DNA of 64,000 nt from Sphingomonas sp. HF-S4 (GTDB lineage: Bacteria > Pseudomonadota > Alphaproteobacteria > Sphingomonadales > Sphingomonadaceae): assembly GCF_032911445.1 (NCBI RefSeq), contig NZ_JAWJEJ010000002.1, positions 558,001-622,000 on the forward strand. The letters are read 5' to 3'. The notes under the pieces were generated by a model. The model searched no databases. It had not been told where the DNA came from and worked only from the letters and a program-made list of their open reading frames with translations. Made by a program: the position numbers and the translations under genes. Shown in pieces: positions 1 through 64,000 of this stretch. Each line of letters opens with the position of its first letter. Position 1 is the stretch's first letter.

Positions 1-75
1 CGTCGCGCGTCCGACGAGGTGTCGCGCGCCGGAGCCGAAGGCGCCGCCGAGCATGACGAGAAGGAGATTGGGCAT
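1..75 (-). CDS. crcB: CrcB/Fluc fluoride channel, N-terminal fragment
   Basis: Twenty-five codons run off the left edge of the window. The peptide begins MPNLLLVMLGGAFGSGARHL, which matches the typical CrcB/Fluc start: a first transmembrane helix with the LGGxxGxxxRxLV signature. The family forms dimeric inner-membrane fluoride exporters. Only the first helix is visible, so the call rests on this signature. The ATG at 75 lies 44 bases past the end of the lipoprotein gene, on the same strand, so the two may be co-transcribed. No fluoride riboswitch is recognisable in the short gap. Confidence 0.72.
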   Translation of the reverse strand, partial: MPNLLLVMLGGAFGSGARHLVGRAT

Positions 76-118
76 CGGCAGCCGGTAGCGCGGAATGCCG
101 CTCAGGGGAACCGCGCTG

Positions 119-853
119 TTAGCGGCCGTTGTTGGCGACCAGGTCGATATCGGTGCCGCCGTCGCGGCGCGCGGTGAGGAATAGGACATAGGCGCCGTCG
201 TCGCGGGCGCGGGTGCCGCCGAGGACGTGCTGCGCGCCGTCGAGCTGGTGCTCGGCGCTGTACCCGGCGCGGACGGCCTTGGTGTAATAATAGTCGAGCA
301 TCGCCTGGAGCGGCTGGGGAGTCGAGAAGCTCGCGACGCGCAGCGCGCACGCGCCTTCGGCGCCGGCGGCCTCGATGACGCGCGCCTGGGGGTGGAGCGG
401 CAGGTCGGCGGGGAGGCGGTTTGCCCAGGCGGCGGAATATTTGAGTGCGCCGGCACACCCCTTGATCCGGGCGTTGGACTGGCGCGCGGCGATGCCGCCG
501 AGCGTGACCGATTCGCGCGCGGCGGTGCATTCGGGGCACGGCTTGCCGGCAACCGGGGCGGGGGCCTTGAGCAGCCCGGCGGTGTCGGCCTTGCTGCCGT
601 TGGCGGCAACCGCGTCGCTGGGCAGGCCGCCCGATTGCGGGCCGTTCGGCGGGCGGATCGCGTCGCCATTGGCCTGGCGGCCGAGCTGGGGGTCGACCAT
701 GATCTGGTCCTGCAGCGCGCTGGTGATCGCCGGATCGGCGGCGTTGCCGAGTTCGGCGTCGCTCATCACGTTGTTGCCCTGATCCGCAGCGCCGCAGCCC
801 GCAAGCGCGAGCGGCAGGAAGACGAACAGGATGAAACCGAGTGTGCGGACCAT
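119..853 (-). CDS. Putative secreted lipoprotein, function unknown
   Basis: This 244-residue protein has a lipoprotein signal: a hydrophobic stretch from residue 4 leads to LALAGC, with Cys20 as the likely lipidated residue. The start at 853 was chosen because it places this signal at the N terminus; upstream in-frame codons would bury it. The mature part is rich in Ala, Gly and Gln and carries a CPEC pair near the middle, then a mixed domain ending in LVANNGR. I do not recognise the family. It probably sits in the periplasm or at the outer-membrane inner leaflet. It lies just upstream of crcB on the same strand. Confidence 0.6.
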   Translation of the reverse strand: MVRTLGFILFVFLPLALAGCGAADQGNNVMSDAELGNAADPAITSALQDQIMVDPQLGRQANGDAIRPPNGPQSGGLPSDAVAANGSKADTAGLLKAPAPVAGKPCPECTAARESVTLGGIAARQSNARIKGCAGALKYSAAWANRLPADLPLHPQARVIEAAGAEGACALRVASFSTPQPLQAMLDYYYTKAVRAGYSAEHQLDGAQHVLGGTRARDDGAYVLFLTARRDGGTDIDLVANNGR

Positions 854-963
854 GCGCGGGGCGCTCCTTTGGCCGCACCCTGCGCGCGGCACGGTTAAGG
901 AAGCGTTGGGCGTGCCATGCGTTCTATCTTGCCAACACACCCCCGGTGCCCCATGTTGCCGGC

Positions 964-1191
964 ATGCTCAATATCGTCTCGATCCTGATCGGCCTGTTCG
1001 CACTGCTGTTCGCGATGGTCGGCATCATCCCGTTCCCGCTGGTTCCGCTACTCAACTGGATCGCCTTTCCGATCGCGCTGGTCGGCGCGGTGATCGGGAT
1101 GCTGTCGAGCAGCAATACGGGGCGCAACCTCAATTTCGTGATCCTGGCGATCAGCGGATTTCGGCTCTTCCTGACGGGCGGGCTGATCTAA
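964..1191 (+). CDS. Small membrane protein, 75 residues
   Basis: The peptide is almost wholly hydrophobic. It has two or three predicted membrane segments (about residues 4-24, 28-46 and 56-72) separated by short loops, one containing SSSNTGR. The ATG at 964 was preferred to upstream in-frame starts because the hydrophobic segment begins there and the preceding 40 residues look non-coding. The gene is convergent with the glycine-zipper gene, and a hairpin lies between them. The family is not recognised; it resembles the many short conserved membrane proteins of Sphingomonadaceae. Confidence 0.6.
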   Translation: MLNIVSILIGLFALLFAMVGIIPFPLVPLLNWIAFPIALVGAVIGMLSSSNTGRNLNFVILAISGFRLFLTGGLI

Positions 1192-1198
1192 ACGAAAA

Positions 1199-1222
1199 GG
1201 CCCGACGCTTTCGCGCCGGGCC
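1199..1222. terminator. Hairpin terminator between convergent genes
   Basis: The arms GGCCCGACGC and GCGCCGGGCC are separated by TTTC and pair with a single mismatch. On the minus strand the hairpin is followed by a T-rich run (TTTTCGTTT), so it fits best as the terminator of the minus-strand glycine-zipper gene. It may also stop transcription from the small membrane protein gene. Confidence 0.65.
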
Positions 1223-1249
1223 CTCTCTCGTCTGCGTGGCAGCACTAGC

Positions 1250-1816
1250 TTAGCGGCAGCGCACGTTGCCGCGGTCGACCGACGAGCCGAGCGCCGCACC
1301 GGCGGCTGCACCGAGCAGCGTGCCCAGCGTCGCGTTGCGGCCGTTCGACAGCGTGTTGCCGAGCAGGCCACCGGCGACGCCACCGACGATCAGGCCGGTC
1401 GTGCCGTCGTTGCGGCGGCAGTAATAGCGCCCGTCGTTACCGCGATAGATGCGGTCGTTCCGGCCGAGGCGGCGCTCCTGATAATAGCGGCCGTCGCGGT
1501 AATAATTCTCGGCATAATAGGCGTTCTGGCCGCGCTCGAAGCGATTGTGGTCATAGTTGCGGAACTGGCGCCAGTCGCGGTTGCGGTTTTCGCGGCGGTC
1601 GCTGCGATACTCGCGCTGCGCCTGCTGGAGGTCGCGGCGGCATTCGCGCATCTCGCGATCATATTCGCGGCGACTTTCGGCGCGGCGCAACTCGCGGTTG
1701 CAGTCGCGCTGGGCGTCGCGGACGTTCTCACGATATTCCTGGCGGGGGGTCTGCGCCATTGCCGGCAGCGCGGGGAGCGCGACCGCGGCAATCGCGGCGG
1801 CAAAGAGGATACGCAT
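1250..1816 (-). CDS. Secreted protein with C-terminal glycine-zipper (17 kDa antigen-like)
   Basis: This 188-residue protein has a clear Sec signal (MRILFAAAIAAVALPALPAM, cut near AMA-QT). A highly charged Arg/Glu/Tyr-rich middle region follows, then a C-terminal glycine-zipper segment, GLIVGGVAGGLLGNTLSNG, repeated as TLGTLLGAAAGAALGSSV. The zipper resembles the 17 kDa surface antigen/YMGG family found in outer-membrane lipoproteins. This protein lacks the lipobox Cys, so it is likely periplasmic or outer-membrane associated. An AGGAAG ribosome site precedes the ATG at 1816. The role is unknown; envelope integrity is an inference from the domain. Confidence 0.65.
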   Translation of the reverse strand: MRILFAAAIAAVALPALPAMAQTPRQEYRENVRDAQRDCNRELRRAESRREYDREMRECRRDLQQAQREYRSDRRENRNRDWRQFRNYDHNRFERGQNAYYAENYYRDGRYYQERRLGRNDRIYRGNDGRYYCRRNDGTTGLIVGGVAGGLLGNTLSNGRNATLGTLLGAAAGAALGSSVDRGNVRCR

Positions 1817-1916
1817 GGGGTTCGACTTCCTGTCGTTATAGATGCGCCACCAACGAGCCGCCTGCACAGGGGTTGCGTGAATGCGAAACTACCCCGCGTT
1901 CACGCGATCGACAGGA

Positions 1917-2756
1917 TCAGATGCGGGTGTCGCCGGGATAGGCGAACAGAAGGTCGCTGCCCGCGTCGGCATGGAGTTCGCACGCGCCTTCGAGCGTGAC
2001 GCACTCGCCGGCATGGAAGGCGACGCCGTCGACCACGCCTTCGCCCGCCAGCGGCACCAGCCAGCCGGTTACTCCCTGGGGAAGCGTCAGATTGCGCGTG
2101 CCGGCCTGCCAGCGCTCGAGCACGAACTTGGGGCCTTCGACCAGGATCGTGCGATCCTCGGCGACCTTGCCCGGCATCGGATGCGGGACATAGGGGTCGG
2201 TGTCGGACACGGCGATGCCGTCCTCGAGATGCAGCTCGCGCGGGCGGCCATAATCGTACAGCCGGTAGGTGGTCTCGCTGTTCTGCTGCGTTTCCAGCAC
2301 CGTGATTCCCGCGCCGATCGCGTGCACCGTGCCGGAAGGCGCGTAGAAGAAGTCGCCGGCCTTGACCGGCTTCCAGTCGAGCAGGTCGACGATCGAGCCG
2401 TCCAGCGCCGCCGCGCGCAGCGTCTCTGGATCGACCGGCGCCTTGGGGCCGATCGCGATCGTCGAATCGGGTTCGGCGTCGAGGATCAGCCAGCATTCGT
2501 CCTTGCCGCGCGGCAGTCCGCGCGCCTGCGCCTGCGCGTCATCGGGATGGACCTGGATCGACAGCTTCTCGCTGGTGAAGAGGTACTTGATCAGCAGGTC
2601 GGGCGCGGCGTTGCCCGGAGTCTGGAACCACACTTCGCCCACGGGATCCTGATCGGGCGCCGGATCGGCGAAGCCGGGCCAGAGATTGTGGCGCCCCCAG
2701 GGTTTTTCGACACGATGGGTGGCGAGAAGCGTCGCGGTCACTCGATCCTCCGGCAT
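1917..2756 (-). CDS. manA: Mannose-6-phosphate isomerase, class I (type I PMI)
   Basis: This 279-residue cupin-type enzyme interconverts fructose-6-phosphate and mannose-6-phosphate, feeding GDP-mannose and polysaccharide synthesis. It is shorter than enterobacterial ManA. Visible family marks are KPWGR near the N terminus, the zinc-site segment SIQVHPDD, GKDECW, and the second cupin stretch GTVHAIGAGITVLETQQNSE with YRLYDYGR. The ATG at 2756 was chosen because homology begins immediately after it. The gene is divergent from bamD, with about 145 bases between them. Zinc binding by the His/Glu residues is known for the family, not shown here. Confidence 0.88.
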   Translation of the reverse strand: MPEDRVTATLLATHRVEKPWGRHNLWPGFADPAPDQDPVGEVWFQTPGNAAPDLLIKYLFTSEKLSIQVHPDDAQAQARGLPRGKDECWLILDAEPDSTIAIGPKAPVDPETLRAAALDGSIVDLLDWKPVKAGDFFYAPSGTVHAIGAGITVLETQQNSETTYRLYDYGRPRELHLEDGIAVSDTDPYVPHPMPGKVAEDRTILVEGPKFVLERWQAGTRNLTLPQGVTGWLVPLAGEGVVDGVAFHAGECVTLEGACELHADAGSDLLFAYPGDTRI

Positions 2757-2902
2757 GGGAATGCACAATCCTTTGTGCAACGCATCAATGGCGTCAAGCG
2801 ATCCTCTGCGACGGGTGCGATCTGCCGTGTTGCGAAGCCGGCCACAAAGCCGCCGCGAAAAGGATTGTTTGACGCCACCACGCTCGGCTAAGACCGCACG
2901 AT

Positions 2903-3712
2903 ATGCGTATTCCCTTTGCCCGCGCTGCTGCGCTCGCCCTCGTCCCGGTGCTTGCCCTTTCGGTCGCCGGGTGCGCCAGGAGCGGTACGAAGACCGACCT
3001 GCCTTATGTCGCGCGCGACGTGGGTACGCTCTACGGTGCCGGCAAGCAGCGGCTCGACCAGCGGCAGTACAAGCTCGCCGCCGCGCTCTTCGACGAAGTC
3101 GAGCGCCAGCATCCTTATTCGGTGTGGGCACGCCGCGCGCAGCTGATGGGCGCGTTCAGCTATTATCTGAACCAGGATTATTCGCAGGCGATCGCATCGG
3201 CACAGCGCTTCCTCGCCGTCCACCCGGGCAATCGCGACGCGCCTTACGCCTACTACCTGATCGCGCTGAGCTATTACGAGCAGGTCGCCGACGTGACCCG
3301 CGACCAGAAGATCACCCAGCAGGCGCTCGATTCGCTCGGCGAGCTGACCCGCCGCTATCCCAATACGCGCTACGCCGCCGATGCGCGGCTCAAGATCGAT
3401 CTCGTCCGCGATCACCTTGCCGGCAAGGAAATGGAGATCGGCCGCTTCTACGAAGGCCGCGGCCAGTGGCTCGCTGCGACGATGCGCTTCCGCAACGTCG
3501 TCGAGAACTATCAGATGACCACGCACGTGCCCGAGGCACTGCTGCGGCTGACCGAGACCTATCTGTCGCTCGGCATGCCCACCGAGGCGCAGAAATCGGC
3601 TGCGGTGCTCGGCACCAACTATCCGGGCACGCACTGGTACAAGCGCGCCTACGACCTGATGCAGGACAATCAGGACAAGCTCGCCAAGGCACAGACGCCC
3701 GCCGCGAGCTGA
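2903..3712 (+). CDS. bamD: Outer-membrane assembly lipoprotein BamD
   Basis: This 269-residue lipoprotein has signal LALSVAGC (Cys24 is the likely lipidation site) and five TPR-like repeats, including QRLDQRQYKLAAALFDEVER and YSQAIASAQRFLAVHPG. BamD works with BamA in folding beta-barrel proteins into the outer membrane. The spacing and repeat phrases such as HPYSVWARRAQLM and YAYYLIALSYYEQ match the family closely. It lies 50 bases ahead of recN on the same strand, a common arrangement in alphaproteobacteria. It is probably essential by family knowledge. Confidence 0.92.
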   Translation: MRIPFARAAALALVPVLALSVAGCARSGTKTDLPYVARDVGTLYGAGKQRLDQRQYKLAAALFDEVERQHPYSVWARRAQLMGAFSYYLNQDYSQAIASAQRFLAVHPGNRDAPYAYYLIALSYYEQVADVTRDQKITQQALDSLGELTRRYPNTRYAADARLKIDLVRDHLAGKEMEIGRFYEGRGQWLAATMRFRNVVENYQMTTHVPEALLRLTETYLSLGMPTEAQKSAAVLGTNYPGTHWYKRAYDLMQDNQDKLAKAQTPAAS

Positions 3713-3762
3713 TGCTCGCAAACACTTTCGTTCTTCGTTCGTTCCTGCGATAGGGAGCGCGC

Positions 3763-5424
3763 ATGCTGACGGCACTATCTATCCGTGACGTGGTGCTGAT
3801 CGAGGCGCTCGACCTTGATTTCGGCCAAGGGCTGGGCGTGCTGACTGGCGAGACCGGGGCGGGCAAGTCGATCCTGCTCGATGCCCTGGGGCTCGCGCTC
3901 GGCGCGCGCGGCGAGAGCGGGCTGGTGCGCCAGGGGGCGCAGCAGGCCGTGGTCACCGCAAGCTTCGATACGCCGGCGCAGGACGGCGCGATCGCCAGCC
4001 TCATGGCGCAGAACGGGCTCGATTGCGAACCCGGCGAGCCGCTGCTCGTCCGCCGCATCGTCAAGTCGGACGGCGGCAGCCGCGCCTTCGTCAACGACCA
4101 GCCGGCCTCGGCAGGCCTGCTCCGCGAGCTTGCCCCGCATCTCGTCGAGATCCACGGCCAGCACGACGATCGCGGGCTGCTCAATCCGCGGGGCCACCGC
4201 GTGCTGCTTGATACGTTCGGGCGGCTCGATGCCGGTCCGGTCGCGATCGCGCACCGCGCCTGGCGCGAGGCCGAGGATGCGCTGGCAGTGGCGCGTGCCG
4301 AGCAGGATGTCGCCGAGCGCGACCGCGAATGGCTCGACCATGCCGTCACCGAGCTGCGCGCGCTCGCCCCCGAGCCTGGCGAAGAAGAACGTCTCGCCGA
4401 GCGCCGTGCGACGATGCAGCGCGGCGAGAAGGTCGCCGGCGAGCTCCAGTCGGTCGCGCAATTGCTCGAAGGCTCCGAGGGCGGTCTGAGCCAGCTTCGC
4501 CAGGCCGCGCGCATCCTCGAGCGTATTGCCGACAGCCACGAATCGCTCGGCGAGGCGCTCGCCGCGATCGACCGCGCGATCACCGAAGGCGCCGAGGCGC
4601 AGCAACGGATCGATGCCGCCGCGGAGGCGCTCGCCTTCGATCCCGCCGCGCTCGAGTCCGACGAGGCGCGATTGTTCGAGTTGCGCGCGCTCGCGCGGAA
4701 GCATCGCGTCCAACCCGACGAATTGCCCGACCTGCTCGACGAACTCTCGGCCCGGCTCGATCGGGTGGCGAGCGGCGGGGCGGGGATCGCCCGGCTCGAA
4801 CTCGCGGTCGAGGAATCGCATCGCAGCTACCGCGACGCGGCGCGCACGCTGTCCAACGCGCGCACCCAGGCCGCGGCGCGGCTCGATGCCGCAGTCGAGA
4901 CCGAGCTCAAGCCGCTGAAGCTCGACGCTGCGCGCTTCCGCACCGTAGTCGAGCCACTGGACGAGGCGGCCTGGTCGGTCGCCGGGATGGACCGCGTCGA
5001 GTTCGAAGTATCGACCAATCCGGGCGCGCCGTTCGCGCCGCTTATCAAGATCGCCAGCGGCGGCGAATTGTCGCGCTTCATCCTGGCCTTGAAGGTCGCG
5101 CTCGCCGAAGAGGGCGGGGCGGGGACGCTGATCTTCGACGAGATCGATCGCGGCGTCGGCGGCGCAGTGGCGAGCGCGATCGGCGACCGGCTCGCCCGGC
5201 TCGCCTCGACCGCGCAGCTATTGGTCGTGACCCACAGCCCGCAGGTCGCAGCGCGCGGAAGCCAGCATTTGCTCATCGCCAAGCGCCACGACGGCCTCGT
5301 CACGCGCACCGGCGTCACGCCGCTCGACGCCGGCCAGCGCCGCGAGGAGATCGCGCGGATGCTCTCGGGCGCCGAGATCACGCCCGAGGCACGCGCGCAG
5401 GCCGAGCGACTGCTGGCGGCGTAA
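3763..5424 (+). CDS. recN: DNA repair ATPase RecN
   Basis: This 553-residue SMC-like protein acts in double-strand-break repair. The Walker A motif GETGAGKS is at residues 29-36. A long Ala/Glu/Arg-rich coiled-coil region occupies roughly residues 150-390. The C-terminal ABC signature ASGGELSRF is followed by Walker B LIFDEIDRGVGG and the QLLVVTHSPQVAA segment. An AGGGAG ribosome site precedes the ATG. No LexA box is evident in the 50-base gap from bamD, so it may be read through from that gene. A strong terminator follows. Confidence 0.94.
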   Translation: MLTALSIRDVVLIEALDLDFGQGLGVLTGETGAGKSILLDALGLALGARGESGLVRQGAQQAVVTASFDTPAQDGAIASLMAQNGLDCEPGEPLLVRRIVKSDGGSRAFVNDQPASAGLLRELAPHLVEIHGQHDDRGLLNPRGHRVLLDTFGRLDAGPVAIAHRAWREAEDALAVARAEQDVAERDREWLDHAVTELRALAPEPGEEERLAERRATMQRGEKVAGELQSVAQLLEGSEGGLSQLRQAARILERIADSHESLGEALAAIDRAITEGAEAQQRIDAAAEALAFDPAALESDEARLFELRALARKHRVQPDELPDLLDELSARLDRVASGGAGIARLELAVEESHRSYRDAARTLSNARTQAAARLDAAVETELKPLKLDAARFRTVVEPLDEAAWSVAGMDRVEFEVSTNPGAPFAPLIKIASGGELSRFILALKVALAEEGGAGTLIFDEIDRGVGGAVASAIGDRLARLASTAQLLVVTHSPQVAARGSQHLLIAKRHDGLVTRTGVTPLDAGQRREEIARMLSGAEITPEARAQAERLLAA

Positions 5425-5484
5425 CTTCCCGTCTCCCGACCCCTCCCGCAAGCGGAGGGGAGCGCTGAAATCAGGCGCGCAGCA

Positions 5485-5519
5485 AAAAGGCCGCGGTGGG
5501 ATGTCCACCGCGGCCTTTT
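5485..5519. terminator. Bidirectional rho-independent terminator
   Basis: AAAAGGCCGCGGTGG and CCACCGCGGCCTTTT form a perfect 15-base stem around a five-base loop. It has A and T runs on opposite sides, so it works in both directions. It separates the convergent recN and acnA genes. Confidence 0.92.
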
Positions 5520-5535
5520 CTGTCTCTCGCGCTGC

Positions 5536-8205
<2,670 letters not shown>

Positions 8206-8570
8206 GGGGCGCGGGGTCCTTTCCAATGTCCGGCCCGGGCGCTCGGGGGACGCTATCCTTATAGGACCGCGCGGGCGCGCCGGAGGGTGCTGCGAATGCG
8301 AAGATTCGTCGCGGGCCTTAGCGCGGGTTGGGGGGGAGGGGAAGGGGACGCAAGCCAAGCGCTCGCAGTGCGGTTTGTCCGACCGCGCGCCTCACCGCAT
8401 CGAGGCAAGATGTGCGTGGCGCTCGACCGGGGTGCCGCCGCCATGGTCTGCCGAACCAACCATTCAGCTTGTCATACCGCGCAGTTGCATGTGGCTTGAC
8501 CAATAATAGAATAAATCTTACCAATAAGATCGAACAGACCTGACAAACGGTTTGGCGATGGAGAGGTGGG
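8206..8570. other. Divergent intergenic region, acnA / TonB-dependent receptor
   Basis: No convincing gene is present in these 365 bases. The half next to acnA is G+C rich with a purine-rich tract. The half next to the receptor gene is unusually A+T rich for this genome and holds the putative promoter and repeats described separately. Confidence 0.6.
8496..8530 (+). promoter_or_regulatory. Putative promoter/operator of the TonB-dependent receptor
   Basis: TTGACC (8496-8501) resembles a -35 box. ACCAATAA occurs twice as an exact direct repeat, at 8499-8506 and 8520-8527, 21 bases apart or two helical turns. ATCTTA-CCAA-TAAGAT (8515-8530) is a perfect inverted repeat over the second copy. These lie 41-75 bases upstream of the receptor ATG in an A+T-rich patch, which suggests binding by a dedicated regulator. 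No -10 box is convincing, and the regulator is unknown. Confidence 0.4.
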
Positions 8571-11207
8571 ATGTCGGCACATTGGTGGTTGAGCACGGTT
8601 GCGATTCTTGCGGTGGCGCCGGCACAGGCGCAGCAAGTGCCGCCGGAGCAGGAAGCGGTCGCAGCGCCCGCGGATCAGGCCGGTGCATCGCCCGACATCG
8701 TCGTTGTCGGCACGCGCGCCAGCGACCGCTCCGCCCAGGACACCAAGCGCGAATCCGATCAGATCGTCGACTCGGTGGTCGCCGAGGACATCGGCGCGCT
8801 CCCTGACTTCAACGTCGCCGAAGCGCTGCAGCGAGTGCCGGGCATCGCGCTGGACCGCAACGAATTCACCGGCGAGGGATCGGGGGTGAGCGTCCGCGGG
8901 CTCAACCAGATCACGACTTCGCTTGCCGGCCGATCGATCTTCAGCGGCGTGGGACGCTCGCTCAACCTGGGCGAGATCCCGGCCGGACTGGTCGGCCGGG
9001 TGGATGTCTACAAGAGCCCGCAAGCGGACCAGATCGAAGCGGGGCTGGGCGGCACCGTCGACGTCAAGCTTCGCAGCCCGGCAGACCTCAAGAAGTTCAC
9101 GGCCTCGGCCACGGCGCGCGGCATCTATCGGCGGCTGAGCGACAGCTTCAATCCGAGCTTCTCGGCGCTGGTCGGCAACAATTGGGATGTCGGCGGGGGC
9201 AAGCTGGGCGTGCTGGTCTCCGGCATCTACGATCGCCGAAATTTCCGGACGGACCGCCTGGCAGTGGATGCCTTTGCCGACCGGCGCAACCTGGTGGACC
9301 GCAACGGCGACGGCGCCGCCACCAACAACCCGGCCGACAGCATCTATGTGCCCACGACGCTGACCACGCGCTATTCGCTGGGCGAGTTCGAGCGCTGGGC
9401 GCTGGGCGGGCGCATCCAGTACAAGGAAGCGGGAAGCTACGAATTCTACGTCGACGGGATCTACAACAGCTACAAGGGCACGCAGGACCATTCGTTCATC
9501 GCGGCGCGCCTGAACCAGACGCTCTACGGCGCGCGTGCCGCGCTCAATTCCTATACGGTCCGGCCGGACAATCTGACGTTCGAATCGGGGGTTTTCCGCA
9601 ACGTCCCGTTCCAGTCGACGACCTATATCCAGGACGAGAAGAATAGCGTCTGGCAAGCCGCGGCGGGGTTCAAGGTGTATGCGGGCAAGCTGCAGGCAGC
9701 GGGCGACATCAGCCTGCTGCGCAGCACTAAGAACGAAATGCGCCGCGACCTGACCACGGGCGGAATTGCGCCGCTTTTCGCGATGGACCTGCGCCCCGAA
9801 ACGCCGTCCTACGATTATCAGGGCATCGACCTGCTGACGCCGGGGGCATACCGCCCGGATCGGATCTCGACTTCCAACTATCCCAACGAAGGCGAGGAGC
9901 GCGCGGCGCGGCTCGACATCACCGCCAATCTCGACCTGCCGGTGCTCCAGGCGCTGCAATGGGGCGTGCGCTTCACGACGCGAACGGCCGACCGGATCGG
10001 CTTCGACGAAGGCGTCAGCCTGATCGGGCGGACGCCGACGACGCCGCTGGCGGACACGCTGACCGCGACGCCCGACGACCTGTTCGCCAACCGATTCGAC
10101 TTGATCGACACCACTTGGCTGCGGCCCAACCCGGCGGTGGTGCGCGAATTTGCCGGGCTGCTCCGGGCCTATGGGTTGCCGGCGGACTTCCCCGCCATCG
10201 AGCCGCTGCTCGCTTACTCGTTCCGCGAGCGGACGCAGGCGGCATATGTGATGGCCAAGATCCGGCAGGAAATCGGGACGATGCGGCTGACCGGAAATGC
10301 CGGCGTCCGCCTGGTCAACACGCGGCAGAACGCCAATGGCTTCCGCAGCGCGCCGACGACGGGCACGTTCGAGCCGATCGACCTGGACCGCAAGTACAGC
10401 GCCATATTGCCGAGCATCAACCTGGCGCTGCGCGTCACCCCCGATCTGGTGGTGCGTGCTGCCTATTCGGAAGTTGTTTCCAAGCCGAGCTTCCTCGACC
10501 TGTCGCCGACCCGCTCGCTGAATTTCGACACGTTCGAGGGTTCGGGCGGCAATCCCGAACTCCAGCCCTATCAGGCCAAGCAGTTCGACGCCGCGGTCGA
10601 ATGGTATTTCGGCCGTCCCGGCTTCGTCTATCTCGGCTATTTCAAGAAGGACATCGACGGCTATTACCAGCGGGTGTCGTTGCCCGAGGTGATCGGCGGG
10701 CAGACCTTCCTGATCGAGCAGCTGATCAATGCCGACGCCGCCAAGGTGGACGGCTGGGAGCTGGGCTATCAGCAGCAATATGACTTCCTGCCGGGGCTGT
10801 TGCGCGGGCTCGGCGCGCGGTTCAGCTTCACGCACATCAATTCGAACCGGTATAATTCGACGCTCCGGCGCAACGAACCGCTCTCGGGCCTGTCGCCGAA
10901 CCTGTACAACGGCACGGTGACCTATGAGCTTGGCGGGTTCCGCGCCAGGGTCGCCTACAACTGGCGCGAAAGCTATCCGATCAACCTCAATCCCGGCGGC
11001 GCGCTCAACCTGCCCCAAACGCGCAATTCGTTCGGCATCTGGGACGCAAGCGCGACCTATCAGCTGCGCAAGAATCTGGCGCTGTTCGTCGACGTTTCGA
11101 ATATCACCAACCAGCGCGGCACCGAGGTCTTCACCGTTGCCGAGCGCCCGCGCTCGTTCTTTCTCAGCGACCAGACCTTCGGGATCGGCATCCGCGCGAA
11201 CTTCTGA
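8571..11207 (+). CDS. TonB-dependent outer-membrane receptor
   Basis: This 878-residue protein has a signal peptide (cut after PAQA, about residue 20) and a TonB-box-like PDIVVVGTR. The plug domain follows at about residues 45-165, with NVAEALQRVPGIALDR and the SVRGLN motif, and then a long beta-barrel ending FGIGIRANF with the terminal Phe typical of BAM substrates. The plug resembles the large sphingomonad group of receptors associated with sugars and peptides; the ligand cannot be read from sequence. The GAGAGGTGGG ribosome site fixes the start. It is convergent with the radical SAM peptide maturase, which raises the possibility that the modified peptide is its ligand, but adjacency is the only evidence. 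Confidence 0.88.
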   Translation: MSAHWWLSTVAILAVAPAQAQQVPPEQEAVAAPADQAGASPDIVVVGTRASDRSAQDTKRESDQIVDSVVAEDIGALPDFNVAEALQRVPGIALDRNEFTGEGSGVSVRGLNQITTSLAGRSIFSGVGRSLNLGEIPAGLVGRVDVYKSPQADQIEAGLGGTVDVKLRSPADLKKFTASATARGIYRRLSDSFNPSFSALVGNNWDVGGGKLGVLVSGIYDRRNFRTDRLAVDAFADRRNLVDRNGDGAATNNPADSIYVPTTLTTRYSLGEFERWALGGRIQYKEAGSYEFYVDGIYNSYKGTQDHSFIAARLNQTLYGARAALNSYTVRPDNLTFESGVFRNVPFQSTTYIQDEKNSVWQAAAGFKVYAGKLQAAGDISLLRSTKNEMRRDLTTGGIAPLFAMDLRPETPSYDYQGIDLLTPGAYRPDRISTSNYPNEGEERAARLDITANLDLPVLQALQWGVRFTTRTADRIGFDEGVSLIGRTPTTPLADTLTATPDDLFANRFDLIDTTWLRPNPAVVREFAGLLRAYGLPADFPAIEPLLAYSFRERTQAAYVMAKIRQEIGTMRLTGNAGVRLVNTRQNANGFRSAPTTGTFEPIDLDRKYSAILPSINLALRVTPDLVVRAAYSEVVSKPSFLDLSPTRSLNFDTFEGSGGNPELQPYQAKQFDAAVEWYFGRPGFVYLGYFKKDIDGYYQRVSLPEVIGGQTFLIEQLINADAAKVDGWELGYQQQYDFLPGLLRGLGARFSFTHINSNRYNSTLRRNEPLSGLSPNLYNGTVTYELGGFRARVAYNWRESYPINLNPGGALNLPQTRNSFGIWDASATYQLRKNLALFVDVSNITNQRGTEVFTVAERPRSFFLSDQTFGIGIRANF

Positions 11208-11369
11208 GCGGCGATCGCCCGCCAAGCCGTTCGCGCGTGCCGGCAAGCAGTATCCGTGCGACCGATTGATGGCCCTCCGTCGCGCGTGTCGCGGCCCGGG
11301 CTGGCGCGCCGCTGCATGCCCCGAACGACGGGGGATGGTCGCGGCGCCCGGTGCGATCGCCCCGGTCGA

Positions 11370-12893
11370 TCAGTCGCGCAACTTGGTCAGGATGAAGTCG
11401 AGCGCGGTCGGATCCTCCTCGAGGATCTCGCAATACATCGACAGCATCTCGCGGCGCCCCGCGCGCAAATTCTCGCAATTCCAGTAGCGCTTGATCGAAT
11501 CGAATTCGTCGCCCGATTTGGTGTGCGCGAAGCAGAGGCTGCAGAGCCGAACATTGTAGCACGATCGGCACGGCGCATAGTTCATGTCGTTGAACCGCTC
11601 GAAGATGCCGATCGTCCGCTCGGGATCGACGCCGCGATCGACATCGCCAAGCGACATGAGGTCGGTGCCCTCGGTCTTCTCGCACGTCTCGAAGCCGCCG
11701 CGCGCGTTGACGAAAATGCGGTCCTGCCCCGGCGTGCAGCAGCCGTGCCCGGCCAACTCGTCCTCGAAGCCGGTGCTGCTCACGCGACGATGGATCTTCT
11801 GCATGTCGCGGATGAACTGGTAATAGACGAAGTTGTAGCCCTTGTCCTTGAAGCTCCGGTCGTCGAAGGCCCGCTCCAGGCATCCCTGCTTGAACTTCGC
11901 CCGCATCTCCGACCAGCCGGTGGCCACCGCGCGCTCGGCAAGCGGCCCTTCGAAGCTGGGCGGGTCGACGGTCGAGGTCGTGATCTGGACCGGGAACTGG
12001 GTGAAGAACGCGTCGAGCACCTTGAAGTCGATCGGGGGGGTGAGCACCGCGTTGATCGAGACGCGCTCGCGGAAATAAGCGGGATGGCGCGCCTCGAGCG
12101 CGCGCAGATTGCCGACGACGCGCTCGAACGTGCCCAGCCCCTTCGCCGTGACGCGCGAGCGATCGTGCACTTCCTTCGGCCCGTCCATGCTGACCAGCAG
12201 GTCGACATCATATTCGGCGAAGAAGTCCATGATTTCGGGGGTCCACAGGACCGCATTGCTGGTGACGTTGTACTTGCGCCGATAGTTGGGAAACAGCTCC
12301 GCGAAATACGCCGCGGTCTGGCGCATCAGCTTGAAGTTGGTCAGCGGCTCGCCGCCATACCAGGCGAGCGTGCGGAACTTGTGCGGCGACCCTTCCGAAT
12401 GGGACGCCATGTAGTCGATTGCCTTCTTGGCCACCTCCCACGTCATCCGACCGTTATTGTGGACGCGCTTGTCCTCGTATGCGCCGCCATAGACGCAATA
12501 GGAGCACCGGATGTTGCACGCCTCGGTGACGTTCAGCACCACGCTCACGACTTCGTCGCGGCAGTTGCGGACGTGCTCCTTGTCGACGCGCGAGATCACC
12601 CGTGCGGGTGCCTGGGGGACGAGTATCCCGGCGTAGCGGCGCAGCTTGTCGAGAAACGCGTCGGCGGCGCGCTGCTCGCCGGAAGCATCCTCGGGCAGCG
12701 GCTCGCCGCGATAGAAAGCGAGCGCGCGGGCATTGACCATTGCATCGGTACGCACGATCGCATTGGTCGGCGCGTCGTAGATGTAATGGTGTCGGGCGGT
12801 TTCGAAGGTCACGAAGGGGACGAGCCCGCGCGCGACCTGCGCGACGAACTCGTCCTTCGTACCCGGATCGCGTGCGGCGACCTCAGCTGCCAT
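11370..12893 (-). CDS. Radical SAM/SPASM peptide maturase
   Basis: This 507-residue enzyme likely modifies the small peptide encoded just upstream. The radical SAM motif CNIRCSYC places the cluster ligands at Cys126, Cys130 and Cys133, and GGEP is at 180-183. The C-terminal SPASM domain carries Cys385/386, Gly399, Cys404, Cys442, Cys445, Cys451, Cys454 and Cys473, fitting two auxiliary [4Fe-4S] clusters. The N-terminal stretch FVTFETARHHYIYDAPTNAI resembles the leading domain of SPASM maturases that act on RiPP precursors. The ATG at 12893 sits inside the 3' end of the peptide gene (11-base overlap), implying translational coupling. The cross-link type (sactipeptide, ranthipeptide, cyclophane or other) cannot be decided. 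I do not recognise a named subfamily. Confidence 0.88.
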   Translation of the reverse strand: MAAEVAARDPGTKDEFVAQVARGLVPFVTFETARHHYIYDAPTNAIVRTDAMVNARALAFYRGEPLPEDASGEQRAADAFLDKLRRYAGILVPQAPARVISRVDKEHVRNCRDEVVSVVLNVTEACNIRCSYCVYGGAYEDKRVHNNGRMTWEVAKKAIDYMASHSEGSPHKFRTLAWYGGEPLTNFKLMRQTAAYFAELFPNYRRKYNVTSNAVLWTPEIMDFFAEYDVDLLVSMDGPKEVHDRSRVTAKGLGTFERVVGNLRALEARHPAYFRERVSINAVLTPPIDFKVLDAFFTQFPVQITTSTVDPPSFEGPLAERAVATGWSEMRAKFKQGCLERAFDDRSFKDKGYNFVYYQFIRDMQKIHRRVSSTGFEDELAGHGCCTPGQDRIFVNARGGFETCEKTEGTDLMSLGDVDRGVDPERTIGIFERFNDMNYAPCRSCYNVRLCSLCFAHTKSGDEFDSIKRYWNCENLRAGRREMLSMYCEILEEDPTALDFILTKLRD

Positions 12894-13086
12894 AGCGATA
12901 GCCGGCGATGCCCGCTGCGGTCGTCCACTCGGTTTCGATATAGCAGTCGCAATTGCTGTCGCAGGACGACGTCGCGCGAACGCCGCCCGACGCCGACTCC
13001 AGGCCACTGCCGGGCTTCTTGAAGTTGCGCGTGAAGACGATCGCTTCGTCGACTTCCTGCTTGTCCGAATCGTCGATGCCCGCCAT
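12883..13086 (-). CDS. Putative RiPP precursor peptide, 67 residues
   Basis: This short gene lies immediately upstream of, and overlaps, the radical SAM/SPASM gene. The peptide has an acidic, helix-prone N-terminal part (MAGIDDSDKQEVDEAIVFTR), a basic NFKKPGSG segment, a Gly/Ser linker, and a Cys-rich C-terminal part with Cys42, Cys46 and Cys48 (SCDSNCDCY), then Trp54 and a YRYGS tail. This leader/core layout, together with the overlapping maturase, is typical of RiPPs. The ATG at 13086 has a good GAGGGAG ribosome site; a GTG 30 bases further upstream is less likely. No cleavage site or exporter is recognisable. Precursor status is an inference from context and composition. Confidence 0.7.
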   Translation of the reverse strand: MAGIDDSDKQEVDEAIVFTRNFKKPGSGLESASGGVRATSSCDSNCDCYIETEWTTAAGIAGYRYGS

Positions 13087-13146
13087 GAGATGCTCTCCCT
13101 CTTTGCTTGATTGCACTGTACAGGGACGCGAGGCGGAAGACTGTCA

Positions 13147-13177
13147 CCTCATCGATATGGGTGATTCGCCTCATCGA
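13147..13177 (-). promoter_or_regulatory. Direct repeat, putative activator site upstream of RiPP genes
   Basis: CCTCATCGA occurs at 13147-13155 and again at 13169-13177, 22 bases apart (about two helical turns), 61-91 bases upstream of the precursor start. Immediately upstream on the minus strand is an A+T-rich tract (TTGAAGTATTTAATAAATAAT, 20 of its bases A/T-biased) that may contain the promoter. The regulator is unknown. Confidence 0.35.
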
Positions 13178-13235
13178 GGATCAGAACATTATTTATTAAA
13201 TACTTCAAGGCGCAGTTGCATCGTGCCCTAAACAT

Positions 13236-13267
13236 GAATTCCTGCGCGCATGGTGGAACAGGAATTC
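13236..13267. repeat. Inverted repeat upstream of the RiPP locus
   Basis: GAATTCCTG (13236-13244) and CAGGAATTC (13259-13267) form a perfect 9-base inverted repeat with a 14-base spacer. No T-run follows, so it is more likely a protein-binding site or an incidental hairpin than a terminator. Confidence 0.4.
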
Positions 13268-13465
13268 CGCACTCCGAGCGCATGTCGTGACGTTGCATGC
13301 AACGATATTGATGCTGCCACGAAACGGACTTTACCATAGGTGCAAATTATTGTGCCGTGATATTGCCGGCTCGCATGCCTTTTGCCGGCGGCAAGCTGGG
13401 TCTGCATCTTTCTTGTCCGGCGCCGGGACGGTCTTCGCCTTGGTGGCCGTCGTCCAATAGGCGTT

Positions 13466-13708
13466 TCAGCTGATCTGCCGAGCGATATCCGCGAGCAGGA
13501 TGCGTGCGACGGGGCGATGCCGGTCGTCTTCGATCTCGAGCGTGCCGTGGACCGGGCCGGGCGCGCGACGGAGATGGTTGTGGAGGAGCGCGCGGGCGCG
13601 GCCCTGGCCTTCGGCGAGCGCGGCGGCGAGGCTGGGGAGGTCGCGGGGACTGTCGTCGAAGCGAGGCGCAGTGCCTTGGGTGCGCAACTGGAAGAAGAAC
13701 TGGGGCAT
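13466..13708 (-). CDS. DUF6894 family protein
   Basis: This 80-residue protein starts MPQFFFQLRTQG, has an Asp/Leu-rich middle (DLPSLAAALAEGQGRARALL) and ends with LEIEDDRHRPVARILLADIA. That pattern (MPRFFFHxxD, a central helix, then LEIxDxxGxVV) defines the small alphaproteobacterial DUF6894 family. Function is unknown; it is probably cytoplasmic. It lies upstream of the peptide/maturase pair on the same strand, but the 379-base gap argues against a single operon. Confidence 0.7.
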   Translation of the reverse strand: MPQFFFQLRTQGTAPRFDDSPRDLPSLAAALAEGQGRARALLHNHLRRAPGPVHGTLEIEDDRHRPVARILLADIARQIS

Positions 13709-13973
13709 GTGCGTGAAATGCGCGGCGGGCCGTCGGGTTGCGGAGAATGATCTGGATCAGTGCGATTTTCGGGACGGGACCGCAGGCGCAATCGACCAGG
13801 GCTGCGCACACCTAGTTGGTGTTTCGATAGTGCCTATCTGGTTTTTTATTTATCATGAGGAAAAGCCGTTCTGGCACGGAAAGTTCGGCATGTGAACGAG
13901 TGCGCAGGTGCGCGCGGGCATTGCAGGCGCTGGCCCTCGACCCTAGGGTCGGCGCGGATCGGGGAGGGCTGGG

Positions 13974-15005
13974 ATGCGGCGATGGCTGGGCGTGCTGGCA
14001 GTGCTGGGGAGCGCAGGGGTGGCGCGGGCGCAGGACTTGCCGCCCGCTGCGCCAACGCCGGTGCCCGAATGCCGCCGGGTAAGCGAGGCGGCGTTCCTAC
14101 GCATCGACCCGCAGGCGGCGGCGCGGCTGGCGGAGATCGGGCTCGATCGCCGCGCGGTATTCGAGCGGATGGCCGAGACGTCGATCCCCGAGACGATGGG
14201 ATGCTGGGCGATGCCGGTGGGCGATTTCGACGGGCAGCTGGTGTCGGTCGGGATGAGCCAGTGGAATTACGGGACCGGGAGCCTCCAGCCGGTGCTGCGC
14301 GCGTGGAAGAAGGGCGTCGGCAGGTTCGGGCGGGCCCGGAAGGCGCTGGCGCCGGTGTACGGCAAGTTGCTGTTCTCGCGCGATTGCCTGGCGGTGCCCG
14401 TGCGCGACAAGTGCCGAAGGGGGATCCGGGCGGCGCATGGGGCGGACGGGAAGCTGAATGCCACGATGCTCGCTGAGCTGACGGCGATCTTCGAGAGCGA
14501 CGCGATGCTCCAGGTGCAGACCGACGCCTATGTCGCGTTGCTGATGGAGGTGCGGGGGGATCTGCTGCGGGTGTTCGCGGGGCAGCCGATCACGATGCGC
14601 AAGGTGCGCTGGGCGATCGATACCAAGGTCCAGCAGGGGTTCTTCCTGGCCGACGCGGACCTGGCGCGGCTGCGGGGGAAATTGGCAGCGATGCCAGAAA
14701 GCGAGCGCTGGGATCGCCTGCGTGCGGTGTTCGACTGGTATGAGGCGCTCGGGCGGAGCGTGGACCAGGACGGGGTGGCGCGCGACTGGGCGTGGAACGT
14801 CGCGCAGTGGCGGTGCATGATCGACAAGGGGAGGATCGATCCCGAACAATATGAGATGCTGCACCTGACGTTCCTGCGCAGCCGGACCGCGGTGGGGAAT
14901 AGCGGGCGGTGGCAGGCGCTGACCTTCTCGCGGCGCGGCAAGATCGTGCTCGGCATCGGCAGCGTGAGCGGCAAGCGCGACGGGGATTGCCTCGGCGTGG
15001 GTTAA
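13974..15005 (+). CDS. Secreted lysozyme-like or chitosanase-like hypothetical protein
   Basis: This 343-residue protein has a Sec signal (RRWLGVLAVLGSAGVARAQ). Its central segment, VGDFDGQLVSVGMSQWNYG followed by GSLQPVL, resembles the GNFDGQxxSFGxLQWNxGxGTLQPLL pattern seen in lysozyme-like and peptidoglycan-degrading proteins. Five or more Cys residues suggest disulfides in the periplasm or outside the cell. The rest of the protein is helical and Arg rich. The ATG follows a GGGGAGGG ribosome site. Enzymatic function is inferred only from the short motif, so it could be a non-catalytic relative. Confidence 0.5.
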   Translation: MRRWLGVLAVLGSAGVARAQDLPPAAPTPVPECRRVSEAAFLRIDPQAAARLAEIGLDRRAVFERMAETSIPETMGCWAMPVGDFDGQLVSVGMSQWNYGTGSLQPVLRAWKKGVGRFGRARKALAPVYGKLLFSRDCLAVPVRDKCRRGIRAAHGADGKLNATMLAELTAIFESDAMLQVQTDAYVALLMEVRGDLLRVFAGQPITMRKVRWAIDTKVQQGFFLADADLARLRGKLAAMPESERWDRLRAVFDWYEALGRSVDQDGVARDWAWNVAQWRCMIDKGRIDPEQYEMLHLTFLRSRTAVGNSGRWQALTFSRRGKIVLGIGSVSGKRDGDCLGVG

Positions 15006-15068
15006 CCCTCTTGGAACCGGCGCGGCGCCGGTCCATTAGGGACGGGTATCAGTCCAGGAGTGCAAGGC

Positions 15069-15599
15069 ATGAAGGTCGTGGCGATGGTGGCGGTGGCGGC
15101 CGCAGTGGCAGTGAGCGGGTGCGCGACGCCCGAGCAGAATGCGCGCTACATGGCGGGCAAGTATCGCGCCCAGGCGGACATCATGAACCCCGCGGGCGAG
15201 AAGATCGGCACCGCGATCGCCGAGGAAGTCGACGGCGCGATCCGCGTGATCGTCGAGGCGGGCAAGCTGCCCGAGGGGCCGCACGGCACGCACATCCACA
15301 CCGTCGGCAAGTGCGAGGGCCCCGATTATGCCAGCGCGGGCGGGCATTGGAACCCGACCAGCCACCAGCACGGCAAGGAGAATCCGGCGGGTCCGCATGC
15401 CGGCGACATGCCCAATCTCGACATCGATGCCGACGGGCGCGACCGCACGATTTTCACGCTGCCCGGCGGGACCTATGCCGGACTGCTCGATCAGGACGGT
15501 GCGTCGATCGTGATCCACGCCAATGCCGACGACTACAAGACCGACCCCTCGGGCAATTCGGGCGGGCGCATCGCGTGCGGGGTGTTCCAGGCGATGTGA
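15069..15599 (+). CDS. sodC: Cu/Zn superoxide dismutase, lipoprotein form
   Basis: This 176-residue enzyme converts superoxide to hydrogen peroxide and oxygen in the periplasm. The N terminus has a lipobox (VAVSGC, Cys18). Metal-ligand regions are visible: HGTHIHTVGKCEGPDYASAG, GGHWNPTSHQHG, the GDMPNL loop and the distal VIHANADDY. GGRIACGVF supplies the second Cys of the conserved disulfide. The ATG at 15069 has CAGGAG eight bases upstream; a GTG three codons earlier is less likely. It is probably lipid-anchored and faces superoxide generated in the envelope. Confidence 0.93.
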   Translation: MKVVAMVAVAAAVAVSGCATPEQNARYMAGKYRAQADIMNPAGEKIGTAIAEEVDGAIRVIVEAGKLPEGPHGTHIHTVGKCEGPDYASAGGHWNPTSHQHGKENPAGPHAGDMPNLDIDADGRDRTIFTLPGGTYAGLLDQDGASIVIHANADDYKTDPSGNSGGRIACGVFQAM

Positions 15600-15674
15600 C
15601 GCGGGCCGGGCGGTTCGCCACCCGGCCTGTCGCCTCCGGCAATAATTTTAGTTTCGCATCGTGCTCCATCCAGA

Positions 15675-15692
15675 TATATACCGCGTTATATA
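15675..15692. promoter_or_regulatory. Dyad TATATA-N6-TATATA, putative MarR operator
   Basis: TATATA occurs at 15675-15680 and 15687-15692 around CCGCGT, 18 bases upstream of the MarR-GNAT start in an otherwise G+C-rich region. MarR regulators bind such A+T-rich palindromes and commonly repress themselves. Autoregulation is inferred from position. Confidence 0.45.
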
Positions 15693-15709
15693 ACCCGTAA
15701 CGAGGTGTG

Positions 15710-16669
15710 ATGTCGGATATTCTGCGGGATCTGGGACCGGTTTTCCTGGCAAGTCGGCTCAAGCGGTTGGGCGAGCGGATGCAGGCGGGGGCGGCGCGAG
15801 TCACCGGCGCGGCGGGGCTGCCCGTCCAGCCCTCGCACATGGCGCTGCTCGCCGCGCTGGAAGGGCGGGAGAGAACGATCGGCGAGCTGGTCCACGCGGT
15901 GGGGATCAGCCAGCCGGGCGTGACGCGGGGGATCGGCCAGCTCGTCGACCTGGGGATGGTCGAGTCCCGGCAGGGTGCGGACCAGCGTCAGCGGACGATA
16001 TCGCTCACGCCCGCCGGGAACCGGACGCTGGCGCAGGCCAAGCTGCACGTCTGGCCGCATGTCGAAGCCGCCGTACATGCGCTGTGCGGCGACCGGCTGG
16101 CGGCGTTCGTCGACCAGATCGACAGGCTGGAGACCGCGCTGGCGGCCACGCCGCTCGACCTGCTGGCGGCGCGCGCGGACACCCGGGTGCTCGCGATCCG
16201 TGACTATGACGACACGCTGGCCAAGGATTTCCACGACATCAACGCCGAGTGGATCGACGCGATGTTCGCGCTCGAGGACACCGACCGCGAGGTGCTGGAG
16301 AACCCGCGGAAGACGATCCTCGACCCCGGCGGCGCGATCCTGTTCGTCGAGGCGCGCGGGCTCGGCGTGGTGGGCACGTGCGCGCTCCAGAAGACGGCGG
16401 GCGCGGGCGTCGAACTGACCAAGATGGCGGTGCGGCAATCCGCGCGTGGATTGAAGGCCGGCGAATTCCTGCTGTCGGCGATACTCGCGCGTGCGGCAAC
16501 GATGCCCGCCGATCCACTCTATCTGCTCACCAACGCCAAATGCGCCGCCGCCATCCACCTCTACGAAAAGCTCGGTTTCGTGCACGATGCCGAGATCATG
16601 ACGCGATACGGTGCGCGCTATGCGCGGTGCGACGTGGCGATGCGCTATCGCAAGCCGACAAGCGATTAG
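15710..16669 (+). CDS. MarR-family regulator fused to a GNAT acetyltransferase domain
   Basis: This 319-residue two-domain protein has a winged-helix MarR domain at residues 1-145 (MALLAALEGRERTIGELVHA, ISQPGVTRGIGQLVDLGMVE, ISLTPAGNRTL). A GNAT N-acetyltransferase domain occupies about 165-315 (ILFVEARGLGVVGTCALQ, LTKMAVRQSARGLKAGEFLL for acetyl-CoA binding, AAIHLYEKLGFVHD near the end). Such fusions are known in proteobacteria, but the substrates are mostly unknown. The ATG at 15710 follows GAGG; a GTG one codon earlier is possible. An A+T-rich dyad just upstream suggests autoregulation. Confidence 0.85.
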   Translation: MSDILRDLGPVFLASRLKRLGERMQAGAARVTGAAGLPVQPSHMALLAALEGRERTIGELVHAVGISQPGVTRGIGQLVDLGMVESRQGADQRQRTISLTPAGNRTLAQAKLHVWPHVEAAVHALCGDRLAAFVDQIDRLETALAATPLDLLAARADTRVLAIRDYDDTLAKDFHDINAEWIDAMFALEDTDREVLENPRKTILDPGGAILFVEARGLGVVGTCALQKTAGAGVELTKMAVRQSARGLKAGEFLLSAILARAATMPADPLYLLTNAKCAAAIHLYEKLGFVHDAEIMTRYGARYARCDVAMRYRKPTSD

Positions 16670-16734
16670 TCGGACAAATCAATTGACGCGCGGGGCGGCC
16701 TCCAGATAGCGCTCGGAAAACGCATGGAGGGGTT

Positions 16735-18783
16735 ATGGGTCGGGCTTGGCGGCTGTGGATGGCGGTGCTGCTCGGCATCGCGGCGGTGCCCGCGGCAGCG
16801 CAGCGCACGACCTGGACCGCCGACAATGGCGACGGCACCTTCACCAATCCGCTATTCTATGACGAATTCTCGGACCCTGACCTCATCCGGGTGGGCGAGG
16901 ATTACTACCTCACCGGCACGACGATGCACAGCCAGCCAGGGCTGCCGATCCTCCATTCGCGCGACCTGGTTAACTGGAAGTTGCTCGGCTACGCCTTCGA
17001 CCGTTTGGACCTTGGGCCGGACCTTCGGCTCGAGGGCGGCAAGGAAGCGTATGGCCAGGGGATCTGGGCGCCGAGCTTCCGCTATCATGAAGGCACTTTC
17101 TACATCTTCTCCAACGTCAACGGGCACACCACCCAGCTGTTTCGTGCGACCAACCCGGCGGGGCCGTGGACGCGCACGCCGATGAAGCGCTCGCTCCACG
17201 ACCTGGGCGTGCTGTTCGACGACGACGGCAAGGTCTATGTCGTGTGGGGCTATCGTGAAGTGCGGATGGCGCGGCTCAACGACGCGCTCGACGACTTGGT
17301 GCCGGGCACCGAGCGGGTGATCATCAAGGCCGAGCAGGGGATGGGCGAGGGGGCGCATCTCTACAAGGTCGACGGGCGCTATTACATCACCAGTGCATGG
17401 TATTCCGGGCGGATGCGGATGCCCGTCGCGCGCGCCGATACGCCCTATGGGCCATATGAGGTCAACCACGCGGTGAGCCTCGACGAGGGCTGGGGTAGCG
17501 AGCCGGGCTATCGCCATCGTGGGGCGCCCAAGCCGCCGTTCGACATCACGCCGCCGAGCAAGGCGCTGGGGCGCAACGTCCTCCACCAGGGCGGGATCGT
17601 CCAGACGCCGCAGGGCGAATATTGGGGCTTCTCGATGACCGACTTCAACTCGCTGGGGCGGCTGACCGGGCTGTCGCCGGTGACGTGGAAGGACGGCTGG
17701 CCGTATTTCGGGCTGCCGGGCAATCTGGGGCGGACGCCGCGGACCTGGGTCAAGCCGGCGACGGGCGTCGTGCAAAAGCCCTTCGCCCCCTATGCGCGCG
17801 ACGATGCTTTCGGCGGGCCGGCGCTCGGTCGTGTATGGCAGTGGAACCATGTGCCCGACGATGCGCGCTGGTCGCTGCGCGAACGACGGGGATTTCTGCG
17901 GCTGCATACCCTGGCGGCGGCGGACCTGTGGAGCGCGCGCAACACGCTGACCCAGCGCGCGATCGGGCCGCGATCCACGCCGGTGGCGGTGCTCGAGACC
18001 GCCGGGATGCAGGACGGCGACACCGCCGGGCTCGCGCTGTTCGGGCTGCCGTGGCGGACGCTGGGGGTGGTGCGCGAGGGCGGGCGGCAGTTCGTCGAGT
18101 TCCGCGACCAGCAGGGCGACAAGGTCGAGCGGATGCCGTTTGCGGGCAAGCGCATCTGGCTGCGCGCCGAGTGCGACTATCTGACCGAGGAGGCACGGTT
18201 CGCCTATAGCTTGGATGGCAAGACCTATAAGCCGCTTGGTGATCCGGTACGGATGGTGTTCCAGCTCAAGACCTTCCAGGGCATCCGCTACGGCCTGTTC
18301 GCGTATAATCGGCTGGGGCGGCCGGGGGGCTATGCCGATTTCGACAGCTTCGCAGTGGCCGAACCGAAGCCCAAGGGGCTGATGCATCCGATCCCGCTGG
18401 GGAAGCAGGCGACGCTCACCTTGCAGGGAAGCGCGCTGATGCTGGCCGAGCAGGAGACGTCGGTGATTGCGACCGAGGATAATGCGGTGTGGTTCCGCAT
18501 CGTCGATCGCGGGCAGGGGCGCGTGGCGCTTGCCGTGGGCGACAGCCACGTCTCGATCGGCGCTACCGGCGATGCATGGATCAAGCCGGGCGCGGCGGGC
18601 GAGGCCGAGACCTTCCAGTGGATGGAGACGGTGTACGGCGAGCCGATGCTGCTATCGCTGGCGACGCAGCGCTATCTGACCGTCGACCCGGCGAGCGGCC
18701 AGGTCTCGGCGACCAGCCCTGGCGCGCGGCCGGACCGGAAGGACCATGCGCGGTGGGTGGTCACGGAGCGCGGTGGGCGCTGA
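16735..18783 (+). CDS. Secreted glycoside hydrolase family 43 protein
   Basis: This 682-residue protein has a Sec signal (about 22 residues, cut after PAAA). The five-blade GH43 catalytic domain comes next (about 35-335), with the base region FSDPDLIR (Asp47), the GVLFDDDGKVYVVWGYRE segment and the acid in GEGAHLYK. A beta-sandwich domain typical of GH43 xylosidases and arabinofuranosidases follows (about 360-550), and a last 120 residues look like a beta-trefoil or fascin-like carbohydrate-binding module. It likely trims xylan or arabinan side chains. The substrate is not fixed by sequence. It appears monocistronic with a GGAGGGG ribosome site. Confidence 0.85.
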   Translation: MGRAWRLWMAVLLGIAAVPAAAQRTTWTADNGDGTFTNPLFYDEFSDPDLIRVGEDYYLTGTTMHSQPGLPILHSRDLVNWKLLGYAFDRLDLGPDLRLEGGKEAYGQGIWAPSFRYHEGTFYIFSNVNGHTTQLFRATNPAGPWTRTPMKRSLHDLGVLFDDDGKVYVVWGYREVRMARLNDALDDLVPGTERVIIKAEQGMGEGAHLYKVDGRYYITSAWYSGRMRMPVARADTPYGPYEVNHAVSLDEGWGSEPGYRHRGAPKPPFDITPPSKALGRNVLHQGGIVQTPQGEYWGFSMTDFNSLGRLTGLSPVTWKDGWPYFGLPGNLGRTPRTWVKPATGVVQKPFAPYARDDAFGGPALGRVWQWNHVPDDARWSLRERRGFLRLHTLAAADLWSARNTLTQRAIGPRSTPVAVLETAGMQDGDTAGLALFGLPWRTLGVVREGGRQFVEFRDQQGDKVERMPFAGKRIWLRAECDYLTEEARFAYSLDGKTYKPLGDPVRMVFQLKTFQGIRYGLFAYNRLGRPGGYADFDSFAVAEPKPKGLMHPIPLGKQATLTLQGSALMLAEQETSVIATEDNAVWFRIVDRGQGRVALAVGDSHVSIGATGDAWIKPGAAGEAETFQWMETVYGEPMLLSLATQRYLTVDPASGQVSATSPGARPDRKDHARWVVTERGGR

Positions 18784-18867
18784 GAGTCGCTACTGGGGCG
18801 TAAGCCGCCTTTCCGATCGCCCTCCGATTGCGCGCGCCAGAGGGCGTCGTATCGTGCATAGCGGCGC

Positions 18868-19026
18868 ATGATCGAACATCAGCGCTGGACCCAGAGCCAC
18901 ATCACCGAATTGCGGAGCCGCCTAGAAATGGGTGGCTCGCCCGCCGACATCGCCGAGGCGCTCGAGCGGCCGCTGGAGAATGTGCGGATGATGATGGCGC
19001 GGCTGCGGCTGCGCGCGCGGAGCTAG
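18868..19026 (+). CDS. Small helix-turn-helix-like protein, 52 residues
   Basis: The short gene encodes a peptide beginning MIEHQRWTQSHITELRSRLE and continuing GGSPADIAEALERP, then VRMMMARLRLRARS. The ITELRSRLEMGGSPADIAEALERPLENVRM stretch fits a three-helix HTH arrangement, as in sigma-factor region 4 or small DNA-binding proteins. Codon use matches neighbouring genes. It sits between GH43 and a convergent VOC gene, with the stop 13 bases from the VOC gene end. Ribosome-site evidence is weak. Coding status is supported by the coherent amphipathic sequence; function is inferred and uncertain. Confidence 0.5.
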   Translation: MIEHQRWTQSHITELRSRLEMGGSPADIAEALERPLENVRMMMARLRLRARS

Positions 19027-19038
19027 CGCACGCGACAC

Positions 19039-19428
19039 TCAATCCGCTGCGTCGTCCTCGATGCGCTGGGCGATGTGCCAGAGCACGCCCGAGGGATCGA
19101 CCAGATAGGCGATGCGCAGGCCCCAAGGCTGGAGCGCCGGGGCGCGCGGGGCGGGGATGCCGAATCCGGCAGGCAAGTCGAGGCGCTCGATGTGCCGCCA
19201 CCAGGCGTCGAGGTCATCGACTACCAGCTGCATCATGAAATTCTCGGCCCAGTCCTTTTGGTAATAGTTCTGGAGGAGGAAGCTGGTCGCGCCGATTTCG
19301 AAGATCGCAACCTCGGTAGCGTCGAGCAGGGTGGCGAAGCCGAGCGCCTGGTAGAAGCGCTTGCTGCGAGCGAAGTCGCGCGCGGGAACGAAGGGGCGGG
19401 CGAGCTCGGTGCCGGTGGGGATCGTCAT
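19039..19428 (-). CDS. VOC superfamily (glyoxalase/bleomycin-resistance fold) protein
   Basis: This 129-residue single-domain protein carries the betaalphabetabetabeta repeat of vicinal oxygen chelate proteins: RPFVPARDFARSKRFYQALG at the start and RIAYLVDPSGVLWHIAQR at the end. The QNYYQKDWAENFMMQLVVDD centre matches a common sphingomonad group of lyase-like proteins. The metal-binding His/Glu set is incomplete (His in LWHIAQ is the clearest), so catalysis is doubtful and ligand sequestration is possible. The ATG at 19428 was chosen because the fold starts there. Confidence 0.75.
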   Translation of the reverse strand: MTIPTGTELARPFVPARDFARSKRFYQALGFATLLDATEVAIFEIGATSFLLQNYYQKDWAENFMMQLVVDDLDAWWRHIERLDLPAGFGIPAPRAPALQPWGLRIAYLVDPSGVLWHIAQRIEDDAAD

Positions 19429-19587
19429 GGCGGGACCATGCCAGCAAAAGGGCGCGCTGGCACCTTTGGTGTTGGAGCGGAGGGCCGGTTTGACAAGCAC
19501 GGCGCAAGGGCACATCGTCCGAACATGACGGATCGCGGACCTCAGCGATTCCGCGTTCACGCGGGACAACTCCTGGCGGGCAGCTAG

Positions 19588-19624
19588 CCCCGGGCTTCTC
19601 CTGGCACGTCCCGGAAGCCCGGGG
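19588..19624. repeat. Perfect 11-base hairpin
   Basis: CCCCGGGCTTC (19588-19598) and GAAGCCCGGGG (19614-19624) pair perfectly around a 15-base loop. No T-run follows on either strand, so it is not a classical terminator. It lies in the gap between the VOC gene and rnk and may be a repeat element or an mRNA structure upstream of rnk. Confidence 0.5.
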
Positions 19625-19683
19625 ATCGAAAGCGGGCCGGCCGGCCCGTCGGCGAAAAGTCCGCACTTGCCCCGAGAAGCCCG

Positions 19684-20079
19684 ATGAACCTGATGCCCCA
19701 GGCCGCCAGCCGGCCCCCTATCCACATGATCGACGCCGAAGCCGAGACGCTGACAGACCTTGCGCTCAGCGTAGAGCGCCGCATGCCGGCGGTGAGCGCG
19801 CTGCTGCTCCGCGAGGCGGAACGCGCCCGGCTGCACAGCGCCGCGAGGATGCCTGCCGACGTCATCACCATGGGATCGATGGTCGAGTTCTTCGACGACA
19901 GCAGCGGCAGCACGCGCACCGTGACGCTGGTCTATCCCAGCGAGGCCGACATCGCCAAAGGCCAGCTCTCGATCCTTACCCCGGTCGGCGCGGCGCTGAT
20001 CGGGCTTCGGGCGGGGCAATCGATCCTCTGGCCGGATCGCTGCCTCACCGTGCGCACGGTGCAGCGTCCGCCAGCGTGA
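19684..20079 (+). CDS. rnk: Rnk-type nucleoside diphosphate kinase regulator / GreA-B C-terminal domain protein
   Basis: This 131-residue protein has a short helical N-terminal part and a C-terminal GreA/GreB-like FKBP-fold domain: DVITMGSMVEFFDDSSGSTR, TVTLVYPSEADIAKGQLSILTPVGAALIGL, then GQSILW. That pattern marks Rnk, which binds RNA polymerase like a Gre factor but lacks the long coiled coil. A role in nucleotide pools and transcription is known from the family. It ends four bases from the convergent MFS gene. The ATG at 19684 is used; an internal ATG three codons later is possible. Confidence 0.82.
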   Translation: MNLMPQAASRPPIHMIDAEAETLTDLALSVERRMPAVSALLLREAERARLHSAARMPADVITMGSMVEFFDDSSGSTRTVTLVYPSEADIAKGQLSILTPVGAALIGLRAGQSILWPDRCLTVRTVQRPPA

Positions 20080-20082
20080 GAC

Positions 20083-21642
20083 CTAGAGCGGCTCCCCGGC
20101 CGCTTGGGCGCGGACTTCGCGCGAAGCCTCGGCCGCCGGGACCAGGCGGAGCGCGGCGATCGCGGCGCCCACTGCCAGGGGGAGGGTGGCGAGGAGCGAG
20201 AGGATGCCGGTCGACAGGCTGCCGGTGAGATCGGCGACGCGGCCCGCCAGATACGGGCCGAGCGCGAGGCCGATCAGCGTGGTGCCGATGAAGAAGGCGG
20301 CGGTGGCGGTGCCGCGCATGCGGGGGAGGACGAGGTCCTGCGTCGCGGCCGCGGCGGCGCCTAATGCGCAGCTCGCGAAGACCTGGGTAATCGGGAGCAT
20401 CGCGTAGAAGAGCGACTTGTCGGCGGTGGTGAAGGCGATCACCAGCGGCGGGACCGGCGCGAGGCTGCCGAACAGCACGACCAGGATGCGGCCCGAGGCC
20501 CAGCGGCGGCGCAGGCGATCGGCGGCGATCCCGCCGAGCGTCACGCCAAGGAAGCCGCCGAGGATCGCGGGGCCGCCGATCCACAGCCCCGCCTCGCGGC
20601 TGGTGACGCCGAAGACGTGCGCGGCATAGCTGGGGGCGAGCCCGGCGACGGCATAGGACAGGAAGGCATTGAGGCCGTAGGCGAGGACGACCGCGAGGAA
20701 GGCGGGCGTGCCGAGGATCAGTTTGAAGGTGGGCGCGTCGCGGTGGCGCAGCGCCGCCGACCAGCTGTACACGGCGTAGACGCCGATGCCGACCGCGAGC
20801 CATTGCGGGACCGGCTCGCCGAGGCGGAGCAACGCGGCGATCGCACCGGCGACCAATGCGAGGACGGCGAGGTTGCGGAGCAGCGCGGTCGCGCCGTTGC
20901 GCGCGGCACCGATCAGCGTGAGCGGCGGGAGGATGGTCAGCAGGTCTTCGAGGAAACTCTTGAACGGTGCAGGGTGCGGCGGCGCCTTGAGACCCTCGGA
21001 GAGCCCGCGCATCGGCTCGCGCAAGGTGAGCACCCACAAAGCGAGGACGAGGCCCGGCAGGCCGACCGCCATGAACGCCGCCTGCCAGCCGACCAGCCCG
21101 AACGGGCCGCCGCCAGGATAAGCGGCGTTCCACCAGTCGACGATTGCGCCGCCGAGGAACAGCGAGAAGCCGCCGCCGAAATAGATGCCCCCCGAATAGA
21201 TGGCGAGCGCGGTGGCGCGCTGGCGGCGGGGAAACCAGTCCGAGATCAGCGAATAGGCCGAAGGGCCGGCGCTCGCCTCGCCCACCCCGACGCCGATACG
21301 CGCCGCGGCGAGGTGCAGGCCGTTGCGCGAGAGGCCGGAGAGCGCGGTCATCGTCGACCAGAGCGCGAGCCCGATCGTCATCAGCCGCACGCGGTGCCAG
21401 CTGTCGGCGAGGCGGCCCAAGGGAATCCCGAAAAGCGCGTAGAACACGCCGAACGCGGTGCCGTAGAGAAAGCCGATATCGGCATGACTGAGCCCCAGAT
21501 CGGCGCGGATGTGCGGGGCGAGGATCGTCAGGATCTGGCGATCGATGAAATTCAGCGCATAGACGAGGAACAGGACGGTGAGGACATACCAAGCATAGGG
21601 ACCGGCCTTGCGATCGGCCACCGGCGCGTGCGTGCTCGCCAT
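20083..21642 (-). CDS. Major facilitator superfamily transporter
   Basis: This 519-residue inner-membrane protein has about 12 hydrophobic segments. It carries the N-terminal MFS signature NFIDRQILTILAPHIRADLG and GIPLGRLADSWHRVRLMTIG between helices 2 and 3. GVGVGEASAGPSAYSLISDWFPRRQRATAL matches the spinster-like group common in sphingomonads. A long central loop (around residues 215-270) includes a hydrophobic insertion. The substrate is unknown. The gene is convergent with rnk, with three bases between the stops. Confidence 0.85.
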   Translation of the reverse strand: MASTHAPVADRKAGPYAWYVLTVLFLVYALNFIDRQILTILAPHIRADLGLSHADIGFLYGTAFGVFYALFGIPLGRLADSWHRVRLMTIGLALWSTMTALSGLSRNGLHLAAARIGVGVGEASAGPSAYSLISDWFPRRQRATALAIYSGGIYFGGGFSLFLGGAIVDWWNAAYPGGGPFGLVGWQAAFMAVGLPGLVLALWVLTLREPMRGLSEGLKAPPHPAPFKSFLEDLLTILPPLTLIGAARNGATALLRNLAVLALVAGAIAALLRLGEPVPQWLAVGIGVYAVYSWSAALRHRDAPTFKLILGTPAFLAVVLAYGLNAFLSYAVAGLAPSYAAHVFGVTSREAGLWIGGPAILGGFLGVTLGGIAADRLRRRWASGRILVVLFGSLAPVPPLVIAFTTADKSLFYAMLPITQVFASCALGAAAAATQDLVLPRMRGTATAAFFIGTTLIGLALGPYLAGRVADLTGSLSTGILSLLATLPLAVGAAIAALRLVPAAEASREVRAQAAGEPL

Positions 21643-22025
21643 CGATTTTCTCCCCGTGCCGGGCCGCGTGCGCGACCTCGTCCAGCGAGGCTAGCAGAGC
21701 ATACCGGGTTTACGAAACGGGAATCGCGGCCATCGCCTGGTGCGGGGGCAGCCGAGAGTGCTGCGCGGCGTTCGACGATCGAGTCGATCCGCAGAGGCGG
21801 GACATGGTATCTGCTCGCAGGGCCGGGGGAGCAGTGGGCCTATCGGCTCGCCATCCGCGAGGCGCGTGCGACCGACCAACGGTTCGACCAGCCTGCAGGG
21901 TTCGATGCTGCGGCCGGCGGCGTGAGGATTGGACGTTAGCACTCCTGGCTGCTTCCACGCGCTCCTTGCAACAGGAGCACGCTGCATTCGGATGGTCGTC
22001 GTTCCGAACTGAATGGCGGTTCGAG
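21643..22025. other. Intergenic stretch with no convincing gene
   Basis: The 383 bases upstream of the MFS start contain several open frames on both strands, but all give Arg/Pro/Ser-rich low-complexity peptides with no ribosome site. The MFS promoter should be here; no strong box was identified. Confidence 0.5.
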
Positions 22026-22178
22026 CTAGCGGCCACCCTCGGCCATCAGGCGCTCATAGCGTTCGGCCATGACGAGATGGGCGTGGCGGGCGGCGGGGTG
22101 TTGCTGGCGGCGTGCAGCTTCACGCTCGCGGTGGGCGCGATGCTGGAAATAGGCCGACTCAGGCGTTCGCGTCTCCAT
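22026..22178 (-). CDS. Small basic protein, 50 residues
   Basis: The peptide begins METRTPESAYFQHRAHRERE and continues AARRQQHPAARHAHLVMAER, then YERLMAEGGR. The pattern of an aromatic YF, an RAxxE run and HPAARxAHLxxAxxYxxRL is seen in small conserved proteins of alphaproteobacteria. A CAGGGG ribosome site lies close upstream of the ATG. It is predicted to be one long amphipathic helix. Function is unknown. It is easily missed because of its length. Confidence 0.55.
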   Translation of the reverse strand: METRTPESAYFQHRAHREREAARRQQHPAARHAHLVMAERYERLMAEGGR

Positions 22179-22244
22179 CGCCCCTGAAAAGTGCCACAAT
22201 CGCCTGGGGTTACAAGCGCAAATATGCCCATTTCGGGAGTCGTT

Positions 22245-22436
22245 TCAGCGGGTATGGTCCGGCTCGATGCGGCCAGCGCGCAGCCCCGAGGCGGCGTCGG
22301 CTTCGTCGATTGCGCGTAGCAGATCCTCGAATTTCCCGTCGTCCGATACCGGGAAGCAGCGGCTGAAGCCGCTTCCCAGCCGTTCGAGGTCGCGGTTCGT
22401 CAGCAAGCCGACCGCGACGATATTCTCCTGCGCCAA
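22245..22436 (-). CDS. Small conserved hypothetical protein, about 63 residues
   Basis: The frame reads (W)ALAQENIVAVGLLTNRDLER, then LGSGFSRCFPVSDDGKFEDL and LRAIDEADAASG. The composition is clearly protein-like and the frame is open for about 13 more codons upstream. No ATG is available; the likely start is the TTG at 22436, or a rare codon upstream. The text resembles short sphingomonad proteins of unknown role. Start position is uncertain. Confidence 0.5.
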   Translation of the reverse strand: MAQENIVAVGLLTNRDLERLGSGFSRCFPVSDDGKFEDLLRAIDEADAASGLRAGRIEPDHTR

Positions 22437-22508
22437 TGCCCAAACTCCGGCGAAACCACGTGTTGCTCTAACGTAAATTAAGCGTGTTTGTGCCCGCGCT
22501 TCGTCGAT

Positions 22509-23819
22509 TTAGCGCTTCAATATGTCGAGCGCGGCGGCGGTCATCGCTTCTGTGGCGGTGCCGATCACCGATTCGGCCTCGGGCGCCCAGAACGGGCTGT
22601 GGAGCGAGGGAAGGGTTTCCTTGCCTGCCTGCGCGGCGTCCCACTTCGCCCTCGGCACACCGCCGACCCAAAAGATCATGCTCTGGATCGTCTTGTCGGC
22701 GAGGTAGAAGCGGCCGAAATCCTCGCCGCCCATCACCGCGGGGGTCTCGACGACGCGGTCCTTCCCGAAGCGGGCGGTCCACAAGGTATTCAGGCGGCCG
22801 GTGAGCGGCTCGGTGTTGAAAGTCGAGGGGGTGCCTTCGTTGCGGACGGTGACGACGGGCATGCGATCCTCGGGCATTCCTGCGGCGACTGCCTCGCCCT
22901 TGGCGATACGCGCGATGCCGTCGAGCAGCTTTTTCCGGACTTCGGGCGTGTAGCTGCGCACAGTGAGCAGCATCGTCGCTTCCTTGGGGATGATGTTGTG
23001 CGTCGCGCCGCCCTGGAAGCTGCCGACGGTGACCACGGCCGAATCCTGCGGGTCGATCTCGCGGCTGACCAGCGTCTGGAGCGTGGTGACGATCCGCGCG
23101 GCGAGGACGATCGGGTCGCGCGTGGTGTGCGGATAGGCGCCGTGCCCGCCGACCCCGGGCACCTTGATATCGACCGAATCGACATTGGCGAGCGCATAGC
23201 CCGAGCGGACGCCGATAGTGCCCGCGGGGAGCGTCGCGGCGTCGTGGAAGGCCAATGCGAATTGGGGCTTGGGGAAGCGCGTGAACAGCCCGTCCTCGAG
23301 CATCATGCGGGCGCCCATGCCGCGTTCCTCGGCAGGCTGGGCAATCATCACCAGCGTGCCCTTCCACCGGGCCTTCATCGCCGCCAGGTTGCGCAGCGTG
23401 CCGATCCATGAGGCCATGTGGGTGTCGTGGCCGCAAGCGTGCATCACCCCGGTCTCCTGGCCCTCGTCGGTGGTGGCGCGAACCTTGGAGGCGAAGGGAA
23501 GGCCGGTGTCCTCGGCGACCGGCAGGCCGTCCATGTCGGCGCGGATCAGCAGGACGGGGCCGGGACCGTTCTCCAGCACGGCGACGACTCCGGTGCCGCC
23601 GACCTTCTCGGTAACGGTGAACCCGGCCTTTCGCGCCTCGGCGGCCAGCTTGGCGGCGGTCTTGACCTCATGGAGGCTGAGCTCGGGATTGGCGTGGAAG
23701 TCGCGGTAGAATTCGAGGAGCTGCGGGAGCGCTGCTTGGGTGGCATCGCGGACCGGGTCGGCGGCGCTGGCGGGGGCGGCGAGGGTCATGGCGAGGGCTG
23801 CCGTGAGGAGCGTTTGCAT
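22509..23819 (-). CDS. M20 family amidohydrolase, secreted
   Basis: This 436-residue zinc metallohydrolase of the M20D/hippurate-hydrolase type has a Sec signal (MQTLLTAALAMTLAAPASAA). The catalytic landmarks are visible: RADMDGLPVAEDTGLPFAS, the MHACGHDTHMA motif with Cys and His metal ligands, AQPAEERGMGARMM with the Glu pair, and VMGGEDFGRF near the end. The dimerisation insert lies around residues 195-310 (DIKVPGVGGHGAYPHTTRDP). It probably hydrolyses N-acyl amino acids or peptides in the periplasm. The exact substrate is unknown. Confidence 0.9.
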   Translation of the reverse strand: MQTLLTAALAMTLAAPASAADPVRDATQAALPQLLEFYRDFHANPELSLHEVKTAAKLAAEARKAGFTVTEKVGGTGVVAVLENGPGPVLLIRADMDGLPVAEDTGLPFASKVRATTDEGQETGVMHACGHDTHMASWIGTLRNLAAMKARWKGTLVMIAQPAEERGMGARMMLEDGLFTRFPKPQFALAFHDAATLPAGTIGVRSGYALANVDSVDIKVPGVGGHGAYPHTTRDPIVLAARIVTTLQTLVSREIDPQDSAVVTVGSFQGGATHNIIPKEATMLLTVRSYTPEVRKKLLDGIARIAKGEAVAAGMPEDRMPVVTVRNEGTPSTFNTEPLTGRLNTLWTARFGKDRVVETPAVMGGEDFGRFYLADKTIQSMIFWVGGVPRAKWDAAQAGKETLPSLHSPFWAPEAESVIGTATEAMTAAALDILKR

Positions 23820-23921
23820 GGGGGCAGGGTAGCGGGGGCGGTGGGATTGTCGAGAGGGGTGACGTGCCTCCGCCCCGCTGGGTCTGCCACCTCCCCCGCG
23901 GATTCGAGGGAGGGTGGTCGC

Positions 23922-26795
23922 TCAGCCCCCCGCCTTGGCATCGGGCCGGGGCAGCACCACCATCGACCAGTCGCGGTCCGGGCGGAGATATTTCTGCGCG
24001 AGTGCCTGGACCTCGACCGGTGTGGTCAGCGCGACATCACGCGCGAGCGTATCGACCGAGCTGATCCGCGCCGGATCGTAGCTGCCGCCCTCGACCAGCC
24101 GCATCCAGAACATGTTGCCGCTCGATTGGCGCAGCAGCGTCTGCTTGATCGGTGCCAGCGCGCGGTTGAGCTCGTCGGCGTCGACCGGCTTGGCCACCAA
24201 GTCCGCAGCGATCTCGCGGGCGAGGGTGAAGAAGAAGTCGGTCTTGTCGGGCGCGACCATGCCGAGCGCGATCAGCTTGCCGCCGGCGCTGAGGCCTAGC
24301 GGCCACTGGCTGGCGACGTTGGGCGAATAGCTGACGCCGGCACGGCTGCGCAGTTGATCGATCATCCGATCGCGGAAGATCGCGGCGAGCACTTCGAGCT
24401 TGCGGCTCTCGGTGATGCCGGCGCTGCCCGCGCCCGTGGGCCATGCGATTACCGCCGCGGCCTGATCGGGCTTGCCGCTATGGGTGCGCACCACCGGCTT
24501 GTCGACATGCGCGGGGAAGGTGATCGGCGGCACCGGCGCGGTGCTCGCCGCGCGCGGTTTCATCGCGCCGAAGGTGGCGGCGACCGCCTGGACCGTCGCG
24601 TCCGAATCCATGTCGCCGAACACTTCGACTTCGATCGGGCCGCTGGCGAGCAGTGGCTCCCAGAGCTTGCGGAAGCTCGCCGGCGTCGTCGCCTCGATCG
24701 TCTCGCGCTCGGGGATGCCCCAGCGCGGATCGCCCGAATGGAGCAGCTTTTCGAGATCGCGGCCGAGCACCGCATCAGGCGACGAATCGAGCCCCGCATA
24801 GCCCGAGAGCACCGCGGTCTTGGCGCGGGTGATCGGGTTCGGATCCCAGGCTGGCGCGGTGAGCTTGGCGGCGAACAGGCGAAGCTGATCGGGCAGGTCG
24901 GCCTTGTTGGTCTGGCCGCCCAGGCGGAAGGCATCGGCCGCGATGTCGAAATCGAAGCCCATCTGGCGATTGCCGATCAGCGCGTCGAGCTCTTCCTGGC
25001 CGAACTTGCCGATGCCGCTGGCGAGCAGCGCCATCTCGCCGGCCCAGCCTGGGCTAGGCTGCGCTGGCAACGCGTTCAGCCCGCCGCCAAAGCGGACATT
25101 GACATAGACCTTGCCGACTTCGCTCGAATCCTTGCGCATCAGCAGGTTGACGCCGTTGGCGAAGACGACCTTCTCGATCTCCAGCTCGGGGAGCACCGGC
25201 GTGCGGCTGACCACCTTGCCCGGCGCGCCGAGCTTGGGGAACTGGGCGAAGCTGACATTGCCGAGCGCCTTGCGCTTGCCGACGGTGCCGACCGCGTCCG
25301 AGGCGAGCGCGGCGGTGACCTTGGTCACCAGCTGGGGATCGGGCGTGTGGGTATTGACGAGCGCGCGCACCGCAGTGCCTTCGAACACCCGCTTGGCGGC
25401 CGCCTGGACCGTCGCGGGAGTGAACATCCTTGCCTTCACCGCCGTCTCGAAGATGTCGAGCGAAGCCTGGGGCGTGGTCACGGTTTCGTTGATATCGACG
25501 GCCTCGACCAGATCGTCGGCGAGCTTCATCCCCGATTCGACCGGCGCGGTGGAGATGCGCTGCTGCATCGACGAGCGGATCTCGGCGAGCTCGCGATCGA
25601 TCTCGGCCTGGGTCGGCGCGGCGTTCTGCGCGTCGGCGATGACCCCGCGCACGTCGCGCAGCGCGGTCTCCCAATCGGCACCGACGGGCATGACGTTGAC
25701 CGTGGTGATGTTGGCCGAGCGACCGACGTCGCTGAGATCGGCGCCGGCCCCTACGAAGCTGCCGCCCGAGCGCGCGCGGGTTTCGAGGCGGCGGTTGATG
25801 ATGCGGATCGCGACGAGGTCGATCATCCGCTTCTGGTTGAAGATCACCGTGTCGCTGAACACCGTCCAGGGGCGGACGATCGTCATCATCGCGAGCGGCG
25901 GCACCGCGGGCTCGACGATGCTGGCGGCGACGGGATTGCCTTCGGCGACGGGCTTGCCGAAATCGGGGCTCTTGGGCGCGGCGCCCTTGCCCTGCCATGT
26001 GCCGAAATGCTTCTGGACCATCGCTTCGAGCGTGGCGGGATCGACGTCGCCGATCGCGATCACCACGGCGCGATCGGGGCGATACCAGCGATTGTGGAAG
26101 GCGAGCACGCTCTCGGGCGTGGCGCCGGTGAGCGCCGCGGTGGTGCCGATCGGCTTGCGGTTGGCGAGCGGCTGGCCGGCGAACATCAGCCCGAGCATAG
26201 CATCCTGCATCCGCTCCTGCGCGCCGGGCTGTTCGCGCGCCTCGGCGAGCACGACCGGGCGCTCGGCGTCGAGCGATGCCTGGGTGATCGCGGGGGCGGC
26301 CATCATGCCGGCGAGGATCTTGAAGCTTTCGTCGATCCCGGCCGGCGTCGCGGTGGGCAGATCGAGCTTGTAGACGGTCTGGGTAAAGGTGGTGCTGGCG
26401 TTCGAATCCGAGCCGAAGGTCACGCCGAGCCGCTGCCAGATCCGCTTCGATTCGCCATCCGGAACGAAGGTCGAGCCGCGGAACGAGAGATGCTCGAGCA
26501 AGTGCGCGAAGCCGCGCTCGCTTTCCTGCTCCATCAACGAACCCGCATCGATCCGCACGCGGACCGAGACCTGGCCGGGGGGCACGCCGTTCTTGCGCAC
26601 CGCATAGCGCAGGCCGTTGGAGAGCCGCCCGAACTTCCAGGCTTCGTCATGGACAAGGTCGCTGCCCTTGTAGAGCCAGGGATCCTCCGCCGTCTGGACC
26701 GGGCGCGGCGCCGTCTGCGCGTAGACCGGGGCGACCGGGACGAGCGTGGAGAGAGCAATGGAGGCGAGGAGCGGCGACCGCAGGAAACGAAGCAT
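23922..26795 (-). CDS. M16 family zinc peptidase (pitrilysin/PqqL-like)
   Basis: This 957-residue secreted protease (signal MLRFLRSPLLASIALSTLVP) has two M16 halves. The first half holds the inverted zinc motif HLLEH (His98, Glu101, His102), with SFRGSTF following. The second half (around 500-950) lacks the zinc motif, as usual for PqqL-like proteins, and contains GGGLNALPAQPSPGWAGEMA and RSRAGVSYSP. Such proteins degrade small peptides in the periplasm. It is transcribed towards the M20 gene and follows rnhB on the same strand with a 69-base gap. Confidence 0.88.
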   Translation of the reverse strand: MLRFLRSPLLASIALSTLVPVAPVYAQTAPRPVQTAEDPWLYKGSDLVHDEAWKFGRLSNGLRYAVRKNGVPPGQVSVRVRIDAGSLMEQESERGFAHLLEHLSFRGSTFVPDGESKRIWQRLGVTFGSDSNASTTFTQTVYKLDLPTATPAGIDESFKILAGMMAAPAITQASLDAERPVVLAEAREQPGAQERMQDAMLGLMFAGQPLANRKPIGTTAALTGATPESVLAFHNRWYRPDRAVVIAIGDVDPATLEAMVQKHFGTWQGKGAAPKSPDFGKPVAEGNPVAASIVEPAVPPLAMMTIVRPWTVFSDTVIFNQKRMIDLVAIRIINRRLETRARSGGSFVGAGADLSDVGRSANITTVNVMPVGADWETALRDVRGVIADAQNAAPTQAEIDRELAEIRSSMQQRISTAPVESGMKLADDLVEAVDINETVTTPQASLDIFETAVKARMFTPATVQAAAKRVFEGTAVRALVNTHTPDPQLVTKVTAALASDAVGTVGKRKALGNVSFAQFPKLGAPGKVVSRTPVLPELEIEKVVFANGVNLLMRKDSSEVGKVYVNVRFGGGLNALPAQPSPGWAGEMALLASGIGKFGQEELDALIGNRQMGFDFDIAADAFRLGGQTNKADLPDQLRLFAAKLTAPAWDPNPITRAKTAVLSGYAGLDSSPDAVLGRDLEKLLHSGDPRWGIPERETIEATTPASFRKLWEPLLASGPIEVEVFGDMDSDATVQAVAATFGAMKPRAASTAPVPPITFPAHVDKPVVRTHSGKPDQAAAVIAWPTGAGSAGITESRKLEVLAAIFRDRMIDQLRSRAGVSYSPNVASQWPLGLSAGGKLIALGMVAPDKTDFFFTLAREIAADLVAKPVDADELNRALAPIKQTLLRQSSGNMFWMRLVEGGSYDPARISSVDTLARDVALTTPVEVQALAQKYLRPDRDWSMVVLPRPDAKAGG

Positions 26796-26864
26796 GGATC
26801 CCCATCTAATGGCGAAACACCGCGCTTGCCACCGCCTACCTTTCGCGCAGGTGTACGGCCTCGA

Positions 26865-27506
26865 TTATTCGGCGGCGATACGCGGCCCGAAATCGAAATG
26901 CGCCTGTGCGACGGGGGCGAAGCTGCGGCGGTGATGCGGCGTGGGGCCGAGCGTGCGCAGCGCTTCCTGGTGGACCCGGGCGGCATAGCCCTTGTTGCTC
27001 GCCCAGCCATAGCCCGGGTGGAGCGCGTCGAGCTCGGCCATCATGCAGTCGCGGCGATGCTTGGCGACGATCGAGGCGGCGGCGATCGACAGGCACAAGG
27101 CGTCGCCGCCGATCACGGCGTGGCTCTGATGCGCCCAATCGGGGCAGCGATTGCCGTCGACCAGCACGAAGGCGGGGACGAAGCCGAGCGCCTCGACTGC
27201 GCGCGTCATCGCTAGCATCGTCGCCCAGAGGATGTTGAGGCTGTCGATTTCCTCGACGCTGGCGATGCCGAGGCCGACCTTGGCGCATTTCAGCAGCTCC
27301 TCGCACAGCCGCTCGCGCTTGGCGGCGGTGAGCGCCTTCGAATCGTCGATGCCCTCGGGAATGCCCTTGGGATCGAGCACAACCGCGGCGGCGACGACCG
27401 GGCCGGCGAGCGGGCCCCGGCCCGCCTCGTCGACGCCGGCGACTAGCCCCTTGTGGAGGCGCTGGTATTTCCGCTCGAACTTGAGGTGCGGCCCGGACTT
27501 AAGCAT
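26865..27506 (-). CDS. rnhB: Ribonuclease HII
   Basis: This 213-residue enzyme removes ribonucleotides from DNA. The metal-binding acids are visible in [15 protein letters not shown] (Asp26, Glu27), in AFVLVDGNR (Asp) and in the C-terminal [13 protein letters not shown] region. [14 protein letters not shown] is also diagnostic. The ATG at 27506 lies 8 bases inside the 3' end of the upstream thiD-VOC gene, so the two are co-translated. Confidence 0.94.
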
Positions 27507-28656
27507 CGTCGAGGCGCCATGGCGGAAAGCGACGCATCTCGCCAGCCTGGTAGAGACGGATCGCGTTGCCCGCGGGATCGCGGAGGCGCGCTTCGCGCCA
27601 GCCCCAGGGCTCGTCCTTGGGCTCGGCCTCGAACTTGACGCCCTGTTGCTGGAGATAGGCGACCGTCACGTCGAGGTCGCCGCATTCGAAGTAGGCGACC
27701 GGGGCAGTGTAGCCCTCGTCGGTGGCGATCGAGAAGGTGGCGCCGCCCTCGGTCTCGAACCGGGCATAGCGCGGGCTGGCGCGGACGACCTGGCGCAGGC
27801 CGAGCAGGCGATAGAAGCGCTCGGATGCCGCGAGATCCTTGGCCGGCACGGTCACCTGGTTGAGCATCGGCTCGAAGAAGCTCATGTTGAGATCGAGCCG
27901 CACTGCCTGCTGCGCCATCGGGCCGTGGCCGCGGCCGAGTTCGGGGGCTGCGCGCATCGCGATGCGGACGAAGCGGCGCGCGCGGGCGATGGCTTCGGGC
28001 AGATCCCATTCCTGGGCGAGCCCGCAGGCGATCGCCGAGGACAAGGTGCAGCCGGTGCCGTGCGTCGCCTGCGTGTCGATTCGCGGATCGCTCCATTCTA
28101 TCTCGGGGGGGTCGTCGGGATTGGCCGAATAGAGCCGGTCGGTGACCTGGGGGCCGGCGGCGTGCCCGCCCTTGACCAGCACCGCGCAGCCGTGCGCCGC
28201 TGTCAATTCCTGCGGATCGCGCCCCAGCGTCTCGAGCTCGGGGAGGTTGGGAGTAACCACGGTGGCGCAGTCCATCAGCCGCTCGAACGCGGCGATCGTC
28301 GCCTCGTCAGCGAGCCGGCTGCCGCTGGTCGCGACCATGACCGGGTCGAACACCACCGGCACGCCTGGCAGTTCGGCGAGCGTCTCGGCGACCGCGACGG
28401 CGGTGCGCGCCGATCCGATCATGCCGATCTTGACCGCATCGACGCCGATGTCGCGGACTACCGCTTCGATCTGGGCGAGGACCATGTCGGTCGGCACCGG
28501 ATGAACGCCGGTGACCCCGAGCGTGTTCTGCGCGGTGATCGCAGTGATCGCCGTCATCGCATGGCCGCCGAGCATCGTGACGGTCTTGATATCGGCCTGG
28601 ATGCCCGCGCCGCCGCCCGAGTCCGAACCGGCAATGATCAGGATACGCGGTGTCAC
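27499..28656 (-). CDS. thiD: ThiD (HMP/HMP-P kinase) fused to a C-terminal VOC domain
   Basis: This 385-residue two-domain protein begins with a complete ThiD (about residues 1-265): [48 protein letters not shown] and the anion-hole motif [17 protein letters not shown]. ThiD phosphorylates hydroxymethylpyrimidine twice in thiamine synthesis. From about residue 265 a VOC fold follows ([20 protein letters not shown], ending [20 protein letters not shown]). Plain ThiD is about 265 residues. The VOC part retains DPAGN and could bind a ligand or be a stand-alone lyase. The start is GTG at 28656. No frameshift is visible in the joint. Both partners are readable in one frame. Confidence 0.86.
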
Positions 28657-28660
28657 GGGT

Positions 28661-28885
28661 TCATCCCTTGAACTTGCGCTGGGTGCTCGCCGGATGGCGT
28701 TCGAGCAGATCGCCCGCTCGCGTGGGCCGATCCATCAGCTCGCCGCCGCAATTGGGGCAATGGTCGTCGGCCGCCTCGGCGCACGCGGCGCACCAGGTGC
28801 ATTCGAACGAGCAGATGAACGCGCCGGGCGCGTTGGGCGGAAGATCGGTGCCGCAGCGTTCGCAATCGGGGCGCATTTCGAGCAT
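28661..28885 (-). CDS. DUF1272 zinc-ribbon protein
   Basis: This 74-residue protein begins MLEMRPDCERCGTDLPPNAP and includes CSFECTWCAACAEA and CPNCGGEL. It has four CxxC-type pairs suited to binding one or two zincs. The arrangement CERC...CSFECTWC...CPNCGG is diagnostic of DUF1272. Function is unknown. It sits between ohrR and thiD on the same strand, 4 bases from thiD and 8 bases from ohrR, so the three may share a transcript. Confidence 0.85.
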   Translation of the reverse strand: MLEMRPDCERCGTDLPPNAPGAFICSFECTWCAACAEAADDHCPNCGGELMDRPTRAGDLLERHPASTQRKFKG

Positions 28886-28893
28886 GCGGCTTC

Positions 28894-29334
28894 CTAGTCC
28901 CGTTCGGCAGGCGTCCGCAACGCGTTCCACAGCGCCTTGACCTGCAAATTGAGCGCGCCGAGCTGCGCGCCGGTCATCCCCGATCGCGCCGCCAGCGTTT
29001 CGGCGAGGCACGCGCACTGCTCGCGCATCGCTTTCCCGCGCGCAGTCAAGTGAACGTGCACCTGCCGCTCATCCTGCGGATTGCGCCCGCGCGCGACGAA
29101 ACCGGCGGTTTCGAGCCGCTTGACCAGCGGCGTCACCGTGCTCGATTCGAGCGCAAGCCGCTCGGCGATCGCGCCGATCGTGCGCCCGTCCTCCTCCCAC
29201 AGTGCATGGAGGACGAGATATTGGGGATAGGTGATGCCGAGCTGGTCGAGAATCGGCTTGTAGGCGCGGTTGATCGCCATGCTGGTCGCATAGAGCGAGA
29301 AGCAAAGCTGATCGTCGAGCGGGGCAGCAGGCAT
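28894..29334 (-). CDS. ohrR: Organic-hydroperoxide-sensing MarR repressor OhrR
   Basis: This 146-residue MarR protein has the reactive N-terminal Cys11 in DDQLCFSLYATS, the sensing position of OhrR, and the winged-helix core PQYLVLHALWEEDGRTIGAI, ESSTVTPLVKRLETAGFV and RNPQDERQVHVHLTARGKAM. A second Cys pair (CAC near residue 107) may serve as resolving residue. It is divergent from ohr, with two copies of a TATCGCGATA palindrome between them. Peroxide oxidation of the Cys is known to release the DNA in this family. Confidence 0.92.
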   Translation of the reverse strand: MPAAPLDDQLCFSLYATSMAINRAYKPILDQLGITYPQYLVLHALWEEDGRTIGAIAERLALESSTVTPLVKRLETAGFVARGRNPQDERQVHVHLTARGKAMREQCACLAETLAARSGMTGAQLGALNLQVKALWNALRTPAERD

Positions 29335-29366
29335 CAGGCGTCTCCAGAAGCGATATCGCGAATGTA

Positions 29367-29376
29367 TATCGCGATA
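29367..29376. promoter_or_regulatory. OhrR operator, ohrR-proximal copy
   Basis: The perfect palindrome TATCGCGATA lies 33 bases upstream of the ohrR start. A weaker copy (CGATATCG) is at 29351-29358. The same decamer recurs near ohr. Confidence 0.75.
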
Positions 29377-29420
29377 AATATTTGTCTGGACAAGCGCTCC
29401 GACACCAGTTAGAGGTTAAT

Positions 29421-29430
29421 TATCGCGATA
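29421..29430. promoter_or_regulatory. OhrR operator, ohr-proximal copy
   Basis: TATCGCGATA recurs, extended to ATTATCGCGATAAT (29419-29432), 31 bases upstream of the ohr ATG. A half-site TTATCGC follows at 29435-29441. The shared decamers in this divergent gap indicate joint repression by OhrR. Confidence 0.8.
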
Positions 29431-29460
29431 ATCATTATCGCAGAAACTAGGAGCCATGTC

Positions 29461-29886
29461 ATGTCCGTCGATGTCAAATACCGCACCCGCGCCACCTCGA
29501 ATGGCGGTCGCGACGGCGAAGCCCGCAGCGAGGACGGCCGTTTCGTCGCCAAGCTCTCGACGCCGAAGGAACTAGGCGGCGCCGGCGGCGACGGCACCAA
29601 CCCCGAGCAGCTGTTCGCAGCGGGCTATTCGGCGTGCTTCATCGGCGCGCTCAAGGTTGCCGGCCAGCAGTTGAAGCTCAACGTGCCGGCGGAGACCACG
29701 GTCACCGCGACGGTGGGTATCGGCCCGCGCGCGGCAGGCGGCTTCGGCATCACCGCGGACCTGGAAGTCAATCTGCCGGGGATCGAGCGCGCCGATGCCG
29801 AGAAGCTCGTCGAGGCCGCGCACCAGATCTGCCCCTATTCGAACGCCACGCGCAACAATGTGGATGTCGGGCTGACCCTCGCCTGA
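29461..29886 (+). CDS. ohr: Organic hydroperoxide resistance peroxidase Ohr
   Basis: This 141-residue thiol peroxidase reduces organic hydroperoxides. It has the two redox Cys of the family: Cys59 in GYSACFIGAL and Cys124 in HQICPYSNAT. The N-terminal Arg-containing strand and the GGAGGDGTNPEQLFAAGY segment also match. It is divergent from ohrR and under its palindromic operators. An AGGAG ribosome site precedes the start. Confidence 0.95.
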   Translation: MSVDVKYRTRATSNGGRDGEARSEDGRFVAKLSTPKELGGAGGDGTNPEQLFAAGYSACFIGALKVAGQQLKLNVPAETTVTATVGIGPRAAGGFGITADLEVNLPGIERADAEKLVEAAHQICPYSNATRNNVDVGLTLA

Positions 29887-29905
29887 CCGGCGTAGCGGCG
29901 GTGGT

Positions 29906-31246
29906 CTAGGCCGCCGCCGCGCGCACCGCGTCGCAGATGCGATCGACCACCGCCTCGACCTGGCCGCGGTCGTCGCCTTCGGCCATCACGCGGATCACCG
30001 GCTCGGTGCCCGAAGGTCGGATCACGAGGCGGCCGTTGCCCGAAAGCTCGGCCTCGGCGCCGGCGATGGCGTCCTGGACGCGTGCATCGTCGAGCGGCTT
30101 GCCGCCCTTGAAGCGCACATTCTTGAGGATCTGCGGCAGCGGATCGAAGCGATGGAGGACTTCGCTGGCCGGCGCGTCGGCGCGGACGATCTCGGCGAGC
30201 ACCTGCAGCGCCGCGACCAGCCCGTCGCCGGTGGTGGCGTAGTCGGAGAGGATGATGTGCCCGCTCTGCTCGCCGCCGACATTGTAGCCCGACGACCGCA
30301 TCTTCTCGAGGACGTACCGATCGCCGACCGACGTGCGGACCATGCCGAGCCCCTGCGCGGCCAAGTGGCGTTCGAGGCCGAGGTTCGACATCACCGTCGT
30401 GACCAGCCCGCCCCCGGCGAGCCGACCCTGGCGCGCCCAGCCGGCGGCGATCAGCGCCATCAGCTGATCGCCGTCGATGACCTTGCCGGTCTCGTCCACC
30501 ACGATCAGCCGGTCGGCATCGCCATCGAGCGCGATACCGATATGCGCGCCCGATCCCACCACGGTCTCGCACAAGGTATCCGGCGCAGTCGATCCGACGC
30601 CGTCGTTGATGTTCTTGCCATTCGGGGTGACGCCGATGGCGATCACTTCGGCGCCGAGCTCCCACAGCGCCGAGGGGGCGACCTGGTACGCCGCGCCATT
30701 GGCGCAATCGATCACCACCTTCAATCCGTCGAGCGTGAGGTCGCTCGGGAAGGTCGACTTGGCGGCGTGGGTATAGCGCCCGCGGGCATCCTCCACCCGA
30801 CGGGCGCGGCCGATATTCGCCGAGGCGGCAAGCGGCACGTCGCCGTCGATCAGCTTCTCGATCGCCAGCTCGTCCTCGTCGGAGAGCTTGAACCCGTCGG
30901 GGCCGAACAACTTGATGCCGTTATCGGCATAGGGATTGTGGCTCGCCGAGATCATCACGCCCATATCGGCGCGCATCGACTGGGTGAGCATCGCCACTGC
31001 GGGGGTGGGCATCGGTCCGACCAGCACCACGTCCATGCCGACGCTGGTGAACCCCGCGACCATCGCGTTTTCGAGCATATAGCCCGAGAGCCGCGTATCC
31101 TTGCCGATCACCACGCGGTGCTTGTGATCGCCGCGCACGAAATGCGCGCCGGCCGCCATGCCGACCTTCATCGCCATTGCTGCAGTCATCGTCGCGACGT
31201 TGGTGGTGCCGCGAATTCCATCGGTGCCGAAATATTTTCTTGCCAT
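29906..31246 (-). CDS. glmM: Phosphoglucosamine mutase
   Basis: This 446-residue enzyme converts glucosamine-6-phosphate to glucosamine-1-phosphate for peptidoglycan and lipopolysaccharide. The active-site serine is Ser102 in MISASHNP, the metal-binding loop is [12 protein letters not shown], the sugar-binding segment is [10 protein letters not shown], and the phosphate-binding loop is [16 protein letters not shown]. The start FGTDGIRG is diagnostic. The gene ends 20 bases from the convergent ohr gene. It is expected to be essential. Confidence 0.96.
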
Positions 31247-31317
31247 GCCCTGCCTGTTCGCGCCCTTGTGGCGGTTCGTGTCCGCAGGGATAGCGGCGAA
31301 AACTGCAAAGGGCGAGC

Positions 31318-32592
31318 ATGTCGCAACCTACCCGTATTCTTCTGTCGCTCATCGTCGGGCTGACCGTTGGGGCCTTGTTCGCCGCCTACGCGCCGCAGAC
31401 CGGGCTGGCAGTGGCCGAAATCGCCCAGCCGATCGGGCAGGCCTGGCTCAACGGGCTGCAGATGACGATCGTGCCGCTGGTCGTCGCGCTGCTGATCACC
31501 GGCGTGACCGCGACTGCCGAGGCCGCGCAGGCGGGACGGCTTGCGGGGCGCGCGATCGCGCTCTATGTCGTTGTGCTGTTCCTCTCCGCGACTGCCGCCG
31601 CGATCCTGACCCCGCTGTTTCTCCAGATCGCGCCCTTGCCGCAGGAATCGGCGGCGAGCCTGCGCGCGGCGCTGGCCGGGGCCGAGAAGATCGGCCCGGT
31701 GCCGCCGATCGGCGAGTTCATCGCCGCGATCATTCCTGCCAATATCGTCAAGGCCGCGGCGGAGAACGCCTTCCTGTCGCTGATCATCTTCTCACTGGTA
31801 TTCGCCTTCGCGGTCACGCGCGTCGGCGCGGAGGCGCGAACGATGATGACGCGCTTCTTCATCGCACTGCGCGACGTGATGCTGGTGGTGATCGACTGGG
31901 TGCTGTGGATCGGACCGATCGGCGTGTTCGCGCTGGCCCTGGTGGTCGGCGCTAAGGCGGGAACGGGCGCGTTCGGCGCGCTGATCCACTATATCCTCGT
32001 GGTTGCCGGGGTCGGCCTCGTGGTGACCTTGTTCGCCTATCCGGTCGCGGTATTTGGCGGGCGGGTGCGTTTCGCGCGCTATGTCCGTGCGGCGACGCCA
32101 AGCCAGGCCGTGGCGCTGAGCACCCAATCGTCGCTGGCGACGTTGCCGGTGATGATCGAAGGCGCAAGTGGGCTGGGCGTACCGGTCGCGGTCTCGGGCG
32201 TGACGCTGCCACTGGCGGTAGCGATCTTTCGCGCCACCGGCCCGGCGATGAACTTCGCCGTCGCCATCTACGTCGCCTCGTGGTTCCAGGTGCCGCTGAG
32301 CCCCGCGACGCTCGCGGTGGGCGTGGTGGTCGCCACGCTCACGTCGCTCGGGTCGGTCAGCCTGCCGGGCACGGTAAGCTATGTCAGCGCGATCGCGCCC
32401 GTCGCCGCGACGATCGGGGCGCCGGTGGCGCCGCTCGGGCTGCTCGTCGCGGTCGAGACGCTGCCCGACATCATGCGCACCGTCGGCAACGTCACCTGGG
32501 ACCTGGCGACCACGGCCTGGCTATCGCGCCGGGCCGACAAGGTGCCGCTCGACGAGGCGGATGTGATGCTGCAGGAATCCGCCAACAGCTGA
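31318..32592 (+). CDS. Dicarboxylate/amino acid:cation symporter (SDF/DAACS family)
   Basis: This 424-residue inner-membrane transporter has the glutamate-transporter fold. The N terminus includes [20 protein letters not shown]. The C-terminal re-entrant hairpins are marked by [20 protein letters not shown] (the serine-rich HP1 motif) and [20 protein letters not shown] (the TM7 region). The substrate is probably a dicarboxylate or acidic amino acid with cations, but specificity is not readable. It is divergent from glmM and followed by a long inverted repeat. Confidence 0.9.
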
Positions 32593-32603
32593 GTCCTGCC
32601 CTC

Positions 32604-32701
32604 TACCCCGGCGAAGGCCGGGGCCCAGTTGCTAAGTCCTTCGGGAGGGCGAGGTTGCTCGCTGGCCCCGTCGAGACTGGGCTCCGGCATTCGCCGGGGT
32701 A
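32604..32701. repeat. Inverted repeat element, CCCCGGCGAAGGCCGGGG type
   Basis: Two 26-base arms begin TACCCCGGCGAAGGCCGGGG and end CCCAGT at 32604-32629, with the complement at 32676-32701 (24 of 26 bases pair). A related sequence recurs at 52577. This is an intergenic palindromic repeat of the kind common in sphingomonads. It lies between the convergent symporter and gor genes and may also terminate transcription. Confidence 0.8.
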
Positions 32702-32709
32702 CAGATTAC

Positions 32710-34056
32710 CTACTTCAGCAGCACCAGCTCCTCGGCCATGCTCGGGTGCAGCGCGACGGTGTCGTCGAAGGCTTCCTTGGTGAGCCCAGCCTTCACTGCC
32801 ACCGCGGCGGCCTGGAGGATTTCCGGCGCATCCGGCCCGATCATGTGGATGCCGACCACCCGACCGGTCATCCCGTCGCACACCATTTTATACAGCGCGC
32901 GCTCGTTGCGGTTGGCGAGCACGTTCTTCATCGCGCGGAAGTCCGAGGCATAGACCTTGACCGAGCCGAGCTTGTTGCGCGCCTCGCCCTCGGTCATCCC
33001 GACGCTGGCGATCGGCGGATGGCTGAACACGGCGCTCGGCACGCAGCTGTAATCGACCGTCCGCGGATTGTTGCCGAAGATTGTGTCGGCGAAGGCTTGG
33101 CCCTCGCGGATCGCGATCGGGGTGAGCTGGATGCGATTGGTGACGTCGCCGACGGCGTAGATGCTCTCGACGCTCGACTGGTTGCGCTCGTCGACCTTGA
33201 CCGCACCCTTGGCGTCGAGCTCGATCCCGACCTCCTCGAGCCCCAGATCCTTCGAATTGGGGACGCGGCCGGTGGCGAACAGGACGACGTCGAACTCCAT
33301 CGGTTCCTGCCCGGTGAGGAACACTTTCAGGCACCCGTTTTCGAGCTTTTCGATCTTCTCGAACTCGGCGTGGAAGCGGAAGTCGATGCCCTTGGTCAGC
33401 GAGATCTGGAGCAGCCGGTCGCGGACCGAATGGTCATAGCCGCGAAGGATCACGTCGGTGCGGTTGACCACCGTCACATGGCTGCCGAATTCGTTGAAGA
33501 TCCCGGCGAATTCGTTGGCGATATAGCCGCCGCCCGCGATCAGGATGCGCTTGGGAAGCGCGTCGAGATGGAAGACTTCGTTCGAGGTGATGCCGTGCTC
33601 GCTACCCGGGAATTCGGGAACGTGCGGGTGCGCGCCGGTAGCGATCAGGATGTATTTCGACGTGATTTTCTTGCCCGAGGCGAGCGTCACTTCGTGCGGG
33701 CCGGTGACCGTCGCGCGTTCGAGGATGATCTCGGCGCCGGCGTTGCCGAGACCCTGGGTGTAGAGGCCGTTTAGGCGATCGACGTCGCCAAGGACGTTGT
33801 CGCGCAGGGTCGCCCAGTCGAAATCGCATTCGGGGACCTGCCAGCCGAAGCGCTTGGCATCCTTGAGGTCCTCGGCGAAATGCGCGCCATAGACGAGCAG
33901 CTTCTTGGGGACGCAGCCGCGGATCACGCAGGTGCCGCCGACGCGATACTCCTCGGCCACCGCCACCTTGGCGCCATAGGCCGCCGACACGCGTGAGGCC
34001 CGGACGCCGCCCGACCCCGCACCAATAACGAAGAGATCGTAATCGTATTCGGACAT
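32710..34056 (-). CDS. gor: Glutathione-disulfide reductase
   Basis: This 448-residue flavoprotein regenerates glutathione with NADPH. It has the FAD-binding start YDLFVIGAGSGGVRASRVSA, redox-active Cys43 and Cys48 in GGTCVIRGCVPKK, the NADPH-binding GGGYIANEFAGIF segment, and the C-terminal VALHPSMAEELVLLK with the catalytic His-Pro. The ATG at 34056 was preferred because the FAD fold begins directly after it. It supports the ohr and glyoxalase systems elsewhere in this window. Confidence 0.95.
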   Translation of the reverse strand: MSEYDYDLFVIGAGSGGVRASRVSAAYGAKVAVAEEYRVGGTCVIRGCVPKKLLVYGAHFAEDLKDAKRFGWQVPECDFDWATLRDNVLGDVDRLNGLYTQGLGNAGAEIILERATVTGPHEVTLASGKKITSKYILIATGAHPHVPEFPGSEHGITSNEVFHLDALPKRILIAGGGYIANEFAGIFNEFGSHVTVVNRTDVILRGYDHSVRDRLLQISLTKGIDFRFHAEFEKIEKLENGCLKVFLTGQEPMEFDVVLFATGRVPNSKDLGLEEVGIELDAKGAVKVDERNQSSVESIYAVGDVTNRIQLTPIAIREGQAFADTIFGNNPRTVDYSCVPSAVFSHPPIASVGMTEGEARNKLGSVKVYASDFRAMKNVLANRNERALYKMVCDGMTGRVVGIHMIGPDAPEILQAAAVAVKAGLTKEAFDDTVALHPSMAEELVLLK

Positions 34057-34064
34057 GCTGACTT

Positions 34065-34150
34065 CCGTTCGCCCCGAACCTGTCGAAGGGCAGAGTGCCA
34101 CGGGCGTGGCGCGAGTGGAAAGCGGGCTTCGACAGGCTCAACCCAAACGG
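34065..34150. repeat. Inverted repeat between gor and pgi
   Basis: CCGTTCGCCCCGAACCTGTC (34065-34084, continuing to GAAGG) faces an imperfect complement that starts GCTTCGACAGGCTCAACCCA at 34126-34150. A third copy of the same unit lies at 37318-37345. It looks like a dispersed intergenic palindrome. Confidence 0.7.
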
Positions 34151-34169
34151 AAGATAGGGTTGCGCAGCC

Positions 34170-35669
34170 TTAGCCGAAAGCCCGCGCGATCAAGTCGGTC
34201 GTCGAAGGATCGAAATCCCCGCCGCCCTGCGCCGCAGCCTTGGCCATCTCCTTGCCGAGCTCGACGCCGAACTGGTCGAACGGGTTGATCCCGAGCAAAA
34301 CTGCGTTGACGAAGGTCCGCTGCTCGTAGAACGCGAGCAGCGCGCCGAGCGTGCGCGGATCGAGCGTGTCGAGTAGCAGCGTCGAACTCGGCCGGTCGCC
34401 GGGATAGGCGCGGGCGAGATCGTCGTGCGGCTTGCCTGCCATCAGCGCGGCGCCTTGCGCGAACATGTTGAGCAGCAGTTGATTGTGGTGCGCATCGGCC
34501 TGGCCGTCGCCGGCCTCGATCACCCCAACGAACTCTACGGGCACGAGCCGGGTGCCCTGGTGGAGCAGCTGGAACACTGCGTGCTGCGCATCGGTGCCGA
34601 CGCCGCCCCAGGTAATTGGTGCCGTCGGCCAATCGACCGGCTGGCCCTCGGCGGTGACGCGCTTGCCGTTCGATTCCATCTCCAGTTGCTGGAGGTAGCT
34701 CGGCAGCAGCCGCAGCCGCTCGTCATAGGCGAAGGTGGCGCGCGTCTCGCAGCCGCGCGCCTGGGCGTAATAGAGGTCTGCGAAGGCGGCGAGCGCCGGC
34801 GCGTTCTTGTCGAGCGGAGTCAGGCGGAAATGGCGGTCCATTTCGGCGGCGCCTTCGAGCATCTCCTCGAACGCATCCCAGCCCAGCGCCAGCGCCGCGG
34901 GGAAGCCGATCGACGACCACAGCGAATAGCGCCCGCCGACCGACTCGGTGAAGGGCAGCACGCGCGTCTCGTCGACGCCCCATTCGATTGCCTTTTCGGG
35001 CGCCGCGGTGAGCGCGATCACGCGGCCGTAGGGATCCTCGACGCCATGGGCTTCGAGCCAGCCCAATGCGCTGTCGGCGTTGAGCATCGTCTCGGTGGTA
35101 GTGAAGGTCTTCGATGCAACGGCGATCAGCGTCGCCTGCGGGTCGAAGCGGTCGAGCGCCTCGTCGAGCGCCGCGCCATCGACATTGGAGACCACCGCAA
35201 CGTCGTAGCGATCGGCATCGCGGCCGAGCGCATCGACGAGCAGGTCGGGGCCCAGAGCCGAGCCACCGATGCCGATATGGAGAATATGGCGGACGGGGCC
35301 CAGGGCCTCGGCCTCGATCGCGTCGATAAGCGCGCGCATGCGGCTGTGGAAGCCGCGAGCGCGGGCGACGCTTTCCGGGGCGCCTTCGCCGCGCTCGGCG
35401 GTGTGCTCGGCGGCGCGGCCTTCGGTGACGTTGATCGCCTGGCCGGCGAACAGCGCGTCACGCTTGGCGGCAAGTCCCATGTCCGCGGCGAGCGCGGCAA
35501 AGGCCTGCACCGCCTGTGGCGTCAGATGCGTCTTCGACCAATCGAAATGGATCCCCGCGACATCGGCCGAAAGCGTGGCGACGCGGCCAGAGTCCCTATC
35601 GAAGAGCTGCTTGAGCGGCGCGGCCTCCAACGCACGAATCGTCGACCAGTCGGGCAATGCCATGTTCAT
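34170..35669 (-). CDS. pgi: Glucose-6-phosphate isomerase
   Basis: This 499-residue enzyme interconverts glucose-6-phosphate and fructose-6-phosphate. The family marks are ILHIGIGGSALGPDLLVDAL, VASKTFTTTETMLNA, GGRYSLWSSIGFPAAL and the C-terminal INPFDQFGVELGKEMAK with the catalytic Lys. Glu in QQLEMESNGKRV matches the active-site glutamate region. It lies upstream of gor on the same strand with a palindromic repeat between, and is divergent from lepB. Confidence 0.95.
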   Translation of the reverse strand: MNMALPDWSTIRALEAAPLKQLFDRDSGRVATLSADVAGIHFDWSKTHLTPQAVQAFAALAADMGLAAKRDALFAGQAINVTEGRAAEHTAERGEGAPESVARARGFHSRMRALIDAIEAEALGPVRHILHIGIGGSALGPDLLVDALGRDADRYDVAVVSNVDGAALDEALDRFDPQATLIAVASKTFTTTETMLNADSALGWLEAHGVEDPYGRVIALTAAPEKAIEWGVDETRVLPFTESVGGRYSLWSSIGFPAALALGWDAFEEMLEGAAEMDRHFRLTPLDKNAPALAAFADLYYAQARGCETRATFAYDERLRLLPSYLQQLEMESNGKRVTAEGQPVDWPTAPITWGGVGTDAQHAVFQLLHQGTRLVPVEFVGVIEAGDGQADAHHNQLLLNMFAQGAALMAGKPHDDLARAYPGDRPSSTLLLDTLDPRTLGALLAFYEQRTFVNAVLLGINPFDQFGVELGKEMAKAAAQGGGDFDPSTTDLIARAFG

Positions 35670-35766
35670 CTCCTTGAGCGCAGGCTGCCCCTATCGTTCC
35701 CTCGCTGCGGCTGCCACCGGATTCAGCCGCTTGACCTCCCCGTCCAGCGCACGCAGAGCACGCCAT

Positions 35767-36633
35767 ATGGAAAATGCGCCCTCGACCGAGCCCGAAAAGC
35801 CCGCAGCCGATGCCCCCAAGCCCTATTCGGTGGGGACCGCACCGGCCGAAAAGCCCAAGTCGGAGTGGAAGGATCTCGGCTCTTTCCTGATCAAGCTTGC
35901 GCTGATCGTGTTCGTGGTGCGCAGCTTCATCTTCTCGCCTTTCTCGATTCCCAGCGAATCGATGCTGCCGCGGCTGCTGATCGGCGACTATCTGTTCATC
36001 ACCAAGTGGAACTACGGCTATTCGAAGCATTCGCTGCCGTGGAGCCTGCCGCTGATCCCGGGGCGCGTCTTCGGCGGCACGCCCGAGCGCGGCGACGTGG
36101 TGGTGTTCAAGGCGCCGCCGGGCAACGATACCGACTGGATCAAGCGCGTCATCGGCCTGCCGGGCGATACCGTGCAGATGATCGACGGCCAGTTGATCCT
36201 CAACGGCAAGGCGATCCCGAAGAATCGCATCGCGCAGTTCGTGTTGCCGATCACGCCCAACTTCCAGCGCTGCCAGCCGCAGTTCCAGAATGTCGATGCG
36301 CAGGGCAACCAGGTGTGCAGCATCCCGCGCTTCCGCGAGACGCTGCCCAACGGCAAGAGCTATGACGTGCTCGACCAAGGCAGCTATCCCAAGGACAATA
36401 CCGGCATCTATTCGGTGCCCGCGGGCCATGTCTTCCTGATGGGCGACAATCGCGACAATTCGACCGACAGCCGCTTCAGTCACGCCGATGGGGGCATCGA
36501 GTTCGTGCCCCTGGAGAATCTGGAGGGCAAGGCAGTGGTCAGCTTCTGGTCGACCGACGGCAGCGCCAACTGGATCCTGCCCTGGACGTGGTTCACCGCC
36601 GCGCGCTGGAACCGGCTGGGAGAAGGCTTCTGA
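35767..36633 (+). CDS. lepB: Signal peptidase I
   Basis: This 288-residue membrane protease cleaves Sec signal peptides. It has one transmembrane segment (about 37-57). The catalytic serine is Ser65 in IPSESMLPRL and the general base is Lys126 in IKRVIGLPGD. Box E is GDNRDNSTDSRF. The proline-rich N-terminal extension (EPEKPAADAPKPYSVG) faces the cytoplasm. It starts the lepB-rnc-era cluster, as in many alphaproteobacteria, and its stop overlaps the likely rnc start. Confidence 0.94.
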   Translation: MENAPSTEPEKPAADAPKPYSVGTAPAEKPKSEWKDLGSFLIKLALIVFVVRSFIFSPFSIPSESMLPRLLIGDYLFITKWNYGYSKHSLPWSLPLIPGRVFGGTPERGDVVVFKAPPGNDTDWIKRVIGLPGDTVQMIDGQLILNGKAIPKNRIAQFVLPITPNFQRCQPQFQNVDAQGNQVCSIPRFRETLPNGKSYDVLDQGSYPKDNTGIYSVPAGHVFLMGDNRDNSTDSRFSHADGGIEFVPLENLEGKAVVSFWSTDGSANWILPWTWFTAARWNRLGEGF

Positions 36634-37304
36634 CCGCCGCGGCGCTGGGGGGCTGGATCGCAGAGACTTTCGGCCGCAAGCCTGCGGACCTCGCGGCCTA
36701 TCAGCGCGCGCTGACGCATGGCAGCCAGGCGGCGGCCAATTACGAGCGGATGGAGTTTCTCGGCGACCGCGTACTCGGCCTCGTCATCGCCGAATGGCTG
36801 TTCGAGAAATTCCCCGACGAGCCTGAGGGTGCGCTGTCGCGCCGGCTCAACGCACTGGTGACCGGGCCGGTCTGCGCCGATGTCGCGCGCGAAGTGGGCG
36901 TTGTGCCGTATCTGCGGCTGGGCAAGCAGGCGCGCGAGGACGGCGCGGCGGACAGCGACAATGTGCTGGGCGACGTGATCGAGGCGCTGATCGGCGCGCT
37001 CTATCTGGAGTTCGGGCTCGAGCCCGCACGGGCGTTCATCCGCAAAGCCTGGTGCGAGCGGATCGGCACGCAGGGCCAGGCGCCCAAGCACCCCAAGTCA
37101 GCGCTCCAGGAATGGGCCGCGGCGAACAACCGCCGCCCGCCCGAATATGAGATCGTCGACCGCTCGGGACCGAACCACTCGCCGCGGTTCAAGGTCAAGG
37201 TGAGCATCGGCAAGCTCCCGGACGCGACCGGCGAGGGCACGAGCAAGCAGGAAGCGGAGACCACGGCTGCGGCGGCGCTGCTGGAAAAGCTGGCTTCCAG
37301 GTAA
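36630..37304 (+). CDS. rnc: Ribonuclease III
   Basis: This protein of about 224 residues processes rRNA and double-stranded RNA. It has the catalytic signature ERMEFLGDRVLGLVIAEWLF (about residues 39-58), the SDNVLGDVIEALIGALYLE metal-site segment and a C-terminal dsRNA-binding domain (PKSALQEWAAANNRRPPEYE, GTSKQEAETTAAAALLEKLA). There is no ATG near the expected start. The best fit is the CTG at 36630, which overlaps the lepB stop as CTGA and has GGGAGAAGG just upstream. A GTG at 36588 would overlap lepB by 46 bases. The start is therefore uncertain. Confidence 0.9.
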   Translation: MTAAALGGWIAETFGRKPADLAAYQRALTHGSQAAANYERMEFLGDRVLGLVIAEWLFEKFPDEPEGALSRRLNALVTGPVCADVAREVGVVPYLRLGKQAREDGAADSDNVLGDVIEALIGALYLEFGLEPARAFIRKAWCERIGTQGQAPKHPKSALQEWAAANNRRPPEYEIVDRSGPNHSPRFKVKVSIGKLPDATGEGTSKQEAETTAAAALLEKLASR

Positions 37305-37317
37305 CGCGGAAAGATCG

Positions 37318-37345
37318 CCCTTCGACAAGTTCGGGGCGAACGGGG
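37318..37345. repeat. Dispersed repeat unit between rnc and era
   Basis: CCCTTCGACAAGTTCGGGGC followed by GAACGGGG matches, in opposite orientation, the repeat at 34065-34089. It is a single arm here and shows no inverted partner. Confidence 0.6.
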
Positions 37346-37357
37346 TAAGGGCACGGA

Positions 37358-38275
37358 ATGTCCCTTGATACTCCCGATTCCCCCACCCAACGCTGCGGCG
37401 TCATCGCCATCGTCGGCGCGCCGAACGCCGGCAAGTCCACCCTGGTCAACCAGCTCGTCGGCCAGAAGGTCGCGATCGTCAGCCCCAAGGCGCAGACCAC
37501 GCGCGCACGATTGATGGGCATCGCGATCGAAGGCGACGCCCAACTCATCCTGGTCGACACCCCCGGCATCTTCACGCCCGAGCGCCGGCTCGATCGTGCG
37601 ATGGTCGCCGCGGCCTGGGAGGGCACCGATGGCGCCGACCTGATCGCGCTGGTGGTCGACGGCAAGGGCGGGACGGGCTCCAAGGTCCAGCAGGTCATCG
37701 AGAGCCTCGCCAACCGCCCCGAGCGGAAGATCCTGATCCTCAACAAGGTCGATATCGCCGACAAGCCGCGGTTGCTCGGCCACGCCGCCAAGCTCAATGA
37801 AATGCTGCCCTTCGACGAGACCTTTTTCGTCAGCGCGCAGACCGGCGACGGCGTGCCCGAGCTCAAGGCCGCGCTGGCCAAGGTGATGCCGGCGAGCGCA
37901 TGGCATTTCCCCGAGGACCAGGTATCCGACGCGACCGAGCGGATGATCGCCGCCGAAGTGACGCGCGAGCAGCTCTATCTCCAGCTGCACGCCGAGCTGC
38001 CTTATGCCAGCGCGATCGAGACCGAGAAATATTCGGAGCGGCCCGACGGCTCGGTCGAGATCCACCAGCAGATCCTCGTCGCGCGCGACACCCAGCGCGC
38101 GATCGTGCTCGGCAAGGGCGGCGCGCGAATCAAGGAGATCGGCGCCCGCGCCCGCGCCGAGCTGTCGCGGATCATGGGGGTGCCGGTGCACCTCTACCTC
38201 CACGTCAAGGTCAACCCGAAATGGGAAGAGGACCGCGGGCTCTATCGCGAGATCGGGCTCGACTGGGTCGACTGA
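37358..38275 (+). CDS. era: GTPase Era
   Basis: This 305-residue GTPase acts in 30S ribosomal subunit maturation. It carries G1 GAPNAGKST (20-28), the QTTRAR G2 region, G3 DTPGIF, G4 NKVD and a C-terminal KH domain (QQILVARDTQRAIVLGKGGA and RIKEIGARARAEL). It completes the lepB-rnc-era cluster. Its last 34 bases overlap the end of the convergent sirtuin gene. Confidence 0.96.
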   Translation: MSLDTPDSPTQRCGVIAIVGAPNAGKSTLVNQLVGQKVAIVSPKAQTTRARLMGIAIEGDAQLILVDTPGIFTPERRLDRAMVAAAWEGTDGADLIALVVDGKGGTGSKVQQVIESLANRPERKILILNKVDIADKPRLLGHAAKLNEMLPFDETFFVSAQTGDGVPELKAALAKVMPASAWHFPEDQVSDATERMIAAEVTREQLYLQLHAELPYASAIETEKYSERPDGSVEIHQQILVARDTQRAIVLGKGGARIKEIGARARAELSRIMGVPVHLYLHVKVNPKWEEDRGLYREIGLDWVD

Positions 38276-38970
38276 CTCAGAACTTCCTCGACCCATTCGG
38301 GCACCAGCGTCCCCGCCGGCCCCATCCGGCTCTCCTCGAACCAGATGCTCCCCTCGGATGGATCGAGATTGAGCTCTAGAGTCGCCGCGCCGCGATGCCG
38401 TGCGGTCTGGACGAAGCCTGCGGCGGGATAGACCGCCCCCGACGTCCCGATCGACACGAACAGATCGGCCTGGGCAAGCGCCGCCTCGATCCGCTCCATC
38501 TGGTACGGCATCTCGCCGAAGAACACGATGTCGGGGCGCAGCGCCGGCGTTCCGCAATTGGGGCATTCGCTCTCAGGCGGCAGCGGCGCGTCCCAGCGCT
38601 CGCGCACCCCGCAAGCCGCGCACAATGCCGACTTCAACTCGCCATGCATGTGCAGCAGCCGCTGCGATCCGGCGCGTTCGTGCAGGTCGTCGACATTCTG
38701 GGTGACCAGCAGCAGCTCGCCCGGCCACTGCGCTTCAAGCCGCGCCAGCGCCAGATGCGCGGCGTTGGGCTCGACCTGCGCCAGCTTGGCGCGACGCTCG
38801 TCGTAGAAGCGATGGACCAGCTCGGCGTCGCGCGCCAGCGCCTGGGGCGTGCAGACATCCTCGACGCGATGCCCCTCCCACAGCCCGCCGGGCCCGCGAA
38901 AGGTCGCGACGCCGCTCTCGGCGGAGACGCCGGCGCCGGTGAGGATGACGATGCTGTGGAAGTCGGCCAT
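38242..38970 (-). CDS. cobB: NAD-dependent protein deacylase (CobB-type sirtuin)
   Basis: This 242-residue sirtuin has the NAD-binding GAGVSAESGVATFR, the QNVDDLHERAG motif and catalytic His109 in MHGE. A zinc ribbon is formed by Cys117, Cys120, Cys136 and Cys139. Tyr56 and Arg59 (FYDERR) are the pair that lets class III sirtuins remove succinyl and malonyl groups, so desuccinylase activity is likely alongside deacetylation. It is convergent with era, with overlapping stops. Confidence 0.93.
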   Translation of the reverse strand: MADFHSIVILTGAGVSAESGVATFRGPGGLWEGHRVEDVCTPQALARDAELVHRFYDERRAKLAQVEPNAAHLALARLEAQWPGELLLVTQNVDDLHERAGSQRLLHMHGELKSALCAACGVRERWDAPLPPESECPNCGTPALRPDIVFFGEMPYQMERIEAALAQADLFVSIGTSGAVYPAAGFVQTARHRGAATLELNLDPSEGSIWFEESRMGPAGTLVPEWVEEVLSQSTQSSPISR

Positions 38971-39046
38971 CCGTACTCCCTACAAGCTGCCATGCCGCTG
39001 CCGCAAATCGAGGGTTGAATGCGGGCACCCTTGGAGTGCCTGCCCG

Positions 39047-39364
39047 ATGCTGCTCGCCTTGTTGCTCGCCCTCCAGGACCGCCCGGTATTCCCCGGTGGC
39101 GAAGAGGACGGCACGCGAACGATCGCCACCACGCCCAATTGCGACAAGGCAGGTGACGAAATCGTGGTGTGCGGCACCGCCGACCCGGAGCAGTACCGGC
39201 TGCGCAAGGTCGCGCCGCGCTATGTCGAGCCGCTGGTACGCGCGGCGGTGCAGGTCGGGCCGGGCGAAGTCGCGGTCGAGGGCGAGCAGCGCAACTTCCC
39301 CGGCGCTACCGCTCCGGCCGCGACGGTCCGTTTCCGGATGCCGCTGGGCAAGAAACCTAAATAG
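39047..39364 (+). CDS. Small secreted hypothetical protein
   Basis: This 105-residue protein starts with a short hydrophobic stretch (MLLALLLALQ), then has CDKAGDEIVVCGTADPEQYR and a positively charged tail ending in KKPK. The CxxxxxEIVVCG pattern, a Cys pair before a Tyr/Arg-rich segment, is common in small sphingomonad periplasmic proteins of unknown role. A TTGGAG ribosome site is 11 bases before the ATG. Function is unknown. Confidence 0.6.
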   Translation: MLLALLLALQDRPVFPGGEEDGTRTIATTPNCDKAGDEIVVCGTADPEQYRLRKVAPRYVEPLVRAAVQVGPGEVAVEGEQRNFPGATAPAATVRFRMPLGKKPK

Positions 39365-39405
39365 CCCCTGTCGCGCAGCCCCCCGATTGTGCCACAGCGT
39401 GGGGC

Positions 39406-40134
39406 ATGACAAGCATCGGTATTTTCGGGAGCATGGGGCGCATGGGGCAGGCGATCGCCGCGGTCGCGCCCAGCCTGGGCGCGCAGGTCGCGGGCGGCGC
39501 GGACATGGGCGACAATCCCGTCGATCTCGCCCGCAAAGCCGATGTGCTGGTCGATTTCTCGGCCCCCGCCGCGCTCGAGGCGCATCTCGCCGCGGCGCGC
39601 GCGGCGTGGACTCCGATCATGGTCGGCACCACCGGCCTCGGCGCGCACCACCACGCGCTGATCGATGCCGCCGCGGCCGAGATCGCCGTGCTCCAGACCG
39701 GCAATACCTCGGTCGGCGTTGGCCTGCTCGCCCGGCTGGTGCGCGAGGCCGCGGCGCGGCTCGGGGCCGACTGGGACATCGAGATCGTCGAGATGCATCA
39801 CCGCAACAAGGCCGACGCGCCCTCGGGCACCGCGCTGATTCTCGGTAACGCCGCGGCGCACGGCATCGGCACCACGCTGACCGAGGCGGGGGTCAGCGAT
39901 CGCGCCGGGCTCACCGGCCCGCGCGCCGACGGGACGATCGGCATGGCGAGCCTGCGCGGCGGATCGGTGATCGGCGATCACAGCGTCATCTTCGCCACCG
40001 CGGGGGAGCGGATCGAACTCACGCATCGCGCCGACGATCGTGCGATCTTCGCGCGCGGCGCGGTCCAGGCGGCGCTCTGGCTCAAGGGCCAGCAGCCCGG
40101 CCGCTACACGATGGACCAGGTACTCGGCCTTTGA
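39406..40134 (+). CDS. dapB: 4-hydroxy-tetrahydrodipicolinate reductase
   Basis: This 242-residue enzyme of lysine and diaminopimelate synthesis has the nucleotide-binding GIFGSMGRMGQAIA, the DFSAPAAL segment, GTTGLGAHHHALI, and the catalytic EMHHRNKADAPSGTAL with the His and Lys pair. The C-terminal LTHRADDRAIFARGAVQAAL is also typical. Its last bases overlap the TTG start of nth (TTGA). Confidence 0.95.
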   Translation: MTSIGIFGSMGRMGQAIAAVAPSLGAQVAGGADMGDNPVDLARKADVLVDFSAPAALEAHLAAARAAWTPIMVGTTGLGAHHHALIDAAAAEIAVLQTGNTSVGVGLLARLVREAAARLGADWDIEIVEMHHRNKADAPSGTALILGNAAAHGIGTTLTEAGVSDRAGLTGPRADGTIGMASLRGGSVIGDHSVIFATAGERIELTHRADDRAIFARGAVQAALWLKGQQPGRYTMDQVLGL

Positions 40135-40793
40135 ACAAGGCGGAGATCGTCGAGTTCTTCGCGCGGCTCGCGGCGGACAACCCGCATCCCGAGACCGAGC
40201 TCGAATACAGCAATCCCTACACGCTGCTCGTCGCGGTGGCGCTATCGGCGCAGATGACCGATGTGGGGGTCAACAAGGCGACGCGAAAGCTGTTCGCGCT
40301 GGCCGACACGCCCGAAAAGATGCTCGCGCTCGGCGAGGATACGCTGCGCGAGCATCTCCGCACGATCAATTTCTACAACACCAAGGTGAAGAACGTCCTC
40401 GCCCTCAGCCGCGCGCTGATCGAGCACCATGAAGGCGACGTCCCCGCGGATCGCGCGGCGCTCGAGGCGCTGCCCGGGGTCGGGCGCAAGACCGCGAACG
40501 TCGTGCTCAACACTGCCTTCGGCCGAGAGACCTTCGCAGTCGACACGCACATCTTCCGCGTCGGCAACCGCACCGGCCTCGCCCGCGGCAAGACTCCGCT
40601 CGACGTCGAATCGAAGCTCGAGAAGCGCGTCCCCCAGCCCTTCCGCCTCCACGCGCATCACTGGCTGATCCTGCACGGCCGCTACACGTGCAAGGCGCGC
40701 ACGCCCGAATGTTGGCGCTGCGTGGTGGCCGACCTGTGCGCCTACAAGCCCAAGACCCCAGCGCCCGCCGCGCGCAAGCAAGCGGCGCGCTGA
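40131..40793 (+). CDS. nth: Endonuclease III
   Basis: This 220-residue DNA glycosylase/AP lyase removes oxidised pyrimidines. The helix-hairpin-helix [12 protein letters not shown] contains the catalytic Lys120, and Asp138 lies in [10 protein letters not shown]. The C-terminal [4Fe-4S] ligands are Cys187, Cys194, Cys197 and Cys203 (C-x6-C-x2-C-x5-C). The start is TTG at 40131, overlapping the dapB stop, so expression is coupled. Confidence 0.94.
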
Positions 40794-40845
40794 CAAAGGA
40801 AACGGCTGGCGCGCGCTGTTTTGCTTTGCTAGGCGCGGCTTCCAG

Positions 40846-40922
<77 letters not shown>

Positions 40923-40932
40923 CCTTGTTCGT

Positions 40933-41960
40933 TTACGCCTTCGATTTCAGCGTCTTGAGATCGCGAGTGGCTAACCGCTCGCGAAGGTTAGCCATCAGCT
41001 TCTCAGCAGGCGCGTCGCTCAGCAGTTCTTGCGACGCCGCGGTAGTGTACCGCGCGACCTCGCCATCGGTCGTGTGACCGGTCCACGCCTTGATCTCCTG
41101 GTTGCTGTACCCTGCCTCTGCGAAGCGCCGGGCGGCCGCCTTCCTGAGGCCATGGGCCGAGCAATCTATGAGGCTCGCCTGGTCGCACCAGTCCCGGAAC
41201 TTGTTGCCGAAGCCCCTTGCGGGTGAAGGGCGCGTCCCCCTCGTTGAGCAGGAACAAGAGACCCCAGACGGCGCAGCAAGGATCGATTCAGCGAGCGCTC
41301 GATCCAGTCGCGCTCCCCGCGCCGCTGGCGCGCCAAGTGCGCCATAGATCGGCGGATGAGCTTGAGCCCGCTCTCGCGTCGCCCGGCAGCAACAGTGCCG
41401 CCTGCATCGCCTCGAACGCCTTCCGCACAGAATAGACGGACACATCGAAGCCGGCCGTCTTGTCCAGCAGCCCCGCCATTTGCGGCGGGATCGGCATGAT
41501 GGGCCGCTGCTTTTTCTTCGCTTGGCCGCGCGGGTTCAGGCTCATCGCGCGAGCGTTCGAATGCCACTGGTCTCGCGCCCGGTGGGTCGACACATCGTGC
41601 GCCGTATCCGGCCGCGCCCAGGTCGCCACGCTGATCTGAAGGAAGCGGTGCAGCCGCTCGCGCTGCGCCCGGCGGCTATCTGCATCCTTAGGGCCGGGCC
41701 GGGCTTTGCCTAGGGCGCCACGCAGTAGCGGAACATCGCTGCCAGCGTCTTGACGTCAGCTCGGTGGACCGGCGTGCGGCTGACCTCCTCGGGCTTCTTG
41801 GCGGCGAAGGCGGCGGGGAACAGCGTATCCTTGCGCCCGTAGGCGAAGTTGATCGCTGCGGCGAGCTGTCGGACGCTCGCCTCGACCGTGCCAGGCGAGC
41901 GCTCGCGCTGCTCGCCGTTCGGCGATCCATGCGCGCAGCCAGGACATCCGCGCCGAGATC
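40933..41960 (-). pseudogene. Decayed phage-type tyrosine integrase
   Basis: Integrase sequence is recoverable in pieces in different minus-strand frames. Around 41960-41705 it reads SVRQLAAAINFAYGRKDTLF, then VSRTPVHRADVKTLAAMFRY, ending at a stop near 41705. Around 41700-41370 it reads ERLHRFLQISVATWARPDTA and HDVSTHRARDQWHSNARAMS. After further frameshifts, 41200-40933 reads AHGLRKAAARRFAEAGYSNQ and WTGHTTDGEVARYTTAASQE, with the Arg, His and Tyr active-site residues. At least three frameshifts or stops break the gene. It lies 10 bases from the tRNA-Arg, in the orientation typical of tRNA-integrating elements. The 5' boundary is approximate. Confidence 0.82.
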
Positions 41961-42323
41961 CATGCAGCTGCCAACGCCTCCGACGCCACTGCCGAGGACG
42001 TCTTCGCGATCGATATCACCGCTGGCTATCCGGCCGGGCCGATCAGCCCGCCGGCGGTACCTGCACAGGAAAGCTGATCATCGCCCACACCGATGTTAGC
42101 GCGCTCGCGCCCGCAATACGATCGCGAGCAACGACCGCTTGGTGACCCTTCGCGGCGGGATACCGTATCTCTTCAGCGGGCACTGCTTCCCATCGATGCG
42201 GATGGGGATATCGCGGGGCCCATACGCGCGACATAGAATGTCTTGGCAGTGCTCTACGCATAGGGCGATGTGAATTGGTGCCGATTCAGGTTCAAGGAGG
42301 ATGCTTATCCTCCAGTCCGCGAG
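41961..42323. other. Island interior, no intact gene
   Basis: No intact gene is visible between the decayed integrase and the AspH-like gene. The minus-strand frame of the AspH-like gene stays open for 75 codons after its TAG (to 42096) and reads protein-like text (HIALCVEHCQDILCRAYGPR, then IPIRIDGKQCPLKRYGI). It has no start codon of its own, so it may be a remnant or a read-through extension. Confidence 0.4.
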
Positions 42324-42983
42324 CTAGGCGCGGTGCTCCCGCGCCTTGCCCAGCGCCATGCGGAGGACATAATGCGCGCGGTCCGCGATCGTCCGTGGCT
42401 GCAGGACCGTGTCACGCGCCAGCTTCCACGCCATTATCGCCACGAATTGGGCAAGGTGGATGTAGACCGCCGCCGTCATGCGGGGAAAGCAGAATGCCGT
42501 CTCTGGCGCGCGCTTCACATCAATAACCAGGTGGACTCGATCAAGCTCACCCCCATTCACGGCAGCGTGCCGGCCGGAAGTGTCGATCGCCCAAACCTCT
42601 CCTACGGGCAGGTGATAGTCGCGGCGCTCGATGCGAAGCACAGCGCTGGCGTTCGTGCGCAGCGGAATATGGATTCGGGAAATTCCGAACAACAGGTTGC
42701 CCGATTGGTCCCGGTGTTCATGCTGTTCCGAGTGGGGCGCCATGTTGTAGTAATTGACCATGACGACGTTATGTCGACCGAGGCGGTCGAGCAGCTCTGT
42801 GAGGAGCGGGAGCTCGGCGACACGATCAGCACCGACCATATCGAAGATGCGAACCCCGGACCAAGCCGTTTGACCTTGATGGGCGCTAGTCAGGTCGCGC
42901 GCGCATATCGTGTGGAATTCCTCGTACAGCGCATCCGCATCGACTCGCTCGCCGGTGCGCAAAATGCAGGGATAGTTGCCCAT
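42324..42983 (-). CDS. AspH-like 2-oxoglutarate/Fe(II) dioxygenase
   Basis: This 219-residue protein has an aspartyl/asparaginyl beta-hydroxylase fold: VVMVNYYNMAPHSEQHEHRD, then RIHIPLRTNASAVLRI, WAIDTSGRHAAVNGGELDR and VHLVIDV. Likely iron ligands are His90 and His139, with the RIHIP and RVHLVID strands holding 2-oxoglutarate. Substrates of bacterial members are mostly unknown. Its ATG directly follows the stop of the 40-residue membrane-protein gene (TAGATG). Frame and codon use look intact. It sits inside the degenerate tRNA-Arg island, so horizontal origin is likely. Confidence 0.75.
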   Translation of the reverse strand: MGNYPCILRTGERVDADALYEEFHTICARDLTSAHQGQTAWSGVRIFDMVGADRVAELPLLTELLDRLGRHNVVMVNYYNMAPHSEQHEHRDQSGNLLFGISRIHIPLRTNASAVLRIERRDYHLPVGEVWAIDTSGRHAAVNGGELDRVHLVIDVKRAPETAFCFPRMTAAVYIHLAQFVAIMAWKLARDTVLQPRTIADRAHYVLRMALGKAREHRA

Positions 42984-43106
42984 CTACCGTTTCCTTCCCC
43001 AAATTCTGCGATGTTCACGACGAGATTGGACTCGCCAGCGATACCCCGAGAAAGCGACCCCCGCCGCAAGAACCGCCATAAGAAAGTAAGCGATGTAGTG
43101 GCGCAT
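42984..43106 (-). CDS. Small membrane protein, 40 residues, upstream of the AspH-like gene
   Basis: The peptide MRHYIAYFLMAVLAAGVAFS is followed by GYRWRVQSRREHRRIWGRKR. It has one transmembrane helix (about 4-20) and a strongly basic tail expected to face the cytoplasm. The stop TAG is immediately followed by the ATG of the dioxygenase gene, so the two form an operon. The ribosome site is weak (CAGGAT). Function is unknown. Confidence 0.5.
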   Translation of the reverse strand: MRHYIAYFLMAVLAAGVAFSGYRWRVQSRREHRRIWGRKR

Positions 43107-43160
43107 ATCCTGAAAGCTGCGCCTGCGTTTGCGCTTTGTCTAGTTCAAACGATTCGCCCC

Positions 43161-43198
43161 CTCCCTCCGTCAGGCATCGCGATGCCTGACGGAGGGAG
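43161..43198. repeat. Perfect 38-base palindrome
   Basis: CTCCCTCCGTCAGGCATCG is directly followed by its exact complement, with no loop bases. It lies between the divergent membrane-protein/AspH pair and hslU, at the presumed distal end of the island. No T-run follows on the plus strand. It may be a terminator, a binding site or a mobile-element end. Confidence 0.85.
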
Positions 43199-43436
43199 CG
43201 TGTGATGCCGATGCCGGACGTAACCCCGCTGTCAACGCAGGCTTCGGCTGGACCGCAGCGGGCGCGGGGGAGCATTCCTGACTTTGCTGGCGCTCATCGT
43301 TCGCCAGGTCGGACCGTGGAAAAAGCAAACATCGGAAGCGGAGGCGCGGTTGGCCGGCTTTCGTCCTTCCCGCTTGAAGCAACGCGCGCCGCCCATATCT
43401 AGGACGAAACGAAGCATGAAAGCCCTTTTCCCCAAA

Positions 43437-44732
43437 ATGAACGACACTCTCACGCCCAAGGCGATCGTCGCCGCGCTCGATTCGCATATCATCGGCCAGA
43501 AGGACGCCAAGAAGGCCGTCGCCGTCGCGCTGCGCAATCGCTGGCGCCGCCAGCAGCTCAGCGCCGATCTCCGCGACGAGGTCACGCCCAAGAACATCCT
43601 GATGATCGGGCCGACCGGATGCGGCAAGACCGAGATCAGCCGCCGGCTGGCGAAGCTCGCCGACGCGCCCTTCGTGAAGGTGGAAGCGACCAAGTTCACC
43701 GAAGTCGGCTATGTCGGCCGCGACGTCGAGCAGATCGCACGCGACCTGGTCGAGGAAGCGATCCGGCTGGAGAAGGAGCGCCGCCGCGCCGCGGTCAAGG
43801 ACAAGGCCGAGGAAGCCGCGATGGGCCGCCTGCTCGACGCACTCACCGGCAAGGACGCGTCGACCGCCACCCGCGAGGCATTCAAGCAGCGTTTCCACGA
43901 CGGCGTGCTCGACAATACCGAGATCGAGATCGAAGTCGAGCAGGCCGCCGCCGCCCCGTTCGAGGTCCCCGGCGCGCCGATGCAGATGATCAACCTCGGC
44001 GAGATGATGAAGGGCCTGTCGGGCGGCACGCCGCTCAAGCGCCGGAAACTCAACGTCCGCGCCGCCTGGGACAAGCTGGTCGACGAAGAGGCCGACAAGC
44101 GGCTCGACCAGGACGAGGTGAGCCGCCAGGCACTCGCCGACGCCGAGGCCAACGGCATCGTCTTCCTCGACGAGATCGACAAGATCGCGGTGAGCGACGT
44201 GCGCGGCGGATCGGTCAGCCGCGAAGGCGTCCAGCGCGACCTGTTGCCGCTAATCGAGGGCACGACGGTCGCCACCAAATACGGCCCGATGAAGACCGAT
44301 CACATCCTGTTCATCGCAAGCGGCGCGTTCCACGTCGCCAAGCCGAGCGACCTGCTCCCCGAGCTCCAGGGCCGCCTGCCGATCCGCGTGGAATTGAAGG
44401 CGCTGACCGAAGAGGATTTCGTCGCGATCCTCTCGGACACCAAGGCGAGCCTTGTCCAGCAATATGCCGCGCTGCTCGGCACTGAGGGCGTGCAGATCGA
44501 TTTCACCGAGGACGGCATCCGCGCGGTCGCGAGGATCGCCGCGGAGGTCAACGGCGAGATCGAGAATATCGGCGCCCGCCGGCTCCAGACGGTGATGGAG
44601 AAGCTGCTCGAGGAAGTCAGCTTCGACGCCGAGGACCGCGCCGGATCGACGCTGGTGATCGATGCCGCCTATGTCGACGAGCAGCTCGCCGCCGTTGCGC
44701 GCAACACCGATCTGAGCCGCTACGTGCTGTAA
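43437..44732 (+). CDS. hslU: HslU ATPase subunit of the HslUV protease
   Basis: This 431-residue AAA+ unfoldase has the start [20 protein letters not shown], Walker A GPTGCGKT (58-65), the pore-loop [10 protein letters not shown], Walker [13 protein letters not shown], and the C-terminal LSRYVL tail that docks into HslV. The intermediate I-domain is present (about 110-240). The ATG at 43437 matches the family start. The peptidase gene hslV, normally just upstream, is absent from this side, where the island DNA lies instead. Confidence 0.95.
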
Positions 44733-44770
44733 CGCGAAACTCCCCCGCGTTGGCGGGGGGAGAAATTGCA

Positions 44771-45172
44771 CTATTGCTTCACATACGGCGTGAAGTCGCC
44801 GAACCGGCAAAACGCCCCCGGGATCTGACTGCCCCGGTCGACCGGCCGGAACAGGTCGTTCCGGCACACCTGCGAGCCATTCATCTCGACCACGAGGATG
44901 TCGTCCCGCCCGAGCGACGGGCACTCCGATGCCAGCGTGGTGCGCCACACCCGCTTGCCGTCGCGATACAGGATCGTCGTCTGGTCGATGATCTGCGGCC
45001 CGTTCATGCTGCTCGGCGACAGCGGCAGGCAGTTCTGCGGCTTGCCCGCGACCCGCCCTTCTAGTGCCTTGGCGAGATCGCGCGCGGCTTCAGCCTGGCG
45101 TGAGGCCTGCATCTCGGCATTGGCGGTGCAGCCCGCCAGCCCGAGCGCTCCCAGCATGATGAGCAGTCGCAT
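44771..45172 (-). CDS. Small lipoprotein, paralogue 1
   Basis: This 133-residue lipoprotein has signal MRLLIMLGALGLAGC (Cys15). The mature part includes NCLPLSPSSMNGPQIIDQTT, ILYRDGKRVWRTTLASECP and a C-terminal FCRFGDFTPYVKQ. It is clearly related to the next gene upstream (shared patterns W-R-x, ECP/SCP, FTPY and a terminal basic residue). The family is unknown; both are probably periplasmic. Confidence 0.65.
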   Translation of the reverse strand: MRLLIMLGALGLAGCTANAEMQASRQAEAARDLAKALEGRVAGKPQNCLPLSPSSMNGPQIIDQTTILYRDGKRVWRTTLASECPSLGRDDILVVEMNGSQVCRNDLFRPVDRGSQIPGAFCRFGDFTPYVKQ

Positions 45173-45183
45173 GTGCCTCTCCT

Positions 45184-45582
45184 CTATTTCCGGCGCGTAT
45201 AGGGCGTGAAGCCGCCCAGCGAACAGCTTCCCGAGATAAATCCGCCCATCGGCGCGCGCGTCTGGATCAGGTCGCCGTCGCAATATTGGCTGTTGAACGT
45301 GCGCGACACGACGATGTCGCCGCGGCGCAGACCTGGACAACTGCCGACCACGTCGTTGCGCCACATCCGCCCGCGCCCCGCGACATAGAGGATCGTGCCG
45401 GGAAAGGTGCGGATCTGCGTCACCTGGTCGTGCCGGATGCAGCGCAGCGGTTCGCCGGGCGTCAGCCCCGCCACCGCCTTGTCGAGCCTGGCTCGCTCGC
45501 GGGCATCCGATCGATCGCCGGCGGCGTTGGAAGCGGCGCATCCCGCGAGCAGCAGCAAGGCGGGGACGGTCAGACGGATCAT
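45184..45582 (-). CDS. Small lipoprotein, paralogue 2
   Basis: This 132-residue lipoprotein has signal LTVPALLLLAGC and mature text EPLRCIRHDQVTQIRTFPGT, ILYVAGRGRMWRNDVVGSCP and CSLGGFTPYTRRK. It shares architecture with the downstream gene (11-base gap): a Cys, an ILY strand, an RxW-R motif, a CP pair and an FTPY end. The tandem suggests duplication. The ATG at 45582 has an AGGAG ribosome site; a GTG one codon earlier is possible. Function is unknown. Confidence 0.65.
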   Translation of the reverse strand: MIRLTVPALLLLAGCAASNAAGDRSDARERARLDKAVAGLTPGEPLRCIRHDQVTQIRTFPGTILYVAGRGRMWRNDVVGSCPGLRRGDIVVSRTFNSQYCDGDLIQTRAPMGGFISGSCSLGGFTPYTRRK

Positions 45583-45609
45583 CACACTCTCCTCATGCCC
45601 CTCAACGCC

Positions 45610-46344
45610 TCAGCCGCGAAATGCATCCTTGGCCGCGCGTCGCTCAGCGAGCTGTTCGGCGGTGTCGGCGCGCAGGAACGGGTTGGTCGCCCGCTCCAGC
45701 GCGATCGTCGTCGGCACCGTCGGTTCGCCTTCCGCGCGCGCGCGCTCGACTTCGATCATCCGCGCGGCGATCGCGGCGTTGCCGGGCTCGGCGACCAGCG
45801 CATATCTGCCGTTCGACTGGGTATATTCATGCGCACAATAGACGACGGTCTCGCCGGGCAATTCCCGCAACCGCTGCATGGCGGTGAACATCTGCGCCGG
45901 CGTCCCCTCGAACAACCGCCCGCAGCCCATTGCAAACAACGTATCCCCGACGAACACCGCGCCGTCCGCGGCGAACCAATAGGCGATATGCCCGGCGGTG
46001 TGTGCCGGAACTTCCCAGACCTGCGCGACATGCTCGCCGATCCGTACCTCGTCGCCCTCGGCCACCAGCCGGTCGGCTGTCGGGATCTTGGCTGCCTCCG
46101 CCGCCGGCGCGATGACCGGTACGCGCCACGCCGCCTTGAGCGCGGCGTTACCGCCGGTGTGATCGGGGTGCCAATGGGTGTTCCAGATCGCCGTCAGGCG
46201 CCAGCCCCGATCGGCGAGCACGCGTTCGACACTGTCGGGCTCCGCCGGATCGACCACGATTGTCTCGCCCGAGGCCGTATCGTGAACCAGCCAGATATAA
46301 TTGTCGCTGAGCGCCGGCATCCGGACGATCTCGAGTGCGGCCAT
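45610..46344 (-). CDS. gloB: Hydroxyacylglutathione hydrolase (glyoxalase II)
   Basis: This 244-residue metallo-beta-lactamase-fold enzyme hydrolyses S-lactoylglutathione. The zinc motif THWHPDHTGG has His57, His59, Asp61 and His62. GHIAYWF, GDTLFAMGCGRLFEG and YCAHEYTQSNGRYA supply the remaining ligands and the glutathione site. Its ATG overlaps the stop of the nitronate-monooxygenase-like gene by one base (TGATG). With gloA two genes upstream it completes methylglyoxal detoxification. Confidence 0.93.
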   Translation of the reverse strand: MAALEIVRMPALSDNYIWLVHDTASGETIVVDPAEPDSVERVLADRGWRLTAIWNTHWHPDHTGGNAALKAAWRVPVIAPAAEAAKIPTADRLVAEGDEVRIGEHVAQVWEVPAHTAGHIAYWFAADGAVFVGDTLFAMGCGRLFEGTPAQMFTAMQRLRELPGETVVYCAHEYTQSNGRYALVAEPGNAAIAARMIEVERARAEGEPTVPTTIALERATNPFLRADTAEQLAERRAAKDAFRG

Positions 46345-47372
46345 CAATCCTTCTCCTGTCCCAGCATCCGTGTCAGCGCTTCTGCGCCGATCGCCTGTAC
46401 CCGCGCCGCGCCCGTTCCGGCCCAGAGCGGCGAATAGTCGCCGCTCCCCTCGGCTTCGGCCTTTGCGCGCAACGGCGCCAGCGCGTTCGAGGCATAGGGG
46501 AAAGCCGGCGCTTCGTCGCGCATCGGCCCGAGTTCGCGCATCAGCCGATTGCGAATTCCGCGCGCCTCGCGGCCCGACAGCAGATTGGTGAACGCGGCAT
46601 CGCTGGCATCGGGGGTGCCGAGCAGCGCGCGATGCGGCGCTGATATCGCGCTCTCGGGCGTCGCAAGATAGGCGGTCCCGACCTGCACTGCCGCCGCACC
46701 CGCGGCCAGCGCCCCGCGGATGCCCGCCGCATCGACGATCCCGCCAGCTGCGATCGCCGGCACCCCGGTTGCCGCTACCACCGGCAGAAGGTCGGCGATC
46801 GGCGTCGGCCGATGGCGATCGAGGAACCAGCCGGCATGCCCGCCCGCCTCCTCGCCCTGCGCGATGATCGCGTCGCAGCCCCGCGCCGCCAGCCACGCCG
46901 CCTCCTCGGCGGTCGTGGCGTTGCCGAACACCTTCGCCACGGTCTTCACTCGCGCCAGCAGTGCCGCATCGGGTAGTCCGAAATGAAAGCTCACCACCTC
47001 GGGCCGCGCCCCCTCGATCACCGCGCACATCGCGTCGTCGAACGGCAGCCGCAGGGGTGGGGGATCGCCGGAAGTCACCTCCTCCTCGGCATAATAAGGC
47101 GCGAGCAACGCCCGCCACGCGGTGTCGTCGGGCGGCGCCGGCAGCCTATGGCAGAAGAAATTGAGGTTGAGAGGCCCGGACACCGCCGCGCGCACCTCGC
47201 CCACCTGCGCACGTACTTGTTCTGGCGTCAGCAACGCGCACGGCAGCGACCCCAGTGCACCACCCCGAATCGCCGCCACCGCCAATGCCGTCCCGCCCGC
47301 TCCCGCCATCGGCGCTTGCACGATCGGCAGTGCAGCGCCGATCCCTTCGAGGAAGCGCGCGGCGGGGTTCAC
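46344..47372 (-). CDS. Nitronate monooxygenase (2-nitropropane dioxygenase) family protein
   Basis: This 342-residue FMN TIM-barrel has [20 protein letters not shown] at the start, [20 protein letters not shown] in the middle (the catalytic-His segment), and [20 protein letters not shown] and [19 protein letters not shown] for FMN binding. Known members oxidise nitronates or propionate-3-nitronate. It sits between gloA and gloB in an overlapping operon, which could link it to reactive-carbonyl or nitro-compound detoxification. It starts with GTG, overlapping the gloA stop. Confidence 0.88.
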
Positions 47373-47824
47373 CAGACGCCGGTGTTCGGCATCGACGCCC
47401 AGGGCTCGGCAGGGGGCAGGGGGTCGCCCGCCTGGAGCAGCTCGATCGAGATATTGTCGGGGGTGCGCACGAACGCCATGTTGCCGTCGCGCGGCGGGCG
47501 GTTGATCGTCACCCCACCGTCCATCAGCCGCTGGCAGCTCTCGTAGATATTGTCGACGCGATAGGCGAGGTGCCCGAAGTTGCGCCCGCCGCCATAGGCT
47601 TCGGGGGCGCTGCCGTCTTCCGCAGGCCAGTTATAGGTAAGCTCGACCTCGGCATCGGCGCGCTTGCCGGGACCGTTCGAATCCTCGGGCGCGGCGAGGA
47701 AGATCAGCGTGAACCGCCCCGCCGCGTTCTCGATCCGCCGCACCTCCTCGAGCCCGAGCAGCTCGAAGAACGCCACCGTCGCTTGCGGATCGGTCACGCG
47801 GATCATGGTGTGGAGATAGCGCAT
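47369..47824 (-). CDS. gloA: Lactoylglutathione lyase (glyoxalase I)
   Basis: This 151-residue VOC enzyme converts the methylglyoxal-glutathione hemithioacetal to S-lactoylglutathione. Metal ligands are recognisable: His in [10 protein letters not shown], Glu in AEVELTYNW, His in [10 protein letters not shown] and Glu in [10 protein letters not shown]. It is first in the gloA-NMO-gloB operon, with GTGA and TGATG overlaps between genes. The ATG at 47824 was chosen because [10 protein letters not shown] is the family start. Confidence 0.92.
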
Positions 47825-47905
47825 GGGAAGTCCTTGTGGTCGTTCGCCCGCGAGATAGGTTCTTCGCCTTCCCAAAACCACCCGTCACCCAGGCCGGGTG
47901 ACGAC

Positions 47906-48652
47906 CTACCGCGCCTCGCCGCCGAACTGGGCCAGCGCCTTGCGCGCCGACTCCGCCGCCGGGCTCCCCGGCGCCAGCGTCAGCACCTGTCCCCACGCCG
48001 CTCGCGCCCCAGCCTCGTCCCCCTTCAGCGCCGCGATGTTACCCGCCTCGAGCTGGATCTGCGCGTCATCCCCGGCGCGCTTGAGCGCCTCGTCGATATC
48101 CGTCTTCGCCCGCACCAGGTCCCCCTGCCGCCGCGCGAGGGTTGCCGAGAGCAGCCACGCCAGCGGATCGCCGTTGGCATCGGCCAGCGCGCGATCGAGA
48201 TCGCCCCGCGCGCCCTCCATGTCGCCCGCCGCGACCAGCACGCGCGCGCGGTCGAGCCGTGCCTCGCCGAGCGCCAGCCCGGTCAGATGCCCGCTCGCCA
48301 GCGCTGCATCGAGCGCGGCGCGCGCCTTGGCCTGCTCGCCCGCCGCCAGCCAGGCATTGCCTGCCTGCGCCCAGTAATTGGCCGAGCGCACGTCGTGCGC
48401 AGTCTCGGCATCGCGCGCCGCCTCCTCGAATGCAGCCGCTGCCGAAGGCCAGCGCTTCTGGTTGGCATAGGCCACCCCAAGGCATTGTCGCGCCAACATC
48501 CCGCCGCCCTCGACGCGCCATTTCGACGCCTCGGTCACGCCCTGCGAGGGGTCGCCGGTCGCCAGGTCCATGCACGCGGCATAGCGCGGCGGCTCCTGCC
48601 CGGGCGCGGGTGCCGCGGCGGTCGCGGCCTGGAGAATCAGGAAGAAGAACAT
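47906..48652 (-). CDS. Secreted TPR-repeat protein
   Basis: This 248-residue protein has a signal-like N terminus (MFFFLILQAATAAAPAPGQE) and five or six TPR-like repeats: WPSAAAAFEEAARDAE, ANYWAQAGNAWLAAGEQAKA, LDRALADANGDPLAWLLSAT and AALKGDEAGARAAWGQVLTL. TPRs form protein-protein contacts. It overlaps the alpha/beta hydrolase upstream by 16 bases. The partner is unknown; the repeats place it in the periplasm by the signal alone. Confidence 0.75.
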   Translation of the reverse strand: MFFFLILQAATAAAPAPGQEPPRYAACMDLATGDPSQGVTEASKWRVEGGGMLARQCLGVAYANQKRWPSAAAAFEEAARDAETAHDVRSANYWAQAGNAWLAAGEQAKARAALDAALASGHLTGLALGEARLDRARVLVAAGDMEGARGDLDRALADANGDPLAWLLSATLARRQGDLVRAKTDIDEALKRAGDDAQIQLEAGNIAALKGDEAGARAAWGQVLTLAPGSPAAESARKALAQFGGEAR

Positions 48653-49371
48653 AGCGAAACAACGTCCTCGACAGACCGGAGGATCAGCGCGAGGTCCTGG
48701 TCGCGCGACAGCCGGTGATCGCCGTCCTTGACCAGCACCGTCCGCACTGCATCTGAACGGAAAAGCTCGGCGAGCCGCACCGCGCGCTCCCACGGCACTT
48801 CCTGGTCGCGCTGTCCCTGGAGCAGCCGCACCGGCCCGTCGAACGCCACCGGCCCGATCATCATCCGGTTGGCCTCTCCCGACGCCCAGAAGCCGCGCGT
48901 CGTCACCGTCGGCACATCGCCATAGTCGTTGGGCTGCTCGATCCGGCCGTGTTGGAGGATCGTCAATTTGTCGGCCTGGCTAAACCCCCAGTCGGTGAAG
49001 TCGGGCGCCGCCGCGATCCCGACCATCCCGGCAACCAGCCCCGGCCGCGCCTTGGCGACCATCAACATGATCCACCCGCCCATCGACGATCCGACCAGCA
49101 CCACCGGTCCTTCGACCACCGCGTCGATCACCCGCAGCGCGTCATCGCGCCACAGTGCCAAGGTCTGGTCCTCGAATTCGCCTTCGCTCTCGCCGCACCC
49201 GGCATAATCGAAGCGGAGGAACGCGCGGCCATTGGTATGGGCCCATTGCTCGAGCGCCAGCGCCTTGGTGCCGTTCATGTCCGAGGCATAGCCGCACAGA
49301 AAGACGATCGTCGGCCCGGTGCCGCGAGTATGGCGATAGGCGAGCTTGGGCCGTTCGGCGGTATCGGTCAT
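48637..49371 (-). CDS. Alpha/beta hydrolase
   Basis: This 244-residue cytoplasmic hydrolase has the nucleophile elbow GSSMGG, the strand-5 region VVLVGSSMGGWIMLMVAK, an oxyanion-hole FLCGYASDMNG and the C-terminal His in DGDHRLSRDQD. GYASDMNGTKA and RFDYAGCGESEG are common to the palmitoyl-protein thioesterase-like ABHD10 group, so S-depalmitoylase or esterase activity is possible. It is co-transcribed with the TPR gene (16-base overlap). The substrate is unknown. Confidence 0.85.
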   Translation of the reverse strand: MTDTAERPKLAYRHTRGTGPTIVFLCGYASDMNGTKALALEQWAHTNGRAFLRFDYAGCGESEGEFEDQTLALWRDDALRVIDAVVEGPVVLVGSSMGGWIMLMVAKARPGLVAGMVGIAAAPDFTDWGFSQADKLTILQHGRIEQPNDYGDVPTVTTRGFWASGEANRMMIGPVAFDGPVRLLQGQRDQEVPWERAVRLAELFRSDAVRTVLVKDGDHRLSRDQDLALILRSVEDVVSLCSSS

Positions 49372-49408
49372 GCGGAGGGATTAGGGACGCTGATCGGCGA
49401 AGGGAAGC

Positions 49409-50503
49409 TCAGAACCCCAGCCGGCTTCCCTTCCACTTGCCCGAGCCCGCCCCGCAAATTCCCTTCAGTGCCTGCCACTGCGCCGCATCGAGCACCGGCG
49501 TGGTCGCCGCCTTCCCCGCGCTTGCCGCGAAGCGCTGCTCGCGCTCGGACGACATCGGGTGGCTCGCCATATAGGTGAGCAGCGCATCGGCACCCTTCAC
49601 CTTGACCTCGCTCTTCGCCAGCTTGCTGAAGAACGCCGCGGTCGGCCGGGGCGAGACCTGCGCGGTGCGCAGCGCGTCGATCGCGAAGCCATCGGCCCGC
49701 GCCTCGGCGCCGCGCGAATAGCTCGCCGAGAGCAGCGCATTGGTATAGCCGCCGACATTGCCATCGAGCCCGCCTAGCACCACGCTCAGCCCCAATTGCC
49801 GCACCAGCGATTCGAGCACGTCGCGATTCTCGACATGCCCCAGCTCGTGCGCCAGCACCCCGGCAACCTCGTCGGGCGACGATGCCTGCTGGAGCAGCCC
49901 GCTGAACAGCACGACATGCCCGCCCGGCAGCGTGACGGCATTGACCATCGGCACATCGACCACGCGCAGGTCGACCCCGTCGCGCATCTGCATCCGCTCG
50001 GCCATCGCCTGCAGCGCCGCCACGCCTGCCGGATCGGTGCACGCACGCTCGCCGAAATCGCCGACCATCAGCGATCCCAGCCTTGCCTCGACCGAGCGGG
50101 GGATCAGCCGCGCGACCATCGACGGCACCGTCGCGATCCCCACGATGATGAGCGCCGAGACTGCGGCGAAAGCACCTACTGCGGGCCACAGCCCGATGCG
50201 GTCGATCACCCCGCCATAGCGCGCCGTCCCGGGCAATCGCGCCGCGACCGCCTCGGGCAGCGCCTCGGCGAAGGTCATGCTCCATCCCGGCCGCTTTTTC
50301 AGCCCGAAGCGCGGATGCCCGTCGACCGCCCCCTGCGCGACCAGGTCTGCATAGGCGTAGGGGCCGTCTTCGCGCCCGAGATCGACGAGCATGAAGCGGT
50401 CTTCCCCGGCCGGCACCAGCAGCGGCTCGCGGCGGACACCGCTGTTGCCGTCATAGTGCCAGACGCGGACCGCCGCCTCAGAAGGCGCCGACATCGAATG
50501 CAT
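49409..50503 (-). CDS. M48 family metalloprotease
   Basis: This 364-residue membrane-anchored zinc protease has a transmembrane helix at about 108-124. The zinc motif AHELGH (HELGH 219-223) is followed by SRGAEARADGFAIDAL with the third ligand. The N-terminal 80 residues form an extra domain (VRVWHYDGNSGVRREPLLVP), as seen in sphingomonad and proteobacterial M48 proteins paired with YjgN. The gene begins inside the end of yjgN; ATGs at 50503 and 50494 are both possible. The likely role is turnover of damaged membrane proteins. Confidence 0.87.
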   Translation of the reverse strand: MHSMSAPSEAAVRVWHYDGNSGVRREPLLVPAGEDRFMLVDLGREDGPYAYADLVAQGAVDGHPRFGLKKRPGWSMTFAEALPEAVAARLPGTARYGGVIDRIGLWPAVGAFAAVSALIIVGIATVPSMVARLIPRSVEARLGSLMVGDFGERACTDPAGVAALQAMAERMQMRDGVDLRVVDVPMVNAVTLPGGHVVLFSGLLQQASSPDEVAGVLAHELGHVENRDVLESLVRQLGLSVVLGGLDGNVGGYTNALLSASYSRGAEARADGFAIDALRTAQVSPRPTAAFFSKLAKSEVKVKGADALLTYMASHPMSSEREQRFAASAGKAATTPVLDAAQWQALKGICGAGSGKWKGSRLGF

Positions 50504-51557
50504 CCAGCAGACCCTCGCCCTGGCGCGGCTCGCGCGTGGTCGATTGGGTGAAATCGTCGAGGTCGAGCGATCCATAGGCCTGAATGTGCCGCACGAAGAA
50601 CGTCCAGTTGCGGTATCCGAGGAAGATCGTCCCGATTCCCAAGGTCACCACCACCAGCAGCACGTTGCCGACGAACAGCACCAGCCAGTCCTTGGTCCGC
50701 GCATCGAACTCGAATTCGAGCCCGCCGAGCGAAAGATTGCCGACCACTTCGCGGAAATAGGCCGCGTAGAAGGTCAGCGCGATCAGGCCGAGCACGACGA
50801 AGAAGCCGACATAGCCGACCACCAACGTCAGCAGGATCGCGATCTGAATTTTTTCGGGGGATCCGGCGATGGTCGGGCCAATCAGCGCCGCCGCCAGCGC
50901 AATGCCAATGAACACCACGATCGGCATCAGATAATAAAGCAGATAGCGGCCGATCAGCGCACTGGTCATGCGTCCGTTCGACTGGAAGGCGTGCGGCCCG
51001 AAGCTCATCCGGTTCCAGCGCTCGTTCCAAAGGCTGACCATCGCCCAGGGCACCAGCAGCCCGAAAGCGACCGTGCCGACGATCGTCTTCCACAGATGCG
51101 ACACGGCATAGCCGAAGCCCTGGTCGTCGCTGCCGCCGCGGATGCCGTGCCAATAGGTGCGGCTGAGGCGATAGCGCATTGCGCGATAGATCGCGACGCC
51201 GAGGAGATAGAGGAAGAGGAGGTAGAAGATCAGGATCAGCAGCCCCGCCAGGCCGTCCTCGCCGCGGATCGCCAGCGCCTGGACGACGAACTGGATCACG
51301 CCGAGCGGGACGAGAAACAGGAAGAACGCCATCACATAGCCGATGAACAGCTCCAGCCCGGTGCCGGTCCATTCCAGCCGATCGTCGATGAACCGCGTCC
51401 GGCTCCACAGATAGCGCCGCTCGCGTGCCTTGGCCCAGAAGGTATAGACCCCGAGCGTCACGATCGACAGCAGCAGGTTGGTAAAGGCGATCGGCGCGAA
51501 TTCGCGCCAGTCGCCGGCAAAGCCGAACGCGCGCGCGTTCGTCGTTTCCTGATCCAT
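50478..51557 (-). CDS. YjgN/DUF898 membrane protein
   Basis: This 359-residue integral membrane protein has about seven hydrophobic segments. It carries the DUF898 motifs TNLLLSIVTLGVYTFWAKAR, RERRYLWSRTRFIDDRLEWT and TGTGLELFIGYVMAFF, and repeats the pattern later as VVTLGIGTIFLGYRNWTF. The function of the family is unknown. The M48 protease gene overlaps its 3' end, so the pair acts or is made together. Confidence 0.85.
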   Translation of the reverse strand: MDQETTNARAFGFAGDWREFAPIAFTNLLLSIVTLGVYTFWAKARERRYLWSRTRFIDDRLEWTGTGLELFIGYVMAFFLFLVPLGVIQFVVQALAIRGEDGLAGLLILIFYLLFLYLLGVAIYRAMRYRLSRTYWHGIRGGSDDQGFGYAVSHLWKTIVGTVAFGLLVPWAMVSLWNERWNRMSFGPHAFQSNGRMTSALIGRYLLYYLMPIVVFIGIALAAALIGPTIAGSPEKIQIAILLTLVVGYVGFFVVLGLIALTFYAAYFREVVGNLSLGGLEFEFDARTKDWLVLFVGNVLLVVVTLGIGTIFLGYRNWTFFVRHIQAYGSLDLDDFTQSTTREPRQGEGLLDAFDVGAF

Positions 51558-51631
51558 GAACGTCCCCCTTTGCCCGGAAATGGAGCCGAGCGCAGGGGAA
51601 CCGTCAAGCCGCTATCTGCGCGACACCTGTG

Positions 51632-52510
51632 TCAGATCCCCGCGCTGAACGTGTCGCACTGCGCCGGATCGCCGCTCTCGAGGCCGCGCTGGAGCCACTG
51701 CTTGCGCTGCGCCGAGCTGCCGTGGGTGAAGCTGTCGGGCACCACTTCGCCCTGCCCCTGGCGCTGGAGCGTATCGTCGCCGATCGCGTTCGCTGCGGTC
51801 ATGCCTTCCGCGATGTCGCCGGCCTCGAGCCGGCCGCTGCGCTTGGCCCAGACGCCGGCATAGCAGTCCGCCTGCAGCTCGAGCAGCACCGACAGCTTGT
51901 TGCCCTCGGCCCGCGACGCCTGGCGCTGCGCCTGGCTGACCTTGGACGAGGTGCCTTCGAGGTTCTGGATATGGTGTCCCACTTCGTGCCCGATCACATA
52001 GGCGCGGGCGAAATCGCCCTTTGCGCCGAAGCGCTTGTCGAGCTCGTCGAAGAAGCCGGTGTCGAGAAACACGCCATTGTCGCCCGGGCAATAGAACGGC
52101 CCGACCGCGGCCGAGGCCTGGCCGCATGCCGACTGGACCGAGTTCCGGAAGAAGTTGATCGTCGCGGGCCGGTAGCGCTGGCCCTGCTCGGCGAACACCT
52201 GGCTCCAGACCTGCTCGGTGCTGGTCATCACCCGGCAGGCGAACAGCTCTTCCTGCGTGTCGCAGGCCTTGGCCGCGCCCTGGGTCTGACCCGGCGCGGT
52301 CTGGCCGCCGCCCCCGCCGAGCAGTCCGCCGCCACCCGACATGAACACATAGACGAGCGCGACGATGCCGATCAGCACGACGCTCCCGCAGCCCATGCCA
52401 CGCCCTAGCAGCAGCGGCAGGAAGCCGAGCAGCCCCAGGCCGCCGCCTCCGCCGCCGCCCGAACCCCAATCGCGGGCATTGTCGGTAGGATCGAGATCGT
52501 CGAGCCGCAT
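51632..52510 (-). CDS. ypfJ: YpfJ-type neutral zinc metallopeptidase
   Basis: This 292-residue protein has a Gly-rich N terminus, one transmembrane segment (about 41-57) and a soluble domain with the HEVGHH zinc motif (175-180) and the downstream LQADCYAGVWAK segment with the third ligand. The pairing NFFRNSVQSACGQASAAVGP and FYCPGDNGVFLD is diagnostic of YpfJ/KPN_02809 proteins. The soluble part is probably periplasmic. Function is unknown. It is divergent from the patatin gene. Confidence 0.9.
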   Translation of the reverse strand: MRLDDLDPTDNARDWGSGGGGGGGLGLLGFLPLLLGRGMGCGSVVLIGIVALVYVFMSGGGGLLGGGGGQTAPGQTQGAAKACDTQEELFACRVMTSTEQVWSQVFAEQGQRYRPATINFFRNSVQSACGQASAAVGPFYCPGDNGVFLDTGFFDELDKRFGAKGDFARAYVIGHEVGHHIQNLEGTSSKVSQAQRQASRAEGNKLSVLLELQADCYAGVWAKRSGRLEAGDIAEGMTAANAIGDDTLQRQGQGEVVPDSFTHGSSAQRKQWLQRGLESGDPAQCDTFSAGI

Positions 52511-52576
52511 GGAAGGTCCCTCATCGTTCGGTCAGCGCAACAATGCGTCAGCGCGCCAAGCGTTGCACCCTTTCCT

Positions 52577-52654
52577 TCATCCCGGCGAAGGCCGGGGATC
52601 GCGTGCCACAGGCGCAGCGCTCGCCGCCGGAGATCTCGGCCTTCGCCGGGATGA
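52577..52654. repeat. Inverted repeat element, CCCGGCGAAGGCCGGG type
   Basis: TCATCCCGGCGAAGGCCGGG faces GATCTCGGCCTTCGCCGGGATGA, pairing nearly perfectly with a 31-base loop between them. The core CCGGCGAAGGCCGGG is shared with the element at 32604. It lies in the divergent ypfJ-patatin gap. Confidence 0.8.
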
Positions 52655-52720
52655 CGGTAGAATTAGGTCGCTTCGCGAGCGAGCATTGCAGCCGTCACAC
52701 ATATCCGCCAAAGCCCCCAC

Positions 52721-53860
52721 ATGGCCGACGCCGAACCCCGCCCGCGCCGCCGCGTCGCCGGACTGCCGCTGCCGGGCTGCGTCGCATTGGTCCTCCAGGG
52801 CGGCGGCGCGCTGGGCAGCTTCCAGGCCGGGGTGATCGAGGCGCTCGGCGAAACCAACATCGATGTCGATTGGGTCGCCGGCATCTCGATCGGCGCGGTC
52901 AACGCCGCGCTCTTCGCCGGCAACCCGCCCGAGACTCGCCTCGCTGCGATCCGCGCCTTCTGGGAAGGCGTCACTGCCGCGCTCCCCGATTTCTCGATTC
53001 CGCTGAGCGACACCGCGCGAGAATTCGCCCACGAATGGGCCGCGGCGAGCGTGCTGATGGGCGGCGTCCCCGGCTTCTTCCGCCCGCGCCCGATCCCGCC
53101 CGCCTTCGCGCTCCCCGGCAGCCCCGCGGCGCTCAGCTTTTACGACAGCACCCCGCTCGCCGAGACGCTGAACGCGCATATCGACTGGGACCTGCTCAAC
53201 CACGGCCCAATCCGCCTGTCGGTCGGCGCGGTCGACATCGCCAGCGGCAATTTCCGGTATTTCGACACCGCCGACGAGCGCCTCGACGCGCGCCACATCA
53301 TGGCGTCGGGTGCGCTGCCGCCGGGGCTCCCTCCTGTCGAGATCGACGGCCGCCATTATTGGGACGGCGGCCTCGTCTCGAACACCCCGCTCACCCACAT
53401 CCTCGATCGCCAGACCCACGACACGCTCGTCTTCCAGGTCGATCTCTTCCCCGCCGCTGCCGATCTGCCGCGCACGATCACCGACGTCATCGCCCGCGAA
53501 AAGGAAATCCGCTTCTCGAGCCGCACGCGCCAGGTCTCCGACGAGCGCCTGCGCCTGCGGAAAGAGCGCGAGGCGATCCGCCGCGTCCTCGCCAAGCTCC
53601 CCGAAAGCCTCGCCGACGATCCGGACGTCGCCGCGCTACGCATTCTCGCCGACGAGAAGCCGCTCAGCCTGGTCCACCTGATCTACCGCGCCAATGCCTG
53701 GGAGGGCGGATCGCGCGACTTCGAATTCTCCGCGCGCTCGATGCACGAGCATTGGCACGCCGGCCGCGCCGCAGTCGCCGAGACGATGGCCAATGCCCAG
53801 CTCGTCGCCGCCAATATCCTCGACGGCAAGACCGCCGCCTTCGATCTCACCCAGCGTTAG
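52721..53860 (+). CDS. Patatin-like phospholipase with C-terminal DUF3734 region
   Basis: This 379-residue serine hydrolase has the oxyanion GGGALG (28-33), nucleophile Ser56 in GISIG (54-58) and catalytic Asp215 in YWDGG, the Ser-Asp dyad of patatins. The C-terminal part (about 270-379) with KEIRFSSRTRQVSDERLRLR is the DUF3734-type extension. It is followed, 10 bases after its stop, by a 3-hydroxybutyrate dehydrogenase gene, a pairing common in alphaproteobacteria that points to poly- or oligohydroxybutyrate or lipid use. Confidence 0.88.
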   Translation: MADAEPRPRRRVAGLPLPGCVALVLQGGGALGSFQAGVIEALGETNIDVDWVAGISIGAVNAALFAGNPPETRLAAIRAFWEGVTAALPDFSIPLSDTAREFAHEWAAASVLMGGVPGFFRPRPIPPAFALPGSPAALSFYDSTPLAETLNAHIDWDLLNHGPIRLSVGAVDIASGNFRYFDTADERLDARHIMASGALPPGLPPVEIDGRHYWDGGLVSNTPLTHILDRQTHDTLVFQVDLFPAAADLPRTITDVIAREKEIRFSSRTRQVSDERLRLRKEREAIRRVLAKLPESLADDPDVAALRILADEKPLSLVHLIYRANAWEGGSRDFEFSARSMHEHWHAGRAAVAETMANAQLVAANILDGKTAAFDLTQR

Positions 53861-53869
53861 GAGTCCGCC

Positions 53870-54655
53870 ATGTTCCTCAAGGGCAAGTCCGCGATCGTCA
53901 CCGGCTCCACTTCGGGCATCGGCCTGGCCTATGCCAAGGCGCTCGCCGCCGAAGGTGCCAGCGTCATGATCAACGGCTTCGGCGACGCCGCCGCGATCGA
54001 GACCGAACGCGCCGCGCTCGAAGCGACCAGCGGCGCCAGGGCGCTCCACGACCCCGCCGACATGTCCAAGCCCGACCAGATCGCCGCGATGGTCGCCCGC
54101 GCCGAGAAGGAACTCGGCAGCGTCGACATCCTGATCTCGAACGCCGGCATCCAGCACGTCGCCCCGATCGACGAATTCCCGATCGAGAAATGGGACGCGA
54201 TCCTCGCGATCAACCTGTCCTCGACCTTCCACCTGATGCGCGCCGCGATCCCGGGCATGAAGGCGCGCAAATGGGGCCGGATCATCAGCACCGCCTCGGC
54301 GCACAGCCTCGTCGCCAGCCCCAACAAGGCCGCCTATGTCACTGCCAAGCACGGCCTCGCCGGCCTCACCAAGACTGCCGCGCTCGAAGTCGCCACCCAC
54401 GGCATCACCGTCAACTGCATCTCGCCGGGCTATGTCTGGACCCCGCTGGTCGAGAACCAGATTCCCGACACGATGAAGACGCGAAACCTCACCCGCGAGC
54501 AGGTGATCAACGACGTGCTGCTCGACGCGCAGCCGACCAAGGAGTTCGTCCAGCCGGAACAGGTCGCCGCGCTCGCGCTTTTCCTCTGCAGGGACGAAGC
54601 CGCTTCGATCACCGGCGCCAATTATTCGATGGATGGCGGCTGGACGGCAGCGTAA
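53870..54655 (+). CDS. 3-hydroxybutyrate dehydrogenase
   Basis: This 261-residue short-chain dehydrogenase has the NAD-binding TGSTSGIG (11-18), the NAG motif (about 91-93), catalytic Ser143 and Tyr156-x3-Lys160 (YVTAK), and the C-terminal substrate lid DAQPTKEFVQPEQVAALALF that is typical of (R)-3-hydroxybutyrate dehydrogenases. It oxidises 3-hydroxybutyrate to acetoacetate. It is coupled to the patatin-like gene upstream and has a TAGGAG ribosome site. Confidence 0.92.
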   Translation: MFLKGKSAIVTGSTSGIGLAYAKALAAEGASVMINGFGDAAAIETERAALEATSGARALHDPADMSKPDQIAAMVARAEKELGSVDILISNAGIQHVAPIDEFPIEKWDAILAINLSSTFHLMRAAIPGMKARKWGRIISTASAHSLVASPNKAAYVTAKHGLAGLTKTAALEVATHGITVNCISPGYVWTPLVENQIPDTMKTRNLTREQVINDVLLDAQPTKEFVQPEQVAALALFLCRDEAASITGANYSMDGGWTAA

Positions 54656-54678
54656 GCGAGGGAAAAGGGGACCGATCG

Positions 54679-55305
54679 ATGAAGTGGATGCTGCCCGTTG
54701 CGATCGCCCTCGGCCTGGGGCTGACGGGGTGCAGCGTCTATCGCGAAGCCACCGGATCGCGCCCGCCCACCAATGTCCGCTGGCAGAACGTCGCGACCGG
54801 CGACGACCGCGACCGTCTGCGCGACTGGCGCAAGGCGTGGGACGAGGCGCTCCCGCTCGCCCGCAAGGCCGACGCGCGGGCGATCGCGGCCGAGCCCCTG
54901 CTGTTCGATCCCGACCGCGCGCTTCCCGACGCGACGCTGCCCGAAGGCAAATATCGCTGCCGCACCTTCAAGCTCGGCGCCAAGGGCACCGCGATGCGCG
55001 ACTTCACGGCCTATCCCTGGTTCGACTGCACCGTCGCCGACGAAGGCGAAGTCCGCAGCCTGCACAAGGTCACCGGCTCGCAGCGCCCCACCGGGCTGAT
55101 CTTCGCCGACACCGCCGCGCGCCAGGTCTTTCTCGGCACGCTCGTGTTGGGCGACGAGACTTCGCCGCTCCGCTACGGCCTCGACGCCAATCGCGACATG
55201 ATCGGCTATGTCGAGCGCATCGCGCCGAAGCGCTGGCGCCTGGTGTTCCCCCGTCCGCGCTTCGAATCGGTTCTCGACGTAACCGAACTGGTCCCGGCCA
55301 ACTGA
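54679..55305 (+). CDS. DUF4893 lipoprotein
   Basis: This 208-residue lipoprotein has signal VAIALGLGLTGC (Cys18) and a mature domain with WRKAWDEALPLARKADARAI, the strand YRCRTFKLGAKGT, YPWFDCTVADEGEVRSLHKV and WRLVFPRPRFESVLDVTELV. This pattern matches DUF4893. Function is unknown; it probably sits in the outer membrane facing the periplasm. It lies 23 bases after the dehydrogenase gene on the same strand. Confidence 0.8.
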   Translation: MKWMLPVAIALGLGLTGCSVYREATGSRPPTNVRWQNVATGDDRDRLRDWRKAWDEALPLARKADARAIAAEPLLFDPDRALPDATLPEGKYRCRTFKLGAKGTAMRDFTAYPWFDCTVADEGEVRSLHKVTGSQRPTGLIFADTAARQVFLGTLVLGDETSPLRYGLDANRDMIGYVERIAPKRWRLVFPRPRFESVLDVTELVPAN

Positions 55306-55318
55306 GGGGATCCACTCC

Positions 55319-55347
55319 CCGGCGCATCCACGATCTGGATGCGCCGG
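55319..55347. terminator. Hairpin between convergent genes
   Basis: CCGGCGCATCC and GGATGCGCCGG form a perfect 11-base stem around ACGATCT, just after the DUF4893 gene. No T-run follows on the plus strand, so terminator activity is likely but not certain. The M3 peptidase gene ends 80 bases further on, in the opposite direction. Confidence 0.55.
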
Positions 55348-55426
55348 ATGTCGATACGACCTAAGCTTTTGCTTCGCGACGACTACGCCTCATGCAATTC
55401 CCCTTCGGACGGGAAGGGACGGCTGG

Positions 55427-57589
55427 TTATTCCACAGGAAACCCGCGCCGCTTGAACAGTGCCTTGACGTCAGGATCACGCCCGCGGAACGCCTTGTACG
55501 CGGCTTTGCGGTCGGTCTCGTTGCCGGTCATCAGCAGGATCGTGCGGAACTTGTCGGCAGTGGCCTTGTCCCAGACGTTACCGGTTTCCTCGAACGCCGC
55601 CCAGGTATCGGCGTCCATCGTCTCGGACCAGAGATACGAGTAATAGCCCGCCGAATAGGCATCGCTCGAGAACAGGTGATTGAACTGCGGTAGGCGGTGC
55701 CGCATCACGATTTCCTTGGGCATGCCGATGCTCGCGAGCGTGTCGCGCTCGAATGCGTCGGGATCGGTTACCGGCGTGTCGCGATCGTGCAGCTTCATGT
55801 CGACGATCGCCGAGGAGAGATACTCGACCGTGTCAAAGCCCTGGTTGAAGGTCTGCGCCTTTTCGATCTTCGCGACCAGCGCCGCGGGGATCGCCGCGCC
55901 GGTCTTGTAGTGCTTGGCGTAGCGGTTGAGCACGTCGGGGGTGAGCAACCAATTCTCGTTCACCTGGCTTGGATATTCGACGAAGTCGCGCGGCGTGCCG
56001 GCGAGCCCAGGATAGTAGACATTGCCGAGCAGGCTGTGCAGGGCATGGCCGAATTCGTGAAACAGCGTGCTCGCATCATCGACGCTGATCAGCGTCGGCT
56101 CGCCTGCCGCGCCCTTGGTGAAATTGTTGTTGTTCGAGGCGAGGACGATCTTCGAACCGCGCAGCCCCGAGCGCCCGCGATAGCTCGTTGCCCAGGCGCC
56201 CGAGCGCTTTCCAGCGCGGGCGAAATTGTCGAGATAGAAGATGCCTACCTCGGCACCGGTGGCACGATTGGTGACCAGGAAGGTGCGCACGTCCGGGTGG
56301 AAGACGGGTACGCTGCCGGTATTTTCCTTGAAGTAGAGATCGTAGAGCCGGCCCGCGGCGTAGAACGCGCCCTGCACGATCTGGTCGAGCTGGAGGTAGG
56401 GCTTCACCTCATTCTCGTCCAAGTCATACTTCGCTTTCCGGACCTTCTCGGCATAGAAGCGATAGTCCCACGGCTCGATCGTCAGCTTGGCGCCTTCTTT
56501 TGTCGCAAGCGCCTGCATGTCGGCGACTTCCTCGCGCACCCGCGCCACCGCGGCGGGCCACACCGCCATCATCAGCTTCGACGCGTTCTCGGGCGTCTCG
56601 GCCATCGTATCGTCCATTCGATACCAAGCGTGGTTCTTGAAGCCGAGCAGCTTGGCGCGTTCCTGTCGCAGCTTGAGGATCTGCGCGATCGTCGCGTTGG
56701 TGTCGTTCGCGTCGCCGTTATCGCCGCGGTCGACGAACGCCTTGTAGACCTTCTCGCGCAGCGCTCGGTTGGTCGAATACATCAGGAAGGGCTGGACAGA
56801 CGAACGCGTGTTCTTGATTGCCCATTTGCCCGCCTGGCCGCGGTCGTTGGCCTCCTCGGCGAGGCTCGCCTTGAAGCTGTCGGCAAGGCCCGCGAGATCG
56901 GCTTCGCTGTCTAGGACGATTGCGGTCTCCTCATCGGCGAGGACTTTGCGGCTGAACTCGGTGTAGGCGGTGGCAAGCGCCTGGTTGATCCGCTTGACTT
57001 CCGCCTTGCCGGCTTCGTCGAGCAGCGCGCCCGAGGTGACGTAATCGCGATAGGTCCGCTCGAGCAGCCGCATCTGCTGCGCGTTGAGCCCGGCCTTGGC
57101 GCGGCCGTCATAGACTGCCTTCACCCGCGCGAACATCCTGGGATCGAGGCTCATCTCGGTAAAGAACGCCGAGAGCTTCGGGCTCCATTCCTTGGCGATC
57201 GCCTGGACCTGCGGGCTGGCGAGATTGCTCTGATAGACGCCCCACACCGCGAACAGTCGGTTCATCTCCTCGCCCGAGCGCTGGTCCGTCTCGATCGTAT
57301 TAGCGAAGGTCGGCGCGGCGGGGTTGTCGCGGATCTTGGCCTGCTCGGCGCGGGCATTGGTCATCGCGCGTTCGAAGGCGGGCGCGAACATCGCCGGCGA
57401 CACTTTGTCCCACTGCGGCACCCCTTCGTGCGGTCCGGGCCATGGGGCGAGCAGCGGCGCGGGATCGGGGGTGGCGGCAGGGGCGGGCGAAGTCTGGGTC
57501 TGGCTTTGCGGCATGGCGGATCCGGATACAGGCGTGGCGGCGGCGAGCGCGGTGGTCGCGATCAACGCGAGCCGGAGCGAATGGGTCAT
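55427..57589 (-). CDS. M3 family peptidyl-dipeptidase (Dcp-like), secreted
   Basis: This 720-residue zinc protease has a Sec signal (MTHSLRLALIATTALAAATP) and a proline-rich linker, then the M3 fold. The zinc motif HEFGH is at 511-515, followed by the third Glu in the GTPRDFVEYPSQVNENWLL segment. GVPQWDKVSPAMFAPAFERA at the start and AGYYSYLWSETMDADTWAAF near the end are typical of Dcp. It cleaves dipeptides from C termini of small peptides in the periplasm. Confidence 0.92.
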   Translation of the reverse strand: MTHSLRLALIATTALAAATPVSGSAMPQSQTQTSPAPAATPDPAPLLAPWPGPHEGVPQWDKVSPAMFAPAFERAMTNARAEQAKIRDNPAAPTFANTIETDQRSGEEMNRLFAVWGVYQSNLASPQVQAIAKEWSPKLSAFFTEMSLDPRMFARVKAVYDGRAKAGLNAQQMRLLERTYRDYVTSGALLDEAGKAEVKRINQALATAYTEFSRKVLADEETAIVLDSEADLAGLADSFKASLAEEANDRGQAGKWAIKNTRSSVQPFLMYSTNRALREKVYKAFVDRGDNGDANDTNATIAQILKLRQERAKLLGFKNHAWYRMDDTMAETPENASKLMMAVWPAAVARVREEVADMQALATKEGAKLTIEPWDYRFYAEKVRKAKYDLDENEVKPYLQLDQIVQGAFYAAGRLYDLYFKENTGSVPVFHPDVRTFLVTNRATGAEVGIFYLDNFARAGKRSGAWATSYRGRSGLRGSKIVLASNNNNFTKGAAGEPTLISVDDASTLFHEFGHALHSLLGNVYYPGLAGTPRDFVEYPSQVNENWLLTPDVLNRYAKHYKTGAAIPAALVAKIEKAQTFNQGFDTVEYLSSAIVDMKLHDRDTPVTDPDAFERDTLASIGMPKEIVMRHRLPQFNHLFSSDAYSAGYYSYLWSETMDADTWAAFEETGNVWDKATADKFRTILLMTGNETDRKAAYKAFRGRDPDVKALFKRRGFPVE

Positions 57590-57670
57590 GAAAGCGGTTC
57601 CCCAAATGGGTCAGGATGCCAGCACGATAGGGGCGGGGGCCGGCAGGACGCAACCCATTGAGGCAATGGG

Positions 57671-57698
57671 TTGACTCTCGCGGGCATAGGAACAGAAT
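57671..57698 (+). promoter_or_regulatory. imuA: Putative sigma70 promoter of the imuA operon
   Basis: TTGACT (57671-57676) and CAGAAT (57693-57698) lie 16 bases apart. The -10 region lies inside the LexA box, so LexA binding would block RNA polymerase. Confidence 0.55.
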
Positions 57699-57704
57699 AG
57701 GAAC
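57690..57704 (+). promoter_or_regulatory. imuA: Alphaproteobacterial LexA box
   Basis: GAAC-AGAATAG-GAAC is the GAACN7GAAC form of the alphaproteobacterial SOS box. It lies 39 bases upstream of the imuA ATG. SOS control of imuA-imuB-dnaE2 is established in Caulobacter and other bacteria, which agrees with this placement. Confidence 0.85.
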
Positions 57705-57742
57705 ATTGTCGTTCCCGAGTCGTGAGTGTCCGCTGCCCGCCT

Positions 57743-58492
57743 ATGGCCGATCCTGCCGTCCTTGCCCAGCTTCGCGCGCAATTGCGCGCGGTTGAGACCA
57801 AGGGATATCGCCGCCGCCCGGCGCTGCCCTTCGGGATCGAGGCGATCGATTCGCGGATCGCCGATGGCGGCCTGCGGCTCGATGCGCTGCATGAAGTCGC
57901 GGCGGGAACGTGCGACATGGCCGACGATTGCTCGGCGACCTTGTTCATGGCCGGGATCGCCGCGCGCGCCTGGGGCCCGGTGCTGTGGGTGGTGCAGCGG
58001 CGCGACCTGTTCGCGCCAGGCGTGGCGCAGGTCGGGCTCGATCATAAGCGGCTGATCTATGCCGAGGCGGCCGACGATGCCGAGCTGCTTGCGATCATGG
58101 AGGAAGGGCTGCGGCATCGCGGACTCGGTGCAGTGATCGGCGAGGCGAGGCGCGCCGACATGACCGCGACGCGGCGACTGCAGCTTGCGGCCGAGGGCGG
58201 ACGGACGATCGCGCTGCTGATGAAGCGTGCGGCGCGCGAGGGCGCCGATCCGATCGGCATGCCGTCGGCGGCAGTGACGCGCTGGCGGGTGACGTCGGCG
58301 CCGTCGAGCCCGTTGCCGGTGGCCGGAGTCGGGCGCGCGCGCTGGCGGCTGGCGCTGGCGCGGCAAAAGGGCGGCGAGGGTTTCGAGATCGAAGTGGAGG
58401 CAAGCGATGCAACGGGTCGCTGCGCTCTTCCTTCCGCTGTGGCCGATCGAAAGGCTGTGGCGGGCGGAAGCGCGAACCGCCACGCCGCCTGA
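57743..58492 (+). CDS. imuA: ImuA, SOS mutasome accessory protein
   Basis: This 249-residue RecA/SulA-like protein begins ADPAVLAQLRAQLRAVETKG and has the ImuA landmarks GIEAIDSRIADGGLRLDALH and GIAARAWGPVLWVVQRRDLF. It works with ImuB and DnaE2 in DNA-damage-induced mutagenesis. The ATG at 57743 was chosen over a GTG seven codons earlier because the family starts near it. It overlaps the 5' end of imuB by 86 bases, an unusually long overlap. Expression is controlled by the LexA box just upstream. Confidence 0.86.
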   Translation: MADPAVLAQLRAQLRAVETKGYRRRPALPFGIEAIDSRIADGGLRLDALHEVAAGTCDMADDCSATLFMAGIAARAWGPVLWVVQRRDLFAPGVAQVGLDHKRLIYAEAADDAELLAIMEEGLRHRGLGAVIGEARRADMTATRRLQLAAEGGRTIALLMKRAAREGADPIGMPSAAVTRWRVTSAPSSPLPVAGVGRARWRLALARQKGGEGFEIEVEASDATGRCALPSAVADRKAVAGGSANRHAA

Positions 58493-60362
58493 GCCGCGCG
58501 CGGCGGCTTCGCTTGATCCACTGCGTGAAGCGGTGGCGAAGGAACAGGAACATGCGTGCTCGGTCCCGCGCGGCGGCGGCTGGCGCCCCGGCGCGCGCTG
58601 GGCCCGCGAGGACGAACTCGGCAAGGTCGCATTGCCCCCGGTGACGCGCGCGCGGGCGCGGCACGAGGTCGGCCGCAAGGACGAAGCGGCGGCGAACCCG
58701 TTCCGGACGATGCCGGCAGATGATGGGGTGACCGCCAAATACCTCCCCGGAACGGGGAGGGGGACCGCGCCCGTAGGGCGTGGTGGAGGGGGCGTACCAC
58801 GAGGGGTGCCTGATGAGGAGAGCCCCCTCCACCATGCTTCACATGGTCCCCCTCCCCGTTCCGGGGAGGAACTGCCCCCCCTCGTCACCAGCATCCGCAA
58901 CGGCAGCCGTGTCGAGATCGCCGCTGCCTGCCCGCTGTCTCAGTCGCTCGGGCTGCGCTCCGGCATGGCGGTGACCCAGGCGCGCGCGCAAGTGCCCGGG
59001 CTCGACATCCGCCCCGCCGATCCGGCGGGGGACCAGGCACATCTCGCCAACCTCGCGCTTGCGCTGGCGCGGCGCTGGTCGCCGAGCGTGGCGATTGAAG
59101 GCGACGACACCTTGTTCCTCGACTTGACCGGCGTCGCGCACCTCCACGGCGGCGAGGCGGCGATGGCGGCGCGGTTGCGGCGCATACTCGCACGGCTCGG
59201 CTACACCGCGCGCATCGCGATCGCCGACACACCGGGTGCCGCCTGGGCACTCGCGCATTATGCCCCGACGCTGTGCCCTCCCGAGGGCCAGGTTGAAAAG
59301 CTCGCTCCGCTCCCGATCGAGGCATTGCGCATCGATGTCGCCGCGGTGGAGCTTCTCCACCGGCTCGGCGTGCGGACAATCGGCCAGCTCGCCGTGATGC
59401 CGCGCGCGCCGCTGGTCCGCCGTTTCGGTGCCGGGCTCGCCACGCGGCTGGAGCAGGCGCTCGGCCGGCTGCCCGAGCCGTTCTATCCCGTGGTCCCGCC
59501 TGAGCCGATCGCGGTCGTCCAGCGCTTCGCCGAGCCGATCGCCACGGCAGAGGCGATCGAGCATTGGCTGGGCACGCTGGTCCCCCGCCTTGCCGCCGCG
59601 CTCGAGGCCGAGGGGCTGGGCGTCCAGGCATTGGAATGCATCGCCGCGCGCGTCGACGGCGTTTCCCAGCGCATCCGCATCGGGCTCGCCCGGCCCAATC
59701 GCGATCCCGTGCACCTGCTCCGCCTGCTCAAGCGCCGGATCGAGGATGTCGAGCCCGGATACGGCATCGACGCCATTGCCCTCCACGTCCGCCGCGCCGG
59801 CCCGCTCGGTCCCGAGCCGCTGGTCGAGCGATTGGACGAGGAGGCGGCGCCCGACATCGCCACCTTGGTCGACACGCTGGCGACGCGGATCGGCCAGCGG
59901 CGGATGTGGCGGATGCGCCCGGTCGAGAGCGATGTGCCCGAGCGTGCGGCAACGCGGATGGCGGTGCTCGATCCGCCTGCACGCGGCGGCGCGCGGCCCA
60001 GGATCGATGCGGTCGGCCAGCTCGATCGCAGCCCGGCGCTGCATCCCTGGCATCCCGAATGGCCCAAGCCGGCACGGCTGCTGCGCCGGCCCGAGCGGCT
60101 CGACCATGTCCTGGCCGAGCTGCCCGACCATGCCCCACGCCGCTTCACCTGGCGCGGCCGGCCGCACCGGGTGGTGCGCGCCGACGGGCCCGAGCGGGTG
60201 CATGGCGAATGGTGGAAGCGCGCCGCCGAGGCTGCGCATGTCCGCGACTATTTCCGCGTCGAAGACGAAGAGGGGCGGCGTTACTGGCTGTTCCGTCGCG
60301 GCGACGGCGAGCAGCCCGCGACGGGCGACCTCAGCTGGTATCTACACGGGGTGTTCGGATGA
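58407..60362 (+). CDS. imuB: ImuB, Y-family-like mutasome adaptor
   Basis: This 651-residue protein is related to Y-family polymerases but lacks polymerase activity by family knowledge. It recruits DnaE2 to the clamp. Visible parts are RVAALFLPLWPIERLWRAEA at the start, LGLRSGMAVTQARAQVPGLD, GDDTLFLDLTGVAHLHGGEA and GVRTIGQLAVMPRAPLVRRF (helix-hairpin region). Residues about 110-155 are a Gly/Arg/Pro-rich insertion encoded by a palindromic repeat, so this protein is longer than typical ImuB (about 500 residues). The ATG has GGAGG upstream. Its stop overlaps the dnaE2 start (ATGA). Confidence 0.9.
   Translation: MQRVAALFLPLWPIERLWRAEARTATPPEPRAAASLDPLREAVAKEQEHACSVPRGGGWRPGARWAREDELGKVALPPVTRARARHEVGRKDEAAANPFRTMPADDGVTAKYLPGTGRGTAPVGRGGGGVPRGVPDEESPLHHASHGPPPRSGEELPPLVTSIRNGSRVEIAAACPLSQSLGLRSGMAVTQARAQVPGLDIRPADPAGDQAHLANLALALARRWSPSVAIEGDDTLFLDLTGVAHLHGGEAAMAARLRRILARLGYTARIAIADTPGAAWALAHYAPTLCPPEGQVEKLAPLPIEALRIDVAAVELLHRLGVRTIGQLAVMPRAPLVRRFGAGLATRLEQALGRLPEPFYPVVPPEPIAVVQRFAEPIATAEAIEHWLGTLVPRLAAALEAEGLGVQALECIAARVDGVSQRIRIGLARPNRDPVHLLRLLKRRIEDVEPGYGIDAIALHVRRAGPLGPEPLVERLDEEAAPDIATLVDTLATRIGQRRMWRMRPVESDVPERAATRMAVLDPPARGGARPRIDAVGQLDRSPALHPWHPEWPKPARLLRRPERLDHVLAELPDHAPRRFTWRGRPHRVVRADGPERVHGEWWKRAAEAAHVRDYFRVEDEEGRRYWLFRRGDGEQPATGDLSWYLHGVFG
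58742..58869 (+). repeat. 128-base palindromic repeat embedded in imuB
   Basis: A perfect 25-base inverted repeat begins CCTCCCCGGAACGGGGAGGG at 58742 and has its complement ending at 58869. A second 13-base inverted pair (TGGTGGAGGGGGC at 58781, complement ending 58834) nests inside. The sequence resembles intergenic palindromes of sphingomonads. The reading frame of imuB continues through it without a stop, giving a low-complexity segment such as YLPGTGRGTAPVGRGGGG. Confidence 0.9.
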
Positions 60363-63300
60363 CATATGCCGAGCTCCAGGTGACCACCCACTTCTCGTTC
60401 CTGCGCGGTGCATCGTCACCCGAGGAACTGTTCCGCCAGGCGGCTTTGCTCCGGCTGCCCGCGCTCGGGATCGTCGACCGCAATTCGGTGGGCGGCGTGG
60501 TCCGCGCACTGGTCGCCTCCGAGCAGTTTACGGCGCTCGGGGCGGGCATACGGATGATCGCCGGGTGCCGGCTCGACCTGGTCGACGGCACGTCGCTGCT
60601 GGTCTGGCCCGAGGACAGCGCGGGCTGGTCGCGGCTCACCCGGCTGCTCACGCTCGGCAAGTCGCGCGCCGATCCCCAGCATGGCGAAAAGGGCAAATGC
60701 TTCCTCCATTGGGAGGATGTCGCCGCGGCCGCGCATGGGCTGGTCGGCGCGCTGGTGCCGGGGCTCGCCGATACCGGCGACCCGCTGTCGCTGCGCTGGA
60801 TGGCGGATGTGTTCGGCGAGCGCGGGCATGTCTGCCTCACCCAGCATCGTCGTCCCGGCGATGCGATCCGAATCCACCAGCTCGACCAGGCTGGGCGTCG
60901 CTACGGGCTTACGCCGCTTGCCACCGGCGACGTGCTCTACGACACGCCGGACCGCCGCATGCTGCAGGACGTCGTCACGGCGATCCGCGAGAAATGCACG
61001 ATCGACGAACTCGGCTTCCGCCGCGAGCGCAACGCCGACCGGCATCTCAAATCGCCCGAGGACATGGCCCGGCGCTTCCGCGACTATCCCGAGGCATTGC
61101 ATGCGAGCTTGGCGATCGCCGAGCGCTGCACTTTCAGCCTGCGGTCGCTCGAACACCAATATCCCGAGGAGACCGTTATCCACGGGCGCACTGCGCAGGA
61201 AGCGCTTACTTCGCTGGCGTGGAACGGGCTCAAGCACCGGTTCGGCGGCAAGCCCTCCCAGGCGCATCAGGACCTGCTCGTCCACGAACTCGGACTGGTC
61301 GAACAGATGGGCTACGCGCCCTATTTCCTCACGGTCAATTCGATCGTCCAGTTCGCGCTCAGCCAGCATATCCTCTGCCAGGGGCGGGGAAGCGCGGCTA
61401 ATTCGGTGATCTGCTTCGCGCTCGGCATCACGTCGATCGATCCGATCAAGCACCAGTTGCTGTTCGAGCGCTTCATCTCGACCGAGCGCAAGGAGCCGCC
61501 CGACATCGACGTCGATTTCGAGCATGAGCGCCGGGAAGAAGTGATCCAGTGGATCTACGAAAATTATGGCCAGGACCATGCCGCATTGACTGCGGTGGTC
61601 AGCCGCTTCCGCTCGCGCGGCGCGCTGCGCGAGGTCGGCAAGGTGCTGGGCCTGCCCGAGGACATGACCGCAGCGCTCTCCTCGCAGGTCTGGGGCTGGT
61701 CGAACGAAGTCGACGACAAGCATGCCGATGCGCTCAACCTCGATCGCACCGATCCGCGCCTGGCGCTGACGCTCCAGCTCGCGCGCGAGTTGATCGGCAC
61801 GCCGCGGCATCTGTCGCAGCACCCCGGCGGCTTCGTGCTGACCCGCGACCAGCTCCACGACCTGATCCCGGTCGAGCCCGCCGCGATGGTCGATCGCCGC
61901 GTGGTCGAATGGGAAAAGCTCGATATCGAGGAGCTCGGCTTCATGAAGGTCGATATCCTCGGTCTCGGCATGCTCGGCTGCATGCGCCGCGCGTTCGATC
62001 TGCTCGCCGAGCATAAGGCGACGTACCTGACCCTGGCGTCGCCGCTGATGCAGGAAGACGATCCGGTGACCTTCGAGATGATCCGCCAGGCCGACACGCT
62101 GGGCGTGTTCCAGATCGAGAGCCGCGCGCAGATGTCGATGCTGCCGCGGATGAAGCCGGTCAATTTCTACGACATCGCGATCCAGGTCGCGATCGTCCGC
62201 CCCGGCCCGATCCAGGGCAACATGGTCCACCCCTATCTCAAGCGGCGCGAGAACCCCAAGCTGGTCGACTACCCTTCGCCGGCGCTCGAAGAGGTGCTCA
62301 CCAAGACGCTCGGCGTGCCGCTGTTCCAGGAACAGGCGATGCTGGTGGCGATCAGGGGCGCCGGGTTCACGCCAAGCGAGGCGGACCGGCTGCGCCGCGC
62401 GATGGCGACGTTCAAGTCGAGCGGCGGCATTGGCGAGTTCGGGCCCAAGCTGTTGGCGGGCATGCGCGCCAACGGCATCAGCGACGATTTCGCCGAGCGG
62501 CTGGTCGCCCAGATCGAAGGGTTCAGCAATTACGGCTTTCCCGAGAGCCACGCCGCGAGCTTCGCCAAGATCGCCTACGCCTCGTCCTGGATGAAATGCC
62601 ACCATCCCGACGTATTCTGCACGGCGCTGCTCAATGCCCAGCCCATGGGGTTCTACGCGCCTGCGCAGCTGATACGCGATGCTCGCGCGCATGGTGTCGA
62701 GGCGCGGGCAGTGTGCATCAACGACAGCGAGTGGGATACGCGGATGGTCGCCGAGAATCATGCGCGACCGCGGCCTGCGGGGTTCTGCGGGATCGACGAA
62801 GACTGGGTCAGCATGAAGCCGGTCCGGTTGGGCATGCGGATTGTCCAGGGATTGTCGCAGGCGGACGTCATCGAGATTCTCCGAGCCCGTGCGTGCGCAC
62901 CCTTCGTCTCGATCGAGGACGTCTGGCGGCGCTCCAAGGTCAAGCCGGCGGCGCTCGAGCGGCTGGCGCGCGCCGATGCGTTTCAGGCGCTGGGGTTCAA
63001 CCGGCGCCAGGCGCTCTGGGCGATCAAGGGGCTGGGGCACAAGCCGCTCGACCTGTTCAGCGCCGCCGATGCGCGCGAAGGCGTGACCGTGCCCGAAAGC
63101 GTCGAGGCGCCCGTGGCGCTGGCACCGCTCAGCGAAGGCCGCGAAGTCGTCGAGGATTATCGCGCGACTCAGCTCAGCCTGCGCAACCATCCGGTGGCGT
63201 TCCTGCGCGATCGACTTGCGGAACGGCGGATCACGCGGTGCGGCGACCTCGTCGACATGAAGGACGGTGCGCGCGTCGAAGTCGCCGGGCTGATCCTCGT

Positions 63301-63700
63301 CCGCCAGCGGCCGGGGAGCGCCAAGGGCGTGGTGTTCGTCACGCTCGAGGACGAGACCGGGATCGCCAATGCGGTGTTCTGGGCCGATCGCTTCGAGGCG
63401 AACCGGCGCACGGTGATGTCGGCGACGATGCTGGCGATCCGCGGCAAGGTGCAGAAGGAAGGCATCGTCATCCATGTCGTCGCCGATGCGATCGACGACC
63501 TGACGCCGTGGCTGCGCGAAGTCGGCGAGCTCGAGCTGCCGCGCTTCACGGCACCCGGCGACGGCGCGACGCATGGCGGGACGATCGATCCGCGCGAGCG
63601 ATTGAAGCTGCCGCGCCAGCGCGCGCTCGAAAGCTGGCCGCCGCGCCGCACCCCCAAGGCGCCCGACCTGATCCCGGTCAAGTCGCGCGATTTCCACTAG
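60359..63700 (+). CDS. dnaE2: Error-prone DNA polymerase III alpha subunit DnaE2
   Basis: This 1113-residue replicative-type polymerase is used for translesion synthesis after SOS induction. The PHP domain starts YAELQVTTHFSFLRGASSPE. The catalytic palm shows CQGRGSAANSVICFALGITS and PPDIDVDFEHERREEVIQWI with the Asp triad. SNYGFPESHAASFAKIAYAS is diagnostic of the alpha-subunit family. A C-terminal OB domain (VEVAGLILVRQRPGSAKGVV) follows. The length and the imuA-imuB context identify DnaE2 rather than DnaE1. Its ATG overlaps the imuB stop. Confidence 0.95.
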   Translation: MTYAELQVTTHFSFLRGASSPEELFRQAALLRLPALGIVDRNSVGGVVRALVASEQFTALGAGIRMIAGCRLDLVDGTSLLVWPEDSAGWSRLTRLLTLGKSRADPQHGEKGKCFLHWEDVAAAAHGLVGALVPGLADTGDPLSLRWMADVFGERGHVCLTQHRRPGDAIRIHQLDQAGRRYGLTPLATGDVLYDTPDRRMLQDVVTAIREKCTIDELGFRRERNADRHLKSPEDMARRFRDYPEALHASLAIAERCTFSLRSLEHQYPEETVIHGRTAQEALTSLAWNGLKHRFGGKPSQAHQDLLVHELGLVEQMGYAPYFLTVNSIVQFALSQHILCQGRGSAANSVICFALGITSIDPIKHQLLFERFISTERKEPPDIDVDFEHERREEVIQWIYENYGQDHAALTAVVSRFRSRGALREVGKVLGLPEDMTAALSSQVWGWSNEVDDKHADALNLDRTDPRLALTLQLARELIGTPRHLSQHPGGFVLTRDQLHDLIPVEPAAMVDRRVVEWEKLDIEELGFMKVDILGLGMLGCMRRAFDLLAEHKATYLTLASPLMQEDDPVTFEMIRQADTLGVFQIESRAQMSMLPRMKPVNFYDIAIQVAIVRPGPIQGNMVHPYLKRRENPKLVDYPSPALEEVLTKTLGVPLFQEQAMLVAIRGAGFTPSEADRLRRAMATFKSSGGIGEFGPKLLAGMRANGISDDFAERLVAQIEGFSNYGFPESHAASFAKIAYASSWMKCHHPDVFCTALLNAQPMGFYAPAQLIRDARAHGVEARAVCINDSEWDTRMVAENHARPRPAGFCGIDEDWVSMKPVRLGMRIVQGLSQADVIEILRARACAPFVSIEDVWRRSKVKPAALERLARADAFQALGFNRRQALWAIKGLGHKPLDLFSAADAREGVTVPESVEAPVALAPLSEGREVVEDYRATQLSLRNHPVAFLRDRLAERRITRCGDLVDMKDGARVEVAGLILVRQRPGSAKGVVFVTLEDETGIANAVFWADRFEANRRTVMSATMLAIRGKVQKEGIVIHVVADAIDDLTPWLREVGELELPRFTAPGDGATHGGTIDPRERLKLPRQRALESWPPRRTPKAPDLIPVKSRDFH

Positions 63701-63711
63701 GAGAAGAAGTG

Positions 63712-64000
63712 ATGATGCCCCCTACGACTGGAGGATCGATTCACGGCCAACTGCGGCGCCGCGACGACCAGATGCTCTATCTCATGATCAAGCCGGACCC
63801 GGCGGCGGCCGCCGCGATGGACAGGTTGAGGCTGGACTATAATTTGGCGCGCAAATATCAGCGCTTTCACGTCACGCTCGTGCCATTCGGCGACATCCGG
63901 CTGATTTCTCCTGAGAACCTGGAACTTATCCGCTGCGCACTCGCCTCGCTGCAGGCCGAACCGTTTGAGGTGGCGCTCAACCGGATCAAGGGCAATGCGC
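63712..64000 (+). CDS. LigT-like 2'-5' RNA ligase/phosphodiesterase, partial
   Basis: The gene runs off the right edge after 96 codons. The visible protein includes DDQMLYLMIKPDPAAAAAMD and RKYQRFHVTLVPFGDIRLIS. The HVTL segment is the first HxTx motif of the 2H phosphoesterase superfamily; the second should lie beyond the window. It begins 11 bases after dnaE2 with AGGAG upstream. ATGs at 63712 and 63715 are both possible. Confidence 0.7.
   Translation, partial: MMPPTTGGSIHGQLRRRDDQMLYLMIKPDPAAAAAMDRLRLDYNLARKYQRFHVTLVPFGDIRLISPENLELIRCALASLQAEPFEVALNRIKGNA

What the first reader, a model, noticed from the sequence alone, without database searches (positions are those of the whole stretch)
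11370..13177. Candidate radical SAM RiPP system next to a TonB-dependent receptor
Seen: a 67-residue Cys-rich peptide gene (12883-13086) overlaps the start of a radical SAM/SPASM maturase (11370-12893); both lie beside a convergent TonB-dependent receptor (8571-11207). The core-like C terminus has Cys42, Cys46 and Cys48 (C-x3-C-x-C), Trp54 and an aromatic YRYGS tail. Known: such overlapping precursor/SPASM pairs make sactipeptides, ranthipeptides or cyclophane peptides. Inferred: the product is a cross-linked peptide. No exporter or protease is visible nearby, so this may be a minimal system, possibly one whose product is taken up by, or signals through, the receptor. I do not recognise the precursor family.
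Basis: partly seen in the sequence, partly recalled or inferred. Interest (0 to 1): 0.8.

Follow-up and report, generated by a model that had tools for sequence, protein, structure and literature searches.

The report
Two-gene cross-linked peptide (RiPP) cassette
A bacterium that looks like a Sphingomonas carries a tiny cysteine-rich peptide gene overlapping the gene for an enzyme that very probably staples that peptide into rings; the pair belongs to a rare branch, found in alphaproteobacteria, of a peptide-stapling system best known from Gram-positive bacteria, and the neighbouring uptake receptor is probably just a neighbour.

Summary
A 67-aa peptide gene (13086-12883, minus strand) overlaps by 11 bases a 507-aa radical SAM/SPASM enzyme (12893-11370). 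The enzyme has the cluster cysteines, a modelled N-terminal domain that aligns with CteB, and groups with CcpM/RumMC/lachnocin/huazacin maturases, apart from QhpD and a SCIFF maturase. With its ten nearest relatives (48-66% identity; two have organism names, Rhodovulum imhoffii and Hoeflea) it forms one clade. The pair was found in 1 of 295 congeneric genomes, inside a 5.65-kb variable segment. Most likely product: a peptide with thioether bridges from three cysteines into the cysteine-free tail (nested hairpin, ruminococcin-C-like); Cys-Asp/Glu ranthipeptide chemistry is the main rival. Nothing chemical was tested.

The parts
12883..13086 (-). RiPP precursor peptide, 67 aa: leader about residues 1-41, donor block C42-x3-C46-D-C48, cysteine-free tail 49-67 ending G-I-A-G-Y-R-Y-G-S (the leader/core border is inferred)
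   Evidence: codon score +29.1 against -48.3 to -9.0 in the other five frames; similar peptide beside the Phaeovulum maturase; weak TIGR04065 match, 15.8 bits against a cut-off of 26
11370..12893 (-). radical SAM/SPASM peptide maturase, 507 aa: N-terminal RRE-like domain (about 25-95), radical SAM core with C126-x3-C130-x2-C133, SPASM part with C386, C404, C442, C445, C451, C454, C473
12883..12893 (-). 11-base overlap of precursor stop and maturase start, which suggests one transcript and coupled translation (inferred)
   Evidence: sequence
8571..11207 (+). convergent TonB-dependent receptor; a neighbour in the same variable segment, probably not part of the system
   Evidence: TIGR01782 601 bits, PF00593 and PF07715; orthologues elsewhere in three congeners
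8347..13996 (.). about 5.65-kb segment (receptor, maturase, precursor, small DUF6894 protein) that in related genomes is replaced by other DNA, or by almost nothing, between the aconitase gene and the 343-aa gene
   Evidence: homology to four relatives with both flanks stops at 8344-8348 and resumes at 13998-14118

Best explanation
A two-gene RiPP cassette of the CcpM/RumMC/lachnocin kind, carried by a variable chromosomal segment. Proposed working: the two genes are translated together; the N-terminal domain of the maturase holds the peptide leader; the SAM-bound cluster makes a 5'-deoxyadenosyl radical that takes a hydrogen from residues of the peptide tail; the three cysteines C42, C46 and C48, held by an auxiliary cluster, attack these positions, each bridge costing 2 Da. 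Because all three donors precede a cysteine-free tail whose end is conserved (G-x2-G-Y-x2-G-S), the bridges most likely run forward into the tail as nested sulfur-to-alpha-carbon rings (a hairpin, as in ruminococcin C). No dedicated protease or exporter was found, so leader removal would fall to a general protease and the product may stay in the cell or leave by a general route. Shown here: genes, domains, cluster cysteines, kinship, and co-occurrence of such a peptide with such an enzyme in two distantly related genomes. Inferred: that the peptide is modified at all, the bond type, the ring pattern, the function.
Against: The maturase misses the curated cut-off of each of the 25 family models shown (of 65 matched), so the bond type cannot be read from membership. 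For the ten closest relatives (P0001-P0010) no DNA was reachable; that the peptide goes with the enzyme rests on two cases. A screen for Cys-block peptides within 1.5 kb of 29 more distant radical SAM enzymes of the order (L008-L036, 26-37% identical) gave no convincing one (3 ORFs with unlikely codon make-up), and none was evident in L070 and L071. The donor block is acidic (C-D, C-D-C, Y-I-E-T-E), which suits Cys-Asp/Glu chemistry. The tree warns of long branches and unequal composition, does not resolve the order of the CcpM, RumMC and lachnocin groups, and lacks PapB. No protease or exporter was found.
Confidence: 0.6

Rival explanations
1. Ranthipeptide: the same enzyme-peptide pair, but the cysteines are joined to beta or gamma carbons of Asp or Glu near the donor block (D43, D47, E51, E53) as PapB and QhpD do, not to alpha carbons of the tail.
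For: PapB (140 bits) and QhpD (145 bits) models match; the solved relative by sequence and fold is CteB, counted as a ranthipeptide maturase (PMC11002830, passages); PapB accepts Cys-to-Asp separations of zero to six (PMC9413430, passages); both precursors have Asp or Glu around the cysteines.
Against: No CX3D or CX3E motif exists in either precursor (sequences); within the core, acidic positions other than the D of C-D-C are not conserved between the two peptides, while the tail end is; the tree parts this group from QhpD and a SCIFF maturase.
Confidence: 0.3
2. The peptide is modified on aromatic residues (W54, Y49, Y63, Y65) or without cysteine bonds, such as a cyclophane; the cysteines bind metal or stay free.
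For: Trp and Tyr are present in the tail, and Y63 is kept in the Phaeovulum peptide; cyclophane maturases are remote relatives.
Against: Trp54 has no counterpart in the Phaeovulum peptide while the three cysteines do; the five cyclophane models shown score 49-75 bits against 290 for CcpM.
Confidence: 0.07
3. The TonB-dependent receptor is part of the system: it takes up, or senses, the mature peptide. (This can be combined with any of the chemistries.)
For: It is next to the pair, convergent, within the same 5.65-kb variable segment.
Against: It belongs to a large generic subfamily (TIGR01782). Orthologues at 78-89% identity occur in G874, G833 and G309 at other places with other neighbours and no maturase in the 18 kb read around each; the six genomes that matched in the genus-wide maturase search do not include these three. 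No similar receptor lies within the 16 kb read around the Phaeovulum pair.
Confidence: 0.06
4. The small ORF is spurious and the maturase acts on another substrate.
For: Protein search with the peptide alone found only itself.
Against: Codon score; same-design peptide beside the Phaeovulum maturase, listed there as a hypothetical protein of 76 aa.
Confidence: 0.03

Closest known systems
CcpM / CLI_3235 system (NCBIfam TIGR04068 maturase, TIGR04065 precursor; Firmicutes)
   Same: Best-scoring family for the maturase (290 bits), aligned over most of its length; small Cys-rich precursor directly before the maturase, as in L001.
   Different: Below both cut-offs (290 of 500; 15.8 of 26); three cysteines, not a long run of C-x-C and C-x2-C; the direct neighbours here are a receptor and a DUF6894 protein, where L001 has a TIGR04066 protein and a subtilisin-like protease gene after the maturase (the latter below its model's cut-off).
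RumMC / ruminococcin C and the Apre_1838 type (NF035951, TIGR04067)
   Same: Second-best family; donors before acceptors, C-x3-C pair followed by a cysteine-free tail in ruminococcin C; a Cys block and then a tail in the Apre_1838 precursor.
   Different: 234 bits against a cut-off of 720; one donor block instead of two; no transporter genes beside it.
Lachnocin (NF038170 maturase, NF038169 precursor)
   Same: The precursor ends W-T-A-F-G-A-G-Y-M-G-Q-Y-L after a C-x-C-x-C block, by eye like W54-T-T-A-A-G-I-A-G-Y here.
   Different: 186 bits against 550; BLASTP of the two precursors finds no alignment; the lachnocin record has an ABC transporter and an S8 peptidase beside it.
PapB / freyrasin and CteB / thermocellin (ranthipeptides)
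   Same: Order of RRE-like, radical SAM and SPASM parts; CteB is the nearest solved structure.
   Different: PapB model 140 bits against 340, SCIFF model 111 against 425; no CX3D; three cysteines, not six; apart from a SCIFF maturase in the tree.
Pair in G1154:C23, apparently Phaeovulum vinaykumarii (peptide P0034)
   Same: Same gene order and strand, same C-x3-C-D-C block and GxxGYxxGS tail, no receptor like the window's and no exporter operon beside it.
   Different: Maturase 32% identical; peptide and maturase do not overlap but lie 104 bases apart, with the ATG chosen.

Membership tests
Radical SAM/SPASM peptide maturases | C-x3-C-x2-C cluster motif in a radical SAM domain | tested here: met
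   C126, C130, C133 invariant in the 14 aligned sequences; PF04055 43.7 bits, cut-off 29.5
Radical SAM/SPASM peptide maturases | SPASM auxiliary-cluster cysteines | tested here: met
   C386, C404, C442, C445, C451, C454 invariant in the 14; C473 in at least 90%; spacing C-x12-G-x4-C and C-x2-C-x5-C-x2-C. No SPASM profile match was listed by Pfam; the SPASM motif is recalled
RiPP system | precursor gene beside the modifying enzyme, kept together in relatives | tested here: met
   window and Phaeovulum, the only two neighbourhoods of this group that could be read
RiPP system | leader-binding RRE domain | tested here: inconclusive
   modelled strands at 27-49 and helices at 51-88 align with the N-terminal part of CteB; no RRE profile was run and binding was not tested
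RiPP system | peptide is modified and leader removed | not testable with these tools
   needs mass spectrometry
CcpM (TIGR04068) | curated score of 500 bits | tested here: not met
   290.2 bits; the L001 enzyme scores 515
CcpM (TIGR04068) | precursor of family TIGR04065, cut-off 26 bits | tested here: not met
   15.8 bits; the precursor beside the L001 CcpM also falls short, 22.4 bits
CcpM (TIGR04068) | TIGR04066 partner in the genome | tested here: inconclusive
   0 of 1 genome, but the 14 control genomes did not ring either
RumMC (NF035951) | curated score of 720 bits | tested here: not met
   233.8 bits
Lachnocin (NF038170/NF038169) | curated score of 550 bits; precursor matches NF038169 | tested here: not met
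   186.3 bits; no NF038169 match for the window peptide at E <= 1, where the L153 peptide scores 89 bits
PapB ranthipeptide (NF047865) | curated score of 340 bits and CX3D motifs in the precursor | tested here: not met
   139.7 bits; no C-x3-D/E in either precursor (sequences)
SCIFF (TIGR03974) | curated score of 425 bits; six cysteines in the precursor | tested here: not met
   110.8 bits; three cysteines
Sactipeptides | sulfur-to-alpha-carbon bridge | not testable with these tools
   chemical proof needed

The most novel reading that the evidence does not exclude
A separate alphaproteobacterial RiPP family: a minimal two-gene cassette, moved between genomes in variable segments, that makes a three-bridge nested thioether hairpin from one C-x3-C-D-C donor block, without protease or exporter of its own, so that the product acts inside the producer or leaves by a general route.
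Probability: 0.35. Interest if true: 0.6.

Novelty: new variant of a known kind. Interest (0 to 1): 0.45.

Why it matters
Thioether-forming radical SAM peptide systems of the CcpM/RumMC/lachnocin group are best known from Firmicutes (recalled, and in line with the records met here), often as antimicrobials with exporter and protease. A rare branch in alphaproteobacteria with a new precursor design and nothing but peptide and maturase would give a compact, easily expressed new substrate for stapling chemistry, and a test case for what such peptides do without an export system. In the listings of eight literature searches I saw no description of this precursor family; the library lacks most subscription journals.

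Tried and rejected
Receptor as partner: rejected as above. Phage or plasmid origin: a viral-contig scan with A1 found 147 relatives and kept 80 loci, none above 36% identity; of 28 plasmid records the 20 listed hold radical SAM proteins of Firmicutes or QhpD, all under 60% identity. A QHNDH role: none of the window ORFs scanned is a QHNDH subunit; compare the Paracoccus operon L038. Structure between the convergent stops: no unusual folding, z -0.75; no terminator-like or promoter-like site in 11150-13980; one Rfam match in the window at gathering scores, a tRNA. The genus DNA search scored only 2 candidates per genome, so it is not used as evidence that the maturase is absent; the protein search of 295 congeners is. 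A 16S probe over 220 genomes rang nowhere (60, 80 and 80 genomes); it served only to seek a Rhodobacterales genome, and a glucose-6-phosphate isomerase query then pointed to G416 (67% identity to Pseudorhodobacter, next best 57%). The genome-contig scan gave 4 distant relatives, of which L001 was used. In one search one query (aconitase) was translated out of frame by mistake; its hits mark the place of the gene only, and repeats the junctions with DNA; the gene was named as aconitase by Pfam.

Full report
WHAT IS THERE. The minus strand of 13086-11370 carries two genes. The first encodes MAGIDDSDKQEVDEAIVFTRNFKKPGSGLESASGGVRATSSCDSNCDCYIETEWTTAAGIAGYRYGS (67 aa); the second starts inside its last codons (11-base overlap) and encodes a 507-aa enzyme. 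The peptide stretch outside the overlap scores +29.1 in codon usage against five genes of the window (receptor, maturase, SOD, MarR-GNAT, GH43), the other five frames -48.3 to -9.0. A TonB-dependent receptor (8571-11207) converges with the maturase; a small DUF6894 protein (13466-13708) lies upstream of the pair.

KIN AND DISTRIBUTION. A search of 5.8 billion proteins (only the 7997 candidates sharing most words were scored) gave 32 at E <= 1e-20: ten at 48-66% identity, the rest at most 37%. Of these ten, two carry organism names (Hoeflea sp., Rhodovulum imhoffii). The peptide alone found only itself. In the window's genus 295 genomes were searched (n asked 300; the call does not say that they were drawn from a larger group): a full-length relative only in G000; five others match over the core region only, at 31-37%. 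Of 396 genomes of the order (a sample) 55 had some match, only G000 a close one; the longest other is 26% identical (G015). In samples of the class and of a Rhodobacterales family, searched with P0006, 1 of 385 matched at E <= 1e-40, again G000, and 1 of 394 at E <= 1e-60.

THE TEST OF CO-OCCURRENCE. That one Rhodobacterales genome, G1154, encodes a 476-aa maturase 32% identical to the window's. The 16 kb around it were taken and the ORFs of 4500-12500 listed. Directly upstream on the same strand, behind a strong ribosome-binding stretch, is MNDRARRDAELQDEDAQRLLEIAISNLNRTQRAGADADSLRARCVYDCDCTVLGGADPVPPLGVASGVIGYGAGSL (76 aa). It shares C-x3-C-D-C, the tail end G-x2-G-Y-x2-G-S and roughly the length with the window's peptide; BLASTP between the two gives E 0.002, and a 76-aa hypothetical protein of Phaeovulum vinaykumarii is what the database search with both finds (P0034; its longest contig is 927646 bases against 927645 for G1154:C23, so G1154 is taken to be that species). 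As a control, among 2251 ORFs of 40-160 aa in 59 stretches (423,833 bases; some stretches overlap each other) nine lines show C-x3-C-x-C (one ORF twice, from overlapping stretches) and two C-x3-C-D-C: exactly these two peptides. Results against: a screen of the flanks (up to 1.5 kb) of 29 more distant radical SAM enzymes of the order (L008-L036) for a Cys-block peptide gave only 3 ORFs, all with unlikely codon make-up; these enzymes are at most 37% identical and most match over the core only. Neighbours of the Phaeovulum pair are peptidyl-tRNA hydrolase, an amidase, YitT, SMR, TypA and a solute-binding protein; no receptor like the window's.

WHERE THE PAIR SITS. DNA homology to four relatives with both flanks (L062, L063, L065, L066) stops at window 8344-8348 and resumes at 13998-14118; two more (L064, L067) show the second flank only. 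In G865 (L065) the two matches are 485 bases apart; in the other three the place holds genes that no window protein matched. So receptor, pair and DUF6894 gene lie in a replaceable segment. The receptor has orthologues at 89, 80 and 78% amino-acid identity in G874, G833 and G309, each at another place with other neighbours and no maturase within the 18 kb read. Shared residence in a variable segment is thus the only tie between receptor and pair that I found.

WHICH CHEMISTRY. In a maximum-likelihood tree of 41 maturases the window clade (11 rows) has support 100/100, joins Phaeovulum and P0011 at 96/98, and lies among 32 rows that include CcpM-, RumMC-, lachnocin- and huazacin-type enzymes, parted by a 100/100 branch from 9 rows that include QhpD and the SCIFF-named P0029. 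The program warns of long branches (one at this very branch) and unequal composition, the root is a midpoint, the order of the groups among the 32 rows is unresolved, and PapB is missing. Labels: L001 exceeds the CcpM cut-off; L006 and P0022 score highest with RumMC, below its cut-off; the records of L153 and L154 name a lachnocin maturase and huazacin peptides; P0029 is named SCIFF by its source. Ruminococcin C and thuricin Z/huazacin bridges are at alpha carbons; RumC2 joins Cys22-Asn35, Cys24-Glu31, Cys41-Arg61, Cys45-Arg53 (PMC8172795, passages; PMC8188230, abstract and passages). The window peptide has one donor block and a 19-residue tail with no cysteine, which suits forward nested bridges. 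Against this, the donor block is rich in Asp/Glu, and PapB bridges Cys to Asp over separations of zero to six and also accepts Glu (PMC9413430, passages), although neither precursor has the CX3D motif. I put sactipeptide-like at about 0.6, ranthipeptide at 0.3, other at about 0.1. The SacP23 cluster of Paenibacillus (PMC10731318, passages) shows a fuller outfit around a TIGR04068 maturase: transporter, protease, TIGR04066 and TIGR04069 genes; none of these is a direct neighbour here, though the genome-wide test for TIGR04066 was not conclusive.

VERDICT.

Noticed in passing
window 8347-13996: The interval between the aconitase gene and the 343-aa gene is a variable site: nearly empty in G865, filled with other genes in three more relatives, among them ORFs that look by eye like phage small-terminase genes and, in G874, an ORF that looks by eye like another DUF6894 protein.
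   Followed up: partly
window 27499-28656, minus strand: One ORF of 385 aa matches phosphomethylpyrimidine kinase (12-247) and a glyoxalase domain (265-367), an apparent fusion.
   Followed up: no
window 15707-16669, plus strand: A protein with an N-terminal MarR-type DNA-binding domain and a C-terminal GNAT acetyltransferase domain.
   Followed up: no
window 13974-15005, plus strand: A 343-aa protein with no Pfam match over its cut-off, found together with the Cu/Zn superoxide dismutase gene at the DNA level in a number of congeners.
   Followed up: no
L153:2705-2845: The lachnocin precursor ends CHCGCDGKPWTAFGAGYMGQYL, by eye similar in layout to the window peptide (Cys block, W-T-A, G-Y near the end) though BLASTP finds no alignment.
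   Followed up: partly
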